DNA of 64,000 nucleotides from Microcoleus vaginatus WJT46-NPBG5. Lineage in GTDB: Bacteria > Cyanobacteriota > Cyanobacteriia > Cyanobacteriales > Oscillatoriaceae. Below the pieces are notes generated by a model. It saw nothing but the letters and a program-made list of their open reading frames with translations. It made no database searches and was not told where the DNA came from. The first letter of the stretch is position 1. Every line of letters starts with the position of its first letter. Position numbers and translations under genes: made by a program. Shown here piece after piece: positions 1 to 64,000 of this stretch. Location: positions 248,001-312,000 of the forward strand of contig JAHHHM010000004.1 of assembly GCA_019359355.1 (NCBI GenBank), given 5' to 3'.

Positions 1-1
1 A

Positions 2-79
2 CCGCGCACCTGTGGGGAAGGTGCAAAGGTTCAGAACACCCATAAATTTAAGGAAGTAGAAGTGTTTTAAACCTTGATT
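2..79 (+). CDS. 3' end of an unidentified reading frame cut by the window edge
   Basis: An open frame enters from the left edge and stops with TAA after about 25 codons, ending in KFKEVEVF. It is too short to assign to a family, and the other two plus frames also stay open for part of this stretch. It may be the tail of a real gene or chance. The rest up to the convergent kinase gene shows nothing recognisable. Confidence 0.2.
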
Positions 80-179
80 GAGTTGGTAGGGGAATTAGAA
101 AAAGCGCCAACCTATCTGCCGGCTGGCATTTCTCGCCTTTGAAAATTTCAAAAAAGCCTGGAATTTAGCCTGAAATAGG

Positions 180-3100
180 CTAAATAGGCAACCTTATAGG
201 CAACCTCACCGTAAACGTTGTGCCGATACCCACTTCACTGTGAACAGTAATAGTACCTCCGTGTAAATCAACAGCCTTTTTCACAATTGCTAATCCCAAC
301 CCTGTCCCCGGAATCTTGCCGACATTGGTCGCGCGATGAAATGAATCAAATAAGTAGGGTTGCTCTTCTAGGGGAATGCCAATTCCTTCATCTGTGATCT
401 CGAAAATAATCTCGCTTCTCTGATAGGAAAGTCCCAAATGCACCGTGCCGCCTTGGGGCGAATATTTAATCGCATTTGAAAGCAAATTGCTCAAAATTTG
501 ATGCAAAAGTTTTTCATCCAGGCAAGGAAGAAAATTAGAAACTGGAGACACCGGCATTAGGGAATTCGCAGATAGAGAGAGCGAATTTCTACTAGCATCT
601 GAAGAGTGATTGATAAACGTAATGGTATGGATATTGCCGGCTCTAAGCTGGCAGTCTTCCACTAATTCTCGACAAAAGGCTTCCAGATCCACCGGCACCG
701 GATCAAAAGAAAGTTTTCCCATCTCTGTCCGACCGATTAATAGCACATTTTCTAACAAATCAATCATTTGTTTAACAGCGGATTTAATGCGTCGGAAATA
801 CTGATTTTTTTTCTCTGTAGATGCCCGATCTGCGTAACGTTCAAGTAATTCAACAGACATGACAATTGAAGCAAGGGGGTTCCGGAATTCGTGGGACACC
901 ATATAAACAAAACGAGATTTTAGTTCGTTAAGTTCTTTCTCCGTTTCCAATGCCTTGCTCAGTTCAGCAATAAAGTGTTTGCGCTCGGTAATATCTTCTG
1001 CAACACCGGCAATGCGGTAAACCTCTCCCGACTCGTTGCGAATGGGAAAAGAACGAGAGCAAATCCAGCGGATTGAACCGTCAGGCTGCACGATCTGATA
1101 TTCAACAGTTAGCGGTTCTTCTAACTTTTCTTGCGCCTTAATCGCTCTGATCCGTTCCCGATCTTCTAGAGGCAAAGCCTCTAACCATGAATGCGGCTTT
1201 TCATATAAACTTTCAGGTTTCAGTCCCCAGAGTTCTTCATAAGCAGGACTCACATAAAGGTATTGATTTCTATCTGCTGTCGTTATCCAAAAAACTTCAC
1301 GGATATTTTCTGCAAGCTGGCGAAAACGCTCTTCACTGGCACGCAAAGCTTCCTCAGCTCGTTTGCGCTCAGTAATATCTTCTACCATTCTCAAAATATA
1401 AAGAATTTCCCCACTTTGATCCCGCATAACCGTCGAAGTGAGATGTCCCCATAGAACAGTTTGTTGCTTTGTAATGTATCGTTTTTCGATTTGAAAGCTA
1501 TCAATTTCCCTTTGCATTACGCGATTCACATACAGCAATTCCTTACCGATATCTTCGGGATGGGTAATATTGTCAACGGTGAGGGCTGTCATTTCTGCCG
1601 GCGTGTAACCCAACATCTCACATAAAGCTCGATTCACTTTAAAAAATCGTGTGTCTGTGCCGGCAAGTGCCATGCCAATCGGTGCCTCATCAAAAACCCT
1701 GCGAAATCGCTCCTCGCTGTCACAAAGTGCGGCTTCTGCTCGCTTGCGTTCGGTTGCAAAAGCAATGTGGTTGGCGATGGTTTGTGCTAACTGTACTTCT
1801 TCGTCACTGAAAAAATGGGGCTGGCTGTAACCCAGCAGAAATTTCCCCAACAGCCGGCCTTGAAAAACCAAAGGAATTAAGGCCAAAGCTTGAATACCGG
1901 CTTGCAGCAAAACCGCTTGTGCCGGCAAGAAATTGGGTGCCTGAAAAGATGCAATATCTGTAATTAAAATCGCTCGCTTGGTTTTTTGCTTAGAGCCGAG
2001 GCAAAAATACTCTTCACAAGCCTTACAAGAATCATGGGAAAGCCCGCGCCAGACTTTGAAACGTAAACCCTGATCTGGCTCTAATAGCAAGATGCCGGCG
2101 CACGTCGTTTGCAAAGAGTGCCCAATACCATTTAAAGCGGCTTCATAAATCTCCTCAATCGCTGCTGCTCGCCTCACAGCATCGGCTAGTTGATAAAGGG
2201 TCTGAAGTTGGCTGAAGCGCTGCCGCAGCGCCTCTTGCGCCTGGAAGCGAACTTCTATCTCTTGTTGCAGTCGCTCATTTAGCTCCTGGAGTTCGCCGGT
2301 GCGTTGGGCGACACGGGTTTCCAGTTCTTCATGGGCGCTTTGCAACGTCTCGTCTGCCCGTTTGCGATCCGTGATATCTCGTCCCACGGCTTGAAACTCG
2401 ACAAAATTGCCCAACTCGTCAAACAGCGCCCGGTGTGTCCATTGCAGATCCCGAAGCTCTCCGTTAACAACAACCCGATGATCCAAAACGCTTACAGGAT
2501 TTGCTGGGGTTAAGGAATTGAGGGTTTTCAAGATATTTTGTTGTTCTTCGCCGGCAATGAGTTGGCTAAAGCTTTGCCCAATCGGATCTTGCTCCTCCAA
2601 GCCAAAATAACGGCAGTAGGCGTTGTTAGCAAATGTCAGGGTGCCATCTGCCAAAAACCGGCAGATCAGTTCAGTTTGATCTTCTACAATGGCACGATAG
2701 CGAGCCTCGCTTTTGTGCAGCGCTTCTTGTGCCTGCTTTGCCTGGGTGATGTCGCGGGCGATGCCTTCAAAGGCGATCGGCTTGCCGGCTTCGTCGTAAA
2801 TCACAATGCTGCGGATTTCTGTCCAAATAATACTTCCGTCTTTATGTATCCAGCGCAAGACTAAAACTTCATCGGTGCTTTGCTGAAGCGTCCATTGTCT
2901 TAAAATCTCTCGGTCATCGGGATGTACAATCTTCACCCCTAACTCAGGATCGGCGTAGTGTTCTTCTGGCGTGTAGCCGGTGATAATTTCTGCTGCGGGA
3001 CTGACGTATTCAAAGCCGGGAGTGGGAAAGAGCCGGTAGCGGTAGATAATATCTGGAGCATTTTCAGCAAGCCGGCGGAAACGGGCGGCACTTTCTTCTC

Positions 3101-3506
3101 GTTCCGCTTCTGCTTTACGCTTGTCGTCACGCAATTGTTTGGCTTCTCTGGCGGCGAGGACGGCAGGACCGAGTCTGGCTAAGCGATCTTTGAGCAGGTA
3201 GTCAGCAGCGCCTTGTTTCATACACTCAACGGCGACTTCTTCATTTTGGCTGCCGGTGAGGACGATGAACGGAATATCCAGGTTGCTCGCTCGCAACAAC
3301 TGCAACGCACGCAGAGCATTAAACTGCGGCAGAATATAATCTGCCAGAATGATATCGAAGCTCTCATGTAGCTGGCTCAGGTAGTCCGGTTCTGTCTCTA
3401 CACGCTGCCAACTGGGTGCGAAGCCTGCTTGGCGCAGTTCGCGCAGTATCAGTTCGGCATCGGCGGGCGAGTCTTCAAGAATCAAAATGTGGATGGCAGT
3501 TGACAT
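180..3506 (-). CDS. Hybrid sensor histidine kinase with N-terminal receiver, four PAS domains and GAF
   Basis: An 1108-residue cytoplasmic signalling protein with no membrane segments. A receiver domain comes first (about 5-120; acidic pair E11/D12, phospho-acceptor D56 in ILADY, conserved K near 105). Two PAS/PAC units follow (about 140-260 and 265-385), then a coiled coil, a GAF domain (about 430-590) and two more PAS/PAC units (about 600-845). The C-terminus is a HisKA domain with the phospho-accepting histidine at about 872 in VSHEFRNP and a HATPase domain with DEGIGIP and GTGLGLAI boxes. All catalytic motifs look intact. It therefore probably autophosphorylates; the N-terminal receiver suggests it also accepts phosphate from another kinase. 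The signal sensed is unknown: the GAF lacks the cysteine pattern of bilin-binding domains. It stands alone, without an adjacent response regulator. Confidence 0.93.
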   Translation of the reverse strand: MSTAIHILILEDSPADAELILRELRQAGFAPSWQRVETEPDYLSQLHESFDIILADYILPQFNALRALQLLRASNLDIPFIVLTGSQNEEVAVECMKQGAADYLLKDRLARLGPAVLAAREAKQLRDDKRKAEAEREESAARFRRLAENAPDIIYRYRLFPTPGFEYVSPAAEIITGYTPEEHYADPELGVKIVHPDDREILRQWTLQQSTDEVLVLRWIHKDGSIIWTEIRSIVIYDEAGKPIAFEGIARDITQAKQAQEALHKSEARYRAIVEDQTELICRFLADGTLTFANNAYCRYFGLEEQDPIGQSFSQLIAGEEQQNILKTLNSLTPANPVSVLDHRVVVNGELRDLQWTHRALFDELGNFVEFQAVGRDITDRKRADETLQSAHEELETRVAQRTGELQELNERLQQEIEVRFQAQEALRQRFSQLQTLYQLADAVRRAAAIEEIYEAALNGIGHSLQTTCAGILLLEPDQGLRFKVWRGLSHDSCKACEEYFCLGSKQKTKRAILITDIASFQAPNFLPAQAVLLQAGIQALALIPLVFQGRLLGKFLLGYSQPHFFSDEEVQLAQTIANHIAFATERKRAEAALCDSEERFRRVFDEAPIGMALAGTDTRFFKVNRALCEMLGYTPAEMTALTVDNITHPEDIGKELLYVNRVMQREIDSFQIEKRYITKQQTVLWGHLTSTVMRDQSGEILYILRMVEDITERKRAEEALRASEERFRQLAENIREVFWITTADRNQYLYVSPAYEELWGLKPESLYEKPHSWLEALPLEDRERIRAIKAQEKLEEPLTVEYQIVQPDGSIRWICSRSFPIRNESGEVYRIAGVAEDITERKHFIAELSKALETEKELNELKSRFVYMVSHEFRNPLASIVMSVELLERYADRASTEKKNQYFRRIKSAVKQMIDLLENVLLIGRTEMGKLSFDPVPVDLEAFCRELVEDCQLRAGNIHTITFINHSSDASRNSLSLSANSLMPVSPVSNFLPCLDEKLLHQILSNLLSNAIKYSPQGGTVHLGLSYQRSEIIFEITDEGIGIPLEEQPYLFDSFHRATNVGKIPGTGLGLAIVKKAVDLHGGTITVHSEVGIGTTFTVRLPIRLPI

Positions 3507-4298
3507 GATCGCTAACTAAAACAGACGCGCTGTTTTGAGTGAGTGGGGATGGCAGCAGCGAACTTTTGGCTCGCCTTTTTGGGGGTACGGTGGTTTTGTC
3601 AAGATGAAATGTTCGCTCAGGCAATTTCGGGGACTGATTAAAAATTTGTCCCTCAAGGCGCGTACTTCTATGGCGCTGAGGTGCTGACAGGTTGGGCTTT
3701 TAACCACAAATTATCAGCACGAACGCTTTGTGTGCGTATTGGTAGTTCGTGGTTAGGGCGCGGCTCACCCCAACCTCGTAGCGCTTAAACCCAAAACCCT
3801 AATAGAAGCATGATTGAACAGGATTGCTACCACTACTGTAGTACCTGAGTAAATTGTTGCAAGGACACCGATTTTATGATCTACGTTACGAAGCCTAATT
3901 AGGAATTTACTCTATTCCCGATCAAAAATGATTAATTTGGGTAGCGGAGTGGGGGATAATATCAAATTCCTTTGATGACTTGGAATGAGCATATAGGAAA
4001 GAAGGGGGATACAATTTAAGACAGGGACAATCGGCACCACTTGTTATAAATCGTTGTATCTCATCTTGCAGGGAAAAATCATTAAAAATCCATTTTCGCT
4101 CTATATTTTATGGTTTATCAGTCTGTGGGGATGTAAAAAATGCTAAAAATCAGTGCAAAAGTCTGAAGTGCTGGCCTGGTAAAGTGAGATAACAAAAGTG
4201 AGAAGTGAGAAGTTCTTTCTATTTTCCAGTTTCCTTTTTTCTCGCGATTCTTCAGTCTGCAAGCATTCTAAAATGCTTCTTAGTGAGAGGATTAAAAA
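3507..4298. other. Intergenic stretch between divergent kinase and glcE genes
   Basis: About 790 bases between two divergently transcribed genes. It must hold both promoters. I see no credible gene, tRNA or long inverted repeat. Short open frames on both strands lack ribosome binding sites and family-like sequence. Confidence 0.5.
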
Positions 4299-5621
4299 TT
4301 GGTAAATCAGAGCGCCATCGCGCAACAACTGGAAAAAATTTTAGGATCATCGGGTATCTGTTCGTGGGCAAACCTAGAGGCATCTCGTAAAGAACAGATT
4401 GCTCAATGCCTCACACCGGCAGCCGAGATCGATTGCATTGTCTACCCCCAAACTGAGGCAGAACTCGCAGAAGTCATGGCGTGTGCTCACCGGCAGCGAT
4501 GGGGCGTACTGCCCTTGGGCAGTGGCAGCAAGCTTAACTGGGGTGGTTTAGTTGCCGGTGTGAATTTAGCCGTGAGTACGGAACGCTTAAATAAGTTAGT
4601 TGATCATGCTGCCGGTGATTTAACTATCACTGCGGAAGCGGGGATGAAGTTTGCCGAGTTACAAAAAATCTTGGCAAGTGTCGGCCAATTTCTTGCCCTT
4701 GATCCGAGTTATCCAGAAATAGCGACTTTGGGCGGAATCGTGGCAACCGGCGATACCGGCTCCTTGCGACAGCGCTATAATGGCGTTCGCGATCAGCTCA
4801 TTGGTTTTTCCTTTGTCCGCTCAGATGGCCAACTCGCGAAAGCCGGCGGGCGGGTGGTGAAAAATGTTGCCGGTTATGACTTGATGAAATTATTCACCGG
4901 CTCTTTCGGCACATTGGGAGTTATTAGTCAAGTAACTTTTCGGGTTTATCCCTTGTCCCTGTCGTCAGAAACTGTATTGCTAACCGGCGAAGCCGATGCC
5001 ATTGCCACAGCGACTCAAACTTTGCTGGCTTCTGCCTTGACTCCCACCGCCGCTGATTTGCTTTCAGTGCAGTTGGTGAAACAATTAGAAGCCGGTGCCG
5101 GTATGGGTTTGCTGGTTCGCTTCCAAAGCATAGCAGAAAGTGTTAAACAACAGTCAGAGCGAGTTGTGGAAGTGGGGAAAACCTTGGGGTTGCAAACCAC
5201 AACATTTGTGGCGGCGGATGAGGCTGCTTTATGGCAAAAATTATCAGAACAAATCCGATCAACCCCCAAAAATTTAGAAATTCTCTGCAAAATAGGAGTA
5301 AGACCTTCTGAAGCTGTTGCGGCTTTAACTCAGTTGAATCTGTTATTTTCAAATAGTGGTTTAAGTTTAATTCATGCCGGCAGTGGTTTAGGCTTAATTC
5401 TGACTGCCGGTGAAGACGCGATAAGTCAGCTTTCTAAGATGCGTTCAATCTGCGAATCTTCTGGGGGATTTTTGAGTATTTTAGCAGCTCCAATTTCTCT
5501 TAAGCAACAGTTGGATGTCTGGGGATACACTGGCAACGCTTTGGATTTAATGCGGCGAATTAAGCAGCAGTTTGATCCGCAAAATATTTTAAGTCCAGAG
5601 CGTTTTGTTGGAAAGATTTGA
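4299..5621 (+). CDS. glcE: Glycolate oxidase/dehydrogenase FAD-binding subunit GlcE
   Basis: A 440-residue FAD-binding-4 (PCMH type) oxidoreductase. The FAD-binding domain carries LPLGSGSKLNWGG and the later GGIVATGDTGSLRQRYNGVRDQ and GGRVVKNVAGYDL segments, typical of GlcE-type subunits. The C-terminal part ends RRIKQQFDPQNILSPERF, the usual close of this family. With GlcF it would oxidise glycolate from photorespiration to glyoxylate, passing electrons to the membrane quinone pool. The start is a TTG codon, chosen because GAGAGG lies about eight bases upstream and no ATG fits. glcF follows after 86 bases. The GlcD catalytic subunit is not next to it in this window and is presumably encoded elsewhere. 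Confidence 0.9.
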   Translation: MVNQSAIAQQLEKILGSSGICSWANLEASRKEQIAQCLTPAAEIDCIVYPQTEAELAEVMACAHRQRWGVLPLGSGSKLNWGGLVAGVNLAVSTERLNKLVDHAAGDLTITAEAGMKFAELQKILASVGQFLALDPSYPEIATLGGIVATGDTGSLRQRYNGVRDQLIGFSFVRSDGQLAKAGGRVVKNVAGYDLMKLFTGSFGTLGVISQVTFRVYPLSLSSETVLLTGEADAIATATQTLLASALTPTAADLLSVQLVKQLEAGAGMGLLVRFQSIAESVKQQSERVVEVGKTLGLQTTTFVAADEAALWQKLSEQIRSTPKNLEILCKIGVRPSEAVAALTQLNLLFSNSGLSLIHAGSGLGLILTAGEDAISQLSKMRSICESSGGFLSILAAPISLKQQLDVWGYTGNALDLMRRIKQQFDPQNILSPERFVGKI

Positions 5622-5627
5622 TAGAAC

Positions 5628-5662
5628 CGCAGATAAATGCAGAGCAATGTAATTTATCTGCG
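5628..5662 (+). promoter_or_regulatory. Intercistronic hairpin between glcE and glcF
   Basis: An 11-bp perfect inverted repeat (CGCAGATAAAT at 5628-5638 and its complement at 5652-5662) with a 13-base loop starts seven bases after the glcE stop codon. A short T-rich stretch follows. It could partly terminate transcription or protect the upstream mRNA end, lowering glcF relative to glcE. It could also be a dispersed repeat. Confidence 0.45.
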
Positions 5663-5707
5663 TTTATCTACGATAGATGTTTAAAAGCTTTTGTTGAATA
5701 AAAGACA

Positions 5708-7054
5708 ATGCAAATTTCAGACTCGACTGCCAATTCTCAGCTTTCTAAGACGAATTTTGATGCAAATCACCCCCCCGAACCCAAATTAATTGATACCTGC
5801 GTTCACTGTGGGTTTTGTTTATCGACTTGTCCGAGTTATCGCGTGCTTGGCAAAGAAATGGACTCTCCTAGAGGGCGCATTTATTTGATGGATGCGATTA
5901 ATGAAGGTGAAGCGACTTTAGGCGATGCTACGGTTGAGCATTTTGATTCTTGTTTAGGATGCTTGGCGTGTGTCACCACTTGCCCTTCTGGGGTGCAATA
6001 TGACAAATTAATTGCAGCAACTCGCCCACAAATTGAGCGAAATTATGAGCGTTCTTTGCCAGATCGTGTGATTCGTGCCCTCATTTTTAATTTGTTTCCT
6101 TATCCTAACCGGCTGCGGGCTTTACTTGGCCCTCTTTATGTCTATCAAAACTTGGGAATTCAGAAAATTGTTCGGGCTGGCGGCATTTTCAAAAAAGTCT
6201 TCCCACGCTTAGCCGCAATGGAAGAAATTTTGCCGGCAATTCCCCTGGATGCTTTCCGAGATGAATTCCCCACAATTATCCCAGCCCAAGGCGAAAAACG
6301 TTACCGGGTGGGGATGATTTTAGGTTGTGTGCAGCGTTTATTTTTCTCAAAAGTGAATGAAGCCACTGCACGAGTTTTAACTGCAAATGGCTGTGAAATT
6401 GTGGTTCCCCAAGGACAAGGTTGTTGTGCGGCTTTGCCGGAACATCAGGGACAAACTGAACAAGCACAAGCCTTGGCAAGACAAATGATTGATAGCTTTG
6501 AAGGCACCAACGTCGATGCGATCATTATCAATGCTGCCGGTTGTGGTCATACTTTAAAAGAATACGGTCATATTTTGCAAGATGATCCGAATTACCGGGA
6601 GAAAGCAAAAGAATTTGCCGGCAAAGTTAAAGACGCGCAAGAATTTCTCGCGCAAGTGGGATTAACCACGAAACTTTCTCCGCTAGTTGATGGCGAACTT
6701 AAAATCGTTTATCAAGATGCTTGCCACCTATTACACGGACAAAAAATCAGCCTGCAACCGCGACAGTTATTGCAGAAAATTCCTGGAGTAAAACTGCGCG
6801 AACCTGTTGATGCTGCCTTGTGTTGTGGAAGTGCCGGCGTTTACAATATGCTGCAACCAGATGTTGCCGATGAATTAGGCCGGCAAAAGGTTGATAATCT
6901 GGTGAATACCGGCGCTGAATTAATTGCCTCAGCAAATCCGGGTTGTTCTTTACAAATTAAGAAGCATTTGCAGTTGCAAGGTAAGGAAATTACGCTGATG
7001 CATCCACTAGAATTGTTAGATTATTCAATACGGGGGGTTAAACTAACACGTTAG
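5708..7054 (+). CDS. glcF: Glycolate oxidase iron-sulfur subunit GlcF
   Basis: A 448-residue protein with two [4Fe-4S] ferredoxin motifs near the N-terminus: CVHCGFCLSTCPSYR (around residue 31) and CLGCLACVTTCPSGVQ (around 82). Two CCG cysteine-rich domains follow, with signatures GCVQR..., QGCCAALPEHQG and ALCCGSAGVYN. This layout is that of GlcF, the electron-transferring partner of GlcE/GlcD. Length is normal for the family. The gene lies 86 bases downstream of glcE in the same direction, so the two are probably one transcription unit. The Mrr-like gene starts four bases after its stop. Confidence 0.93.
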   Translation: MQISDSTANSQLSKTNFDANHPPEPKLIDTCVHCGFCLSTCPSYRVLGKEMDSPRGRIYLMDAINEGEATLGDATVEHFDSCLGCLACVTTCPSGVQYDKLIAATRPQIERNYERSLPDRVIRALIFNLFPYPNRLRALLGPLYVYQNLGIQKIVRAGGIFKKVFPRLAAMEEILPAIPLDAFRDEFPTIIPAQGEKRYRVGMILGCVQRLFFSKVNEATARVLTANGCEIVVPQGQGCCAALPEHQGQTEQAQALARQMIDSFEGTNVDAIIINAAGCGHTLKEYGHILQDDPNYREKAKEFAGKVKDAQEFLAQVGLTTKLSPLVDGELKIVYQDACHLLHGQKISLQPRQLLQKIPGVKLREPVDAALCCGSAGVYNMLQPDVADELGRQKVDNLVNTGAELIASANPGCSLQIKKHLQLQGKEITLMHPLELLDYSIRGVKLTR

Positions 7055-7058
7055 ATGC

Positions 7059-7907
7059 ATGGAGATTCAACCAGCTATCCCTACCTATGATGATTTATTC
7101 GAGCCAACGATCAAAGCCTTGAAAGCTTTAGGCGGATCGGGTAGTGTTCGAGAAATCTATGAAAAGGTTTGCGAACTCGAACAATTCTCTGAAGAACAGC
7201 AGAGTATTCTTTATAAAGAAGGGCCGCAAACCGCAATCTATGCTCGCCTTAGCTGGACTAGACTTTACCTGAAAAACTATGGAGCGATTGAAAGTAGTGG
7301 GCGAGGCTTTTGGTCATTAACTGAAAAAGGTCGAAATCTTCAAGTTATTGACAAGCGCGAAATTAATCAGGTATCAAAGCTTAAAAAGAACAAAGATTCA
7401 ATAGAACCGCAAGAAGGTCAACCAGATGCTCTGATACCTGTTGACTCTAATTTATGGACAGAGAAGCTGCTGAGTATTCTCCAGAAAATGCCCCCCGATG
7501 CGTTTGAACGTCTGTGCCAACGTATCCTCAGAGCTTCTGGATTTATTAAAGTTCAAGTAACAGGTAAAAAAGGTGACGGAGGAATTGATGGTATCGGTGT
7601 TCTGAGAATTTCTTTATTAAGTTTTCAGGTTTTTTTCCAATGCAAGCGATATAGCGGTTCCGTCGGGCCGGCAGAAATTCGTGATTTTCGAGGGGCAATG
7701 GTCGGCAGAACAGATAAGGGGCTGTTCATTACCACCGGCACCTTTACAACTGAAGCGAAAAAAGAAGCAACGAGAGATGGCGCACCAGCTTTGGAGTTAA
7801 TTGATGGTGAGGAACTCTCTTCGATTCTCAGAAACCTAAAGTTAGGTGTTGAAACCAAAACAATTGAAGTTGTAGATATTGATGAAAATTGGTTCAATCA
7901 TCTTTAA
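7059..7907 (+). CDS. Mrr-type restriction endonuclease-like protein
   Basis: A 282-residue protein in two parts. Residues about 1-95 form an Mrr N-terminal winged helix, ending in SGRGFWSLTEKGRNL. A linker follows, then a PD-(D/E)XK Mrr catalytic domain (about 135-265) with the sequence GDGGIDGIG as acidic motif and FFQCKRYSG as QxK motif. Both catalytic motifs look intact. Proteins of this family cut modified DNA or guard against foreign DNA. No methyltransferase or specificity gene is adjacent, consistent with a stand-alone type IV enzyme. The ATG lies four bases after the glcF stop, so translation may be coupled to glcF, an odd partner. Target specificity cannot be read from sequence. Confidence 0.87.
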   Translation: MEIQPAIPTYDDLFEPTIKALKALGGSGSVREIYEKVCELEQFSEEQQSILYKEGPQTAIYARLSWTRLYLKNYGAIESSGRGFWSLTEKGRNLQVIDKREINQVSKLKKNKDSIEPQEGQPDALIPVDSNLWTEKLLSILQKMPPDAFERLCQRILRASGFIKVQVTGKKGDGGIDGIGVLRISLLSFQVFFQCKRYSGSVGPAEIRDFRGAMVGRTDKGLFITTGTFTTEAKKEATRDGAPALELIDGEELSSILRNLKLGVETKTIEVVDIDENWFNHL

Positions 7908-7991
7908 GCCCTAAATACTGTGGTTTAACTCAATCTCGGCAACCTTCCTTAATCTCCGAATGCCGGCAACAGTTCCTCGTCAAAGTAAAAA

Positions 7992-9020
7992 ATGAAACGA
8001 ACTCTTTCTTTCTTACTCTGCCTAACGCTCATAACCTTAACATCCTGTCAATCCCAACAAACCACGCCGACATCAAATCTCCCCCAAGCATCAACTACAT
8101 CCCAAGCACAACAACAGCCGACACAACTATTTCCGATTCTCCAAAATAATAAATGGGGTTATATTAACGCTGCCGGCAAAATTGTTATAGAACCGCAATT
8201 TAGTGCGGCAGAAGATTTTAATGATGGGTTGGCAAGGGTTGTCATAACCGGCAACTACGCCTATATCAACCCTGCCGGTAAAATTCTTATCAATACACAA
8301 GTTAAACAAGCTGCTAACTTTTCTGAAGGATTAGCTGCTCTTGAAATTGACCGAAAATGGGGATTTATTGATAAAACCGGCCAACTTGTGATAAAACCCC
8401 AATTTGATTTAACTTGGGGTTTTTCTGAAGGGTTAGCTGCCGTAGAAATTAATCGTAAAATCGGGTTTATCGACAAAGTTGGTGAAATGGTTATTCAGCC
8501 GCAGTTTGATGAAATTCGCCCTTTCTCTGATGGCTTGGCAGCAGTGGCAGTTAACGGAAAAATGGGATACATCGACACAGCCGGCAAGATGGTAATTCAG
8601 CCGCAATTTATTGTCACAGAAGGCTTTGCTGAAGGATTAGCCCCAGCCCAAATCACAGATAAAATCGGCTATATCGACAAAACCGGCAAGATGGTAATTC
8701 AGCCGCAATTTATTCTCGCAGAAGGCTTTTCTGAAGGAGTCGCTGCTGTGCAGATAGGCGGCAAGATGGGTTATATCGATAAAGCCGGTGAAATAGTTAT
8801 TAAAGCCCAATTTGATGAAGCTAAAAACTTTTCTGAAGGGCTGGCGGTTATAGAAATTGGCAATAAAAAAGGTTATATAGACAAAGCCGGCAAAATCATC
8901 ATCTCGCCCCAATTTGAGCAGGCTGAACCTTTTAAAAATGGACTGGCAGCCGTCAAAATTAATGATCAGTTCGCCTACATTGACAAAGCAGCCAAGTATA
9001 TTTGGAAACCCCAAACCTAA
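7992..9020 (+). CDS. WG-repeat lipoprotein
   Basis: A 342-residue exported protein. The N-terminus has a lipoprotein signal peptide with lipobox LTSC, giving Cys19 as the lipid-bearing residue. After a Thr/Gln-rich linker come eight full WG repeats of about 33 residues and a ninth partial one. Each has the form [KR]xGYIDKxGKxVIxPQFxxAxxFSEGLAxV. WG repeats probably form a beta-propeller-like or solenoid scaffold. No enzymatic residues are apparent. The protein would sit on the periplasmic face of a membrane. Its ligand is unknown. It follows the Mrr-like gene by 84 bases in the same direction. Confidence 0.88.
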   Translation: MKRTLSFLLCLTLITLTSCQSQQTTPTSNLPQASTTSQAQQQPTQLFPILQNNKWGYINAAGKIVIEPQFSAAEDFNDGLARVVITGNYAYINPAGKILINTQVKQAANFSEGLAALEIDRKWGFIDKTGQLVIKPQFDLTWGFSEGLAAVEINRKIGFIDKVGEMVIQPQFDEIRPFSDGLAAVAVNGKMGYIDTAGKMVIQPQFIVTEGFAEGLAPAQITDKIGYIDKTGKMVIQPQFILAEGFSEGVAAVQIGGKMGYIDKAGEIVIKAQFDEAKNFSEGLAVIEIGNKKGYIDKAGKIIISPQFEQAEPFKNGLAAVKINDQFAYIDKAAKYIWKPQT

Positions 9021-9335
9021 TGTTAGAGACTGGTTTGGACTTCAACGCAGGGATAAACTTTCTAGATACAGCCCGATAGTCTGCCGGTTTGGACATCAGC
9101 ACCCGGAAAATTAGCCCAGACTTTTTTTACACTAGAATACCAGAAATGTCAACCGCATTAGAGTAAACTCCCTCTTATAGCATAATTAAGATCCCTGTAT
9201 CTCTCGATACTTATAGATTTGTAACGATGCCCTATAAAATTATATAAATACCCGTAGAAAAAACGTGCCGGCGGTAAAGCAAGTCAACTTTTTTCTTGAA
9301 ACAGGTATTAACCTATTCCATAAAAAGGAGCCACC

Positions 9336-10703
9336 ATGAGGTTAGAAGAAGTCAAAAATCAGTCTCCTCACCAGGTCGTAATTGTTGGTGGCGGATTTGG
9401 CGGGCTTTATGCGGCGCAGGAACTTAGACGCGCCTCTGTAGAAGTCACGCTCATTGATAAACGTAATTTTCACCTATTTCAGCCCCTCCTTTATCAAGTA
9501 GCCACCGGCAGCCTGTCTCCCGCCGATATTTCCTCCCCCCTCCGCGCCATATTAAGTGGGAGTAAAAACACAAAAGTTTTGATGGCAGAAGTGCTTGATA
9601 TCAACCCGGAAGACCAAAAAGTTGTACTGCGTGGCCAAGAAATCCCTTACGACACATTAATTGTTGCCACCGGCGTCAGCCATCACTACTTCGGAAAAGA
9701 TGAATGGGCTTCAATGGCACCCGGTTTAAAAACCGTAGAAGACGCCATAGAAATGCGGCGTCGCATCTTCCTGGCTTTTGAAGCCGCAGAGAAAGAAACC
9801 GACCCAGAAAAACGCCGCGCTTGGTTAACATTTGTCGTCGTCGGAGGTGGCCCTACCGGCGTCGAATTAGCAGGTGCTTTATCAGAACTTGCTTACAGCA
9901 CACTCAAGAAAGATTTTTCTAAAATTGACACCACAGAAGCACGAATTTTATTGCTAGAAGGCATGGATCGAGTGCTGCCCCCTTACCCACCAGAGTTATC
10001 AGAAAAAGCGCAAAAATCTCTGGAACACTTGGGCGTCACCGTGCGGACTCGCACGCTGGTAACAAATATTGAAGACCAGTTCGTTACCATGCGCTGCGGC
10101 GACGAAACCGAACAAATTCAGGCCAAAACAATTTTGTGGGCTGCCGGCGTCAAAGCATCAGGAATGGGAAAAATAATTGCCGAACGTACCGGCGCAGAAC
10201 TGGATCGGGTTGGGCGAGTCATTGTCGAACCCGACTTAAGTGTAAAAGGGCATCCCAATATTTTTGTCATTGGCGACTTGGCGAATTTTTCCCATCAAGA
10301 GGACGGCAAGCCGCTTCCAGGCGTTGCGCCCGTCGCCATGCAAGAAGGGCAGTATCTCGCTAAACTCATTAGAGCCAAACTTGCCGGGAAATCTTTGCCG
10401 CCTTTTAGCTATGCTGACTATGGCAGCTTAGCTGTGATCGGTCGCAATAAAGCAGTTGTTAATTTAGGTTTCGTGAAGTTTGCCGGGTTCCCAGCTTGGC
10501 TGGCTTGGGTGTTTGTTCATATTTACTTCCTCATTGAATTTGACAACAAACTGATCGTCATGATTCAGTGGGGCTGGAACTTTTTCACCCGCAAACGCGG
10601 CGCACGTTTAATCACCAATCAAGATGAAAAGATTGAAGTAGAAGAAAAAGTAGAAAGCTTTGAGCGGATGTCAGTGACTAACAAATCTCCAGTTGAGGTT
10701 TAG
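9336..10703 (+). CDS. Type II NADH dehydrogenase (NDH-2)
   Basis: A 455-residue FAD-dependent pyridine nucleotide disulfide-type oxidoreductase. The FAD-binding Rossmann motif is IVGGGFGGLYAAQEL (about 17-31) and the NAD(P)H-binding motif is VVGGGPTGVELAGAL (about 168-182). The NDH-2 motif ILWAAGVKASGMG and the second FAD motif IFVIGDLANF are present. A hydrophobic C-terminal stretch (FPAWLAWVFVHIYFLIEF) is the membrane-associating helix. It would oxidise NAD(P)H and reduce quinone without pumping protons, helping redox balance of the plastoquinone pool. An AAGGAG ribosome binding site precedes the ATG. Several paralogues (NdbA/B/C) exist in cyanobacteria and I cannot say which this is. The downstream neighbour is a Na+/H+ antiporter. 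Confidence 0.92.
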   Translation: MRLEEVKNQSPHQVVIVGGGFGGLYAAQELRRASVEVTLIDKRNFHLFQPLLYQVATGSLSPADISSPLRAILSGSKNTKVLMAEVLDINPEDQKVVLRGQEIPYDTLIVATGVSHHYFGKDEWASMAPGLKTVEDAIEMRRRIFLAFEAAEKETDPEKRRAWLTFVVVGGGPTGVELAGALSELAYSTLKKDFSKIDTTEARILLLEGMDRVLPPYPPELSEKAQKSLEHLGVTVRTRTLVTNIEDQFVTMRCGDETEQIQAKTILWAAGVKASGMGKIIAERTGAELDRVGRVIVEPDLSVKGHPNIFVIGDLANFSHQEDGKPLPGVAPVAMQEGQYLAKLIRAKLAGKSLPPFSYADYGSLAVIGRNKAVVNLGFVKFAGFPAWLAWVFVHIYFLIEFDNKLIVMIQWGWNFFTRKRGARLITNQDEKIEVEEKVESFERMSVTNKSPVEV

Positions 10704-10867
10704 TCAATAGTTAAAAAGCGGTTAAGAATAAGGGTGCATCTTCCCCAGGTTATAAAACCAGCGGGAATCAATTTTGATCGTAAACTCCTCCCAAAAGGAA
10801 GATTCGCAGCAAAAGGTGGTGGCAGTAAACTCATGAGGCAACCACCCTTAACTGTGCGAAGGCTTTT

Positions 10868-12115
10868 GTGGATACTTACATTGTCAGCCTGTTTGTCATC
10901 GGCTTTCTTTTGCTTCTCGTCACCCTCGGTTCTGGCTGGATTTCACGGTTACCGTTATCCTACGCCCTGATTTATTTGCTTGTTGGTATTGCGTTGGGTC
11001 CATACGGAGTTCAGCTAATTGACTTACGACCCGATGCCAAATTTCTAGAACGACTGACAGAATTTGTTGTTCTTATTTCTGTCTTTAGCTGCGGTCTCAA
11101 AATGAAGCGACCCCTGAAATTGTGGGCGTGGAATATAACAGCGCGGCTGATTGGTTTATTGATGCCAATTTCCATCTTTGCCATTGCCGCTGCCGGCCAT
11201 TGGATCTTAGGTCTTGACTGGGGACCTGCTATTTTGCTAGGCGCTATTCTCGCACCGACTGATCCAGTTTTGGCTTCCGAAGTTCAGATGGCCCACATGG
11301 AAGATAAAGACGAATTGCGCTTTGGCTTGACTTCAGAAGGGGGTTTAAATGATGCGCTGGCTTTTCCGTTCGTCTATTTTGGGCTTTACGCATTAAAAGA
11401 TAGCAATTGGGATAACTGGATTAAACAGTGGGTTGCCATCGATTTAATTTGGGCAATTGCTGCCGGCATCGGCATGGGAATTGTGGTGGCAAAAGCAGTT
11501 GTTTGGGTTGATAAGCAACTTCAAAAATACCGCCCCGTTGATAACTTGATGGAAGATTTTATTGCCCTCAGCACAATTTTACTCACTTATTCCCTCACAG
11601 AATTTGTCAATGGTTATGGATTTCTTGCTGTTTTTGTGGCAGGTGTCGTCTTTCAGAAAACTTACCACAATCCGGAAAAATCGCTCTCTCAGCTAGAATT
11701 TACAGAGCGAATTGAAAAACTTATGGAAGTCGCTACCATTTTGCTCTTAGGTTCACTCCTGCGATTTCAACCGATGATAGCCTATGCCGGCGATACGTTA
11801 ATCATTGCTGGATTAGTGCTTTTAGTAGTTCGACCCCTCGGAGCATGGCTGACTACACTAGGCGGATATTGGAAATCGAAAACCCGCTGGCTCTTTGGCT
11901 GGTTTGGCATTCGCGGTGTGGGGTCTTTATATTATCTAGCCTATGCATTTAGCAAAGGGTTAGAAGGTGAAACAGGTGAGCGGATTGCTTGGATTACTTA
12001 TACAACGATTGTAATTTCTGTAATTATCCACGGGATTAGTTCAACGCCTTTAATGAACTGGTATCACGCCAAAATTGAACCAACCCAGCCTTCTATAGTA
12101 GAAAGCAGTAAGTAG
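10868..12115 (+). CDS. Cation:proton antiporter (CPA1 Na+/H+ exchanger family)
   Basis: A 415-residue integral membrane protein with about 12 hydrophobic segments, covering the Na_H_Exchanger domain. The conserved acidic motif of the ion-translocating unfolded helix pair is seen in ILAPTDPVLASEVQ (Asp of TDP, about residue 139) and in SEGGLNDALAFPFV. The family arginine motif is GWFGIRGVGSLYYLAYA. The start is GTG preceded by GAAGG. It would exchange Na+ (or K+) for H+ for pH and salt homeostasis. It lies 164 bases after the NDH-2 gene in the same direction and is closed by a strong terminator that overlaps its own stop codon. Confidence 0.92.
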   Translation: MDTYIVSLFVIGFLLLLVTLGSGWISRLPLSYALIYLLVGIALGPYGVQLIDLRPDAKFLERLTEFVVLISVFSCGLKMKRPLKLWAWNITARLIGLLMPISIFAIAAAGHWILGLDWGPAILLGAILAPTDPVLASEVQMAHMEDKDELRFGLTSEGGLNDALAFPFVYFGLYALKDSNWDNWIKQWVAIDLIWAIAAGIGMGIVVAKAVVWVDKQLQKYRPVDNLMEDFIALSTILLTYSLTEFVNGYGFLAVFVAGVVFQKTYHNPEKSLSQLEFTERIEKLMEVATILLLGSLLRFQPMIAYAGDTLIIAGLVLLVVRPLGAWLTTLGGYWKSKTRWLFGWFGIRGVGSLYYLAYAFSKGLEGETGERIAWITYTTIVISVIIHGISSTPLMNWYHAKIEPTQPSIVESSK

Positions 12116-12148
12116 CTGAAAATTTCACCGCTACTTACTGCTTTTTTT
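12103..12148 (+). terminator. Rho-independent terminator overlapping the antiporter stop codon
   Basis: A 14-bp perfect stem (AAGCAGTAAGTAGC at 12103-12116 and its complement at 12130-12143), a 13-base loop and a run of seven T. The antiporter TAG stop (12113-12115) lies inside the left arm. Confidence 0.88.
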
Positions 12149-12268
12149 GTCAGATGTGATTTGTTACTTTGTAATTCGCCGGTGTCCGAACAAACCGGCA
12201 AATTACGCCATTGAACCGAAAACCCTAAAACCATTTACCTGGCTATAAAGCGCAGTTAACACCGGCTT

Positions 12269-12790
12269 CTAGCGTCCGTCTCTGTCGATGTCACCAGGAA
12301 CCGCCCGTTCAACCCGGTTCCACGCATCGCGGGTTGCGTGCTTGGCTTTATCCCAACCTAAGCGTGACTGGCCACGATCCGCTTCATAATGGCGCTGTAG
12401 ATCCGTTTCTAGCTCGTCGTAGCTTTTGCCTGTGCTGGCGTAGGTTCTATAACCTTCATAGCCGGTGCGATAGGCCGGCTGATAGTCGTCATATGCCATC
12501 CCCTGCTCAACGTAGGATTGAGAGGTATAGTTATCGCGCCAGTAAGCCTCTTCCACGGTGGGATCGATGGCTTCAGCAACACCCTTGCCGGCTAACCCGC
12601 CAGCGACTGAACCCACCACAGCACCCACAACCGCGCCCACAGGGCCACCAATTGCTGCACCAATTGCTGTACCGGCAGCACCTGCGCCGGCGGCACCAAT
12701 CCCCGTACCCACTGGATGTGCTCCAGGCTGACCGGAAAGCGGGTCAAGGTTGGCATCCGGTTCGTTTGTATTGTGTCTGTCGTTACTCAT
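12269..12790 (-). CDS. Glycine-zipper domain protein
   Basis: About 173 residues. The central part (about 25-70) is a glycine-zipper membrane-interacting segment made of GxxxG spacings, such as GAAIGGPVGAVVGAVVGSVAGG. A hydrophilic C-terminal half follows, rich in Tyr, Asp and Arg, with YEGYRTYASTGKSYDELE. No signal peptide is evident. The ATG at 12790 is preferred over an upstream in-frame TTG because AAGGA lies about 11 bases before it. Such proteins are often stress-induced and may insert in or bind membranes, but the role here is unknown. An AT-rich spacer precedes it. Confidence 0.75.
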   Translation of the reverse strand: MSNDRHNTNEPDANLDPLSGQPGAHPVGTGIGAAGAGAAGTAIGAAIGGPVGAVVGAVVGSVAGGLAGKGVAEAIDPTVEEAYWRDNYTSQSYVEQGMAYDDYQPAYRTGYEGYRTYASTGKSYDELETDLQRHYEADRGQSRLGWDKAKHATRDAWNRVERAVPGDIDRDGR

Positions 12791-12814
12791 AAGTATTGTT
12801 TCCTTTTTGTTCAA

Positions 12815-13128
12815 TTGCGTATTCTTTCTTAAACCTACTCTTTAAATTCCCCGGCCAACATCTTTCTGAAGAGTGACTTTTTCCTGTATTTTTTATGAGT
12901 TATTTAACTTTTATTTAATAAAATATACGAGCCATTTCTTTAATTTCAATCTTTATAACTTGGTTAAAATTTATTTAATTAAATATAAAAATCTTAATTT
13001 AAGAATAAAGTATTTAATACTGAAAACTCCATCCAAACAACCGTTTAAATGGAGTTATCGTTGAAACTTTGGAAGGAAAAATTAAGCTATTTATATAGCA
13101 TCAGACCTACCATTTAGTTCCTTATCAA
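12815..13128. other. AT-rich spacer
   Basis: About 310 bases of very AT-rich sequence (especially 12890-13025, many TTTAATT and AAATAT runs) between two minus-strand genes. It should hold the promoter of the glycine-zipper gene. No gene is apparent. Confidence 0.5.
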
Positions 13129-13479
13129 CTAATCGTTGCCAGTCACCTTTTCAATGGCCTCTTCGGCTTTTTGGATTAAGCCTGGTTCGGGATTTTCCTC
13201 TTTGTATTCCTCTAAATTCTCTTCGTAAACCTTCTCAATGCTTGTCTCACTTTGAGCTTCCTTTACGGCTTCTTCATAAGCCTGTTCCCGACTCATACCG
13301 GCTTGAGGATCGAGGACATCGGGATCGGGTAGAGCCGGCTTTTTACTGACGGCTGTTGCTGCATAACTTGGCTGGGGAGCGAAGATGAATAAACCGGACA
13401 CGCCGATTAAAGTCATGAGGCACACAATCACTAGGCTCGTGCGTAATGCTTGCCCCAAGGCTTGTAAAATCCGCTGCAT
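13129..13479 (-). CDS. Small membrane-anchored protein of unknown function
   Basis: A 116-residue protein starting MQRILQALGQAL. An N-terminal hydrophobic segment (about residues 13-38, SLVIVCLMTLIGVSGLFIF) is followed by APQPSYAA, which could be a signal-peptidase site. The rest is acidic and Glu/Lys-rich, with EEAVKEAQSETSIEKVYEENLEEYKEE, probably helical. The start at 13479 is set by a very strong AGAGGAGGT ribosome binding site at 13487-13495, so the longer in-frame extension is not used. I do not recognise a family. It is likely a thylakoid-lumen or periplasmic small protein. Confidence 0.7.
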   Translation of the reverse strand: MQRILQALGQALRTSLVIVCLMTLIGVSGLFIFAPQPSYAATAVSKKPALPDPDVLDPQAGMSREQAYEEAVKEAQSETSIEKVYEENLEEYKEENPEPGLIQKAEEAIEKVTGND

Positions 13480-13655
13480 ATAAAATACCTCCTCTGACCT
13501 TTTTGTTGGGAAATTGTACTGCGACATTTGGCTATAAGAAGCATATTACGCTGACAACTCCAGCGTTTACTTCTACCGGCAGGCAGATTCAAGCATTCGG
13601 GAAATTAAAAATTGTTACAGCAACAATGAATAACTATATAGACAGATAAAGACGG

Positions 13656-14768
13656 TTAGTGCTGCAACACTTCTTGATGAATCTTCAGGCCGCGACTTTC
13701 TAAGCAATGCTCAAATAAATCAGTTGGTAGCGCTTGTTCAACCGGCCACACTCCAGGCTTGTTCAGCTTCCCTGACAAAATGAACTCAGCAATCGTGCCA
13801 GTGCCAATGCCGGTGGCAATTGCGGCGTTGTCATGCACCACACTTGTGCAATAAGTCGCCGGCTGTCCGTTCTTGCGTCCCGATACCTCAGAACGAACCG
13901 CCACCCCAGTCCCGATAATCCGATCCGTCACACTCGTCATGCGATAACTGACGTGAGACAGAAACTCAATCACCGCATTATTTCGTAACCAACTCGATGG
14001 CCACAAGTTTGCGACGATCCAAGTCATGTGATTGTAAAGATCCGGGGCGGTGCCAAACTTGGTAATCACCGTTTTCACGCCAGGGAAGGATTCAGGCAGC
14101 GTGAACGCTTCCGGCATATCAAACCAGTAAACGCCGGTTTTGCCATAAGGGGCGGGAAACTGAATCGTTTCGCGCTGGGTGTAAGGCTTCACCTGTTGCC
14201 ACTGACCCTCTACCAAAACATCAAACGGACTTTGCAGACCTAAAAATGTTGTCCGCATCACCGTCATGCCGGCACCGCCCGAACTGCCCACCACATAGGT
14301 TAAATGAATGCGTTCCGCCTCATCCAACTGCTCAACGCCCTGGCGCACCATGCTATTAGAAACCCCAGGAAAGATGCCGGTGTTAATAATCGCCGTCACC
14401 CCAGCCGCCTTCGCCGCTTCAGTGCAATCTAACGCCTTGCGGGTAAAACTGCGGCTGTCACTCACATCCACATAATTCACACCCTCCTCAATGCAAGTTT
14501 TGAGAACATTTGCATCTCGATAGTGAAAAGGGCCGGCACAGTGAACTACTAAATTAGAATCGGCGATTGCCTTTCTCACCCCCTCGTGATTCGCCAAATC
14601 TAAAGCCACAAAATCTACTTTAGGACCCAAATCATCACTGACCTGCTCCGCCGTATGTGCGTCACGCCCAGTAATCATGATTCGCGCATCAGTATGGTTG
14701 AGTAAGTCTCTCGCTACACTGCTGCCAATGCGCCCTCGTCCGCCAAGAATTAAAACACGATGTGTCAT
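13656..14768 (-). CDS. Saccharopine dehydrogenase-like NAD(P)-binding reductase
   Basis: A 370-residue protein with an N-terminal Rossmann motif LILGGRGRIGSSVARDLL (about 6-23) and the saccharopine dehydrogenase NADP-binding fold up to about 130 (VVHCAGPFHYRDANV, GVNYVDVSD). The C-terminal catalytic-like domain includes TGIFPGVSNSMV and GSSGGAGMTVMRTTFLG. The family covers saccharopine dehydrogenases, homospermidine-synthase relatives and lipid-linked reductases, so substrate cannot be assigned. It lies 199 bases downstream of crtO on the same strand and could be co-transcribed, although a hairpin sits between them. Confidence 0.82.
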   Translation of the reverse strand: MTHRVLILGGRGRIGSSVARDLLNHTDARIMITGRDAHTAEQVSDDLGPKVDFVALDLANHEGVRKAIADSNLVVHCAGPFHYRDANVLKTCIEEGVNYVDVSDSRSFTRKALDCTEAAKAAGVTAIINTGIFPGVSNSMVRQGVEQLDEAERIHLTYVVGSSGGAGMTVMRTTFLGLQSPFDVLVEGQWQQVKPYTQRETIQFPAPYGKTGVYWFDMPEAFTLPESFPGVKTVITKFGTAPDLYNHMTWIVANLWPSSWLRNNAVIEFLSHVSYRMTSVTDRIIGTGVAVRSEVSGRKNGQPATYCTSVVHDNAAIATGIGTGTIAEFILSGKLNKPGVWPVEQALPTDLFEHCLESRGLKIHQEVLQH

Positions 14769-14937
14769 CTCTTAATCATCGCTAACACTATCTTCAGTTC
14801 ATCATTTTTAAGTGATCCCATTCATCTGTAGAAAGGATGAACAATTTTGAATCAAAAATGAAAAAGGTGCCAGTAAGCCGGTTTCCATTCTTAAAATTCA
14901 CCCTCAAAAGCCTACAGAAACTTTTTCATCCTTGTGC

Positions 14938-14958
14938 GGGCATGGCAGTGCCATGCCC
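14938..14958. repeat. Perfect 10-bp hairpin between crtO and the reductase gene
   Basis: GGGCATGGCA and its exact complement flank a single G. The element sits ten bases beyond the crtO stop codon. It has no T run in the minus direction, so it is either a mRNA-stabilising hairpin or a dispersed palindromic repeat rather than a classical terminator. Confidence 0.5.
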
Positions 14959-14967
14959 CAGCACACC

Positions 14968-16662
14968 TCAGCTTTTCTTAAACAAATCCTTTGCCGTTGA
15001 TTTAATAGAATTCGCCGCATCACTTAGCGTCTGAGTGAGCGGTTGCTGAGTGTGCAAGAAGATGCGAGCACAGTTGCGCCCTGGCATCCCAGAAATAGAC
15101 CCACCCGGATGGGTGCCGGCACCAGTGAGAAACAGCCCTTCAATCGGCGTTTTATAGTTTGCCAACTCTGGCAAGGGACGGAAAAACACCATCTGATCCA
15201 GCGTCATGTCGATGTGATAGTAATTGCCTTTATAGGCTCCCAGACGCGCGCCCAGTTCCGCTGGACTTTCCACCCGGCGGGCGATTGTGGCTTTCTTGAC
15301 ATTCGGCGCATAATCGGCGAGCTTGTCAATAACGCGATCTGCCACCTTGTTCTTCAGTTCATCCGTCCAGCCGGTGCCATTCAGGCCGGTTCCTTCCGCA
15401 CCGGCAATTTGGTAAGGAGCAAAAAACTCAATCCAAACCGTATGCTTACCGGGGGGTGCCATTGATGGATCGAGCATCGTCGGCTGCACCACATACATCG
15501 ATGGATCGGAATCTGGAATGTTGCCCACGCTCGGTTCACTGTGGGATATCTCAACGTGTCTAACCGAGTCAGCAATTAGAATTGAACCGATTAAATACTC
15601 ATCTTTGTGTTCGTGATGCTCAAAGCGCAGCGGTTCATCCATCGCCAAGTCAATCTTGAGGATGGTTTCGTTGTTATTGACGATCCGGCGTTCCAAACGC
15701 TCGCGCAGATCGGGATCAGCAGCATCTACATCGCTTTCATCCATCAATTGTAAAAATACGCGCTTCGCATCAATATTAGAGATAACGCCGCGTTTGGCCC
15801 GATATTCAGTGCCATTCGCCACCCGAACGCCCACAGCCTTACCATCATCAATTAAGATTCGCTCAACGTGCTGATCTGTGAGAACTTCTCCGCCTAAAGC
15901 TTTCACTAAATTAAGCAACGCTTGCACTAAAGCGCCGGTGCCGCCACGCGGTCTTGCCATACCGGGGTTGTGACGCATTGCCATCATGATCGCCCCCACA
16001 GAAATGGTTTTTTGGGAGGGCGGCGCACCGAGTTCGGCTGCGAGTCTTGCCAAGGGTGCTTTTAAAAATTCCGAATCAAACCATTCATTTATGACATCTT
16101 CCGCGCTGGTCAGCATGGTGCGAATAAAGTCCAGCGTTTTGTCAGGGCCACCGATCACAGAAAGTAATTTTTTCAGCTTTTCTATGTCGTAATTGCCGGC
16201 GATATCAACAACAGACTTAGGCGGTGCGTTGAAAACAGGAATCATCGCGCCAATGACCCGCTGCCAGAAATCTGTGTATTCTGCGTATTTTTTAGCGTCG
16301 CGCTCGTTATACCGGCCTATTTCAGCACAGGTTTTTTCAACGGATTTATGTCCCAAGAAGTATTTGCCATCGGGATGGGGGCAAAAAACGACGGGATCGC
16401 ACCACAGATACTCTAAACCGTACTTTTCTAGTTCTAATTCTTCGATTACCGGCCCTAGGTGGATGAATTCGTGGTCAATCGCACAGAGGTTAAATTTAAA
16501 CCCAGGAGCCTCTTCGGGCATGGCTTCCTCGGTCGTTGCGGCACCACCTGGGACTGAACGTTTTTCTAATAATAAAACGCTATACCCTGCTTTGAGGAGA
16601 TAAGAAGCGCAGACCAGCCCGTTATGACCGGCTCCTATGATAATGACATCATACGTTTGCAT
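14968..16662 (-). CDS. crtO: CrtO-type beta-carotene ketolase
   Basis: A 564-residue FAD-dependent oxidoreductase of the phytoene desaturase superfamily. It opens with the dinucleotide-binding motif VIIIGAGHNGLVCASYLL (about 6-23) and EKRSVPGGAATTEE. It closes with LTGAGTHPGGSISGMPGRNCAR, the hallmark C-terminal FAD motif. From memory, long stretches (NEWFDSEFLKAPLARL, GTGWTDELKNKVADRVIDKL) match Synechocystis CrtO rather than the desaturases CrtI/CrtD. CrtO adds a keto group to beta-carotene to give echinenone, the carotenoid used by orange carotenoid proteins. It acts at membranes. The close paralogues CrtO/CrtD-like proteins could be confused, but the length and N-terminus favour CrtO. Confidence 0.88.
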   Translation of the reverse strand: MQTYDVIIIGAGHNGLVCASYLLKAGYSVLLLEKRSVPGGAATTEEAMPEEAPGFKFNLCAIDHEFIHLGPVIEELELEKYGLEYLWCDPVVFCPHPDGKYFLGHKSVEKTCAEIGRYNERDAKKYAEYTDFWQRVIGAMIPVFNAPPKSVVDIAGNYDIEKLKKLLSVIGGPDKTLDFIRTMLTSAEDVINEWFDSEFLKAPLARLAAELGAPPSQKTISVGAIMMAMRHNPGMARPRGGTGALVQALLNLVKALGGEVLTDQHVERILIDDGKAVGVRVANGTEYRAKRGVISNIDAKRVFLQLMDESDVDAADPDLRERLERRIVNNNETILKIDLAMDEPLRFEHHEHKDEYLIGSILIADSVRHVEISHSEPSVGNIPDSDPSMYVVQPTMLDPSMAPPGKHTVWIEFFAPYQIAGAEGTGLNGTGWTDELKNKVADRVIDKLADYAPNVKKATIARRVESPAELGARLGAYKGNYYHIDMTLDQMVFFRPLPELANYKTPIEGLFLTGAGTHPGGSISGMPGRNCARIFLHTQQPLTQTLSDAANSIKSTAKDLFKKS

Positions 16663-16830
16663 AGCTGAAATTTTATGAGAGTTGGACTGGGCTTATCTTA
16701 CAAAAGTTAACAAATTCTCAGGCTCTACCACGCGACAGAGATTGATGCTGGGTGTGCGGGGGGTGCCGGCAGAGGCGAGTGTTAAAAGCCGACACACTGG
16801 CTAAAAAAATAACAATTCAAGGCAATTGTA

Positions 16831-18138
16831 ATGACATTAGATAAACGCAGATTTTATAAGGCGTGCAACCCCAGCAAGACACTAAGGGGAGAAAATGAGA
16901 GCGGCGATCTGTACTTTATCGATTTGTCGCCGGCGCGAGGTCGCTGGCTGATTGATGAATTCAAGCAAACGATTGCCCACGCTTCAGCGAATCAGCCAAC
17001 CTGTCAGTTATTTACGGCACATATTGGCTGCTGGAAGGAAATAGAACTGCGCCGGCTCCAAACTGAGTTAAATGAGCAAGGATTTCATACCGTCTATTGC
17101 AACGCCGGCCAAGACTAGGAGCTGGTAGATGTTGATATCAGTGATATCTTGCTGCTAATTGCCGGTCAGGTGAGTGAAAGCATTGAGAAGATTCAAATTA
17201 ATCTGCAACTGCAAGGCTTGAAAGCATTACTGAAACCCGCAGCAAAGTTGTCGCAAACACTCTTTGAACTCGAAGAAGCCGGGTTTTCGCTGTCTGCCGG
17301 CATTAAAAAAATTACTGCTAAAGCGAAAGACAATCTCCAACTTCGCACTGAGTTAAAAATATATTTAGAACCTGAAAGTAACAACCTTTTGCAAGCAATC
17401 AATCAAGAATTACTCGAACCGGCAAGCCAAAAACTCAAACAGCGCGCCAAGAAAGGATTAGTGGTGATTGTAGATAACTTGGATCGGGTCGATCCCCGCC
17501 GCTTGCCGTCGGGACGCACCCAGCCAGAATATCTGTTTACTGACCGAGGTAAACAATTAAGCCAACTTCACTGCCACGTTATTTGCACGATTCCGTTGCG
17601 GCTGGTTTACTCGCAAGACTCAGAGAAACTAATCGGCAACTTTGGTAGGGAACCTAAAGTATTACCAATGGTGCCGGTGTGCCGGCGCGATGGAAGCGAA
17701 TGCGAGGAAGGGATGGCACTGTTGCAACAAGTGGTGTTGGTGAGAGCATTTCCCGATGTTGACCCACAGCAGCGGCTAAACTTCATCACAGAGATATTTG
17801 ATACCCCTGAAACTTTAAACCGGCTATGCCGCATCAGTGGCGGTCATGTTCGCAACCTATTAGGGCTACTTTATCGCTGTATCCAGAAAGGCGATCTACC
17901 CATCCCGCATCAGCGTTTAGAAAGCGTTATTCAAGAACGCTGCAAAGAATTGATACGAGCAATTGAACCCCATGAATGGGAATTATTGCGCCTAGTTGCG
18001 CGAGATAAAACCATTAAAGACGAGACAGACTATCAAATCTTGCGACGCAGTCTATTTATATATGAGTACCAGGATGAGCGGGGACGCTGGTTTGATGTGA
18101 ATCCGATTTTGGCAGAAGCCGAGCCATTTAAAATATAG
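16831..18138 (+). pseudogene. P-loop ATPase gene interrupted by an in-frame TAG, with degraded Walker A
   Basis: A single frame of 436 codons is broken only by a TAG at 17116-17118 (codon 96). The reading frame continues in the same phase without any shift (codons ELVDVDISDILLLIAGQVSES). The N-terminal part has MTLDKRRFYKACNPSKTL and a P-loop region reading TAHIGCWKEIEL. The usual GxxxxGK[ST] has lost its first Gly, the Gly before Lys and the Ser/Thr. The later part keeps a Walker B-like LVVIVDNLDR and a well-preserved C-terminal helical region. The intact relatives, as I recall them, are cyanobacterial AAA/STAND-like ATP-binding proteins. Two independent lesions in one gene support pseudogenisation. 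An alternative is that the C-terminal 330 residues are expressed alone from the TTG at 17149. Confidence 0.8.
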
Positions 18139-18164
18139 AGCCGGCACCCCCTCAAAGGCTCAAT

Positions 18165-19547
18165 TTAAGTGCCACTATTGCTCATTTGGAGAGTGCGTTT
18201 CTGACGTAAACGTTGACCCGTAACAGTCATTTTTACACCACCGGCAGGCGCTAACGTCAAACCCCGGCGTGCAGGTTGCACCGGCTGGCTGTCTACCAGT
18301 GCTAACTGCCACTGAGACAGTACCGTTGCCAGCACCAACTTCATTTCAAACTGCGCTAAAGCTAGCCCCAAACAGCGCCGGCTACCTCCGCCAAAAGGCA
18401 AATATTCGTAAGGCGAAAATTGCCGATTTAAAAAGCGTTCTGGGTTAAACTGCTTCGGTTCTGGGTATAACTCTGGTCGCTGGTGCGTCAAATAAATACA
18501 GGCAGTTAGTTGTGTCTCTGGTTCTAACTCGTAACCCATCAGTTGGAAGGGAGTGTTAAGAATGCGAGCAAATGTGATCACAACCACCGGATAAATTCGC
18601 AGCGTTTCCTGACACACCGCAGACAGATAAGGCAGACGGAAAAAGGCAGTAGGTTCTGGATTGTCACCGGCATTGTCTAATTCCTCTACCAGTCTTTCTC
18701 GTACTTGTGGGTGCCGGTGAACCCAGTACAGCGCCCAAGCTAAGGCAGTTGCGGTGGTTTCGTGACCGGCAGCTAGCAGCGTGATTAGTTCATCTCGCAA
18801 TTCCAAATCACTCATCCCCTCGCCGGCTTCATCACGCGCCAGCAGTAGCAGCGTCAGCACATCTGTGCGTGAGGGATCTAGGTTTTCCCGACGTTCCCGA
18901 ATTTCCGCATAGAGAAGTTCATTCATCTGTTCCTGCCGGCGTAAGAATTGTCCCCACGGACTCCACGCGCCTAAATCTTTTTGCAGGAAGGGAAAGAACA
19001 GCATACTAGACTTTAGGGGAGAGCCGGTCATATCCATCAGTTGCCCCAACCGATGTTGCAGTTGCCGGCTGCGTTCCCCCTCATCCAAGCCGAATACCGC
19101 GTGCAAGATCACCCGCAGGGTAATATCTTGCATCACGTCACGCGCTAAAAACGTCTGCCCAACACTCCACCGGCTCGTTACTTGCTCTGTAATATTGCGA
19201 ATTAGCTGATTGTAGGTTCGCATCCGTTCCCCATGAAAGGGCGGCATCAACAACTGACGCTCTCGCCGGTGACGCTCACCATCTATCAAAAATACAGACT
19301 GATCCCCCACCAAAGGGCGGATAGTCTGATTAACGCGACCCGTATCAAACTGCTGAGGATGGGCTGTAAAAATCTCTTGGATCGCCTGTGGGTGGCTAGC
19401 GAACACGATTGATTTAGACTTGCCAAGGCGTGCAGTGAAGATGTCCCCATAGCGCTTGGCATTGGTGTCCATATATCCTAAAGGGTCAGTAATCCACTGC
19501 ACAAGCTGTAGGAAGGGAGGACTGTCAACAATATTGGGTAGTTTCAT
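18165..19547 (-). CDS. Cytochrome P450, CYP110-like
   Basis: A 460-residue soluble-type P450. The heme-binding loop is FGGGSRRCLGLALAQFE with the thiolate Cys. The oxygen-binding I-helix is AAGHETTATALAWALYW. The K-helix ExxR is in ETLRIYP, and the PERF motif in FNPERFLNRQF. The N-terminal MKLPNIVDSPPFLQLVQWI and overall likeness are those of the cyanobacterial CYP110 family, whose members hydroxylate fatty acids, alkanes or terpenoids. No terpene synthase or ferredoxin gene is adjacent, so the substrate is open. The AAGGAA site before the ATG supports the start. It converges with the broken ATPase gene, 26 bases away. Confidence 0.9.
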   Translation of the reverse strand: MKLPNIVDSPPFLQLVQWITDPLGYMDTNAKRYGDIFTARLGKSKSIVFASHPQAIQEIFTAHPQQFDTGRVNQTIRPLVGDQSVFLIDGERHRRERQLLMPPFHGERMRTYNQLIRNITEQVTSRWSVGQTFLARDVMQDITLRVILHAVFGLDEGERSRQLQHRLGQLMDMTGSPLKSSMLFFPFLQKDLGAWSPWGQFLRRQEQMNELLYAEIRERRENLDPSRTDVLTLLLLARDEAGEGMSDLELRDELITLLAAGHETTATALAWALYWVHRHPQVRERLVEELDNAGDNPEPTAFFRLPYLSAVCQETLRIYPVVVITFARILNTPFQLMGYELEPETQLTACIYLTHQRPELYPEPKQFNPERFLNRQFSPYEYLPFGGGSRRCLGLALAQFEMKLVLATVLSQWQLALVDSQPVQPARRGLTLAPAGGVKMTVTGQRLRQKRTLQMSNSGT

Positions 19548-19832
19548 TGTTGCTTTCCTTAATATTTCTTTATGAGTTGATGGGAATAAATGCGTTAGCT
19601 GCTGCCATTGAGGATTATTTAGGTCAGCGAGTTCTTATGACATTAGGATACAGCAAAAGCGAGAATGGGCTTTAGGAGCCGGCCATCAGTCCCACAAGTG
19701 TATTCTCCATCTCCTTTTTCTGAAAAAAGCGAGCGTGAGGATAGGTTTTTCTTAAAAAGTTCCAGAAACTGCTAGTTGGTGATAAACTTGCCTGAGTTAA
19801 GCTAGCTTTACTTGACTCCGAGAAATTGTCAC

Positions 19833-20291
19833 ATGGCGAACCAGATCAAATTAGACATCTCTGAAACCGCCGTCGAACTCAAGACTCTTCTCAAGAAAGA
19901 GAGTAACCTTCAAAAAAAAGAAAGGCTCCAGGCTCTGTACTTGCTGAAGTCGGGTCAAGTCACCACGTTGGAAGCCCTCTCTAAATTGTTAGTCAAAGAT
20001 CCTTCAACGATTTATCGTTGGTTCCAAAAATATAAAACTGACGGATTATCAGGCTTACTAAAGCTTTATAAGCCTGCCGGCAAACCTTGTTCTCTGCCGG
20101 CAGACGCCATAGAACGCCTTAAGCAAAAACTCCAAAATCCAGAGGTATTCAGAACCTATGGAGATATTCAATTATGGCTTCGGGACGAATGCGGAGTAGA
20201 TGTTGATTACTATGTCGTTTACCGAACGGTTCGCTATAAGCTAAAAGCAAAGATGAAACTGGCAAAAAATTCGGCTAAATCGTCTTTCTAA
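19833..20291 (+). mobile_element. IS630-family transposase N-terminal HTH part (remnant)
   Basis: A 152-residue product starting MANQIKLDISETAVELKTLL. It holds helix-turn-helix DNA-binding units, with ALSKLLVKDPSTIYRWFQKYKTDG and GDIQLWLRDECGVDVDYYVVYRTV, typical of the N-terminal half of IS630/Tc1-type transposases. The DDE catalytic half is missing: after the stop at 20291 no matching frame is found. It is therefore an element remnant, or a stand-alone HTH derivative. The start at 19833 is chosen over an in-frame TTG at 19812. Flanking inverted repeats were not identified. Confidence 0.75.
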
Positions 20292-20771
20292 CCCTCCGAA
20301 TCGGGCAGAAAAGACCAAACGAGTATAAAAATTAATTGCTGTAACTTCAGCAACATTTCCCACTCAAACCAAATTAACGAACGCCAACCTCTGCCTATAC
20401 CTGCCGGCAGCCTGCGCCAACATCTACATTGAGCTGCAATTAATAATAAAAACCCATGCTACCCCAAACTTATCAAAAAAATAATTTTTACAGAATTGTT
20501 TCATAAATTCAACACAAGAAACCCGTTTTCTCTATCAGAAAACGGGTTTTTGAAAACTGCTTTTAATCGCATTATTAGTATTGTACGAACTAGGACAGAG
20601 TCCAACTATTAATGGATGAGGACAAACAACTATCAAATAACAAGAACAGATGCCAATTACCAAAAACTAGAAGAGAATACGGCAAAAAAAGACAAAGGCA
20701 AGCGTAAATTTTAACCGGCTGCCTAAATTACCCGCTCTCAGTTAATTAAATTTGCACAGTCAATTGTCTTT
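20292..20771. other. Gene-free stretch containing a terminator
   Basis: About 480 bases between the transposase remnant and the convergent gene ending at 20772. Apart from the hairpin at 20520-20551 I see no gene or structured element. Confidence 0.5.
20520..20551 (+). terminator. Rho-independent terminator
   Basis: AACCCGTTTTCT (20520-20531), a five-base loop and the exact complement (20537-20548), followed by further T residues. It is stronger read on the plus strand (T run after the stem) but could also stop minus-strand transcripts from the gene ending at 20772. Confidence 0.75.
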
Positions 20772-22343
20772 TTATCCTCTCCAAACACCCGGCATCGGAT
20801 TAATTTCTTGTAAAAAATCACCGGGATTGAGACTTTGAGAACTTCGCACAGAAACAGCCGGCACGCCATGATTACTACTAATTAACTGCTCAGTGGAGAT
20901 CGCTGCTCGTTTTTGCAGCTGTGCCGATCCAACCTGCCGGTTAATTCCTGGTGATTTAGGTGGATTTTGGATGCGTAGCTTTTTACCGTATTCAGCCCGC
21001 TTTGTTTGAGCAGTAGAATAGGCACTTGATCCTTTAGGAACCTTTTTTAGATAAGCCATAGCACCGGCAAAATCTTTAGCTGCTGCCCGGTTGTAAGCTT
21101 TTTGCAATAACTGATGTCCCACCGCCTCACTTTTAATGCGCTGCTTGTTAGTGTACTCAGCAATTTTAGCTTCGACTGAGGCGTAGTCAGGCCATCCTTT
21201 GGGAATTTGTTTCAGCGATTTTAAAGCGCCAGTAAAATCTTTAGCGTGTGCCTGTTCAGATGCGGTTTTTAACAGCTTCTGGACTTCCCCATCCATTTTA
21301 ACTGCCGCTTTCTGAACCATTGGATCGATTTTTTTGTGCCAAGAAGCAATTTTCGGGATCTTGTCAGCTTCCTCAAGCACATCCCGCCACCGGCTTTGTT
21401 TAAAAGCTTGTTCAACTATTGAAACTTGACGGGTGGCTACTTGCCAAGTTTGCTGCCACTCTTCAATCGCGGTATTCGCTTCGTGATAGGCAGAACTGTA
21501 TGAAGCAACAGATTTAGCCAGGGCAACGGCTTGCTTGATATCGCCCGCCTGATATTGTTCTGTTGCCTTAGCAAATGTCTCCAGTCCCGGATCTAAGGGA
21601 GGAGCCAGGAACAGATTATATCCGGCAAATCCTACAGCCGCAGCATTTGCAGCAACACCGGCTCCAAGTCCTAAAAGTGTTAGCCGCACAGAAAGCTTAG
21701 AAATTTGAGGCGTTGCTGTATGATTGGCCTCATGAAATGCTAGGGATGTCGCAATGACGCTGATGGCTGAATCATCAACGCTGCCGGCATCTTCAGAATT
21801 TAGTAAATTAAATTGTTCGTTGCTGCCGGCATCTTCAGGATTTAGTAAATCAGATTGTTCGCTGCTGCCGGCATCTTCAGAATTTAGTAAATCAGATTGT
21901 TCGCTACTGCCGGCATCTTCAGAATTTAGTAAATCAGATTGTTCGTTGCTGCCGGTGGTATCTTCCATGTTAATTGAATCAAACTTATCAACGCTGCTTG
22001 TAGCATCTTCCATGCTGATAGAATCAAGCTGATCAGCGCTGCCGGCAGTATTTTCAGTAGACTCCAACTCTTGTAAAGGTAGAGTTAATTGACTGCTTCG
22101 TTGCATTGCACAGTCCTGAGTGTTCAGTTCTGATTCTTGGGTGCACAGCGAAGGGGATGACTCGATGCTGCCGGCAGAATCTTCAGTAGACTCTGACTGT
22201 TGTAGGGCTAGGGTTAATTCAGTGATCGGTGGCATAATCAGAAGAGGAGGGTAAGCTGTCGTTGGGACTCCGGAATCCAGAGTGAGAGAGTACCTTTGCT
22301 CAGCAGTGTTAGACACTGCCATCCATTCAAAAGAACTAATCAA
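20772..22343 (-). CDS. Membrane-anchored repeat protein of unknown function (paralogue A)
   Basis: Up to 523 residues. The N-terminal third is acidic low-complexity sequence with four near-identical 14-residue units of the type SSEQSDLLNSEDAG. One hydrophobic segment follows (about 225-255, GLGAGVAANAAAVGFAGYNLFLAP), then FAKATEQYQAGDIKQAVALAKS. The C-terminal part has two clear repeats built as LLxxAxxxAxAKDFxGAxxxLKxxPKG...AxxEYxxKxRI, probably TPR-like helix pairs. The end carries SLNPGDFLQEINPMP. The next gene upstream encodes a homologue with the same order of parts. A single membrane span with the repeat part on the far side is likely. The start may be the TTG used here or the ATG at 22322; neither has a clear ribosome site. 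Function unknown. Confidence 0.75.
   Translation of the reverse strand: MISSFEWMAVSNTAEQRYSLTLDSGVPTTAYPPLLIMPPITELTLALQQSESTEDSAGSIESSPSLCTQESELNTQDCAMQRSSQLTLPLQELESTENTAGSADQLDSISMEDATSSVDKFDSINMEDTTGSNEQSDLLNSEDAGSSEQSDLLNSEDAGSSEQSDLLNPEDAGSNEQFNLLNSEDAGSVDDSAISVIATSLAFHEANHTATPQISKLSVRLTLLGLGAGVAANAAAVGFAGYNLFLAPPLDPGLETFAKATEQYQAGDIKQAVALAKSVASYSSAYHEANTAIEEWQQTWQVATRQVSIVEQAFKQSRWRDVLEEADKIPKIASWHKKIDPMVQKAAVKMDGEVQKLLKTASEQAHAKDFTGALKSLKQIPKGWPDYASVEAKIAEYTNKQRIKSEAVGHQLLQKAYNRAAAKDFAGAMAYLKKVPKGSSAYSTAQTKRAEYGKKLRIQNPPKSPGINRQVGSAQLQKRAAISTEQLISSNHGVPAVSVRSSQSLNPGDFLQEINPMPGVWRG
21783..21950. repeat. 42-bp tandem repeat (four units) inside a coding region
   Basis: Four consecutive 42-bp units, each starting with GCCGGCATCTTCAG or a close variant. 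They encode the 14-residue SSEQSDLLNSEDAG-type repeats of the gene on the minus strand. Units differ by only a few bases, suggesting recent expansion. Confidence 0.85.
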
Positions 22344-22650
22344 CTCAGCGAGCGCCGCTACAGCCTCTGATGCCTAGGAGCCGGCGTCAAACCCGCCCAT
22401 AGCCCAGTTTTTGACGTAAAAGCGCACCATCTGGTGGAGGATAGTGGCCAGCTTGTCACGAACCGGCAGTCGATGCCCCCACTTTCTGTTATCCGGTTCC
22501 ATTTCTCACCGCTCAGGATTCATTCGCCTTAACAACTCAATTCCTATCCGTAAAAGCGCGTAAAGATTGCAGCCACAACAGAGCCTACGCCGAAAAATAG
22601 GCGCACAGATGCCGGTGAAAAGACGAGCCGGCAATTTAATTGAGGAAAAT

Positions 22651-23973
22651 TTATCCCTCTATCTTGGTTTCTGGAGCGGATAGAAACACTGGGTTAGGGG
22701 CAATTTCTTGGAGAATGTTACCGGGGTTGAGATTTGAAGACAGTACCCGTGTGCCGGTGGGGTGTGAAACAGCCGTAAAATCTCCAAAACTATTAATTTG
22801 CACAGCAGCCGGCAGTGTGGAAACGATTAGCGGGTTGGGATTGGGTAATATCCCAACGTTCCATTCACGAGTTTCTGCCTGGATGCGCTGCTTTTCGCTA
22901 TATTCAGCTAACTTTGGTTCAACTTTGGCGTAAGCAACAGTTCCTTGAGGAATTTGTTGGATGAAGCTAATCGCGCCGGCAAAATTGTTTTCCACCGCCA
23001 GATTATAGGCAGTTTGCAGTAATTGGTGAGCTTGCGCCTCAACCTGAAGCTGCTGTAGTTCGGTATATTCAACAATCTTGGTTTGAGCAACCGTGAAGGC
23101 TGAGGTTTCGGTGGGAATTTGTTTGAGCGTGTTTAATGCGCCGGCAAAATCTTTCGCAACTGCATGACGGTAGGCAGTTTGCAACAATTGGTGAGCTTGC
23201 GCTTCCAGTAGTGCTTGCGCCGGCCCTGAAACGTCTGAATCATCAATATGATTTAAAGGAATCGAAGGTGTCGGCAGAACCGAATTCTGAACGGTTGCCA
23301 GATGTGGATGTTGTTCGGTTGTTTTTGCAAAATTTGCTTCCGTGCCGGCAGGAGAAAACTGTAATAAATACCCCCCAACGGTTAGCGCTAGCAGATTAAC
23401 TGCCAATCCCACGCTAACCGCACTGCGGATCGATGAGGAGTCACAAGCCGGTTCCGTTGCCGACAAGCCGGTAGAATCTTCAGCAATAATAGATGACTCA
23501 ATTTCTGGCTGTGCGTTGCAGTTATCCGATTTGAATGGAGCAGTGCCAACTAAAGGCTCTAAATTTTGAACGCTCTTTGGACAATACCTGTTTGATGTTT
23601 GGTTAAGAAGCGCCTGCCGGTTTGGCGATGCCTCCGTGCGCTCACCGGCAGTATTCTGCAACGTCACATCCGCGCCGGCATTCACATTCACCGAGGCGCG
23701 GAAAAAGCTCAAGCAGCCATATCCATCATCTTTTACCTGATGATATACCAGCCGATCTCCAACTTTGACTTGACGCTGCCACACAAGTTCTGTCGCCGCA
23801 GCATTGGAGTTTAGGCTCCTGCCGGCTTGCTGTGTCGGTGCAGTCTCAACTTTACCCATCACAACCTCACCGCCGATCTGGGAATTTTCGACAGGCTGAA
23901 TCGCGCCCACTTCCAGGATCGTTAATTGGTTGTCTTGTTGCTTTCTGAGGCGGTGAGTAACTTTATAACGCAT
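22651..23973 (-). CDS. Membrane-anchored repeat protein of unknown function (paralogue B)
   Basis: 440 residues. The N-terminal part is basic, then mixed (RYKVTHRLRKQQDNQLTILE), with VWQRQVKVGDRLVYHQVKDD. One membrane segment (about 190-210, AVSVGLAVNLLALTVGGYLL) is followed by ANFAKTTEQ, matching FAKATEQ in the downstream paralogue. Two TPR-like repeats follow, each opening EAQAHQLLQTAYxxAVxxxFAGA and closing with a proline-rich turn and EYTE or EYSE. The C-terminus has SSNLNPGNILQEIAPNP, again shared with the paralogue. It precedes that gene by 307 bases on the same strand. I do not recognise the family; a membrane-tethered protein-interaction role is an inference from the repeats. Confidence 0.77.
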   Translation of the reverse strand: MRYKVTHRLRKQQDNQLTILEVGAIQPVENSQIGGEVVMGKVETAPTQQAGRSLNSNAAATELVWQRQVKVGDRLVYHQVKDDGYGCLSFFRASVNVNAGADVTLQNTAGERTEASPNRQALLNQTSNRYCPKSVQNLEPLVGTAPFKSDNCNAQPEIESSIIAEDSTGLSATEPACDSSSIRSAVSVGLAVNLLALTVGGYLLQFSPAGTEANFAKTTEQHPHLATVQNSVLPTPSIPLNHIDDSDVSGPAQALLEAQAHQLLQTAYRHAVAKDFAGALNTLKQIPTETSAFTVAQTKIVEYTELQQLQVEAQAHQLLQTAYNLAVENNFAGAISFIQQIPQGTVAYAKVEPKLAEYSEKQRIQAETREWNVGILPNPNPLIVSTLPAAVQINSFGDFTAVSHPTGTRVLSSNLNPGNILQEIAPNPVFLSAPETKIEG

Positions 23974-24371
23974 AAATATTGGCTGCCCTAAGATTGGATG
24001 ATCTGCCTGCCATCACGCTGCTAGCCTAGCTTCGATCTCACTAAATTTCAGCATAAAACGAATGTTGACAGACTGTTTAAAAGTCGGCACTACAGCATTC
24101 TTTACATTAGACTTCCTGCAAAAATCGGGGTAAGGGCGAGTAAGCCAGAAAAATCAGCTAGCAATTTCTGCCTAATTCGCGCAAAACCCCGCTCCCACAT
24201 CCATTTTTTTGCCAAAAGTCTATTACAGAGCCTGCTTCTCTAGAAAATTCATCTCTGGCTCAATTTTTTCAGGAATAAACTGTGGCAGCTTCTAGATGTG
24301 CCCATTGTAAAATTCTCAACAGCCGATAAGGGCGAGCCAGAGAACCCGCCCCGTTAAACCTCAAGTGCTGG
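23974..24371. other. Gene-free spacer
   Basis: About 400 bases between two minus-strand genes. No gene, terminator-like hairpin or RNA could be made out. Confidence 0.45.
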
Positions 24372-26375
24372 CTAAGGCTGATTGCTGGAACCTTTAGCGC
24401 CGGCACCTGCCGCACCTCCCACCACATAGGGTGAAGCAATCCTCGCCACATCGCCGGTGCTCGCCAGCGCTTGGTAGAGAAACGCCGCCACCTCAGCCCG
24501 CGTCGCCATTTGCTTGGGATTCAGCACCTTAAGATTGGGATAATTAACCACCAAACCTTGTTCCGTTGCCGCTGCGATTAAAGTTCGGGCATCCCCAGGA
24601 ATGGCACCACTATCGCTGTACACCTGCAAAATCGTGTCGGGAGAGCCTTTGGCCGAGTAGTTCATTCCTTTGGCTAAAATCGTCAAAATGTCAAGCCGAT
24701 CTAGCTTTTTATCTGGGTTAAAGTTTCCTTGTTCAAAAAAGCCCATCTCATAAGCTTCGCGAATGGCACCGGCTGCCCAGTGGCTAGCCGGCACGTCGGT
24801 AAACGCAACCGCATTGCGCGTTTTGGGCTTATTAAACGCTTTGCGAATCATGGCGGCAAACTCTGCCCGCGTCACCTGCTCATTCGGGCGAAAGGTGCCA
24901 TCAAGAAACCCTTTGAGAACTTCCTTAGCGGCTAACTCGGCAATAAAATCTTTGGCCCAGTGATCTGCCGGCACATCGGGAAAGCGCACTTGAATGCCTT
25001 GACTGACGCCCTCATCGCGATACTGTCCCGCCAACTGGCTCACGTCATAAGTTAAGGTGCTGCTATCGCTGAGGTTAATTACCTGAACCACTTTCCCCGG
25101 TTGAGCGATTAAAGCCGGTGCCAAATCTGAGCCGAATAGGTTAACGGTACGATTTGCTAAAGAGAAAGCTCCGCTTTCCAAGGAAGGCGTGTAAATGCTG
25201 GTGCGAGGCGGTGCTAACAACCCCTCAGCTTGAAACCGGCTGGTGTCAATCGTCTCTAAATTAGTAAGGAAGCTAACACTTTCAGCGCCGGCGGGATTAC
25301 TACTAATTTTGGTGAAATAGTCGTAGACAACAGTGCCGGGATCAATGGAGCCATCAGCGTTGGTGTCCATCCCAGAGACAGTTCGCACCGCGCGAGATTG
25401 AGCGGGATCGCTGGGCACGACCAAGTTAACTGCCGTGTTTTCAAATAGTAGTTCAAACTCGCTGTAACCAATCGCACGGTTTTCCAAATCGTACAGACGC
25501 ACAACAACCCGATCACCCGGATAAATCCCCTGCATGAATTTAGCGCGTTGGTTGGGCTTGTAGCGAAAATCGCCGATAAAGCGTTCTCGTAAATAGCCGT
25601 TGCTTCGCCTTGGTTTGAGGGAAATACGAGCAATCACATCGGAGGAATGCCGGATACCCAGGCTGAATTGCCCTTTTCCCATCATCTGGGAACCCGTTGT
25701 TAAAGGCTGCTGAGTGGTTGGAGTGGCGGGGGTGCCGGTGTTACCTTGCTGGACAGGAGTTTGTGCTGTGCTAGACGTGCCGGTATTACCTTGCTGGGCA
25801 GTTGGTGACAGCTTCGCCAACCCGTAAGATTGAGTGGTTTCTAACTGTAGCTGTTGCTCCTTCGCGCCGCTTTGGAGGTCATATCGCAACTGCACCACTG
25901 CTTTGAGGGCCAAATTGCTCATATTTGCGTCGTTACCCAGCACCTTAGCCAACTGTGTGATGGGAATGACTTCTGGTTCTAGGGCAACTGAGCCGGCTTC
26001 ATTGGCAAGCAGTCGTGCGCCAGTGCTGGTATAAACCGGCACCCATCGATCATTTTGACGGACAAACAGTTGATAAACGGCATTCGCGTAGGTTGTTGCC
26101 GGCTTGTTGAGTACCTGTAGCTGGATGGTAAACCCGGTTGCTTCTTGATTCGTAATCATGGGGTTCATGATTACAGCAGTATCCCAGCTTTCTTGCCACT
26201 GAGAAAGCAGAGCCGGCTTTTCAATTTCGGATGGCTGCTGGGGTGCCGTTTTTGCAGGGGTTTGTCTGGTTTTTGCAGTTGTGGCGCTAAACCCTGGTGG
26301 CGCAGAAGTTGCCAGGGTAAAGCCGGCGGCAACGATAACAATCCTGCTCAGTAAAGCAAAAGAACTCTGTTTCAT
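24372..26375 (-). CDS. SLH-domain envelope protein
   Basis: 667 residues with an N-terminal signal peptide (LSRIVIVAAGFTLATSAPPGFSA). The middle region (about 50-400) is a conserved cyanobacterial beta-rich region with no named enzyme motif. It includes a Gln/Thr-rich linker near 195-225 and RERFIGDFRYKPNQRAKFMQ. S-layer homology motifs occupy about 470-650: FPDVPADHWAKDFIAELA...FRPNEQVTRAEFAAMI, FTDVPASHWAAGAIREAYE, and a third ending MATRAEVAAFLYQAL. SLH domains bind pyruvylated cell-wall polymer, so the protein is likely anchored at peptidoglycan. The cyclase and FecR-domain genes lie upstream on the same strand. Confidence 0.87.
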   Translation of the reverse strand: MKQSSFALLSRIVIVAAGFTLATSAPPGFSATTAKTRQTPAKTAPQQPSEIEKPALLSQWQESWDTAVIMNPMITNQEATGFTIQLQVLNKPATTYANAVYQLFVRQNDRWVPVYTSTGARLLANEAGSVALEPEVIPITQLAKVLGNDANMSNLALKAVVQLRYDLQSGAKEQQLQLETTQSYGLAKLSPTAQQGNTGTSSTAQTPVQQGNTGTPATPTTQQPLTTGSQMMGKGQFSLGIRHSSDVIARISLKPRRSNGYLRERFIGDFRYKPNQRAKFMQGIYPGDRVVVRLYDLENRAIGYSEFELLFENTAVNLVVPSDPAQSRAVRTVSGMDTNADGSIDPGTVVYDYFTKISSNPAGAESVSFLTNLETIDTSRFQAEGLLAPPRTSIYTPSLESGAFSLANRTVNLFGSDLAPALIAQPGKVVQVINLSDSSTLTYDVSQLAGQYRDEGVSQGIQVRFPDVPADHWAKDFIAELAAKEVLKGFLDGTFRPNEQVTRAEFAAMIRKAFNKPKTRNAVAFTDVPASHWAAGAIREAYEMGFFEQGNFNPDKKLDRLDILTILAKGMNYSAKGSPDTILQVYSDSGAIPGDARTLIAAATEQGLVVNYPNLKVLNPKQMATRAEVAAFLYQALASTGDVARIASPYVVGGAAGAGAKGSSNQP

Positions 26376-26565
26376 GGCAAATATTTAACTCCCACACCTA
26401 CGGGGCTTGCTTTCAAACGTTGCATTTATTTTAGGGGCTGAGGGATGAGGGACTAGGTATATTGACAGATGACGTTAGTTCGTCTGATTGTTTTTTAAAG
26501 CCTGGAAATTTCAGCCGGCTGGCAATCAGACTGCAACTAAGCTTTTGTGTCATTACACCCAGCGT

Positions 26566-28374
26566 TTAGTCGGTTTTCACCGGCAGTTTACCTAAGATCG
26601 AATAAACTATCGTTTCTGTTTCCTTGCCCCGCAGTTGAATCGCCCCAAATTCTTGGCCGGCATAGTCATCGCTCACATAACCAAATGTCCGATCAGTCAG
26701 CAAAATTTGATAAGGACTGTCGGACGTCAAATTCTTTGTCATTGCCTCTAGTCGCGCCGCTACGTTCACTGTATCACCGAGAACTGAATAGCTCAGCCGC
26801 TGCGCTCCCCCGATGGTGCCGGCGATCACAGGGCCGGTGTGGATGCCAATTCCAAACCGAATCAAGGGCCGATTTTCTTCTTTAAAACGCTCGTTAAGCA
26901 CCTGTAAACGCTCGTGCATGGCGAGGCTGGCTGTAATGGCTGCCGTGGCATCCCGTTTCACGTCTTCTTCTTGAGCTTGCGGAAAGGGAATGCCAAAGAC
27001 TGCCATAATCGCATCTCCAATATATTTGTCAATGACGCCGCCATGTTCCATGATGCAACTGGCCATCGCATCTAGGTATAAATTCAGCCAGGTGAGCAAC
27101 TCGCGGGGTGCCAGGGCTTCGGAAATTGTAGTAAACCCCCGAATATCCATAAATAAAACCGTTGCGGTGAGTTCTTGGGCTTCTAGTTCCCCGTTTTCAA
27201 AAATTTCTTCTTTGCGTTCCCAAATCACTTCTGCCATTTCTGGGGCAACGTGTTGGGCAAACAAGTTCATTAGCTGTTGCTTTTCATATTGTTCACGTAA
27301 CTGAACACCTAGACCGGCTAATAAAATGGTGCCAATCGGGGCGGCAACCGGCAGCCATAAGTTGCCCCAGATGAAGGCGGTGAGGGCAATGGCAAACCAA
27401 GCTGGGGGTAAAATTAGGCCGATGACAACGCGTTCCTTGAGCTGCCGGTTAAATAGTAGCCAACTGGTGCCGGCACCAATCGCCAGCAACAGCAAAATGT
27501 CCGCCCACTCTGGTGTTCGTTGCAGCAGCCGATTATTTAATAAGTTATCGATCAAGGCGGCGTGGAGATAAACGCCAGAGGTTGGTGGGTCTTGGTTGAG
27601 TGGCGATCTCAGCGGGTCCATGCCGGTCGCTGTTGGGCCAATTAACACTAATTTATTGGCCAGAACACTGGGATCAACTCGACCTTCTGCGATGTCTGCA
27701 AAGGAATAAGTGGGTAATGCTTGGGTTGTTCCGGGCCAGTTAATCCAGACTTTTGGCATTTTCTCATCGGCATCTGGCTTGGGTAACGCTAACTGAACAC
27801 CGGCACGGGTTTTATAAACATCTAGCATAGCGGGCGCGAGTGCCGGTAGTGATTCAACAAACACGGTGGCTTGCCGGCTGATCCCGTCTTTATCAGGGTC
27901 GTGCAAGATATGACCGACATTCGCTGCGGCTTTGTCAAGAACCGGCACAGGTGGCAGTAGCTTGCCTTGTGCGTCCCAAGCCACAGATAAGACGACGTTG
28001 CCTTGATCTGCCATTGCCTGTGCCATTGCAGCGTCTAAAGGACTGGGCGCAACAAATAAAATATCGAATCCAACCGCTGCCGGTGGTGACTTTTTTAAAG
28101 CTTGCAAAAGTTGTGTGTAGCGAGCGCGCGGCCAGGGAAATTGGCCATACTCTTGCAAACTCGCTTGATCGATGGCGATCACGGCGATTCGCTCATTCCA
28201 CCCAATCGGCGGACGGATTTTAAAAAAAGCGTTGTAACCTAACTGTTCTAGTTGCTGCCAATAACCTAGTTGTGACATCCCCAAAGCCACAGCCGCCGCC
28301 ACTACCCCAGGAAATCTGGGATGATTGCCGGCTAGGTAATTCTGAAACCGCTGAATCCAGCTTTTGACCACCAT
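26566..28374 (-). CDS. CHASE2-domain adenylate/guanylate cyclase
   Basis: 602 residues. A first hydrophobic segment lies near 22-40. A CHASE2 extracellular sensor follows at about 45-285, with IAVIAIDQASLQEYGQFPWPR and VGFDILFVAP. Three membrane helices come at about 290-365. A class III nucleotide cyclase domain fills about 400-590, with metal-binding aspartates in LFMDIRGFTTISE and DKYIGDAIMAVFG, and RFGIGIHTGPVIAGTIG and YSVLGDTVNVAARLE. It would make cAMP or cGMP in response to a periplasmic signal. The neighbouring FecR-domain and SLH genes on the same strand suggest an envelope-related locus. Confidence 0.92.
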   Translation of the reverse strand: MVVKSWIQRFQNYLAGNHPRFPGVVAAAVALGMSQLGYWQQLEQLGYNAFFKIRPPIGWNERIAVIAIDQASLQEYGQFPWPRARYTQLLQALKKSPPAAVGFDILFVAPSPLDAAMAQAMADQGNVVLSVAWDAQGKLLPPVPVLDKAAANVGHILHDPDKDGISRQATVFVESLPALAPAMLDVYKTRAGVQLALPKPDADEKMPKVWINWPGTTQALPTYSFADIAEGRVDPSVLANKLVLIGPTATGMDPLRSPLNQDPPTSGVYLHAALIDNLLNNRLLQRTPEWADILLLLAIGAGTSWLLFNRQLKERVVIGLILPPAWFAIALTAFIWGNLWLPVAAPIGTILLAGLGVQLREQYEKQQLMNLFAQHVAPEMAEVIWERKEEIFENGELEAQELTATVLFMDIRGFTTISEALAPRELLTWLNLYLDAMASCIMEHGGVIDKYIGDAIMAVFGIPFPQAQEEDVKRDATAAITASLAMHERLQVLNERFKEENRPLIRFGIGIHTGPVIAGTIGGAQRLSYSVLGDTVNVAARLEAMTKNLTSDSPYQILLTDRTFGYVSDDYAGQEFGAIQLRGKETETIVYSILGKLPVKTD

Positions 28375-28449
28375 GCTTGTACCCTGTAAAAGTGATGAGT
28401 TCTTTCAGTGCAATGGTGAGTTTTGCTTGCGTTAATCTTGCTATTCGCC

Positions 28450-28493
28450 CTAATTTTCAAGCCAAAATTATTATTTTTTTGCTTGAAAATTAG
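28450..28493. repeat. 13-bp inverted repeat
   Basis: CTAATTTTCAAGC (28450-28462) and its exact complement (28481-28493) enclose an AT-rich 18-base loop. It lies between the cyclase start and the FecR-type gene, next to a larger hairpin at 28511-28580. Confidence 0.75.
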
Positions 28494-28505
28494 AACACAA
28501 TAAAA

Positions 28506-28580
28506 AGCTGGGCGGTCAAATTTAAAACATCGCAGCTCGCTTTGATTCCCAGCTAGACTGATGTTTTAAATTTGACCGCC
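28506..28580. repeat. 21-bp perfect inverted repeat with an overlapping alternative stem
   Basis: Arms at 28511-28531 and 28560-28580 are exact complements (beginning GGCGGTCAAATTT). A second, 7-bp stem pairs AGCTGGG (28506-28512) with CCCAGCT (28548-28554). It shares bases with the outer arm, so the two pairings exclude each other. There is no strong T run. It could be a 3'-end or leader structure, or a small non-autonomous repeat. Confidence 0.75.
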
Positions 28581-28629
28581 GCATACAAAACTCAAAATTG
28601 TCTTACAGCAGCACCCTAATTCAAAAAAC

Positions 28630-28749
28630 TCAAAACTTTTTATTCAGTGATCGCATTGCCGTCAAAACTAAAGTCTGTTCATCCGGCAAGTTTTTATTTG
28701 ACAAAATAGAAACTTGTTTATCTTCTATTTCCAGCCCTTCAATTTTCAT
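28630..28749 (-). CDS. Possible 39-residue small protein after the FecR-domain gene
   Basis: An ATG at 28749 is preceded by AAGGG and lies about 20 bases past the FecR-domain stop codon. The frame runs 39 codons (MKIEGLEIEDKQVSILSNKN...) to TGA. The spacing and ribosome site make translation plausible. I know no homologue, so coding is uncertain. Confidence 0.3.
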   Translation of the reverse strand: MKIEGLEIEDKQVSILSNKNLPDEQTLVLTAMRSLNKKF

Positions 28750-28769
28750 TTACCCTTAAAAACCTTATG

Positions 28770-29753
28770 CTAATTCACTGCTATTTCATAGAATGTTTCT
28801 CGCACTTCAGGCCCTCGAATAACAAACTTCAGCCGACGGCTTAAAGGTCGTTCCACTAAGGTTGAGAAGCGGCCATCCGGTTCGGTTTCTATGGCTCTCC
28901 CATTAATAAATACTAAGTCTAGCGGATCGACTTGACCCACGACACGCACCGCATTCCCACTAACTCTTCTCACATGAAGCGAGTTAAATTTCGCGCGGGG
29001 AGGCGTTTTTTGCGGGGATGTGGGGGCGTCTCCAGGGCTGATCACAACATACTGACCCGGATTAACTAATACCACTTGCCCCTTCGCTAGGGCGGCGACG
29101 CTGCCTTGAAGGGTGGAAATGCCGGTTTTCCCATCAGGGCCAACATTTACCCCAAAGGAGGTTCCCTGCACACCGGCAATCCCGACAGGCGTTTCAATAC
29201 TTAATGGATAAGTCCGACCTGAACCGCTTTGGGCAATTAGGGATTTTTCGTTTCCTTGTAAAGGTTGGTTGAAGCTGTAAAGGTTATTTGAAGTTTTTCC
29301 AACGGATAGCCTCACCTTCCCTATGCTGACAAAAAAGGATGTATTGCCATTGGAGAGGGTTTTGATCGTCAGCGTTGTTTTCTCTGACACTTCCACCGAT
29401 CCAATATGGTCATTGATAAATAAACGAACGCGGGAGTTATCGTCGGTGATCAGTTCCCCCCCACCGGCTTGCAATCGCTGTCCCAGTGTTACAGGTTGCC
29501 TGGATGGCCCATACACCACATTTCCTTTCACTTCCTGTACCTCGACCATGACTGGCTTTGGGGGCAATGGATCTTGGGCGATGTCTGACAGGGCATTTGC
29601 AACAACCGATTGTTGATGAGTTTTCCTCACCGGCTCAGTTTGTATCTCAGCTTTCAGGGGTGCCGGTTTAGCCACCAAAATCGTCAGAAACAAGGCCGCG
29701 ATTGCGCTGCGAAATGACAATAAATAACGACTGAAAGAATTCTTATTTAACAT
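28770..29753 (-). CDS. FecR-domain protein, exported
   Basis: 327 residues. An N-terminal hydrophobic signal (SAIAALFLTILVAKPAPLKA) leads to a FecR domain at about 70-235. It contains VTLGQRLQAGGGELITDDNSRVRLFI, GSVEVSEKTTLTIKTL and the conserved TPVGIAGVQGTSFGVNVG. A beta-rich C-terminal part follows (VRVVGQVDPLDLVFINGRAI). Unlike the canonical FecR it has no adjacent sigma factor or TonB receptor gene. The family in cyanobacteria is generally periplasmic and of unknown role. It is followed on the same strand by a possible miniprotein, two hairpins and the CHASE2 cyclase gene. Confidence 0.85.
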   Translation of the reverse strand: MLNKNSFSRYLLSFRSAIAALFLTILVAKPAPLKAEIQTEPVRKTHQQSVVANALSDIAQDPLPPKPVMVEVQEVKGNVVYGPSRQPVTLGQRLQAGGGELITDDNSRVRLFINDHIGSVEVSEKTTLTIKTLSNGNTSFFVSIGKVRLSVGKTSNNLYSFNQPLQGNEKSLIAQSGSGRTYPLSIETPVGIAGVQGTSFGVNVGPDGKTGISTLQGSVAALAKGQVVLVNPGQYVVISPGDAPTSPQKTPPRAKFNSLHVRRVSGNAVRVVGQVDPLDLVFINGRAIETEPDGRFSTLVERPLSRRLKFVIRGPEVRETFYEIAVN

Positions 29754-30348
29754 AGATACTCACTCCAAGACAATTACCTAATTATGTTTCCTGTTCCAGT
29801 TAATTAGAGTTTGGAATGAGTAAGGAGTCAACCTTGCAAGATTTTGGGGGTTCAACTGATTTAGAGCGTTTAACGGGTAGATGCGCGATTTTGCCATCAC
29901 TGATATTTAAATCCAAAATTTGCAACCTGCTATATTTTTACAACCGCCATTAAACTCGGCTTTTTAATTTTCTTTTGAGTTTTCTAGCTAATTTAACCGG
30001 CATGAAGGTCTAAGATTTCATAAAAATTTACTAGAGTTATGAGATTAAGGGATATAAAGTTTCTGAAATTTTTATAGAAAAATAACAGAGTTTTTTTTAT
30101 TCTTTACCTTAAAATGATTTCGTTTTTTACGTTAAATTGGTGTGTGTTCCGTGCCGGCCTTTCCATTACAAAATTATCACTTTCTGCAAGTAAATAGCTA
30201 AAACGATAGCCAATCAACCTGGGTTAGAACAATTTTCTTTTCACAGAATTTGTCTAAACCCCCTAATCTTGGGCAAACAGCCAGCGCATTTAAAGGCAGA
30301 ATAAATCTGTGGGATTAACCAAAGCCGGCTAATCCCCTAACGAAGCGA
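29754..30348. other. AT-rich intergenic stretch
   Basis: About 600 bases, including the promoter region of the FecR-domain gene. A 10-bp inverted repeat (ATAAAAATTT at 30020-30029 and its complement at 30066-30075) is visible in an AT-rich section and may be chance. No gene seen. Confidence 0.45.
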
Positions 30349-31131
30349 TTAAGAAATACGCTGAGGCGCTTTCACCGCCGTTCGTTTTTTGCCGGCAGGA
30401 ATAGACAGGGGTTGAGCGCCTATATTCAACGGTTTGGGATAGTCCAATGCCTGTAATCCTTCAAGAACCGCCTCTCGAACCACCGGCTCTTGTTCACTGC
30501 TTAGCATCAGACGGAAGTAGTCAAGCGTAGTTTGCCGATGAGTTTGATAGAAGGGATCGCGGCTTACCAAATGAGTCAGTTGCCGGACTGCAATCAGCCG
30601 GCTTAGCGGATCTGCATCAATCAAATTTGTAACGAGCTGATTAAGCTTAGATTCATCTCCACTCGTCTGCCGTCCTACAGTCTGCCAAACCAACAGCACT
30701 AACACAGCCATCGTCCCCAAGCCTTGGACAATTGCGCCGGCGGCTATCCAAGAACTCTCAGAATCCACGCAGATAGAAATAGCCAGGTAGCTGCTGAGCG
30801 TTGCTAACCCCCCACTACCGACTGCTAGGGTTAACTGTCCGGTTGCGCTGGTAAAGAATTTGCGTAAGTCTGAACGGGGAATTTTTTTCCAGTCGAACTG
30901 CTGCATCAGGTAAACTCCCAGCATCACCAACACACCTGTGCCGGTGGCTAGCAAAAGCTTCCAGTTCCAGATCAGCAGGGCAGCGATCACCGCCAAAACT
31001 GCAAGCGTCCCTCCCGACTTGGTTAATCGCCGCAGGGAAAGCTGCTTAAAACCTTTAAGTTTGTACTTTGGACGCGACAAACCTTGAATCAGGTTGATGA
31101 GTTGCTGCCTTTGAGTTGAAGCTTGTGCCAC
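30349..31131 (-). CDS. Conserved-looking membrane protein of unknown function
   Basis: 260 residues. After a basic N-terminus (KYKLKGFKQLSLRRLTKSG) come about four hydrophobic segments: about 36-52, 56-73, 97-117 and 128-150. The soluble C-terminal third (about 155-235) is helical. Its NLIDADPLSRLIAVRQLTHLV and EPVVREAVLEGLQALDYPKPL resemble HEAT/armadillo-type units. It ends in a basic tail. I do not know a named family. A membrane-anchored helical-repeat adaptor is a reasonable guess. It stands alone on the minus strand. Confidence 0.75.
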   Translation of the reverse strand: MAQASTQRQQLINLIQGLSRPKYKLKGFKQLSLRRLTKSGGTLAVLAVIAALLIWNWKLLLATGTGVLVMLGVYLMQQFDWKKIPRSDLRKFFTSATGQLTLAVGSGGLATLSSYLAISICVDSESSWIAAGAIVQGLGTMAVLVLLVWQTVGRQTSGDESKLNQLVTNLIDADPLSRLIAVRQLTHLVSRDPFYQTHRQTTLDYFRLMLSSEQEPVVREAVLEGLQALDYPKPLNIGAQPLSIPAGKKRTAVKAPQRIS

Positions 31132-31412
31132 GTTAGTTTACCTGTTGACTGCCATGACATCGTATCTAGCTATATTACGATACCTGCTGAACAACGCACT
31201 TGGTAAATTTTTTGCGGCTTTATTTAAGATTGACAAGTCTAGGGTTGTCACGGGCACAGAGGGTTTGTCGGCTCACAGCGCCTTGTGGTGAAGATTTGAG
31301 GATTCCTCTCTCCCTCACCCTGCCTCTCGCAACTTTGCGTTGCAGCGATAATCATGCCGACTGCACCCGCAGATTTTGTGAGAATACGAGTTTGCTCAAG
31401 GCACCGGCACGG

Positions 31413-32000
31413 TTATCCGTTTTGAAGATGATAGCTAAAGCCATCTACCGTTAAGTGGCCATCAAAAGTAAAGAACGTCACTCGGTAAATATTAGGCACC
31501 TTCACACTTAATAGGGTATTGGGAGCAATTAAGCACTCAGAGCCGGCTAAATTCGCTCCGGGAATTTCTGCATGAGCGATAGCCTGTCCCTCCTGATCGT
31601 AAGCTGCTAAAACAGCCCGCCTGGAACTGGTGACAAAGGCGCTGACATAGCAAACGGGAGTTGAGAACGTGGCTTCCAAAGAGCCACTTTTCGGCGCTCC
31701 AATTAAGACAGTGTTGCCAGAATGAGGCGGAAACGCTGGGTTTGAGGGATGAATGGCCATTGCGTTGGTAAAGGTCACTCCCCACCGTTCAAATTGAGAA
31801 TCTACTGCTTCAAAACATTTCAAATCTTCCAGATCCAGGCGAATACAGGCCGGCTCATCAATTTTTACGCCTTTGTCTAGCGCCTTAGCTAGACCATTAG
31901 ACACCACTAGGGTAGGGAGATCGAGCCAATTAATTGCTTCTTTCTGAGGAGTTTCAAGCTCTTTGATGCTGTTCGATTGAAGCCGATATTTCTCTACCAT
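31413..32000 (-). CDS. Hypothetical protein, beta-rich
   Basis: 195 residues beginning MVEKYRLQSNSIKELETP. An AAGGAGG ribosome site six bases before the ATG gives a firm start. The middle and end look like a beta-sandwich: WGVTFTNAMAIHPSNPAFPP, GSLEATFSTPVCYVSAFVTSSRR and FFTFDGHLTVDGFSYHLQ resemble carbohydrate-binding or PEP-CTERM-type jelly rolls. There is no signal peptide and no membrane segment. Function unknown. Confidence 0.72.
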   Translation of the reverse strand: MVEKYRLQSNSIKELETPQKEAINWLDLPTLVVSNGLAKALDKGVKIDEPACIRLDLEDLKCFEAVDSQFERWGVTFTNAMAIHPSNPAFPPHSGNTVLIGAPKSGSLEATFSTPVCYVSAFVTSSRRAVLAAYDQEGQAIAHAEIPGANLAGSECLIAPNTLLSVKVPNIYRVTFFTFDGHLTVDGFSYHLQNG

Positions 32001-32884
32001 TACATCCTCCTTACACTGTTTTTGAGCGGCTGTATAGCTTATCCTCGACTACATAACTTCAAGGATTTGTGCTGTGACTTCCGGAAACGAAATCTAAAAT
32101 CTCAAATCACGGGTTCTTTTTGGCGACCGGCTCTTGAGTCCAAGCTGGAGGACTTCAACCACTTTTTTGAACCTCAATGCTTTGAAAAGTTTTAGATTTT
32201 CTTAAAACCTTGCATTTTATTAGCTTAATGTGCTAAAATTATGCAATTTTTTACCTAAAATCATAAGGAATTTTAGAGTTTCTGTCAGCATTGCTTCGTG
32301 TGACCAAACTGTTCTGTAGATGACACCTTGTCAAAGATCCCCACTGTGAATAAAAAGCTATGGATTACCCGGATCTTCTAGACTTTTTTTCACAGATATC
32401 TTCCAGCCCTCTTTTTCCAAGAGAATTGGCGAAATCTTTCAATGCGTTTTTATAGCAAAATTGGTTTTAAAAACGTCAATGAGGGGTAAGACCCCCCATT
32501 TATTATCTCTGATTTCGACAACTGTGACCGGCTTTTTCCAGCAACCGCTCAGAGGGCATGAACAAGCGAAAGTAAGCTGCTGTGGGAGATTGCCGATTGC
32601 CGCACACAATGAAGCCGGCAGGTCTTTACTAAATATTTATAAAATAAACCTTAGCTTTACCATTCCTTTGCATTAAAGCTTGGGCGCTTATGCAAAATCA
32701 AAGCAAAAAGTCAAGAGTAAAATTGTCTAATTGTCTGAATCGTTCCTTGTTCCGAGTTTGCGATTAATTGCTAAGAACAATGGATAACTAGACAGAAGGG
32801 CGCGATGCAGACAATTTTCGAGACAATCACTCGACACGCACCCATTCCTAACCGGCAGATCAGCGACATATAAGAGGTTTATTC
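32001..32884. other. Long gene-free stretch
   Basis: About 880 bases between divergent genes. I find no open frame with family-like sequence, no tRNA and no convincing hairpin. Promoters for the flanking genes must lie here. A non-coding RNA cannot be excluded. Confidence 0.45.
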
Positions 32885-33805
32885 ATGTATTTACCCCCAG
32901 GCTTCGACCGGCACTCCACCCTGACATCCCTTGGCAGAATGGTATACCACACCGCGACGGGAGAACCCTGGCTGGCACCAGCATCCAATTCCGACTCCAA
33001 TAACCTACCTACCTTAGTCTTCCTTCACGGCTTCGGTGGCGGCTCATCTTCCTACGAGTGGTCGAAAGTCTATCCAGCCTTTGCCGCAGATTACCGAATT
33101 TTAGCCCCCGATTTGATTGGCTGGGGACAATCCGAGCATCCAGAGCGGAATTACCAGGTTGAGGACTATATCACGACAATTATCGAATTCATCGAAAAAA
33201 CCTGTTCCGAACCCGTGCCGGTGGTTGCCTCTTCCCTCACTGCTGCCTTTACCATCCGCGCTGCCATCAAGCGCCCCGATTTATTTAAGAGTTTGATTTT
33301 AACAACCCCTGCCGGCTTGTCAGACTTTGGGGAAAATTATAGCCGCAGCATTTTTGCTCAGATCGTCAGCACACCGATATTAGATAAACTTCTCTACAGT
33401 GCCGGTGTTGCCACCAGTGGCGGTATCCGCAACTTCTTGGAAAACCGGCAGTTTGCCCGTCCTGAACGTGTGTATCAGGAAATCGTAGACGCCTACCTCG
33501 AATCAGCAACGCAACCAAATGCAGAATACGCTGCACTTTCATTTGTGCGCGGCGATCTGTGTTTCGATCTGTCGCTTTACGTGACTCAACTAACCACTCC
33601 AACCGCGATTATTTGGGGACAAAAATCACAATTTACCGGCCCAGAAATTGGCAAGCGCCTCGCCAACCTTAATCCCCAGGCAATTCGGTACTTTCAACAA
33701 CTCGATGAGGTGGGGTTAACGCCTCAGCTTGAACTTCCATCTGTGACGATCGGCTTAATTAGACAATTCTTAAAATTGCTATCCTCTGAAGGCTGTGCCG
33801 GTTGA
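32885..33805 (+). CDS. Alpha/beta-hydrolase-fold protein with atypical catalytic positions
   Basis: 306 residues. The fold is clear from LVFLHGFGGGSSSYEW (oxyanion region, about 50-65), ILAPDLIGWGQSEHP and the downstream strand-helix pattern. The nucleophile elbow reads VVASSLTAAF instead of GxSxG. The acid strand reads AIIWGQKSQFTGPE, without the usual Asp. The position normally holding the His reads GLTPQLELP. A Ser remains at the elbow but the triad looks incomplete, so this may be a non-catalytic or divergent member. The cyanobacterial family is widespread, as far as I recall. AAGAGG precedes the ATG. Confidence 0.82.
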   Translation: MYLPPGFDRHSTLTSLGRMVYHTATGEPWLAPASNSDSNNLPTLVFLHGFGGGSSSYEWSKVYPAFAADYRILAPDLIGWGQSEHPERNYQVEDYITTIIEFIEKTCSEPVPVVASSLTAAFTIRAAIKRPDLFKSLILTTPAGLSDFGENYSRSIFAQIVSTPILDKLLYSAGVATSGGIRNFLENRQFARPERVYQEIVDAYLESATQPNAEYAALSFVRGDLCFDLSLYVTQLTTPTAIIWGQKSQFTGPEIGKRLANLNPQAIRYFQQLDEVGLTPQLELPSVTIGLIRQFLKLLSSEGCAG

Positions 33806-34380
33806 GGCGCTGTTTAAATCGTGCGAGGCAAAACTCCCAACGAAAGATGTAACCTGATTCAGGCACAAGATTAGGCTAAGTCAGCAGATGGGAGGTTAGT
33901 GGTAAATCGACGTTCTTCCCCTAGATGTAGTTTAAAGCTATCAGGAATTTACTTTGCATATTGAATGGGGAAAAATTAAAAGTTCAGGAAAATAAATAGA
34001 TGAAATTTGTTGGTTTTGTCTATTTGGTTTGGCTTTATACTTTTGTCGTTTCTCCAAAAAGATAAATTCACAGTAGTTGAACACTTGTCACAGTTGTCAA
34101 TGAGTGTTGCCTGATTCTGGGTCAGACAAGCCAATTTTGCTCATTCATCAAGGTTTCTTGACTGAACCGTGAACCTCTTACTGAGTTTTGAGTTTCGAGT
34201 CCTGAGTGTTTACTAGCTGATAGCCCTGCAAAGTAGAATCCGTACCCATGAGTTGGGGTTTTCTTCCCTAGGCTCTAGAAGCCGGTCGGTAAAATGGAAG
34301 CAACCACAACAAACGGCAAGTGGGTGGCGAGAGTGAGAAGATTGCACTTCTTCGCAAATGCCGTTTAAGGAGAACAGGCG
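33806..34380. other. Gene-free spacer upstream of htpX
   Basis: About 575 bases. No gene, repeat or RNA structure was recognised beyond the ribosome site AAGGAG before htpX. Confidence 0.45.
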
Positions 34381-35247
34381 ATGAATCAATTTAAAACGGT
34401 TGCCCTGTTAGGTTTGCTCAGTGCGCTCTTGATTACGATTTGTTATTGGGTTATCGGGGGAACAACCGGCGCACTAATCGGGGTTGCCCTGGCGGCTGTA
34501 ACAAACCTGGGATCGTGGTATTACTCAGATCAAATTGCACTGGCAGCTTATGGTGCCCAGCCGCTGAGTTATAATCAAGCGCCCGCTCTGCACAACATGG
34601 TACAGCGATTGAGCGAGCGAGCCGGCCTGCCGATGCCGGCAATTTACATCGTTCCCAGTGCCGGTGCCAATGCCTTTGCCACAGGGCGCGATCCAGAACA
34701 CGCAGCGGTTGCAGTCACGCAAGGCATCCTAAATATTTTGCCAGAAGATGAACTCGAAGCCGTCATTGCTCATGAACTCAGTCATATCAACAACCGCGAT
34801 ACCCTAACCCAAGCGGTTGCCGCAACCGTTGCCGGTGCGATCTCCTTACTGGCACAAATTGCGAGCTATAGCTTATGGTTTGCCGGCGGTTCGCGGGACG
34901 ACAGAGATGGCCCAAATCCTTTAGGGGTGCTGCTGACGGTGATGCTAGCGCCGGTTGCCGCTACCGTGGTTCAGTTGGCGATTTCTCGCACGCGGGAATT
35001 TGCAGCCGATGCCGGTTCTGCTAAACTAACCGGCAACCCCCGTGCTCTCGCTCGTGCCCTTCAGCGATTGCATAGCAACGCACGGCAGATGCCAATAGCC
35101 GGCAACCCCGCCTTTGAACCGTTGCTGATTATGAATGCATTCTCAGGGCAGTTTTTGGGCAATTTATTTTCTACCCACCCTTCAACTGAAGCGCGGATTG
35201 AGCATTTATTAAAGCTAGAGCAACAACAGCCGAACTTCTCAAGCTAG
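34381..35247 (+). CDS. htpX: M48 family membrane zinc protease HtpX
   Basis: 288 residues. Two N-terminal membrane helices (about 7-45) are followed by the zinc-binding motif HELSH at 131-135 inside AVIAHELSHINNRD. Two further hydrophobic segments come next (about 145-165 and 180-200). The third zinc ligand is the Glu in SRTREFAADAGSAKLTG. These features and the length match HtpX, which degrades misfolded membrane proteins during stress. AAGGAG lies eight bases before the ATG. A small hypothetical gene follows after 86 bases and may share the transcript, which ends at a terminator at 35798. Confidence 0.93.
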   Translation: MNQFKTVALLGLLSALLITICYWVIGGTTGALIGVALAAVTNLGSWYYSDQIALAAYGAQPLSYNQAPALHNMVQRLSERAGLPMPAIYIVPSAGANAFATGRDPEHAAVAVTQGILNILPEDELEAVIAHELSHINNRDTLTQAVAATVAGAISLLAQIASYSLWFAGGSRDDRDGPNPLGVLLTVMLAPVAATVVQLAISRTREFAADAGSAKLTGNPRALARALQRLHSNARQMPIAGNPAFEPLLIMNAFSGQFLGNLFSTHPSTEARIEHLLKLEQQQPNFSS

Positions 35248-35333
35248 TAATCGATTCTGCGCTTAATGCTAATCAGTCATTAACGCCTGAAACCTGATTG
35301 CTAATGGCTAACTACTTTTTAGGAGAAACTATC

Positions 35334-35750
35334 ATGACTACCGAATCAAACATTCCCCCAGAAAGCTCACTTGTCGAAGTTAGTACAGAGACAAGAGACA
35401 TGGTCAATCGAGAGATGCCAAACGAAACCGACAAGGTGAAAAATGAAACAATGGCATTGATTGAAGCCATTAAAAAGCGGGCGCAAGCAGAGATTCAAGG
35501 AGCCAGTAAACTTACCAGTGACGCCTATCTCACTGCAATTCACGAAGCCCGAACAGCCGTTGAACAAAATCAATTGTTTGACAAAGAGCGAATTAAATAC
35601 ACCATGAAACTCATCCAAATGGATGCCCAGAAAAACTGGGAATCTATTCTCAAAGAAATTTCAGTTTTTGGGGATCGTCTCTCTGATGCGGCTAAAGCAG
35701 CTTGGGAAGCGCTGACTGCGCCTCGAGCTGACGATAACTCAAACGTATAA
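35334..35750 (+). CDS. Small soluble hypothetical protein downstream of htpX
   Basis: 138 residues starting MTTESNIPPESSLVEV. The ATG at 35334 is preceded by AGGAG, favouring it over an in-frame upstream codon. The sequence is hydrophilic and mostly helical, with NEPDK-type acidic start, AIKKRAQAEIQGASKLTSDAYLTAIHEA and KLIQMDAQKNWESILKEISVFGDRL. No signal peptide, membrane segment or known motif is seen. Its position between htpX and a terminator suggests co-expression with htpX. Confidence 0.68.
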   Translation: MTTESNIPPESSLVEVSTETRDMVNREMPNETDKVKNETMALIEAIKKRAQAEIQGASKLTSDAYLTAIHEARTAVEQNQLFDKERIKYTMKLIQMDAQKNWESILKEISVFGDRLSDAAKAAWEALTAPRADDNSNV

Positions 35751-35797
35751 GCAAATATTTGCAAAGCCCAGTCATTAATCAATGGCTTCGAGAGAAT

Positions 35798-35830
35798 ATA
35801 GGGGTGCGGTGCATCGTGCCCCTATTTTTA
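35798..35830 (+). terminator. Rho-independent terminator after the htpX unit
   Basis: ATAGGGG (35798-35804) pairs with CCCCTAT (35819-35825), the stem extending inward through two wobble and two Watson-Crick pairs. TTTTATT follows. It sits 48 bases after the small gene. Confidence 0.75.
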
Positions 35831-35932
35831 TTGGGATGTAAGTTTTTCTCTAAACAGAGCGGTTTACCTTCCCTAATCCTCTAATCTCAGCCCAGAGTCA
35901 ATCGGATTTATAAAGCGATATCGGTAGCAGCA

Positions 35933-36742
35933 ATGAAACGAACAATCCCCGCAAGCGTCCTGCTTTTAGCGGCAATCTGCTCAGCTTGTCAAGGAAGTGG
36001 CCAGACTAATTCGCTCAACCGGCTGCTGCAAACCAAGGAATGTCAGGGATGTGATTTAAGAGAAGCCAATCTAGCCGGTGCTCAACTCAAAGGCGCAAAT
36101 ATAAGCCGTGCGGATCTGGGGAACGCGCAGCTAAACGGTGCTAATTTACAAGGAACCCAGCTCAAAAGTGTTGATTTCTTCAGTGCTAATCTTCAGCAGG
36201 CAAATTTAGAAGGGGCGCTGCTGCTCAATGCGAATCTGATTCAGGCGAATCTTAGCGGTGCCAATCTTAAGCAAGCGAATCTAGAGGATGCCAGCCTCAG
36301 ATCAGCCAATCTCAATAGTGCAAATCTCAGTGGTGCTCAGTTAGGCTACACCAATTTCATGGGCGCTCAACTGAATGCGGCTGATCTGAATAATGCTGCT
36401 TTAAGCCATTGCGACATGATTCAGGCGAATCTGACGTCAGCCAATCTGAAGGGGGCAAATCTGGTAGATGCTAACTTGAGCGGTGCTGACTTGACAGGTG
36501 CCAGTTTAGAGAATGCCTTCCTGGAAAATGCCAATCTCCGGCGGGCAAATTTGGAGAAAGCCAACCTGAGTGGCACTCAATTGCGCTATGCCAACTTGAT
36601 TGAGGCGAATTTAACCGGCGCGAATTTAAAGGGTGCAGATCTGAGCAGTGCTAATCTCACCGGCGCGAATTTAGAGGGGGCGGATTTGACGGAGGCGACG
36701 TTAGCCGATGCGATCTTGCCGGATGAGACACTACAGCCGTAA
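35933..36742 (+). CDS. Pentapeptide-repeat lipoprotein
   Basis: 269 residues. The N-terminus is a probable lipoprotein signal ending in CSAC (Cys19); the -3 Cys is unusual. From about residue 35 almost the whole protein is pentapeptide repeats A(N/D)LxxA, about 45 units, which would fold as a right-handed quadrilateral beta-helix. It opens with LLQTKECQGCDLREANLAGA. That motif is shared with the pentapeptide protein at 46675-47682, which suggests they are paralogues. Role unknown; a periplasmic scaffold is likely. Confidence 0.88.
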   Translation: MKRTIPASVLLLAAICSACQGSGQTNSLNRLLQTKECQGCDLREANLAGAQLKGANISRADLGNAQLNGANLQGTQLKSVDFFSANLQQANLEGALLLNANLIQANLSGANLKQANLEDASLRSANLNSANLSGAQLGYTNFMGAQLNAADLNNAALSHCDMIQANLTSANLKGANLVDANLSGADLTGASLENAFLENANLRRANLEKANLSGTQLRYANLIEANLTGANLKGADLSSANLTGANLEGADLTEATLADAILPDETLQP

Positions 36743-36912
36743 GGGGAAGGCCGGCATTTCACCACACTAGGCTGATTTTGTCTGACAGAATTACCCCTAA
36801 TGCTAGATAATGGAAAACCTAACCTTCGTTATTGTGGGGAACTGCGTCTTGTTGCAGTGTCTCCAACCGTTTAAACTACCCATCTTGAAGCCCGAATTCT
36901 GAATCCACACCT

Positions 36913-38700
36913 ATGCGTACCCACTATTGCGGCCAGCTCCGAAAAGAACACATTGGAGAAACAGTCACCCTCTGTGGATGGGTGGATCGTCGCCGCGATC
37001 ATGGTGGCGTGATTTTCTTGGATCTGCGCGATCGCACCGGCATTGTGCAAATTGTCAGCGATCCTGTGCGGACTCCCGACTCTTACACGCAAGCAGAGGG
37101 GCTGCGGAGTGAATACGTTGTCCAGTTCACAGGTCGGGTGACGCCACGCCCTGAAGACTCTCTCAATCCTAAACTGGCAACCGGCGATGTAGAAATCTAC
37201 GCCGATAAAATTGAACTGCTCAACACAGTTCGCAAGCAGTTGCCTTTCCAAGTTTCCAGCGCTGATAACGAGTCGGTGCGAGAAGAGTTGCGGCTGAAAT
37301 ATCGCTATTTGGATTTGCGCCGCGAACGCATGACGGAAAATCTCAAGCTGCGCCACGAAGTGGTTAAAGCAATTCGCCGCTATTTGGAAGATCAGCAAGG
37401 CTTTATTGAAGTTGAGACGCCGATACTCACTCGCTCAACGCCAGAAGGGGCGCGGGATTATCTGGTTCCCAGTCGCGTGAGTGGCGGCGAGTGGTTTGCC
37501 TTACCTCAGTCGCCGCAGCTATTTAAGCAATTGCTGATGGTGTCCGGGTTTGACCGCTACTACCAAATCGCCCGGTGCTTCCGGGATGAAGATTTACGCG
37601 CCGACCGGCAGCCAGAATTCACTCAGCTAGACATGGAAATGAGCTTCATGTCTCAGGAAGAGATTATTCAGCTCAATGAGGAACTGACAGCACATATTTT
37701 CAAAACTGTCAAGGGAATTGAATTGCCCCGTCCTTTCCCGCGTCTCACCTACGCAGAAGCGATGGATCGCTATGGCAGTGATAAACCGGATACTCGCTTC
37801 GATCTGGAATTGGTGGATGTTTCAGATTTGATGAAAGACTCCGGATTTAAGGTATTCTCCGGGGCAGTCGCATCGGGCGGGATTGTGAAAATTTTGCCCA
37901 TTCCAGAGGGAAATGCGGCGATTTCCAATGTGCGGATTAAACCGGGCGGAGATTTGTTTAATGAAGCTTGCAGTGCCGGCGCGAAAGGTTTAGCCTATAT
38001 CCGGGTGCGAGATGATGGCGAAATCGATACGATTGGCGCAATTAAAGACAATTTAAGCGAGGAAAAAAAGCAGGAATTGCTCAAGCGCACAGGTTCAAAA
38101 CCAGGGCATTTACTGCTATTTGGTGCAGGGCCGGCTGATATTGTCAATAAAACCTTAGACCGGCTGCGTTTAACAATCGCTCGTGAGTTGGGATTGATTC
38201 CTCCAGATAAAATTAATCTGCTTTGGGTAACAGATTTCCCGATGTTTGAGTGGAATGCCGACGAAAAGCGTTTAGAGGCATTACATCACCCATTTACCGC
38301 ACCGCATCCGGATGATATTGACGATCTCAAAACAGCACGAGCGCAAGCTTATGATTTGATCTTCAACGGGTATGAAATCGGCGGCGGTTCGCGGCGGATT
38401 TATCAACGGGAAGTTCAAGAAAGAGTGTTTGAAGCAATAGGTTTATCACCGGAGGAAGCTTACAGTAAGTTTGGCTTTTTGTTGGAGGCGTTTGAGTATG
38501 GAACGCCGCCGCATGGAGGCATCGCTTACGGCTTAGACCGGCTGGTGATGTTGCTTGCCGGCGAAGAGTCAATTCGGGATGTGATCGCATTTCCCAAGAC
38601 ACAGCAAGCGCGTTGTTTGCTGACAAATGCGCCGTCTGGTGTGGATGCGAAGCAGTTGAAAGAGTTACACGTCGCTTCGACTTACAAGCCGAAGTCTTGA
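36913..38700 (+). CDS. aspS: Aspartyl-tRNA synthetase
   Basis: 595 residues, the usual bacterial size. An N-terminal OB-fold anticodon-binding domain ([20 protein letters not shown]) is followed by class II motif 2 ([20 protein letters not shown]), a GAD insertion domain (about 290-420), and motif 3 ([14 protein letters not shown]). [11 protein letters not shown] and HHPFTAPHP are also present. It charges tRNA(Asp) with aspartate; in organisms without AsnRS it may also charge tRNA(Asn). A strong terminator follows at 38723. Confidence 0.97.
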
Positions 38701-38722
38701 GGGTTCCTAAAATTGTTAGAGT

Positions 38723-38765
38723 AATGAGTAATTGGTAATTTTCTATTACTGATTGCTCATTTTTC
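38723..38765 (+). terminator. Rho-independent terminator after aspS
   Basis: A long AT-rich stem pairs AATGAGTAAT-t-GGTAAT (38723-38739) with ATTACT-g-ATTGCTCATT (38745-38761). It has one internal mismatch and a five-base loop, and leads into TTTTTC. It lies 23 bases after the aspS stop. Confidence 0.8.
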
Positions 38766-38783
38766 TATTAGCAGGAAGTTGCT

Positions 38784-39569
38784 ATGAGTCAAATCACCTC
38801 ATCTGTGGAGCCGGTGAATTTTACACCTGAGCTGCCTACGAGTTTGCCCGATCACACTCAACTTCCCGACTCTGACGGTACTTTTGTGAAAAATCTTCAG
38901 GAGCATCCCCAAAGTATTCTGCTGACGGATTCGATCATGCCGGTGTTGCAGCAGTTACATCCAGACGGTCAATATTGTATCGGGCAAGATAGCGGCATTT
39001 ACTGGCGAATCACTGATCCACCGGAAAGAGGCGCTGAGGCACCTGATTGGTTTTATGTGCCGAATGTGCCGCCGGTTCTCAATGGTGAAATGCGGCGTTC
39101 TTATGTGCTTTGGCAGGAATATGTCGCGCCCTTAATTGTGCTGGAATTTGTTTCTGGAAATGGCGAAGCAGAACGAGATACAACGTCGGTTACAGGTAAG
39201 TTTTGGGTTTACGAACAGGCTATTCGTGTTCCTTTTTATGCGATTTATGAGGTAAAAAAAGCGCAAGTTGAGGTGTATCAACTCGTTGCCGGTCACTATG
39301 AGTTAATCTCTCCTAATGAGCGCGGACACTATGCAATTCCCCCGTTGGGTGTGGAGTTAGGAATTTGGCAAGGGCAATATCAAAATGCAACGCTGCCGTG
39401 GCTGCGCTGGTGGGATGAGCAGGGAAATTTATTGCTAACAGGAGAAGAACGAGCGGCAGTTGAGCGACAGCAGAAGGAGTTGGCTCAACAACGTGCTGAA
39501 ACTGAACGGCAACGTGCTGAGCGGTTAGCAGAGCAGTTGAGGGCGTTAGGGGTTGAGCCTGAAGCGTAG
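38784..39569 (+). CDS. Uma2 family (DUF820) PD-(D/E)XK nuclease-fold protein
   Basis: 261 residues. The Uma2 fold is seen at about 60-205, with catalytic-like residues in GAEAPDWFYV (Asp), LIVLEFVSGNGE (Glu) and TGKFWVYE (Lys), then PFYAIYEVKKAQVEVYQ. The C-terminal 45 residues are a Gln/Arg/Glu-rich coiled coil (RAAVERQQKELAQQRAETER). This family is strongly expanded in cyanobacteria and its cellular role is not established. The AGGAAG site lies seven bases before the ATG. It sits just behind the aspS terminator, so it has its own promoter. Confidence 0.88.
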   Translation: MSQITSSVEPVNFTPELPTSLPDHTQLPDSDGTFVKNLQEHPQSILLTDSIMPVLQQLHPDGQYCIGQDSGIYWRITDPPERGAEAPDWFYVPNVPPVLNGEMRRSYVLWQEYVAPLIVLEFVSGNGEAERDTTSVTGKFWVYEQAIRVPFYAIYEVKKAQVEVYQLVAGHYELISPNERGHYAIPPLGVELGIWQGQYQNATLPWLRWWDEQGNLLLTGEERAAVERQQKELAQQRAETERQRAERLAEQLRALGVEPEA

Positions 39570-39724
39570 GAGTGAGGAAAGGAAAGATGGGAGAGCAAGC
39601 GCAATTGAGCATCCAGCTTGGCGGATAACGCTTTAACTTGCGAGAATGCTCTCTCAAACTTTGGGGATGCCGGCAAGAAATAAACGCGAGTTCAACACTC
39701 ATTTGCTAATGAGCGAACTGGACG

Positions 39725-40219
39725 TTAACTATCTCGAATTGAAGAAGCATTTGCCAGATTTTCTGCTGCTTTTTTCATCATTTCAATATCTGCCGGCAAC
39801 CAAACACGAGGATCGCAGCAGTGATGGGCGATTAATAGTCCCCATAGTCCTTTGAAATTGAGCACCGGCACCACTAAATTCGCTCGAACCTGGATACTGC
39901 GGAGAAAGTCTCTGTGGCAAGGGTGGATTGGCTCTAATTCAATATCTGGAATGGCTCGCACTCGTCCCGCTTCATATAAAGCCGCATATTCGCCATTAAA
40001 ACAATCATCCGCTCCCCTCATTCCAAAGACAGACAACTGCGGAGAACTCAAAGACTCGAAGGTAACTTGCCCTCTCCACTGGAGGTAAAAGTAATATAAA
40101 ATCACCCGATCAACATCGAGGATTTTTCTCAAGTCATTTGTCGTTTCTTGAACTGTCTTATCTTGAGTGAGTGTTTTAGAAAGACGGTCGGTTATTTTTT
40201 GTAAACTTGGATCAGCCAT
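39725..40219 (-). CDS. Stand-alone GAF domain of the DXCF cyanobacteriochrome type
   Basis: 164 residues, essentially a single GAF domain. VDRVILYYFYLQWRGQVTFES opens the core. A DXCF motif (DDCF) places a cysteine at position 73. Exactly 28 residues later comes the canonical chromophore-binding Cys101 followed by His102 in HPCHRDFLRSIQVRANLVV. LWGLLIAHHCCDPRVW closes the domain. This combination defines the two-cysteine cyanobacteriochromes, which attach a bilin and typically sense blue/green light. The 28-residue spacing equals that of TePixJ (Cys494/Cys522). Unusually there is no kinase, cyclase or MCP output domain, and no partner gene on the same strand. It converges with the Uma2 gene. 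Confidence 0.83.
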   Translation of the reverse strand: MADPSLQKITDRLSKTLTQDKTVQETTNDLRKILDVDRVILYYFYLQWRGQVTFESLSSPQLSVFGMRGADDCFNGEYAALYEAGRVRAIPDIELEPIHPCHRDFLRSIQVRANLVVPVLNFKGLWGLLIAHHCCDPRVWLPADIEMMKKAAENLANASSIRDS

Positions 40220-40398
40220 ACTATCTAGCTTAAGATTTCTTTTACATCGGTGTCTTGAAGTGTACCCTTTAAGAGTTTAATTCGTTTATTAACGCACAGC
40301 ACTTATTTTGATTGTTTAGATTTTACAACAAAATGAGGGAGATTGAAGCAAATCTTTTAAGTTTTTTATAAGTTTTATTCCATAATCTCAATAAATAA

Positions 40399-40722
40399 AA
40401 GGCATTCGGAATTCTCGTTTGGGTATTAGGAGACCGGAGTGCGAAAACCTTTGCCAAGCTATGCAAGATTATCAAGTGTTGCAAAAGTTATTTTTATGTG
40501 ACAGATCGATACTCAGTTTACCCATGTTTTATTGATGATGAAGACCACATTCTCAGCAAAACATACATGACGCGAGTTGAAGGAGAAAATACAAGATTAA
40601 GGCATTACTTAGCGTGCCTGATCGTCGAACATTATGTTATTCCAAAAAAGGAAATGCTGAAGCATTCAATTAAGTTGTTACTCTATTATCTCCATGACGG
40701 TTTTGTAACTCTTCCCGGCTAA
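40399..40722 (+). mobile_element. IS1-family transposase 3' remnant
   Basis: The frame from 40399 gives KAFGILVWVLGDRSAKTF...YVTDRYSVYPCFIDDEDHI...SKTYMTRVEGENTRLRHYLA. This is the catalytic C-terminal half of IS1-type transposases. In the family the sequence after LA continues L-H-R-x-T-L-C-Y-S-K. Here that segment is out of phase between about 40620 and 40660 and returns to frame before EMLKHSIKLLLYYL, indicating two compensating small deletions. The 5' half of the gene is missing. The right terminal inverted repeat survives at 40728-40746. Confidence 0.82.
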
Positions 40723-40746
40723 TTCATCCCGCAAATATGCAACGCC
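40715..40746 (+). repeat. IS1-family right-end remnant, copy 1
   Basis: The element end reads TAATTCATCCCGCAA(A/T)TATGCAACGCC in two parts; CCCGCAAATATGCAACGCC spans 40728-40746. The same end recurs at 44662-44694 in the same orientation, and its last 16 bases at 43377-43392. Confidence 0.75.
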
Positions 40747-40777
40747 AACATTACATCTGTGCTGCTCTTCCCAAGCG

Positions 40778-41674
40778 TTAGTTTTTTAGCTCGCTACATT
40801 CAGCAATAAAATCAACGAAAGTTCGCACTTTCGATGAAAGATATTTGCGGCTAGTATACACAGCATAAAGCATATTAGCCGGCAAACGATAATCCAGCAT
40901 CACCCTTTCTAGATGTCCGGCAGCAATATCGTCTTCAATCAGCCAAGTTGGTAAGAATGCCAGACCCATTCCATCCATTACCGCGTTGTGTATCAGATTT
41001 TCATTGTTAGTCCGCAGCACCGACGACCCAATCTTAACGCTTTCTTTTCCCGTTAGTCCTTCAAAAGGCAGTTCACCCTCTGAAAGTGACAAATACGAAT
41101 AAGTAATCATAGCGTGCTGCGATAAATCTTTCGGTTTTAAAGGGTATCCAGCTTTGCGAAGGTATGACGGAGAGCCTACTAAGTAAAATGGAATAGATGC
41201 AATTGGATGTGCAATCAGGTTACTAGGAGGAGATTGAGTCACTCTCAAAACCAAATCAAACCCTTCCTCTACTACGTTAACCATCCGCCCACTTAAGTCA
41301 ATGTCTAAGGAGACTGCGGCAAACTGTGCCTGATAATTAGCAAGTATCTTCGTAAATGTGCGATTGGCAAACCAAACTGGGGCACTAATTTTTAGCACCC
41401 CACTAGGGACAATTGTGGCTCGGCTGACCGTTGCTTCTACTTCATCCAGGCTATCCAACATCTCGCAACATTGTTCAAAATAGACTTTCCCGATTTCAGT
41501 CAAGCTTAAATGCCGGCTGGTGCGATTTAGCAAGCGACCGCCCAAGTGCTGCTCTAGGTGCATAACGTGTTTGCTAGCCATTGCAGGAGACATTTCCATG
41601 CGATCGGCGGCAGCAACAAAGCTTTTCAGTTCTACAACTGTGCGAAACACCCGCATACTCACTAATGTATCCAT
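40778..41674 (-). CDS. LysR-family transcriptional regulator
   Basis: 298 residues. An N-terminal winged helix-turn-helix (about 3-62: VFRTVVELKSFVAAADRMEM, MASKHVMHLEQHLGGRLLNR) is followed by the periplasmic-binding-protein-like effector domain (about 88-290). It is transcribed away from the extradiol dioxygenase-like gene across a short spacer that holds a LysR-type operator candidate, the usual arrangement for autorepression plus effector-dependent activation of the divergent gene. The effector is likely an aromatic or related metabolite, by inference from the neighbours. Confidence 0.92.
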   Translation of the reverse strand: MDTLVSMRVFRTVVELKSFVAAADRMEMSPAMASKHVMHLEQHLGGRLLNRTSRHLSLTEIGKVYFEQCCEMLDSLDEVEATVSRATIVPSGVLKISAPVWFANRTFTKILANYQAQFAAVSLDIDLSGRMVNVVEEGFDLVLRVTQSPPSNLIAHPIASIPFYLVGSPSYLRKAGYPLKPKDLSQHAMITYSYLSLSEGELPFEGLTGKESVKIGSSVLRTNNENLIHNAVMDGMGLAFLPTWLIEDDIAAGHLERVMLDYRLPANMLYAVYTSRKYLSSKVRTFVDFIAECSELKN

Positions 41675-41687
41675 TTTGCCCTCGCAA

Positions 41688-41732
41688 CATCAACTCATAG
41701 GAAATGATGCATCAACATTTTAGCTATTGATG
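41688..41732. promoter_or_regulatory. Candidate LysR operator in the divergent spacer
   Basis: CATCAA (41710-41715) and its complement TTGATG (41727-41732) are separated by 11 bases, the spacing typical of LysR-type sites. A further CATCAA lies at 41688-41693, 22 bases (two helical turns) away from the first. The spacer separates the divergent lysR and dioxygenase-like genes. Confidence 0.55.
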
Positions 41733-41801
41733 AACTAATAGTGTACGAATATAGTGAGTTATAGAGGCCCCATAGCCAATACCATCAAACAGAATTTCGA
41801 T

Positions 41802-42620
41802 ATGACAATGCCTACATTTCCAACCTACTTTGTTTCTCACGGTGGCGGCCCCTGGCCCTACATGAAAGACCAATTTGGTCAAATGTTTGATCGGCTCGAA
41901 ACTTCGTTACAGGATATACCTCGCCAATTAGGAGCGACACCCAAGGCAGTGTTAGTGATTTCGGGGCATTGGGAAGAAGAAGACTTCACTGTTTCGGCAA
42001 GTCCAAATCCTCCGATGATTTACGATTATTCAGGATTCCCCGCGCATACATACCAAGTTAAATATAGTGCCCCAGGTTCACCGGAATTGGCAATTCGCGT
42101 CCAATCGCTGATTCAGGGTGCTGGATATTCAGTCCATCTTGACCCGAAACGCGGCTTTGACCACGGTACTTTTACGGTGATGTACCCCATGTATCCGCAA
42201 GCACAGATTCCTGTTGTTCAGCTTTCGCTCAAGCGAGGCTATGATCCGAAACTTCATTTGGAAGTAGGACAAGCATTGGCTCCGTTGCGAAAGGAAGGTG
42301 TACTAATTATTGGTAGTGGATTGAGCTATCACAACCTCAGGAATTTTGGGTCAAAAGGTGCAGAAGCATCACAGCAATTTGATGATTGGCTTCAGCAGAC
42401 GCTCGTACAATCTGAGCCAACACAGCGGGTTGATAAACTTATCCATTGGGCTAAAGCACCGGCTGCACGATTAGCTCACCCACAGGAAGACCATTTATTA
42501 CCATTGATGGTCGCAGTTGGCGCAGCTCAAAACGAGCCAGGCGTTTGTGTTTATCATGATGAAAACCTCTTTGGTGGTATTGTTTCGTCTAGTTTTCAAT
42601 TTGGCAACGCCGCAGCCTAA
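41802..42620 (+). CDS. Class III extradiol dioxygenase-like protein (LigB/DODA family)
   Basis: About 272 residues. Family signatures are YFVSHGGGPWP, VLVISGHWEEEDFTVS and KRGFDHGTFTVMYPMYP; each contributes a likely metal-binding His. LIIGSGLSYHNLR adds a further conserved His near the C-terminal third. These enzymes (4,5-DOPA dioxygenase, YgiD and relatives) cleave catechol-type rings with Fe(II) or Zn(II). I prefer the ATG at 41802, where homology to the family begins, over an in-frame GTG at 41754; neither has a clear ribosome site. The 3' end of this gene is duplicated 2 kb downstream. Confidence 0.86.
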   Translation: MTMPTFPTYFVSHGGGPWPYMKDQFGQMFDRLETSLQDIPRQLGATPKAVLVISGHWEEEDFTVSASPNPPMIYDYSGFPAHTYQVKYSAPGSPELAIRVQSLIQGAGYSVHLDPKRGFDHGTFTVMYPMYPQAQIPVVQLSLKRGYDPKLHLEVGQALAPLRKEGVLIIGSGLSYHNLRNFGSKGAEASQQFDDWLQQTLVQSEPTQRVDKLIHWAKAPAARLAHPQEDHLLPLMVAVGAAQNEPGVCVYHDENLFGGIVSSSFQFGNAAA

Positions 42621-42667
42621 TTCTTGATTGTTTTCTATTTATTTGAGTACAATTTGAGGTTTATCCC

Positions 42668-43297
42668 ATGTCAAATATTACTAGACAAACCAAAATTGGT
42701 TTAAAGATAAGTATCTATTTTTGTTTATTTTTATTGGTTGTTAGCCTGTTTTTCATGCGGAATAACTGGTCTACTGCCGGGGCTTGGATGGGTAGATTAA
42801 GTATTTATGTTTTTTGGTTAATTGCTATAGCTGGAATTTTGAAAAGATTTAGAGTCAAAGGATTTTTGTATAAAGTGCAGCAAGTTTTGATAGCTAATCG
42901 TCGCCAGCTTGGAATTTTGATGTTTATGCTTGGTTTGACTCATTTTTTTTGGTCTAAAGTCTTTGATAACATTCTTCACGGGTCTCCCCAGAATATTCCC
43001 ACTTATCAACCTTTGGGTTTGTTAGCTTTATTTTTGTGTTTGCCTTTGGCTATAACTTCAAATAGATTTTCGGTTAAAAAGCTAGGCAAATTCTGGCAAA
43101 TTCTGCATTATTTGGTTTATCCAGTAATGTTTATATTGGCTTTTCATACCAGTTTGCAAGGTAAAGATTTTCAAATTTTGGGGATTTATTTTAGTCTGGG
43201 GAATACTATTTTTTATGGACTTCCCAGTTTAACTATTCTAATTTTGCAGATAGTTTCTCACTTTTATGACAAAAAGATGAAAACCAGAGCTGTTTAA
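42668..43297 (+). CDS. Ferric reductase-like transmembrane domain protein
   Basis: 209 residues with about six hydrophobic helices. Candidate heme-ligating histidines lie in GLTHFFW (helix 3) and in WQILHYLVYPVMFILAFHTSL (helix 5), the spacing of ferric-reductase/MsrQ-type domains. There is no FAD or NAD(P)H domain, as in MsrQ. It would carry electrons across the membrane through two hemes. GAGG precedes the ATG by nine bases. It follows the extradiol-type gene by 47 bases and probably shares its transcript; a reductive partner role for an exported enzyme is an inference. Confidence 0.78.
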   Translation: MSNITRQTKIGLKISIYFCLFLLVVSLFFMRNNWSTAGAWMGRLSIYVFWLIAIAGILKRFRVKGFLYKVQQVLIANRRQLGILMFMLGLTHFFWSKVFDNILHGSPQNIPTYQPLGLLALFLCLPLAITSNRFSVKKLGKFWQILHYLVYPVMFILAFHTSLQGKDFQILGIYFSLGNTIFYGLPSLTILILQIVSHFYDKKMKTRAV

Positions 43298-43376
43298 AAA
43301 GGTGCAGCCTGATAGTTTGTCTTCATCACTGTTATGCCAATCATTACGGAAATAGTGAATTTCTGCAAACCTACCA

Positions 43377-43392
43377 GCAATTATGCAACGCC
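43377..43392 (+). repeat. IS1-family right-end remnant, copy 2 (short)
   Basis: GCAATTATGCAACGCC is identical to the last 16 bases of the IS1-type end at 44679-44694. It lies between the ferric-reductase-like gene and the intradiol dioxygenase gene. It is short, so a chance match is possible but unlikely in this setting. Confidence 0.5.
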
Positions 43393-43434
43393 AAATGTTT
43401 GATGTCACTTTAGCAACAAAATCGTAGACAGACT

Positions 43435-44208
43435 ATGGAAAAAGGCAATCGTCAACTAAAACGGATTCTGAGCCGAAGACAGATACTTGTTTTATTCAGG
43501 GTAGCTGGAACTGCAACACTTGTTGGATGTCTACCTAGAAGATCCAACACAGCGCAGCTACAGTCGAGTGTACCTGTGCAAGCATCATCTACAGCCGATC
43601 CAACCTTGCCGGCGTGTATCGTAAGTCCGGAACAGATTGAAGGTCCGTATTATGTAGATGAGAAGCTTAACCGCTCTGATATCCGATCCGATCCCTCAGA
43701 TAATTCGGTGAAAAAGGGGATGCCACTTCAACTGACGCTGCGCCTGACTCAGGTTAGCAGTAGTGGCTGCACACCAGTTAAAGATGCAATCGTGGATCTT
43801 TGGCATTGTGACGCCCTAGGTGTCTATTCGGATGCGAAAGATCGCAGTTTCACTACCATTGGGAAAAAGTTCTTACGCGGGTATCAAGTGACGGATGCCG
43901 ATGGAACTGTGCAGTTTACAACTATTTATCCTGGTTGGTATGAAGGTAGATCAGTCCATATGCATGTTAAAGTTCGCACAAATGCCACATCAGGCAAGAG
44001 TTATGAGTTTACGACACAGTTGTACTTGGATGACTCAATCACGGATCTGGTACACGCACAGGCACCATATGCCAGCAAGGGACAGGGTAGGTTGAAGAAT
44101 GCTGACGACATGCTCTTTAGCGCCGGTGGAGAGAAATTGTTGCTCACACTCACTAAAACAAACCAAGCTTACGCAGCAACGTTCAATATTGGGATTCAGC
44201 CAGTTTGA
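43435..44208 (+). CDS. Exported intradiol ring-cleavage dioxygenase-like protein
   Basis: 257 residues. The N-terminus has SRRQILVLFRVAGTATLVGC, which combines a twin-arginine-like pair with a possible lipobox Cys, so the protein is likely exported and perhaps lipid-anchored. The catalytic domain shows the non-heme Fe(III) ligands expected in this family: Tyr in EGPYYVDE, Tyr in YPGWYEGRSVH, and His residues in SVHMHVKV. DLWHCDALGVYS and DGTVQFTTIYPG are further family motifs. Protocatechuate 3,4-dioxygenase relatives cleave catechols between the hydroxyls. Substrate unknown. A hairpin terminator follows at 44271. Confidence 0.87.
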   Translation: MEKGNRQLKRILSRRQILVLFRVAGTATLVGCLPRRSNTAQLQSSVPVQASSTADPTLPACIVSPEQIEGPYYVDEKLNRSDIRSDPSDNSVKKGMPLQLTLRLTQVSSSGCTPVKDAIVDLWHCDALGVYSDAKDRSFTTIGKKFLRGYQVTDADGTVQFTTIYPGWYEGRSVHMHVKVRTNATSGKSYEFTTQLYLDDSITDLVHAQAPYASKGQGRLKNADDMLFSAGGEKLLLTLTKTNQAYAATFNIGIQPV

Positions 44209-44270
44209 TAGTACAGTTAGACCAATTTAATATGGAGCTGCATAGGATAGACGAGTAGCTCCCTAGGTAA

Positions 44271-44297
44271 AAAGCAGGTGCATTGGACACCTGCTTT
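44271..44297 (+). terminator. Terminator-like hairpin after the intradiol dioxygenase gene
   Basis: AAAGCAGGTG (44271-44280) and its exact complement CACCTGCTTT (44288-44297) enclose a seven-base loop, 62 bases past the stop. The T run is short. Confidence 0.6.
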
Positions 44298-44312
44298 GCA
44301 ATTCGTTGGTCG

Positions 44313-44465
44313 GAGAATATTATTCAAGAGCTTCAACCACCCCATTCTCCCGAACTCAACCCGCTCGAGAGGCTTTGGCAGCTCCCCAAACAACTACTTA
44401 AAAATGAACTGTTTTCTTTTTTACAAGCTTTAAGCGATAGCGAAGCGCTGCTGCGTTCGCCCTAG
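44313..44465 (+). mobile_element. IS630-family transposase C-terminal fragment
   Basis: The frame reads NIIQELQPPHSPELNPLERL and then WQLPKQLLKNELFSFLQALS. This is the end of an IS630-type DDE transposase, carrying the catalytic Glu region (PELNPLERLWQ). Everything upstream is absent and the frame stops at 44465. It is a dead fragment between the dioxygenase terminator and a duplicated gene tail. Confidence 0.75.
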
Positions 44466-44495
44466 GCGTCTCCCCTGGGAGAAGCGCAGATCGCA

Positions 44496-44627
44496 TGATG
44501 GTCGCAGTTGGTGCAGCTCAAAACGAGCCAGGCGTTTGTGTTTATCATGATGAAAACCTCTTTGGAGGTATTGTTTCGTCTAGTTTTCGATTTGGCAACG
44601 CCGCAGCCTAATTCTGAATTGTTTTCT
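44496..44627 (+). pseudogene. Second copy of the extradiol dioxygenase gene 3' end
   Basis: 132 bases match 42505-42636 with about five differences by eye and no gaps, covering the last 38 codons, the stop codon and 14 bases beyond. The frame is intact (VAVGAAQNEPGVCVYHDENL). At least two of the three coding differences are silent. The rest of the gene is missing. It is followed directly by an IS1-type end. Confidence 0.9.
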
Positions 44628-44661
44628 CTTACATTACTTGAAAAATGGAATTGTACCCATA

Positions 44662-44694
44662 CCGGCCTAATTCATCCCGCAATTATGCAACGCC
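44662..44694 (+). repeat. IS1-family right-end remnant, copy 3
   Basis: Matches the end at 40715-40746 in the same orientation, with one extra base near its left side and one substitution. It closes the accessory island on the right. Confidence 0.75.
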
Positions 44695-44714
44695 CTCTAT
44701 AATTAATTGCTAAC

Positions 44715-44756
44715 AACTGATGTAGAGACGATGCAACCAACGCTTCTACATCAGTT
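44715..44756. repeat. 12-bp perfect inverted repeat downstream of the TPR gene
   Basis: AACTGATGTAGA (44715-44726) and its complement (44745-44756) enclose an 18-base loop. It lies beyond the 3' end of the minus-strand TPR gene and may serve as its terminator or be a dispersed repeat. Confidence 0.5.
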
Positions 44757-44840
44757 ATCTTGTGTTGCTACTGTAGGAATGCACCCAGGAAAAATCACAA
44801 ACGAGGAACCCTGGAATTTTAAATTTTGAATGGTGAATGT

Positions 44841-45983
44841 TTAATTTTCCAACCGGCGTCGTAAGTTAGCCATTTGTTGCCGAGCCTTAAGGTGATTGGG
44901 AGTAATTCTCAACGCTCGGTCATAAGAAGCGAGCGCATCTTCATACCGGCCCAGCTGCTCTAGGGCCAAGCCACGATTGTACCAAGCACTCGCAGGGCCG
45001 GTATCGGTTCCCCATTGACCCTTGCTTTGCAGCGCTCGCTCATAAGCGTTAATCGCGTTTTCATACTGTCCCAACTGCAAAAGCGCGGTAGCCCGGTTAT
45101 ACCAAGCCAGGGCAAATTCAGGATTAACGGTGGTCGCTTTGTCAAATGCTGCAATCGCTTCTTCTTTACGATCCAACTTCCACAATACTGAACCTTTGTA
45201 ACTCCAAGCAGACTCAAGGTTTTCGTTGCCCCAATCCCGATCAAGTTCAATCGCCTTATCAAACGCCTGATTGGCTTCTTCGTTGCGATCAAGCTGCTTG
45301 AGCACCATTGCCCGTTCAAACCAAGCGAGAGAGTAATCTGATTTGAGTTCTATTGCCCTCTGCAAAGCTGCAAGCGCATCGTCATACCGGCCTAATTCTC
45401 CAAGTACAACCCCTTTGCCGGTTAGAGCAGCGGCTGAGTCCGGTCTAAGGCTGATTGCTCGATCATAAGCGGTGAGCGCTTCTTCATACTGTTTTTTGCT
45501 TAGCAGGAACTGCCCTCGGTTTAGCCAGTAATTAATATCTCCAGATTCAGTGGGGGCAACTTGCTCACCGGATGCCGGTGCCGGCTGAGGCGATTGGGCG
45601 GGTTGTCCACCGGATGCCGGTGCCGGCTGGGGCGATTGAACGGGTTGCTCACCGGATGCCGGTGCCGGCTGGGGCGATTGGGCGGGTTGCTCACCGGATG
45701 CCGGTGCCGGCTGGGGCGATTGGGCGGGTTGGCCACCGGATGCCGGTGCCGGCTGGGGCGATTGGGCGGGTTGGCCACCGGATGCCGGTGCCGGCTGGGG
45801 CGATTGGGCGGGTTGCTCACCTGATGCCGGTGCTGGCTGGGGTGATTGGGCGGGTTGCTCACCTGATGCCGGTGCCGGCTGGGGTGATTGGGCTAGCCGA
45901 TCGCTGACGGCGAAAACCGGCACTTGAACCCATAAACTGACAGCAGCGGTCGTGATGCAGATGCATTGAAGGGTGCGCTTCAT
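44841..45983 (-). CDS. TPR protein with proline-rich 14-residue repeats, exported
   Basis: 380 residues. A signal peptide (ICITTAAVSLWVQVPVFA) is followed at about 30-145 by eight near-identical copies of SPQPAPASGEQPAQ. From about 150 come six TPR units, such as EEALTAYDRAISLRPDSAAA and YENAINAYERAL. TPR domains bind partner proteins; the Pro/Ala/Gln part is probably an extended spacer through the cell wall. The repeat part is a 42-bp minisatellite that could vary in length between strains. No neighbour suggests a partner. Confidence 0.86.
   Translation of the reverse strand: MKRTLQCICITTAAVSLWVQVPVFAVSDRLAQSPQPAPASGEQPAQSPQPAPASGEQPAQSPQPAPASGGQPAQSPQPAPASGGQPAQSPQPAPASGEQPAQSPQPAPASGEQPVQSPQPAPASGGQPAQSPQPAPASGEQVAPTESGDINYWLNRGQFLLSKKQYEEALTAYDRAISLRPDSAAALTGKGVVLGELGRYDDALAALQRAIELKSDYSLAWFERAMVLKQLDRNEEANQAFDKAIELDRDWGNENLESAWSYKGSVLWKLDRKEEAIAAFDKATTVNPEFALAWYNRATALLQLGQYENAINAYERALQSKGQWGTDTGPASAWYNRGLALEQLGRYEDALASYDRALRITPNHLKARQQMANLRRRLEN
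45566..45901. repeat. 42-bp tandem repeat (eight units) inside the TPR gene
   Basis: Eight in-frame 42-bp units, each opening near CACCGGATGCCGGTGCCGGC, encode the SPQPAPASGEQPAQ repeats on the minus strand. Because the unit is a multiple of three, copy-number change would keep the frame. Confidence 0.9.
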
Positions 45984-46674
45984 GACTGTATGATGTGGGT
46001 TTAATCATCCCAAATTGTAACAATCTGTCTGTTTTTCTAAAATTATCTTTCACTGTAAATTCTTTGCAGAGAGTACAGAAGAGCAGAGTCAGGAATGCTC
46101 AGACCCGTTACGGAAAAATTTACACAGCAAAATTATTTGTCCGACTGAGAGTAAAACTTTGCTAAATATCAAACAGCAAGTGCCTTCGAGCGTGCCGGCG
46201 AACAGTTAAAGAAGAGGCCGGTTACACGCTTAGTCATAATCTCAGGCGATGCCGATAGACTGAGAAAAACAAGAAACTGAGAGAGCGGGTGCACAGGAAC
46301 GTCGGCGGGAAAATAGCCACGAATAACGGGCACCAGAAGTCCGGAAGCGCAGTTCATCAAGCAAAGGATAGCGAGTCGCCGCAATGAACGGAGAAATCAA
46401 TATTAAAAGACTCACGCCCATCGCTACCCACTAACAATTTAATCACCTAAATTCCAAGAAGACGCGATTAAGTGAATCAGCATTTAACTTTACGACTGGA
46501 TAGGGAAAAAAGCTGTCTGTCTTTGCCGGCTTTCCCCCTATCCTTACAGGGTCCGGCTTTTTATTTAGCCGGTCGGCAGTCCCGAAGTCCGTGGTTCAAA
46601 CACTTATATTTTCGCTTTCTCTTTCCTGCTTTCCCTTATCCTTGATCCCTGATCCAATAGCCCATACCCCACGC
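45984..46674. other. Gene-free stretch with small inverted repeats
   Basis: About 690 bases between two minus-strand genes. GGATAGGG (46498-46505) recurs inverted about 45 bases on, and CCGGCT/AGCCGG forms a small hairpin with a T-rich loop near 46553-46572. These may terminate the pentapeptide gene's neighbours or be dispersed repeats. A 71-codon frame at 46169-46384 has no supporting evidence. Confidence 0.4.
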
Positions 46675-47682
46675 TTAGCATCGGTGTTTTTTGCGATCTG
46701 GCAAGGTTGCACTACACAGCTCGGTATTTGTCAGGATGGCGTCCTTAATGTTAGCGCCTTCCAAGTTTGCACGAACCAGTTTAGCCCCTGTTAGGTTGGC
46801 TTGAACCAGATTCGTTCCTTTGAGATCAGCTTCCTCTAAAGAGGCACCCTCTAAGTCAGACTGGGATAAATCAGCCCCTTGAAGGCTGGCGCGAGTCAGA
46901 TCAGCGCCTCGAAGGCTAGTGCGGCTTAAGTTTGTTCCTCTAAGGTTGGCTTCTCGAAGGGAAGCATTTCTGAGGTTAGCGCTACTCAGGTTGGCGCTAC
47001 TCAGGTCTGCTTCTCGGAGGTTGGCTCCCACTAACTCGGCACTCACCATGTAGGCGCTTGCTAGATTCGCGCCTCGGAGGTTGGTATTTTCTAGATAAAT
47101 ATTTCTTAAATCAGTATTACTGAGATCAACTCCCGCTAAGTCTGAAGCCGATAGTTGAGCTAGTAGCAGGTTGGCTCCGGTGAGGTTAGCACGGGTGAGA
47201 TCAGAGCCAGTGAGGTCTGCTCCATTGAGGTCTGCTCCGCGCATATCAGTATTCACCAAGCTGGCACCATTCAAGTTAGTGCCGGTGAGGTTAGCGCTTC
47301 TGAGATCCGCACCGACCAAGTCAGCCTGTCGCAGATCGGAACCCGTGAGATCCGCTCCACGCAAGTCAACACCGGCTAGGTTTGCTCCCACTAAGTAGCT
47401 TCCTCGCAGGTTGGCTCCTCTGAGATCGCAAGATTGACAAGTGTTGGTGTTGAGCAATTGGTTAACGCCTGGGTAACTTGTGGCGTGCACCACTGCGGCT
47501 AACCATACAGACGCTAACAGGGTGGCGATTCCCAATAAGGCCGGTGTCAAAAACCTTGGCTTTGACAGCCAAGCCTTGAACCAACGTCTAGTAGGGGCAT
47601 TGCTACGTGTAGATCTAGACAGGGAGCGCACTACAGGGCTGAGCATTTTAGGTTTAAGCGTGTTTTTCCCAAGTTGCGGCAA
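46675..47682 (-). CDS. Pentapeptide-repeat protein with one membrane segment
   Basis: 335 residues. A basic N-terminus is followed by a hydrophobic segment at about 44-68 (ALLGIATLLASVWLAAVVHA), either a membrane anchor or a long signal peptide. Then LLNTNTCQSCDLRGANLRGS introduces about 45 A(D/N)LxxA pentapeptides, a beta-helix. The C-terminus is basic and Cys-containing. The lead-in motif is shared with the lipoprotein at 35933-36742. The TTG start has AAGG just upstream; the ATG at 47643 is an alternative. Confidence 0.83.
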   Translation of the reverse strand: MPQLGKNTLKPKMLSPVVRSLSRSTRSNAPTRRWFKAWLSKPRFLTPALLGIATLLASVWLAAVVHATSYPGVNQLLNTNTCQSCDLRGANLRGSYLVGANLAGVDLRGADLTGSDLRQADLVGADLRSANLTGTNLNGASLVNTDMRGADLNGADLTGSDLTRANLTGANLLLAQLSASDLAGVDLSNTDLRNIYLENTNLRGANLASAYMVSAELVGANLREADLSSANLSSANLRNASLREANLRGTNLSRTSLRGADLTRASLQGADLSQSDLEGASLEEADLKGTNLVQANLTGAKLVRANLEGANIKDAILTNTELCSATLPDRKKHRC

Positions 47683-47841
47683 GGTGCCTTGATCTCATCC
47701 AGGGGATGGATAGGCGTTTGGTTGTGGCAGTCAACCTTTGTAGAGACGCATTGAGTGCATCTGCAAGTTTCCAGCCGGCCTAGTAATCTTACCATTAATG
47801 TTAAACTCTATTTAAACCCATCTTAGAACCTATTTAACATC

Positions 47842-48015
47842 ATGGCTAACAAAAAATGGACAACAAGACGGTTATCCGTAGGCTTTAGCAAAGAAGAATC
47901 AGAAATTTTGGAAACATATTGTGAAATGACCGGCAGAACTTACACTGACGTGATTAGAGAGTGTGTAAGGAAGCTCAAGCCCTCAATTGTTCAAGAAAAT
48001 TTATCAAAATCTTAG
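47842..48015 (+). CDS. Ribbon-helix-helix (CopG-like) miniprotein
   Basis: 57 residues beginning MANKKWTTRRLSVGFSKEES. RRLSVGFSKEESEILETYC and RTYTDVIRECVRKL fit the ribbon-helix-helix pattern: a beta strand with alternating residues, then two helices. Such proteins are DNA-binding repressors or antitoxins. No toxin gene directly follows; the next gene (KGK family) is about 310 bases away. An antitoxin role is therefore not supported. No clear ribosome site is visible. Confidence 0.65.
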   Translation: MANKKWTTRRLSVGFSKEESEILETYCEMTGRTYTDVIRECVRKLKPSIVQENLSKS

Positions 48016-48326
48016 CAATGCTGCCGGTTCCATTTGGAAGTTTGGGGCAAATAGCCGCCGCGAATTCAGAATTTGCGACGGATGGAGGCAGACTTGACTG
48101 AAGAGATTAATCAGCTTTGTCAGCGATTGACCGATTGAGTCCTGAGCCAGGGGGTCAGTCAAAAAGTTAAGTATTTCGGAAGTTATACAGTTGAGTTCTG
48201 GAAAAACTGCAACTTTTTTCTGGACATTCCGCTTTTTTAAGCTCTATTAGAGGGACTAATCGCCCATCAATAGAGAAATGATAAGAAATACTTTACAGCT
48301 TAAAGCAAAAAATATAGGGATTAGAT

Positions 48327-48677
48327 ATGAATGAAGAAAATGGTTTTGAGTTAGTAGGGTGTGAGGAAAATGCTGTTTTATCAGTAGATATTAATTCTAT
48401 GACCAATCGTTATCTGATCGCCCACCCGATGTTTACAGCCGGCGAACTTATGGCAGAGATTAGGAAAAGATTTCTAAATGGCTTATCTGAAGAAGACAGA
48501 AAAACTTTGCTGGAAGAGGGTTTACCCTGTCAAATTTTGAGACCGGGTAAAAGCTGGCAAGCGGGAAACGTTCGAGTGAGAGTTCTTCTAGAAGTTTCTA
48601 GTGACGAACCAGAAAATGGTCGGTTAGAAGTGCCTTCTTACGATATGCGCCACATTGTGAACGGAGACAAGAAATAA
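48327..48677 (+). CDS. KGK-domain family protein (probable)
   Basis: 116 residues. The central SWQAGNVRVRVLLEVSSDEPEN matches my memory of the cyanobacterial KGK domain, where a lysine-glycine-lysine segment sits before VRVxLEF; here the motif is degenerate (PGKSWQAGN). The N-terminal half is acidic. No signal peptide or membrane segment. Function of the family is unknown. AGGG lies about six bases before the ATG. Confidence 0.6.
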   Translation: MNEENGFELVGCEENAVLSVDINSMTNRYLIAHPMFTAGELMAEIRKRFLNGLSEEDRKTLLEEGLPCQILRPGKSWQAGNVRVRVLLEVSSDEPENGRLEVPSYDMRHIVNGDKK

Positions 48678-48925
48678 GAGGGGCAAAGAGGGAGTTTTAG
48701 ATTAACTTCAGCATTTGGGCAAATAGATTATTACTTCGTAATGCGCTCCCTATGCCGGCACTCTCTGATACCAATTTTATTTTGTGAGCAATGAGCAGGG
48801 TTTGAGCAAGGAATTTTTAACGACAGATGATAGCGTAGCGTGCCGGCAGGCATACACAGATGAGTTAATGGTTGGTGTCAAAGATATGTTTTCATAATTT
48901 GATCAACTTGGGATACCGGCACGTC

Positions 48926-50578
48926 TTAACGGGATTCGTTTTGGAGAACTGTTTTCACCAAAGCTTCTGCCTCTGCCGGCAGTTCAGTCACAAGGCGAAT
49001 GGGTATTGCTTGTGTAGAAGCGTACTGAGCGTAATCTGAGGTTAGAAAGATCGCATAGTCGTCAGCATCAGCCGTCAGTTGAGCAGCCATCGCTAATGAT
49101 ATAGCTTTGATATAGTTGCGAACACTAACGGCTTGATCGCCGATCAATTCACCGCCGGTGAGAACGGTATTCGGTTTTGTTGCCTGATCAATTGTTGCGG
49201 CGGGATCTTTAATACTTAAATGAGTTCCCCCAACAAACCCAACTAGCCATTTGGAAGAGGGAAGTTTAGAAAAAGCGAGTATCTGTTCGCTTAAAGCAGG
49301 AGTTGTCTTATCAGCAGATCCGGTAACAATGAGGGTAGGAACTTGCACTTTGTTTAAGCCGGTTTCGCCAAAAATTATTGAGCTAATTGGATTCATTGCC
49401 ATTGCTCGTTTAATGCGTGGATCGTATAGTTGATAGGTGTTTTCTGGAAGTCCGCCGGCAATACACTGTAGCCCGACTCCCGGACTCAATCTGACCAAAT
49501 CGCTCTGACAGCGCTGTTTTACACTGGCTATTTGTAACTCGCCTCCAGCAATAGACAGAGCGGTTCCACCCCCCATTGAATACCCAATTACCATGACATT
49601 ATCAGTTGCGAGTTTGCCTTCGAGGGGGCCGGCTGATAGGTTTAATTTTTCTAGTTCATCTAAAGTAAAACTAATATCTTTGGGGCGATTTAAAAACTCA
49701 TCGGGTTGCAGAAGAGAACCGCCAGCGAGTGCTGTATTCACTTGCGTGGTGTTGCTGCCGATATGTTCGACGACAGCAACCACGTAACCATGTGATGCTA
49801 AATGATTTGCCAAATAGCGCAACTCTGTTCGGTCAGATCCCAAACCGTGAGTGAACACAATCACAGGTTTTTCAGCAGTTGCACCGGCTGATGAGTAGAG
49901 ATCAACTGGAACATTGCGCTGACGCTGCGAATCATTGAGGTTTAAGCTAAGCACCTGTACCGAAGCGGTTCCTGGTTGAGAGGGGTCAAACGGTAAATTT
50001 AACTGAATTTCGCGAGGGGTTAATTGAGGAGCAATCGCGGCCATAAACCGCTGAGTTTGCCAAAAAGGAGTGTTCAAGCTTCCCATCACTTCAAACGCCC
50101 GATCCAAGTCAATATTGAGGCGCTGACTAGGGTAAGATTCGATAAAGCTAATAATGGAAAGACCGGCTGGATCTTTTGCCCCCAGTACCAGTGCGGCTCG
50201 AAGTGCTTGCACACCGGCTGCATCCTTTCGGGGCGTAATCGTGGCTAGATCGGCTAAGATGGTGCTACCAATCCGAGTATTCAGCAAGTTGCTGATCGCT
50301 ACAACATTGAGGGGCACTTTTGTTTTCAGCGCTGCTAAAATTTTGCTCCGCTTTTCAGACGATAAGGTATTGGCATAACTTTGCAAAGCCGGCGGTACTT
50401 TTCCGGTTTCAGCAATTTTTTTAAGGTCGGCAACATCAAATGATGCCGTAAATGGGCCTTTATGAACGACAACGGTTTCTGCCGCTTGTGCAGATTTTGT
50501 TAACCCTGTCAGGTTAGTAATGGCAAGCGCCCAGACAAGGCCGGCAGCTCCTTTAGCCCATTTCAAGTTTGGTAGCAT
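48926..50578 (-). CDS. Alpha/beta hydrolase with N-terminal DUF1400 domain
   Basis: About 550 residues. A signal peptide (GLVWALAITNLTGLTKSAQA) is followed by a DUF1400 domain (about 30-130). The hydrolase domain (about 195-500) has PVIVFTHGLGSDRTEL (oxyanion), the nucleophile elbow VIGYSMGGGTAL (GxSxG intact), and the acid and His regions in PTLIVTGSADKTTP and FVGGTHLSI. The layout is that of cyanobacterial exported lipase or platelet-activating-factor-acetylhydrolase-like enzymes. The ATG at 50578 is better spaced from GAGGAA than the adjacent TTG. Confidence 0.87.
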   Translation of the reverse strand: MLPNLKWAKGAAGLVWALAITNLTGLTKSAQAAETVVVHKGPFTASFDVADLKKIAETGKVPPALQSYANTLSSEKRSKILAALKTKVPLNVVAISNLLNTRIGSTILADLATITPRKDAAGVQALRAALVLGAKDPAGLSIISFIESYPSQRLNIDLDRAFEVMGSLNTPFWQTQRFMAAIAPQLTPREIQLNLPFDPSQPGTASVQVLSLNLNDSQRQRNVPVDLYSSAGATAEKPVIVFTHGLGSDRTELRYLANHLASHGYVVAVVEHIGSNTTQVNTALAGGSLLQPDEFLNRPKDISFTLDELEKLNLSAGPLEGKLATDNVMVIGYSMGGGTALSIAGGELQIASVKQRCQSDLVRLSPGVGLQCIAGGLPENTYQLYDPRIKRAMAMNPISSIIFGETGLNKVQVPTLIVTGSADKTTPALSEQILAFSKLPSSKWLVGFVGGTHLSIKDPAATIDQATKPNTVLTGGELIGDQAVSVRNYIKAISLAMAAQLTADADDYAIFLTSDYAQYASTQAIPIRLVTELPAEAEALVKTVLQNESR

Positions 50579-50581
50579 CAA

Positions 50582-50910
50582 CGTTCCTCATAATTTCCGC
50601 TTTGAGACTATAGCGGATTTTTAGGTATGGTATCGGTTAATCAGCAGTTCTTCCAAGATATTAACTGAAAAAATATAAATTTCTGCGTTTATGGTGTCGG
50701 TAGCACACCTGCTTTCCGGTTGTAAAAAGGTTGGAGTTTTTCTAAAAAATTGCCCTCAAGACAGAATTTCAAGTCATTGGAGCTAGATGTTTAAAAACAG
50801 TTTATTCAAAATCCCTATTTAAGAAAACGCTCACTTTTTGCACCGGCAGCCCCTTTACAACTGCACGGATGTCGGTATGATAACCGCAGAAGTTTAAAGG
50901 AGCCTCAGCA
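50582..50910. other. Divergent promoter spacer
   Basis: About 330 bases between divergent genes. No hairpin or gene seen beyond the AAAGGAG ribosome site of the Dabb gene. Confidence 0.45.
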
Positions 50911-51213
50911 ATGCCTCAGATTCAACACCTGGTTTTACTCAAGTTTAAACCCGAAGTCGTACCAGAAAAGATTGCAGAACTCTTCAAGCAACTTAGTGAA
51001 CTCCAACAAGTGATTCCAGGCATCACCTATTATGCCGGTGGCTCATATTCGAGTTCTGAAGGACTGAATCAAGACTACACCCACGGGTTTGTGATGACGT
51101 TTGAGAGTGCCGGTGCGCGTGATGCTTATCTACCCCATCCGGAACACGAGCGAGTCAAAGCCGCGCTCCTCCTGTGTTTAGATGGCGTGATCGCCTTTGA
51201 TTTTGAAGCTTAG
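50911..51213 (+). CDS. Dabb family (stress-responsive alpha/beta barrel) protein
   Basis: 100 residues. IQHLVLLKFKPEVVPEKIAEL and the end AALLLCLDGVIAFDFE match the Dabb (dimeric alpha-beta barrel) domain, with the conserved YTHGFVMTFES in the middle. The ribosome site AAAGGAG lies ten bases before the ATG. Members include polyketide-cyclase-like and stress-induced proteins; function here cannot be narrowed. Confidence 0.9.
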   Translation: MPQIQHLVLLKFKPEVVPEKIAELFKQLSELQQVIPGITYYAGGSYSSSEGLNQDYTHGFVMTFESAGARDAYLPHPEHERVKAALLLCLDGVIAFDFEA

Positions 51214-51259
51214 CCGGTTTCTTCTATCATGCATCCTGCATTCTGAATAGCCGGCTATT

Positions 51260-51325
51260 GGGGTGATCTTTGTCACCAGGCTTGAAACCAAGGAATCACA
51301 AGATGTAGGAAATTTACATCACCCC
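51260..51325 (+). promoter_or_regulatory. Structured leader candidate upstream of a small gene
   Basis: GGGGTGAT (51260-51267) pairs with ATCACCCC (51318-51325) to close a region with three possible inner hairpins. These are GGTGA/TCACC, CTTG/CAAG, and GATGTA/TACATC at 51302-51319. GGTGA/TCACC uses bases of the closing stem, so the pairings compete. The element ends about 66 bases before the small gene's ATG. No known riboswitch class is recognised. Confidence 0.35.
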
Positions 51326-51391
51326 ACCATTTGGAGATAAAAGCCATACTTACTCTACGGGGTCAGCCAATTTTAAAAGATTGTACAGGTG

Positions 51392-51661
51392 ATGATGATT
51401 CGCAAAATTGTTTTAAAGGTTTTGAGAACGGGTTATCTGAGTGTTGAAATGGAAGAACAGCTACAGCAACTTTTTCATTCAGGGTGCAGCTTGGATGAGA
51501 TAGACGCTCTGGCAGATTTGCAGTATGCTGTGATGGCCGGCCATGTCGAGCGAGCTTCCTGTCAAGCCAGAGAGAAATGTTTGCTTAATCCGTATAAGAA
51601 GGATAAAAATATTTTTCAAGGTTTAGGCAACCAGATGAACGAGTTATCACAAATAAGGTGA
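51392..51661 (+). CDS. Small hypothetical protein
   Basis: About 89 residues, from one of two adjacent ATG codons (51392 or 51395). The sequence is largely helical: LSVEMEEQLQQLFHSGCSLDEIDALADLQYAVMAG, followed by a Cys/Arg-containing segment and polar tail. No signal, membrane or metal motif is clear. It resembles cyanobacterial small proteins of unknown function. A possible structured leader precedes it. Confidence 0.6.
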   Translation: MMIRKIVLKVLRTGYLSVEMEEQLQQLFHSGCSLDEIDALADLQYAVMAGHVERASCQAREKCLLNPYKKDKNIFQGLGNQMNELSQIR

Positions 51662-51960
51662 GCATTGGCTAGCTAATCACTCTTTTTGAAATCCTCATCT
51701 CTTATGAGTTCGTGAAAAAATAATCAAATTATCAGGATCAATGCTGAGAATTTTGTGAATATTACCGAGCCTACTGAGAATTAAGAAATTTTTAAATAAT
51801 AGGGTCGCAATGTATTGCGCCTTAGTTCAAGTGCAATTATCATTTTTTTGTTTAGTGAAGAAATGACCAAACTGTGAGGAAGGTAATAGCCTGAGAAAAA
51901 AGACTAGACACCGGCATCATTTTTCTAGTAATTTCAAGAATGGATGATGCCGGCGCTGCA

Positions 51961-53199
51961 TCAAGCGATGAGATTACGCGCCCAAGCAACACACCGATCT
52001 GCTTGATCGAACCAAAACTCAGAATTCCAGTAGACATAACAACTGGTTTCACACAATAGCAGTGGTAACTGATGGGTATCCATCCGCTTTTCTTGCACTG
52101 CTAAATCATAGTCTTGACTCAACTGTTCGACAGCCATCAGTACCCGTTGTCGGCGATCACCTTCATTCCAACTTTGATGCCCGCCAATCCAAGATCCGCC
52201 GGCAGGCTTTAATTTAACCTCAGTAGAAGGGCCATTTTGCAAGTATTTATCGATATACCGGCTGACTGTCATAAACTCGATATCTTGCCAAGATGTTGAG
52301 TTACGAAACATCGGTGCAAATGTGTTGCGAAAATACTCAAACATCATCACATTTCCATTTTCGCCATCAGAAGTTGGTACGATTAACGGCGGCACATCCC
52401 CATCTTGCAATACCTTCCCGCGATAGCGGATGTCATTAATACAACCATCCACATTGTGGCCACTTTGCTGCCGGATGCCCATGTCTGTATCGCGCACCAC
52501 ACATAGGATACGTTCGGTTTCTCCGCCTGATTCTACAACCAACCAATGTACGCGGTTTTCCAAAGCCGGCACACTCCATCCTTCAGGATGTTCTAATGCT
52601 GAATTCGGTAAAATAATCCACTCATAGCCACATTTTTTCAGCAGACGAATAAACCGCAACGCTTCGGCTGGATTGCCGGTCATTCCCATTTCCGGGGGCC
52701 AAAATCCCCGCACGCGTGACAGCGCTTCTTGACCAAAAAGGTTGGCAAATACGCGCCGCCATTCCATGATTTGCCCTTCATGATCGCGTTCTGGGGTAGC
52801 GGGAAAATAGCAATGACTGTAAGCGGTGCCGGCAAATTCTACGGCGTCGGGATGGTTGCTTAAAACGCGACGCCACAAACCAATCACATCGCCCATCACT
52901 TCACCATCGACATGAAGATGATTGAAGATGCCGGTGCTCAGTCGTGCCAACTCTTCCAGCAATACGCCCGAATAATCTACCATGATGCGTGGAGAATGCC
53001 CTTCCTGGGTCAATATTTCCACATATCGGGCAGGATTTTTGTAGGCTTGGGCAAACCATTGGGCGTTCCAGTGTTCCTCAGAATTTGGTTCGCCATTTAG
53101 CATTTTTTCTAGATTGCCGGTGAGGTGATCGCCCACCCAAATTGGGGGCTGATGCATATGCAACCAGGGGACAAACACGGCTAGGGGATTTGGGTTCAT
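51961..53199 (-). CDS. Glycoside hydrolase family 57 protein
   Basis: 412 residues. The opening FVPWLHMHQPPIWVGD is the conserved N-terminal strand of GH57. RGFWPPEMGMTGNPAE holds the likely nucleophile Glu. A downstream conserved Asp is probable in VPTSDGENGNVMMFEYF. CGYEWIILPNSAL is also typical. GH57 enzymes act on alpha-1,4 or alpha-1,6 glucans (amylase, branching or amylopullulanase types). Its shortness, with no C-terminal helical domain of the branching enzymes, suggests a hydrolase. The alpha-glucosidase gene at 57487 might act on its products. Confidence 0.88.
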   Translation of the reverse strand: MNPNPLAVFVPWLHMHQPPIWVGDHLTGNLEKMLNGEPNSEEHWNAQWFAQAYKNPARYVEILTQEGHSPRIMVDYSGVLLEELARLSTGIFNHLHVDGEVMGDVIGLWRRVLSNHPDAVEFAGTAYSHCYFPATPERDHEGQIMEWRRVFANLFGQEALSRVRGFWPPEMGMTGNPAEALRFIRLLKKCGYEWIILPNSALEHPEGWSVPALENRVHWLVVESGGETERILCVVRDTDMGIRQQSGHNVDGCINDIRYRGKVLQDGDVPPLIVPTSDGENGNVMMFEYFRNTFAPMFRNSTSWQDIEFMTVSRYIDKYLQNGPSTEVKLKPAGGSWIGGHQSWNEGDRRQRVLMAVEQLSQDYDLAVQEKRMDTHQLPLLLCETSCYVYWNSEFWFDQADRCVAWARNLIA

Positions 53200-53772
53200 T
53201 AGAGTGGCCTTGCACTTAGCAATTAGTAAACATTAAATGTCAGATCAACTTCTCCCGTTTAACCCTCTCTCCGAACTATCACAGATGCGAAATCATTCTT
53301 CGAGAGTAAAAATCTAGGCTGATTCCCTATTTTGAAGAAAAATTTATTTCTTTTGTTTTCTTTGTAGGGTCAGGTTAGGGAAGAGTAGAAGAGGATTAAG
53401 AAGAACTAAGAAACTCTGTTACGTGGCTAAAGTTCTTTTCACTTTATTCATCTTAGCCGGCTGATTCACATCTTGCCCCATAAAAATCTCAGATAATTTT
53501 CCACACTTCTAGCACTTCTCAATTTAGTGCAATACATCTTTTAGGCTGCCAAGCCTAGATCTCTTACTAATTTGCGCCCCTACATAGCGTATGAATACGA
53601 ATTAGAACCGCTATATTATATGAGTATTCAAGAACAAAATCGGCTTTTTCTCTAAAATTTACAATCTAAAATATAAAATCTAAGCACTGACCTCAAATTG
53701 CTAGTTTGGACAAGTCGTGATCGGGTTGCCGGCTAAAAATTTTCATCAAGGTTTAAATTATCTTTAAATCTG
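53200..53772. other. Gene-free stretch
   Basis: About 570 bases between two minus-strand genes. A weak 6-bp inverted repeat (ATAGCG/CGCTAT) is present. No gene or RNA recognised. Confidence 0.4.
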
Positions 53773-55476
53773 CTAAGGAACTGACTGTTTTACCGGCAGG
53801 GATATCGTCACCTCGGTTTTCTCACCTTCTTGAGAATTCACATTAATTTTTCCTTCGTGTTTTTCAATAATTTTAAAGCAAATCGCCATCCCTAATCCTG
53901 TCCCTTGTCCCACCGGCTTTGTGGTAAAAAATGGGTCAAAAATTTTATCTATAATCTCTGGGGGAATTCCAGAGCCATTATCTCGAATTCGCACTTGTAT
54001 TTGAGAAGAAGAAACTGTTTCTGTCAGAATAGCAATTTCTTTATAAGGTTGCTGTTTTTGCTCTTGCAGCGAATCAATAGCATTGCCAATGATATTCATA
54101 AAAACTTGGTTTAACTGAGCCGGCGAACATTCAACTAGCGGTAAATTTCCGTATTTTTTAATAACAGTAATTCCTTCCGGTGTAATTCGGTTACTTAAAA
54201 TCAAAAGCGTACTATCGATGCCTTCATGTAAATTAACTTTTTTTACCTCAGATTCATCAAGTCGCGAGAAGTTTCGCAGGGATAAAACCAGCTGTCGAAT
54301 TCGCTCGGCTCCCATTTTTATAGAATTTAGCAGCTTGGGCAAGTCTTCAATCAGATACTCTAATTCGATTTCTGATGTTTTAGTTTGAATTTCTGGTGTG
54401 GTATTCGGATATTGCTGCTGATAAAGCTCTACTAAATTCAGCAAGTCTTGCAAATACTCTTGAGCATATTTAATATTGCCGTAGATAAAGCCGGCGGGAT
54501 TATTAATTTCATGAGCGATCCCAGCCACCATTTGACCGAGACTCGACATTTTTTCTGTTTGAATCAGTTGCGCTTGAGTTTTTTGCAGTTCGTGCAGCGC
54601 TTGTTGCAACTCGGTGGCTTTTTCTCTCAATTGCGCTTCCGATTCTCGCACAGCATCTTCTGAACGTTTGCGGTCGGTGATATCTTGAAAAATTAGCAGC
54701 GAACCTCCCTCGCCACTGCGTCCGGTAATGGGTGCGACGGTTACTTCCAGAAATCGGAAGCTGCTATCACCGGCATCAATTTGGAAAATTTTTGGGGAAA
54801 AGCGTGTTTCAGAAGTCGAACAGCGGTTGATAAAGTCTATTAAACTTTGGCGTTCCGATTCAAGGAAAAATTGCCCAAAAAACGTTCCAATCGCCTCGCG
54901 TTCGCTTATCCCCAGGAATTCCTCAGCATATCGGTTCCAAGTCAAAATGGTTGCCGCTTCATCGACGGCGACAACCCCGATGGGAGCGCGATCTAGCAGT
55001 CGCTCCATATACTGCGCCGGCTGTGGCGGCGGCGCAGAAGCGTTAGATAAGCTGGCTTGGGCTGCTATTAGCATAGAGCGATAGCTGCGGCGCTGCTTAG
55101 TTCGGGTAATCGCTTCTTGTAAAGCGATGACCAAAGCCTCGCCTTCAGCAGTTGACCGGCAGCTGACTTGATTGCCTAGGAAGGGTGAAAATTGCAATGC
55201 TTGCTGCATCTGCTGGTGGAAAGCTGGATGGCTGAGAATCAGCACAGCCAAGTCTTTATCCACAGATTGAACGCGCTGGGCAATATGTACCGGCTCACTC
55301 ACAAGTGAACCGAGCACGACCACGTCTAGATTAATTTCTCCCGCCTCCAAGCTTTGCAGCAACGGTTCAGGATCTAGTTCAAACTCAACCAATTCCTCTG
55401 GCAATAAGCTGAGGCTTTTATGAAGTACCGTCAAGGTAGCGGGGTCTACCTGCACCATGACGATTTTACCTGCCAT
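53773..55476 (-). CDS. PAS-domain histidine kinase with degenerate N-terminal receiver-like domain
   Basis: 567 residues. The N-terminal 1-130 looks like a receiver fold without the acidic phospho-acceptor pattern (LDVVVLGSLVSEP where the Asp site would be), i.e. a pseudo-receiver. A PAS domain follows at about 150-275 (APIGVVAVDEAATILTWNRYAEEFLGI), then a coiled coil. The HisKA is of the HEINNP type, with His about 322. A HATPase follows, with DNGSGIPPEI and GQGTGLGMAICFKIIEKHEG. Kinase motifs are intact. It is the second gene after an acyl-CoA dehydrogenase, separated by three bases. Confidence 0.92.
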   Translation of the reverse strand: MAGKIVMVQVDPATLTVLHKSLSLLPEELVEFELDPEPLLQSLEAGEINLDVVVLGSLVSEPVHIAQRVQSVDKDLAVLILSHPAFHQQMQQALQFSPFLGNQVSCRSTAEGEALVIALQEAITRTKQRRSYRSMLIAAQASLSNASAPPPQPAQYMERLLDRAPIGVVAVDEAATILTWNRYAEEFLGISEREAIGTFFGQFFLESERQSLIDFINRCSTSETRFSPKIFQIDAGDSSFRFLEVTVAPITGRSGEGGSLLIFQDITDRKRSEDAVRESEAQLREKATELQQALHELQKTQAQLIQTEKMSSLGQMVAGIAHEINNPAGFIYGNIKYAQEYLQDLLNLVELYQQQYPNTTPEIQTKTSEIELEYLIEDLPKLLNSIKMGAERIRQLVLSLRNFSRLDESEVKKVNLHEGIDSTLLILSNRITPEGITVIKKYGNLPLVECSPAQLNQVFMNIIGNAIDSLQEQKQQPYKEIAILTETVSSSQIQVRIRDNGSGIPPEIIDKIFDPFFTTKPVGQGTGLGMAICFKIIEKHEGKINVNSQEGEKTEVTISLPVKQSVP

Positions 55477-55479
55477 TTC

Positions 55480-56661
55480 TTAATCTCCCAGCAACGGTAG
55501 ACCGAGCAGTGCCCGACCAGCCCATGTTCGCAGGATATCAGTTGTGGGGGACATGACGTGAGCGGCACGCGCATCACGCAGCAGGCGCTCTAACTTAGAA
55601 CCGTCTCGGTAATTAATGCCGCCGGTTATTGTCATCACTTCGTTCACAACATTAACGGCACAATCAGCCACTTCTGCTTTCGCTGAGCAGAGCGCTGCTA
55701 GGGTATTCGGGCCACCTGAGTCAGCTTCAGTGGCTGCATAATAAATCAGCCGGCGAGTTCGCTCTACCACGCTCCATAATGTGCCCAGCCGGTGTTGCAT
55801 CACAGGTGTCTGACCGAGGGTTGAACCGCTGTGGGTATAGTAGCGTTTAGATAAGTGAATCCGCGCTTCTTCTAAAGCTGCACTGGCGACACCTAAATAA
55901 GTGCCGGCCATTGCGACTAAGAAATAAGGGGCGACAACGTTAAATACATACCAAATTTGATCGCCTTCTGCACCGAGAAGATCCTGGCGCGGCACCGGCA
56001 CATTTCGCAGTTCTGCTGAGCATGAAGAGTTGCCCCGCATTCCTAAGCCGGCCCAAGGTTTCCCCCAGATCAGTCCTTCTGCGCCATTGGATATCATCGC
56101 GCAGGAAAACTCTCCCACGGCATTAGCATCTGCTGCTGTGGTGGAAATCACGTATGAGTCCGCGTATCCGCCGTTTGTAATAAAAGACTTCTGTCCGTTG
56201 ACGCGAAACATTGCCGGCGACTCTACCGTTAATTGGCACTGCGGAAGATAGAAGTGTGCGCCGCTTCCCGGTTCACTCAGCGCTAAGGTGGTGAGGTGTT
56301 TGCCTTGGCAGATCGGTTCCACATAACGCTCTTGTTGGTAGGGAGTGGCTTTGGCGGCAAGCACTGCTGTACCGACACTGTGCATTCCAAAACAAAGTGC
56401 GGTTGAGGCGCACTCGCCTCCCAGTATTTCACAAACTTGTGTCAGTGCTAAAAGACCTTGTCCCAGACCTCCCTTTGCTTTTGGTACGACTAAGCCACCC
56501 AAGCCGGCTGCCTGCATGGCGCGAATTCCTTGCTCTGGCCAACAGGCATCTCGGTCTACTTTGATTGTCTCGATCGCAACAACTTCGTGTGCGATGTCCC
56601 GCGTGCTTTCCAGAATTGTTTCAAAACTGAAAGGATTCTTTTTTTGACTGATAGCAATCAT
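55480..56661 (-). CDS. Acyl-CoA dehydrogenase family protein
   Basis: 393 residues with the three-part acyl-CoA dehydrogenase fold: N-terminal helices, middle beta domain (ALSEPGSGAHF, SFITNGGYADSYVI) and C-terminal helical domain (VMTITGGINYRDGSKLERLLRDARAAHV). The catalytic base expected near residue 370 in straight-chain enzymes falls in a region reading RDARAAHVMSPT. This resembles the family's flavin-dependent monooxygenase-like and DszC-like branch, so the reaction is uncertain. FAD is the likely cofactor. Its stop lies three bases before a histidine kinase gene, so the two are probably co-transcribed. Confidence 0.85.
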   Translation of the reverse strand: MIAISQKKNPFSFETILESTRDIAHEVVAIETIKVDRDACWPEQGIRAMQAAGLGGLVVPKAKGGLGQGLLALTQVCEILGGECASTALCFGMHSVGTAVLAAKATPYQQERYVEPICQGKHLTTLALSEPGSGAHFYLPQCQLTVESPAMFRVNGQKSFITNGGYADSYVISTTAADANAVGEFSCAMISNGAEGLIWGKPWAGLGMRGNSSCSAELRNVPVPRQDLLGAEGDQIWYVFNVVAPYFLVAMAGTYLGVASAALEEARIHLSKRYYTHSGSTLGQTPVMQHRLGTLWSVVERTRRLIYYAATEADSGGPNTLAALCSAKAEVADCAVNVVNEVMTITGGINYRDGSKLERLLRDARAAHVMSPTTDILRTWAGRALLGLPLLGD

Positions 56662-57486
56662 TTTTTACCTTCTATCAGAAGCAGTTTTATAAAGATTCTA
56701 AAACTTGACTGTAGTAACCCCTAACCGAGTTCCATCAGTTAAGTCCTTCTTTGATGCACATTCCCAGAGTTTTTTCGCCTAATTAGTTGAGTGGAAGCGC
56801 TTACAACCTTAAACTATGCGGTTTCCCGACTCCCCAAAACTTTATGAGTCTATCCTTACACAATTCGTGCCGGCTGTTAATTTCTCCAATTTTCTCTGTA
56901 ACAGAGCTATCCTCCCCAGTGTGCACCTTAGACTTGCCGGCTAAAAATTTAAGGGCAAGACCCTGAGCCATTCCTCTGTATTAGCGCAGGTTTATACTCA
57001 CTAACATTGCTTTATTAAGAATAGTTTATCAGTTAATCATTGTCATTGTAAAGTATGCACCTTCTGAGCGTTTCAAGCTTTCAGACAATTTCACTACAGC
57101 AATTGCCTGAGATCACCTCAAACATACAGGCAGCTATAAAAGCAGATGGGTTAAACTTTTATATTTTATAAGACTGATAAAGTTTTTAAATGGCATCCAA
57201 AATCAACGGTTATTTTCTGAAACAGCATCTATCTAGGGGATGAGTTTATTCTAAAGAGATTAAGATTATTGAATACAAATAGCGCTCAGAGGTCTTTGCA
57301 TCGGCGGTGCCTGCACCCGGATGTGCGTAGATTATTCAGTCCTACCACACGCCTGCCGGTAATGGTGGGATGGCACAGTTGTCTGGATAACCCCAGAGGA
57401 AATTACTCTAGAGGAGAAAAGACCATAATTGCTGTGAGGCGATCACTCTCTGCGCCAAGAGCAATCGCTCACCTCAAAACAGCCTT
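56662..57486. other. Long gene-free, AT-rich stretch
   Basis: About 825 bases upstream of the acyl-CoA dehydrogenase and downstream of the alpha-glucosidase gene. No terminator or RNA gene was recognised; a 73-codon frame near 57269 has no support. Confidence 0.45.
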
Positions 57487-59823
57487 CTAAAACCTTAGCG
57501 TTCGAGCTGTTCCATCATCAGAAAAACGCTGCTCTCCCACACCGGCAACTTGTACAATCACCTCACGGGAGGGTGGGTTGTAGTTCCCCTCACGCGCGGC
57601 AATTTCAACAATGGTTTGTTGCCCTTCGGAATGCACGCGATAAGTTGTTGTTGTCCAAGCGCCGGCTGCGAATTCAAAGGTAGTTCCGTCATCTTCATAG
57701 AGCGTAAATTCCCCATTTCCCGGCCAAATTCGCAAGGTTAATTCATCTAGGGGACGCTCATCAACGTGTTGCATCACCGGCATCATGGGAATAATCGCGC
57801 CCTCCCGTACATAAAGCGGCATCCGTTCTAAGGGTGCGTGTGCCAAAATGTGCGTCGATCCTTCGTAACGCTCACCACTCCACCAGTCATACCACGCGCC
57901 TTCAGGCAAATAAACTGCCCGGTGTTCAACGCCTGGACGATAGATGGGGGCGGCCATTAGGGAAGGGCCAAGCAAAACTTGATCGTAAAGCTTATAAGTG
58001 GTGGGATCGTTCGGAAAATGATAAACTAGCGGTCGCAGAATCGGTGCGCCGGTGGATGCAGCCTCCGAGAAAAGCGTGTAAATGTAAGGCAGCAGCCGGT
58101 AGCGCAACTCGATGTATTCGCGGCAAATTTTCTCGACGCGATCGCCAAACACCCACGGTTCATGCCGTGCGGTACTCATTGCAGAATGCCCGCGCATCAA
58201 AGGATAGAGCATTCCCACTTGCATCCATCGGGCGAATAATTCTGCCGTGGCGTTACCGGCAAACCCACCAATATCGCATCCGACAAATGCCACTCCCGAA
58301 AGCCCCATATTGCACAGCATGGGCAATGACATTTCCAGGTGTTCCCACAGCGATTGATTGTCACCCATCCAAACGGATGACCATCGCTGAATGCCGGCAT
58401 ACCCGGATCGTGTTAGCACGAATGATCGCTGGGTGGAACGGTGCCGGTTTAAGCCTTCCTGACACGCCTGTGACATCATCAATCCGTACAAATTATGCAC
58501 TTCTGCATGAGTGGCGCGTTCCTCATCTGGGCCTTGGGGTGCATCCTGGGGAAACCAGATTTTATTACCCGGATCTCCAAATGGTCGGTCGTCAAGTGCC
58601 GGCTCATTCATATCATTCCAGATGCCGGCGATTCCGATATCCGTTAGGCTTTTATGCCAGTCACCCCACCATTTGCGAACATCAGGACGGGCAAAATCGG
58701 GAAAAACGGCCTTATCCGGCCAAACGTAGCCGTGGAATAACTGACCATCAGCTTTCCGCACAAAACAGTCGTTTTCGACTCCCTCATCAAAAACTGGGTA
58801 ATCTCCCTCTGGTTCATACTTCACACCTGGATCGATAATCGTCACGGCTTTGAAGCCATTTTGCGCCAAATCGCTAACTAACTGTTTGGGATCGGGGAAA
58901 CGTTTGGGACTCCAGGTAAACACGCGGTAGCCGCGCATATAGTCAATATCGAGATGAATCACATCACAGGGAATGTGCCGGCTGCGAAATTCCTCAGCCA
59001 GTTCGCGCACCACTTCCTCAGATTCATAACTCCACCGGCATTGGTGATAACCGAGTGACCACTTCGGCGGCAGTGGCATCTTGCCTGTTAGCTCACCGTA
59101 AGTTTGCAAAATTTGAGCCGGCCCTGGGCCGTAGATAATGTAATAATCTAGCTCCTGGGCACGGGTTTCCATGCGCCAAACACCCGGCTGCTCCGCACCG
59201 AGATCAAACTGACTCCAATGGGTGGTGTTGAAGAAGATGCCGTAAGCAAGATGGGGACGCAGGGCGATAAAAAAGGGAATCGCCTGGTACATTTCATCGC
59301 TAAGCGACCCGTAATCGAGGGCGTCAGTTGTCCAGTTGGTTTTGACCTCGCTGAGTTTGTCGAGTAGGCCGGTGCGTTCTCCAAACCCGTAGAAATGCTC
59401 ATCGGCTTCGATTTGCTTCCAGCCGGCAATCGTTCCGCTACGCCAGCCGGTGCCGTTGCCGGTGTCTTGTGCAAAGGGGTTTCCCTCCTTGTCGATGCAC
59501 GTAATTTTGCATTTGTCAAGTTCTACAGATACGCGCATCTGATCAGTCTCGATTTCCACAGCCTCAGCGGTTTCCCGCATTTGATAAGGTATAGCCGGCC
59601 ATTCCGCATCATCTCGTGCAACTGCCCAAGATCGGCGCGGTTTAAAGGTGCCGGTGGGTGTCATTCGCACCCGAATTAAATTGGGTGCCAGCACAGTGAT
59701 TTGGAAATGAGGGCCGGCACAATCAAAGAGAACATTGCGATCATCCTGTCGCACAGATTGTACGGCTTCTAAAGTTGACCACGGCTGCTCAGCTACTTGA
59801 AGTTTTCCGAAATACTGGGGCAT
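57487..59823 (-). CDS. GH31 alpha-glucosidase
   Basis: 778 residues, a typical length. N-terminal beta domains (about 1-230) include EHFYGFGERTGLLDK. The TIM-barrel has GYHQCRWSYESEEVV, IHLDIDYMRGYRVFTW, and the nucleophile motif GIWNDMNEPALDDRPFG, with Asp of WNDMNEP. The acid/base region is SSVWMGDNQSLWEHL, with the Asp in GDN. C-terminal beta domains follow (PMMPVMQHVDERPLDELTL). It would release glucose from the non-reducing end of alpha-glucans or maltodextrins. No signal peptide, so cytoplasmic. It probably works with glycogen breakdown enzymes. Confidence 0.95.
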   Translation of the reverse strand: MPQYFGKLQVAEQPWSTLEAVQSVRQDDRNVLFDCAGPHFQITVLAPNLIRVRMTPTGTFKPRRSWAVARDDAEWPAIPYQMRETAEAVEIETDQMRVSVELDKCKITCIDKEGNPFAQDTGNGTGWRSGTIAGWKQIEADEHFYGFGERTGLLDKLSEVKTNWTTDALDYGSLSDEMYQAIPFFIALRPHLAYGIFFNTTHWSQFDLGAEQPGVWRMETRAQELDYYIIYGPGPAQILQTYGELTGKMPLPPKWSLGYHQCRWSYESEEVVRELAEEFRSRHIPCDVIHLDIDYMRGYRVFTWSPKRFPDPKQLVSDLAQNGFKAVTIIDPGVKYEPEGDYPVFDEGVENDCFVRKADGQLFHGYVWPDKAVFPDFARPDVRKWWGDWHKSLTDIGIAGIWNDMNEPALDDRPFGDPGNKIWFPQDAPQGPDEERATHAEVHNLYGLMMSQACQEGLNRHRSTQRSFVLTRSGYAGIQRWSSVWMGDNQSLWEHLEMSLPMLCNMGLSGVAFVGCDIGGFAGNATAELFARWMQVGMLYPLMRGHSAMSTARHEPWVFGDRVEKICREYIELRYRLLPYIYTLFSEAASTGAPILRPLVYHFPNDPTTYKLYDQVLLGPSLMAAPIYRPGVEHRAVYLPEGAWYDWWSGERYEGSTHILAHAPLERMPLYVREGAIIPMMPVMQHVDERPLDELTLRIWPGNGEFTLYEDDGTTFEFAAGAWTTTTYRVHSEGQQTIVEIAAREGNYNPPSREVIVQVAGVGEQRFSDDGTARTLRF

Positions 59824-60046
59824 AAATTATCCTAAAAAACAACTAAAAAACTGGTTCTATTTTGCAACTAAATTCTTCCTTATTTAGTCTCAAATTTCAA
59901 TATTTAATTCTCAGTTCTTCAGGCTAAATTCTTAATTCCTCTTCAGGTAGATCGTCATATCGCCTTTGTTCCGCCGGCAGGCAGATAAAATTCTTAGGGA
60001 AAATCGCCTAGATTAAGCCAAGAAAAGGAAAACCGGAGACAACGAC

Positions 60047-60790
60047 GTGACAAAAGAAGACGCTGGACTACACGAGCAAGCGCTAGGTAAAGCAGCAGAA
60101 ATCGGGATAAGCAGCCAACTGGATGAAGTTGATAATGTAGAGGTCGATATCAAGGCCGATCCCTTCAAGCTGATGACAGGCGAAGTCGATGCTGTTGAGA
60201 TCAAAGGTGAAGGGATGGTCATGCAGCAAGACCTGCGGATGGAAAAGATAGAAATGCAGATGGGTCGCGTTGGGATCAATCCGATGAAGGCTGCTTTGGG
60301 CGAAATTGAACTGACCAAGCCGGCAGATGGCAGTGCGAAGGTTGTTCTTACAGAAGCAGATATTAACCGCGCTTTCAACTCCGACTATATCAGCGGTATG
60401 CTGAAAAATATGGAGGTGAATATTGATGGAAAACCCACAACTATTGACACCCAAGAGATAAATTTTAGCCTTCCAAGTGATAATAAAGTGGGTTTAAATG
60501 CAACGGTGCTGTTGCGCGGCAGCAACGAGACTCAGCAAATCGCTTTTACAGCCGTGCCTCGCGTCCGCCCCAACGGTCAAGGCGTGGTGCTTGAGGATGT
60601 TGAGTATGCTGAACACAAGGAACTTTCGCCAGAATTGACGAATGCTTTGTTAGAAAAATCGGCAGAAATTCTCGATTTCAGTAACTTTGAACTGGAAGGG
60701 ATGTCTCTGAAAATTGACCGACTCGATGTGAAAGGCGGCAAGTTAACCATGCAAGCAGCAGCCCACGTTGAGAAAATTCCTTCAGCCTAA
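60047..60790 (+). CDS. DUF2993 (LmeA-like) phospholipid-binding domain protein
   Basis: 247 residues starting at a GTG. DUF2993 features include ADPFKLMTGEVDAVEIKGEG, ELTKPADGSAKVVLTEADIN and the C-terminal LKIDRLDVKGGKLTMQAAAHV. Unlike actinobacterial LmeA there is no lipoprotein signal; the cyanobacterial form appears soluble or membrane-peripheral. Function unknown. It converges with the pentapeptide gene, with a perfect 15-bp inverted repeat between them. Confidence 0.82.
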   Translation: MTKEDAGLHEQALGKAAEIGISSQLDEVDNVEVDIKADPFKLMTGEVDAVEIKGEGMVMQQDLRMEKIEMQMGRVGINPMKAALGEIELTKPADGSAKVVLTEADINRAFNSDYISGMLKNMEVNIDGKPTTIDTQEINFSLPSDNKVGLNATVLLRGSNETQQIAFTAVPRVRPNGQGVVLEDVEYAEHKELSPELTNALLEKSAEILDFSNFELEGMSLKIDRLDVKGGKLTMQAAAHVEKIPSA

Positions 60791-60806
60791 CGGTATTGAG
60801 GTAGGC

Positions 60807-60867
60807 ACAAAGCATTTGGGTGGTACATACTTGCGATTTCTATTCATTTGAAACCCAAATGCTTTGT
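60807..60867. repeat. 15-bp perfect inverted repeat between convergent genes
   Basis: ACAAAGCATTTGGGT (60807-60821) and its exact complement (60853-60867) flank a 31-base loop. It lies between the ends of two convergent genes and may act as a bidirectional terminator. The core AAGCATTTG also occurs in a hairpin at 62940-62988. Confidence 0.75.
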
Positions 60868-60907
60868 CCTTCAAAGATGGATTGATACAAATCTAGTAGA
60901 GCCAGGT

Positions 60908-62581
60908 TTACCGATGTTTGCCGGCTAGAAGGCCGACTAAAAGTTGAATGGTGGCCGCGCGATCAGCAAGTAAGGCTTGTAAAGCTTCGGCGGGTAAGGC
61001 TTGCAAGGTTTGCAAATGATTAAAATAACTCGCACTTAAGGCAGAATGATCGGCTTTTGGAGCGGTTTCTGCTCTTATTAGCAGTTTATCTTTATTATTT
61101 CCTTTCTTTTCGATAGAAACTAACTCAATTCCAGCTTGGGGGCTGCCTTTGGTGAGTTGCTGGAAGGCAAGGGCAACCAGACGGGGATCAATGGGTTGGT
61201 TGTGATACAGGTCGAGCGTTTGGCACATCGGAGCGATAAAATCAGCAAAATCCCCATCTTTAAAGGATTGGTTCCAGTTATCCGGTTTGCGGCGCTCGTT
61301 ATGATCGCGGCTTTCTTCAGGGGGGAGGGCGATAAAAGCCGGTCGCTTTTCTGACGGTAAACGCATGAAAACATATTCACAGCGCACCCCATCGAGTTTA
61401 GTATCGGGAGTAATATTCCAACCTTCAACATAAGCGCCGGTGAGGGTAGCGCTGGTGAAATCTGCCTGATCCAGTAAGGTATGTACCAGTTTGCTATTAG
61501 CAAGCTTGGCCTTTTGTAAGCAAGCTTCAACTAAGTTAGCTTCGATGAAACTGGCTCCGACTAAATTAGCGCCTTTGAGGTAAACACCTTGCAAGTCTTG
61601 CCGATCAAAGTTTTGGTTGGCACCTTTGCCCGTAATCACCAGTTCTCGCACTTGCGGGTTTTTGAGATAGGTGTTGCCTGGATGAGCGAGATCCAGCTTT
61701 TGGGTATCTTTGAAACAAGTGTGGGTAAGATTTGCATTTCTAAAGTCTGTGTTTTTTAAGGTAGCCTGGGTGAAATCGGTGTCAGTGAGGATAGCGTAGC
61801 GAAAGCTAGTGCCGCCTGTGGCAGCAAAGGCAACCGCCGAGCTACGAATCCAAGCATCTCGTTTGTCTCCTCTGATAGCACGCCAACCAAGGAAAGCAGA
61901 AAAGATTAAAAAGGCGAAGGCGAAGGCGACGGCGACGACGAATGCGACGGCGACGGATCCGGCGAAGGCGAAAGCGACGGCGACGACGAATGCGACGGCG
62001 ACGGCGAGCGCGAAGGCTCCGCCGACCGCGACCGCAAAAGCGACCGCGACCGCAAAAGCGACCGCGACCGCGACCGCGACCGCGACCGAGAAGGCGACAG
62101 CTCCGACTCCGGCGAAGACGAAGGTTCCGCGGACAACGGCAAAGACTCCGGCAAAGGCTCCGCCGACGGCGACGACTCGGGCGACGGCGATGGCATTGAT
62201 TCCCCGGCGAATCGCTAGGAAACCAAACCCGACTACTATACCTAAAAGAATCGACCCAGTAATCGTGCTGTAGGGATTCCTGCTATCAAATAGGATAGCT
62301 GTGTAAGTAGCTACAATTAAGGCAACAAAGCCAGCAATCCCTGAGAGCAAAAAGCAAACAAATAACAAGATCATCACCCATTGTTTGGGTAAACCGGCTC
62401 TTGCTTTTATAAACTTCGCGCCTGTGAGATTTGCCTTATTGAAGTTTGCACCTCGGATATCCGCTTTGCTAAAATCTGCTCTTGATAGGTCTTTACCTTT
62501 GAAGTTTTGCCCCCGCAGATCCTCCCCCCGAAAGTCTCTCTTACCGTCTTGGTAACGCTTCAACACTTCACTCGCTTTCAT
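60908..62581 (-). CDS. Pentapeptide-repeat membrane protein with Ala/Val/Phe low-complexity segment
   Basis: 557 residues in four parts. (1) N-terminal pentapeptides (about 20-60: GEDLRGQNFKGKDLSRADFS). (2) A membrane region (about 65-240) with two ordinary helices, then a long Ala/Val/Phe/Gly tract in which alternating VAVAVAVAF runs dominate, encoded by a CGTCGC-type hexanucleotide repeat. (3) A second pentapeptide block (about 260-390). (4) A soluble C-terminal domain (about 425-557: GDFADFIAPMCQTLDLYHN...). The first methionine has no strong ribosome site but begins a well-ordered sequence. Role unknown. Confidence 0.82.
   Translation of the reverse strand: MKASEVLKRYQDGKRDFRGEDLRGQNFKGKDLSRADFSKADIRGANFNKANLTGAKFIKARAGLPKQWVMILLFVCFLLSGIAGFVALIVATYTAILFDSRNPYSTITGSILLGIVVGFGFLAIRRGINAIAVARVVAVGGAFAGVFAVVRGTFVFAGVGAVAFSVAVAVAVAVAFAVAVAFAVAVGGAFALAVAVAFVVAVAFAFAGSVAVAFVVAVAFAFAFLIFSAFLGWRAIRGDKRDAWIRSSAVAFAATGGTSFRYAILTDTDFTQATLKNTDFRNANLTHTCFKDTQKLDLAHPGNTYLKNPQVRELVITGKGANQNFDRQDLQGVYLKGANLVGASFIEANLVEACLQKAKLANSKLVHTLLDQADFTSATLTGAYVEGWNITPDTKLDGVRCEYVFMRLPSEKRPAFIALPPEESRDHNERRKPDNWNQSFKDGDFADFIAPMCQTLDLYHNQPIDPRLVALAFQQLTKGSPQAGIELVSIEKKGNNKDKLLIRAETAPKADHSALSASYFNHLQTLQALPAEALQALLADRAATIQLLVGLLAGKHR
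61913..62180. repeat. GCGACG-type hexanucleotide repeat array in a coding region
   Basis: About 270 bases made largely of imperfect GCGACG/GCGAAG/GCGACC hexamers, read on the minus strand as alternating Val/Ala/Phe. Hexamer slippage would keep the frame. Confidence 0.8.
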
Positions 62582-63064
62582 CGAGCCGGCTTCTCCACAA
62601 TCTAGAGTTCAGTCAGCAATTATCGTTCTAGTTTGCTTATCCATCCGTGACCACCCTGCTCTTGAAAAAGTTATTCAAATTGGCGGTTAATCACAATGTT
62701 TGCACTACTATAGCCCAGATATCTGTGCTAACCGAGCTAAAAATATGAATTTGTGAAAATTTTTGTCACAAACTAGATTTTTATCAATTCTTGCAGAAAT
62801 CTCCTGTGTTCAAAGATTTCTTAAAGCTGATCTCCTCAACTTTTTTGACAGCCGATGTCTATTCCCATTTTTTTAAATCCCGTAGGAGTGAAGCATTTCT
62901 GCCAAAATACTGGATTCACTGCGCCAAGATGAACAAGCGAATGCTTCACCCTTCAGCGCTCCTGAAAGAAGAAGAAGGGCGAAGCATTTGATTTGTCAAA
63001 TTTTGGATTTTGAATTCTCAGTTATTCCCCAAATGTGTTGCCCCAACATACATATTTGGGTTAA
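62582..63064. other. Gene-free stretch with a dispersed-repeat hairpin
   Basis: About 480 bases. AATGCTTCACCCTTC (62940-62954) pairs with GAAGGGCGAAGCATT (62974-62988), 14 of 15 positions. A related GTGAAGCATTTCTGCC occurs near 62889. No gene apparent. Confidence 0.55.
62940..62988. repeat. Interspersed hairpin of the GAAGCATTTG type
   Basis: An imperfect 15-bp inverted repeat with one mismatch and a 19-base loop. The GGGCGAAGCATTTG core is, from memory, a recurring cyanobacterial repeat, and is partly shared with 60807-60867. Confidence 0.65.
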
Positions 63065-63934
63065 TCATGCCGTCGCCTTGTCGATGCGCCACACTTCATC
63101 GGCACTGAGATTCAGATCACCGGCCCGCACAGAATCTTCAATGCTAGAAATTTTGCTCGCGCCAGGAATAGGCACCACACAAGGCGATTTTGCCCTTAGC
63201 CATGCCAGAACAATGCAGTAAACTGAAACACTTTTTTCTGCGGCAAGCTGTGCAATTTCTTTAATCTCTTCAATACGAGTAAAGCGCCGGCTACCACCCA
63301 GGGGACTCCAGGGCAAGAAGGTTAATTTTTCACGTTCGCAATACTCCAGCACGCCGTCAGATTCGGGTTGCCGGTTCCAGGGATTGTACTGATTTTGAAC
63401 AGAAACAATTTCAACTAAATCACGGGCGCGTTTAATTTGCTCAACTGAAAAGTTGGAGACACCAACGTAGCGAATTTTGCCGGCTTCTACCGCTTCTTTT
63501 GCCGGCGCGAGAGCTTCCTCAATTGTGTAGTCTGGATCAGGCGCGTGATACTGCCAAACATCAATGGGTTTTTCCCCACCCAGCGCTTCAAAACTGATGC
63601 GAATTGTCTCACGCAAATGGTCAGGATTGCCGTTGCGCGTCCAACTGCCACCGGGACGCATTAAACCGCCTTTTGTGGCAACAATAACTTTGCTCGTATC
63701 ACCGGCATATTGCTGTAGTGCCTTAGCAATAAGTCGTTCATTGTGGTGCTTATCCGATTCGTCTTTACAGTAAGAGTCAGCCGTATCAATCAGCGTAACG
63801 CCGAGGTCGAGCGCTTTATGGATGACTGCGATTGATTGCGACTCAGGAGGTTTGCTACTTAAAGACATGGGCATCCCACCCAAGCCAATCGCACTGATTT
63901 TGATGCCGGTGTTTCCTAGCTGTTTAGTTTCCAT
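63065..63934 (-). CDS. Aldo/keto reductase
   Basis: 289 residues, the usual AKR length. Opening motif QLGNTGIKISAIGLGGMPM is followed by the catalytic tetrad: Asp and Tyr in LIDTADSYCKDES, Lys in VIVATKGGLMRPG, His in DVWQYHAPDPDY. The C-terminal cofactor region reads SPCVVPIPGASKISSIEDSV. It would reduce aldehydes or ketones with NADPH. Substrate unknown. The gene is complete and lies 66 bases from the right edge. Confidence 0.92.
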   Translation of the reverse strand: METKQLGNTGIKISAIGLGGMPMSLSSKPPESQSIAVIHKALDLGVTLIDTADSYCKDESDKHHNERLIAKALQQYAGDTSKVIVATKGGLMRPGGSWTRNGNPDHLRETIRISFEALGGEKPIDVWQYHAPDPDYTIEEALAPAKEAVEAGKIRYVGVSNFSVEQIKRARDLVEIVSVQNQYNPWNRQPESDGVLEYCEREKLTFLPWSPLGGSRRFTRIEEIKEIAQLAAEKSVSVYCIVLAWLRAKSPCVVPIPGASKISSIEDSVRAGDLNLSADEVWRIDKATA

Positions 63935-64000
63935 TCTTCAGATATTTCTGTTTCTGACTTTTCTCTTTATATCGTGACAATTCACTTCAAAACTCAATCT

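Follow-up and report, generated by a model that had tools for sequence, protein, structure and literature searches.

The window analyzed here, namely the whole stretch of 64,000 nucleotides from Microcoleus vaginatus, carries a gene for a cyanobacteriochrome (CBCR) GAF protein that stands alone. The gene is real, conserved, and old, and its product belongs to a kind of CBCR already known; its interest lies in the missing output. The reading we prefer, and consider rather probable, is that the product belongs to an old single-domain DXCF CBCR family and acts as a blue-absorbing bilin photoswitch making light-dependent contact with a separate partner. The gene, its two cysteine motifs, and its neighbors are as follows.

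39725 to 40219, minus strand: stand-alone DXCF cyanobacteriochrome GAF protein of 164 aa (ORF, Pfam GAF, PDB matches, AlphaFold, fold search, and orthologues)
40001 to 40003, minus strand: codon of Cys73, the second cysteine, in DDCF (counted from the ORF start at 40219)
39914 to 39919, minus strand: codons of Cys101 and His102, the canonical bilin cysteine and the next histidine (counted from the ORF start at 40219)
38784 to 39569, plus strand: Uma2-family ORF, convergent with and downstream of the GAF gene (PF05685, 1.3e-20)
40778 to 41674, minus strand: LysR-type regulator ORF, 559 bp upstream of the GAF gene (PF00126 and PF03466)

The ORF begins with ATG, and its coordinates include the stop codon; the initial annotation had correctly described a single GAF domain of 164 residues without stating the strand. 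GAF was the sole Pfam family found at E<=0.01 (4.3e-19, residues 21-158). Neither a PAS nor a PHY domain was found in the protein by Pfam, and it is thus not a PAS-GAF-PHY phytochrome. Cys73 lies in D71-D-C-F, 28 residues before Cys101-His102, which is the spacing known in TePixJ. In the phmmer alignment with the TePixJ structure 3vv4 (E 5.4e-20), Cys73 falls on the cysteine of DPCF and Cys101-His102 on CH with no gap between the two motifs, so that the cysteine assignment made earlier from the letters holds. The GAF protein was matched by 93 PDB sequences at E<=0.001. Among the 60 matches listed, the telling names are those of CBCRs, (bacterio)phytochromes, or fluorescent proteins, whereas several entries have no more than a general name (histidine kinase or sensor protein, for example).

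The AlphaFold model, a monomer without bilin computed from 23 alignment rows, had a mean pLDDT of 89.4 and a pTM of 0.84, and predicts a CBCR fold. In the fold search by VIA-align, 6mgh (miRFP670nano) came first with a Z of 23.9 and TePixJ 4glq fifth with a Z of 22.8 (rmsd of 1.9 over 148 residues); miRFP670nano was the first match in Foldseek as well. Where a protein is named among the 50 fold matches listed, it is a CBCR or phytochrome domain or an engineered derivative, and a few bear general names. The final helices of the model reach residues 157 and 162 of the 164, and a long C-terminal signalling helix is absent. Judged from the sequence, the product classifies as a DXCF CBCR by the kind of its GAF domain, the Cys-His pair, and the spacing of the second cysteine. 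Together with the fold and the lack of any other domain, this bears out the earlier description of an isolated DXCF CBCR domain.

No output domain was detected by Pfam in the 164-aa protein or in the flanking Uma2 and LysR genes, which supports the initial annotation both in its identification of these neighbors and in its remark that such a protein would need a separate partner. Neither the Uma2 ORF nor the LysR ORF is thought to be part of the GAF system; note that a Uma2-like ORF also occurs near the orthologue in two genomes of the same genus (L046 and L047). Between the LysR and GAF genes lies an ORF of 74 aa (40498-40722, plus strand) with a weak match to an IS1 transposase (PF03400, 20.5 bits against a cut-off of 24.1), probably a remnant. 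Farther off in the window, a 602-aa ORF (26566-28374, minus strand) resembles by eye a CHASE2-type adenylate/guanylate cyclase, and a second ORF (35933-36742, plus strand) appears by eye to encode pentapeptide repeats. In L172 and L179, ORFs like the latter accompany the stand-alone GAF. Such repeats are common, and the pentapeptide-repeat neighbor, found in three groups, was therefore taken as probably due to chance.

The stand-alone form is widespread. Among 60 related genomes (its own included), 27 matched at 1e-40 and 26 of them possess a stand-alone orthologue; the other, G007 (66% complete), matched through a frame of 693 aa only. Two frames in this set are long when read from stop to stop (341 and 260); of these, the 341 frame shows no known domain by eye in its upstream part. 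In a sample of the class comprising 388 genomes (again with its own), 126 matched, and 124 of these had a frame of 136-267 aa; G140 and G082 matched only in frames longer than 1000 aa. The two sorts of match separate in this sample, as all long-frame matches had E-values of 1.6e-44 or weaker and the short-frame ones 6.8e-48 or stronger. In a Nostocales family (f33), 145 of the 196 genomes matched at 1e-45, and all listed frames are of 180-216 aa. At the thresholds used, most genomes carry one stand-alone copy. The 25 orthologue loci found first have frames of 168-210 aa. Altogether, these sequences suggest a stand-alone CBCR family in which the whole protein is one GAF domain of about 160-200 aa, and the product of the window fits this description.

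The 25 first-found loci came in part from search patterns containing both cysteine motifs and are thus biased to keep the cysteines. The loci of the 60-genome and 388-genome searches and some further regions, on the other hand, came from whole-protein searches without a cysteine filter. From 156 loci, we removed 21 identical sequences and added the protein of the window, yielding 136 distinct stand-alone sequences. By alignment count, Cys73, Cys101, and His102 are each present in 136 of 136, and D71 in 129. The residues R38, Y42, W48, G50, F74, Y78, Y82, G85, R86, W126, H132, and W140 are likewise fixed in all 136.

In DXCF CBCRs, the canonical cysteine is attached to C3-1 of the bilin and the second cysteine to C10, phycocyanobilin (PCB) is turned into phycoviolobilin (PVB), and the dark state absorbs blue light (PMC11284453). 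By analogy with these proteins, we strongly infer the sensing half of the preferred reading, namely the bilin, the two thioethers, the blue dark state, and the isomerization; bilin binding and color are expected from the named relatives that bear the same residues. The protein would fold as a CBCR GAF, and Cys101 would bind phycocyanobilin covalently, with the pigment perhaps turned into phycoviolobilin. In the dark, Cys73 would form a second thioether to C10 of the bilin and thereby give blue absorption. Light would isomerize the C15=C16 bond, upon which the second link would open and leave a form absorbing in the green to orange. The chromophore is likely available, as the same genome has one gene of the bilin-reductase family (PF05996, 7.5e-77). 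It also has 24 matches besides the GAF gene (E<=1e-5), which lie in open frames of 684-1943 aa, and four PHY matches. Since the protein has no kinase, no cyclase, and no long signalling helix, it is most likely a soluble light-dependent binding protein, which would dock on a separate partner in one of its photostates. We infer the partner and an output through docking as the simplest reading, and the diffusible light sensor suggested in the initial annotation is plausible.

The protein might instead hold a bilin as a chromophore store, carrier, or quencher, with both cysteines fastening the pigment and no switching involved. This is unlikely, albeit still worth weighing. It agrees with the missing output, with the lack of a neighbor common across families, and with a CpeS-type bilin lyase gene (PF09367) near the stand-alone GAF in two of 100 loci (46 of f33 and 54 others), both outside f33. 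Nevertheless, a simple carrier could do without the reversible DXCF cysteine, and Cys73 is present in every one of the 136 sequences; in known relatives this cysteine serves photoconversion (PMC11284453). The lyase, besides being confined to two loci, is accompanied in one of them (L109) by two CpeS-like stretches, so that L109 may be a bilin locus by chance. As a neighboring partner of the GAF protein, the CpeS lyase was rejected, two of 100 loci being not enough.

The lyase genes themselves lie at L002:4077-4616 (plus strand), 319 bp upstream of the stand-alone GAF on the same strand, and at L109:5834-6388 (plus strand). The L002 record is titled as a metagenome-assembled genome of Candidatus Gracilibacteria, yet it holds a cyanobacterial-type CBCR together with a bilin lyase; the contig is probably cyanobacterial and misbinned.

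A tie to the complex I-like NDH-1 machinery, in which blue/green light might tune the assembly or modification of the complex, was considered from the gene neighborhoods. For each locus, these extend over the stretch retrieved, in most cases +/-4 to 8 kb around the gene. In f33, we had 46 loci, of which 45 are distinct (L014 and L125 are the same contig); these 45 and the 54 loci outside f33 may include a few duplicate genomes besides this pair. The f33 gene stands between ndhH, which precedes it by at most 1.2 kb on the same strand in 17 of the 45 distinct loci, and a methyltransferase gene (PF02636), found downstream in 25 and within 200 bp in 14. The human relative of the PF02636 protein, NDUFAF7, methylates NDUFS2, the homologue of NdhH. 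However, among the 54 loci outside f33, ndhH is near in one (on the opposite strand) and the methyltransferase in none; both are absent from the window, and one family may have inherited this synteny. Being limited to one Nostocales family, the tie to NDH-1 is kept as a weak rival, which we regard as quite improbable.

The arrangement of ndhH, the stand-alone CBCR gene, and the methyltransferase gene on one strand is seen at L112:6079-9304 (plus strand) and recurs in whole or in part in many f33 loci. At L119:5019-8047 (plus strand), a phenylalanyl-tRNA synthetase beta gene ends approximately 6 bp before the stand-alone GAF, with which it shares the strand, and ndhH lies on the other side of the GAF in the opposite orientation. 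Neighbors that had matched a widened GGDEF motif were not counted, as their length, strand, and distance point to the PF02636 methyltransferase.

Among the 54 loci outside f33, no neighbor within 4 kb recurred in more than three of the 23 taxonomic groups. A motif scan for histidine kinases over 101 loci (45 of f33 and 56 others including L048 and L051) placed one within 4 kb in two of the 45 and seven of the 56. Close upstream on the same strand, a kinase was found in three loci only, at L001:688-4737 (plus strand), L048:2253-3488 (minus strand), and L051:2200-3489 (minus strand), roughly 200-260 bp from the GAF match. L048 and L051 belong to one family, and L001 is nearly identical to L048. 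It is possible that these kinases are a local partner, but with only three such loci, an adjacent kinase partner would be no more than a local feature. A two-component partner next door (9 of 51 loci) was rejected, the kinases and regulators being of several kinds and in varied places. The neighbors thus change while the gene stays, the NDH-1 setting belonging to one family and the kinase setting to another.

Could the gene be the fragment left by a broken histidine kinase, or else a copy in decay? In favor of this, the multi-domain GAFs most similar to it (45-46% identity) lie in frames of 689-693 aa, two of which (689 aa) read by eye as GAF-GAF-histidine kinases; the copy of G537 (one of the 145 f33 genomes) contains an in-frame TAG, and that of G360 (one of the 124 class-sample genomes) matches over residues 43-163 only, in a frame of 136 aa. 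Against this stand the 124 class-sample genomes with stand-alone frames and the two cysteines kept in all 136 sequences, as well as the phylogeny and the substitution rates. In the phylogeny, 35 stand-alone sequences formed one clade separated from 19 multi-domain GAFs with a support of 100/100 and a stem of 0.95; the window copy grouped with its two relatives of the same genus. Note that this tree is unrooted, includes 35 of the 136 stand-alone sequences, takes 15 of its 19 multi-domain GAFs from the genome to which the window belongs, and leaves out four loci of that genome with partial matches (L038, L043, L044, and L045). A multi-domain member nested in the stand-alone clade is possible elsewhere. 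The dN/dS values in three same-genus pairs were 0.104, 0.219, and 0.118, pointing to purifying selection on the gene within the genus. Orthologues revealing a broken longer gene were looked for across the related and class genomes and not found. We regard the fragment as highly improbable. As far as the aligned sequences tell, the stand-alone CBCR looks like an old, widely kept family, not a broken piece. The class-wide orthologues, the fully supported clade, and the selection within the genus also give no support to the recently freed module considered in the initial annotation.

Free methionine-R-sulfoxide reductase is likewise a one-domain GAF enzyme of comparable length, and a single domain bearing conserved cysteines would agree with it. 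That the protein is an enzyme of this sort is scarcely credible: its cysteines occupy bilin motifs that align with those of TePixJ, the named fold matches among the 50 listed are CBCR or phytochrome domains or engineered derivatives, and NCBIfam up to an E of 1 gave only bacteriophytochrome BphP (1.6e-8, far below the cut-off), although that library may lack a model of the reductase.

Returning to the photoswitch with a separate partner, we compared the stand-alone sequences with the 19 multi-domain GAFs for residues particular to the former. The DXCF cysteine is present in 17 of the 19 and the canonical cysteine in 16. Defining a family marker as a residue found in at least 90% of the stand-alone sequences and at most 15% of the multi-domain GAFs, we obtained Y43, Y45, N75, R103, T53, L13, L41, I98, and L155. 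Y43 is present in 134 of the 136 stand-alone sequences, Y45 in 133, and N75, which adjoins the DXCF motif, in 128, versus none of the 19 multi-domain GAFs in each case; R103, adjoining CH, is found in 123 versus two. In the strand of residues 38-46 in the AlphaFold model, Y43 and Y45 alternate with Y42 and F44, and should therefore face away from them. We guess from this alternation, not from the coordinates, that Y43 and Y45 could form a docking surface. On a broader scale, we tentatively suggest, at somewhat less than even chances, that the output-less CBCRs across the class may be soluble light-gated binders, which would use a surface of Y43/Y45 and N75/R103 to reach a shared partner encoded elsewhere. 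As part of this tentative suggestion, the family might be the counterpart, within the phytochrome superfamily, of single-domain response regulators.

Most work on CBCRs treats them as sensor domains that can be detached from kinases, cyclases, or chemoreceptors. A CBCR consisting of the domain only, mostly in one copy per genome and in about a third of the class genomes sampled (124 of 388), suggests signalling without an output of its own. Identifying the partner would reveal how a light signal sensed by a bilin is handed from one protein to another, and would yield a compact natural binder that depends on light.

In the open-licence literature searched, we did not find the stand-alone CBCR family as such, which may still be published. 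It is probably known in part through alr3356 of Nostoc PCC 7120, a probable published relative. This gene is described as similar to phytochrome and as a direct target of FurA, and its product is called a CBCR whose GAF binds a chromophore (PMC4788461). The same paper refers to Ma et al. (2012) for seven GAF domains of PCC 7120 that absorb blue light, and from this citation Alr3356 is presumably one of the seven. The number of alr3356 follows that of alr3355, which is ndhH (PMC8147232, PMC12923008), and ndhH precedes the stand-alone GAF in 17 of the 45 f33 loci; judging from synteny and locus numbers, alr3356 is thus likely an orthologue of the stand-alone GAF gene of the window. In contrast to Alr3356, the window copy has no ndhH neighbor. 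The link to alr3356 makes the family directly testable in Nostoc PCC 7120.

NpF4973 of Nostoc punctiforme, a DXCF CBCR with PCB and absorption at 435/600 nm (PMC4469895), shares the DXCF class with the window protein. The multi-domain GAFs in the 689-693 aa frames are the closest multi-domain relatives. L072 and L074 (689 aa each) resemble the family in the GADDCF and PCH..FL motifs, but are GAF-GAF-histidine kinases by eye and are placed with the multi-domain GAFs in the tree. The miRFP670nano family (6mgh, 7lsc, and 7lsd) gives the best fold match and demonstrates that an isolated CBCR GAF can be a stable soluble protein; however, it is an engineered fluorescent protein, and the DXCF cysteine is missing from 6mgh. 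The TePixJ GAF (3vv4, 4glq, and 4fof) is likewise a DXCF blue/green CBCR, to which both cysteines align without a gap, but it is 30-33% identical to the window protein and part of a methyl-accepting chemotaxis protein according to the molecule name in PDB.
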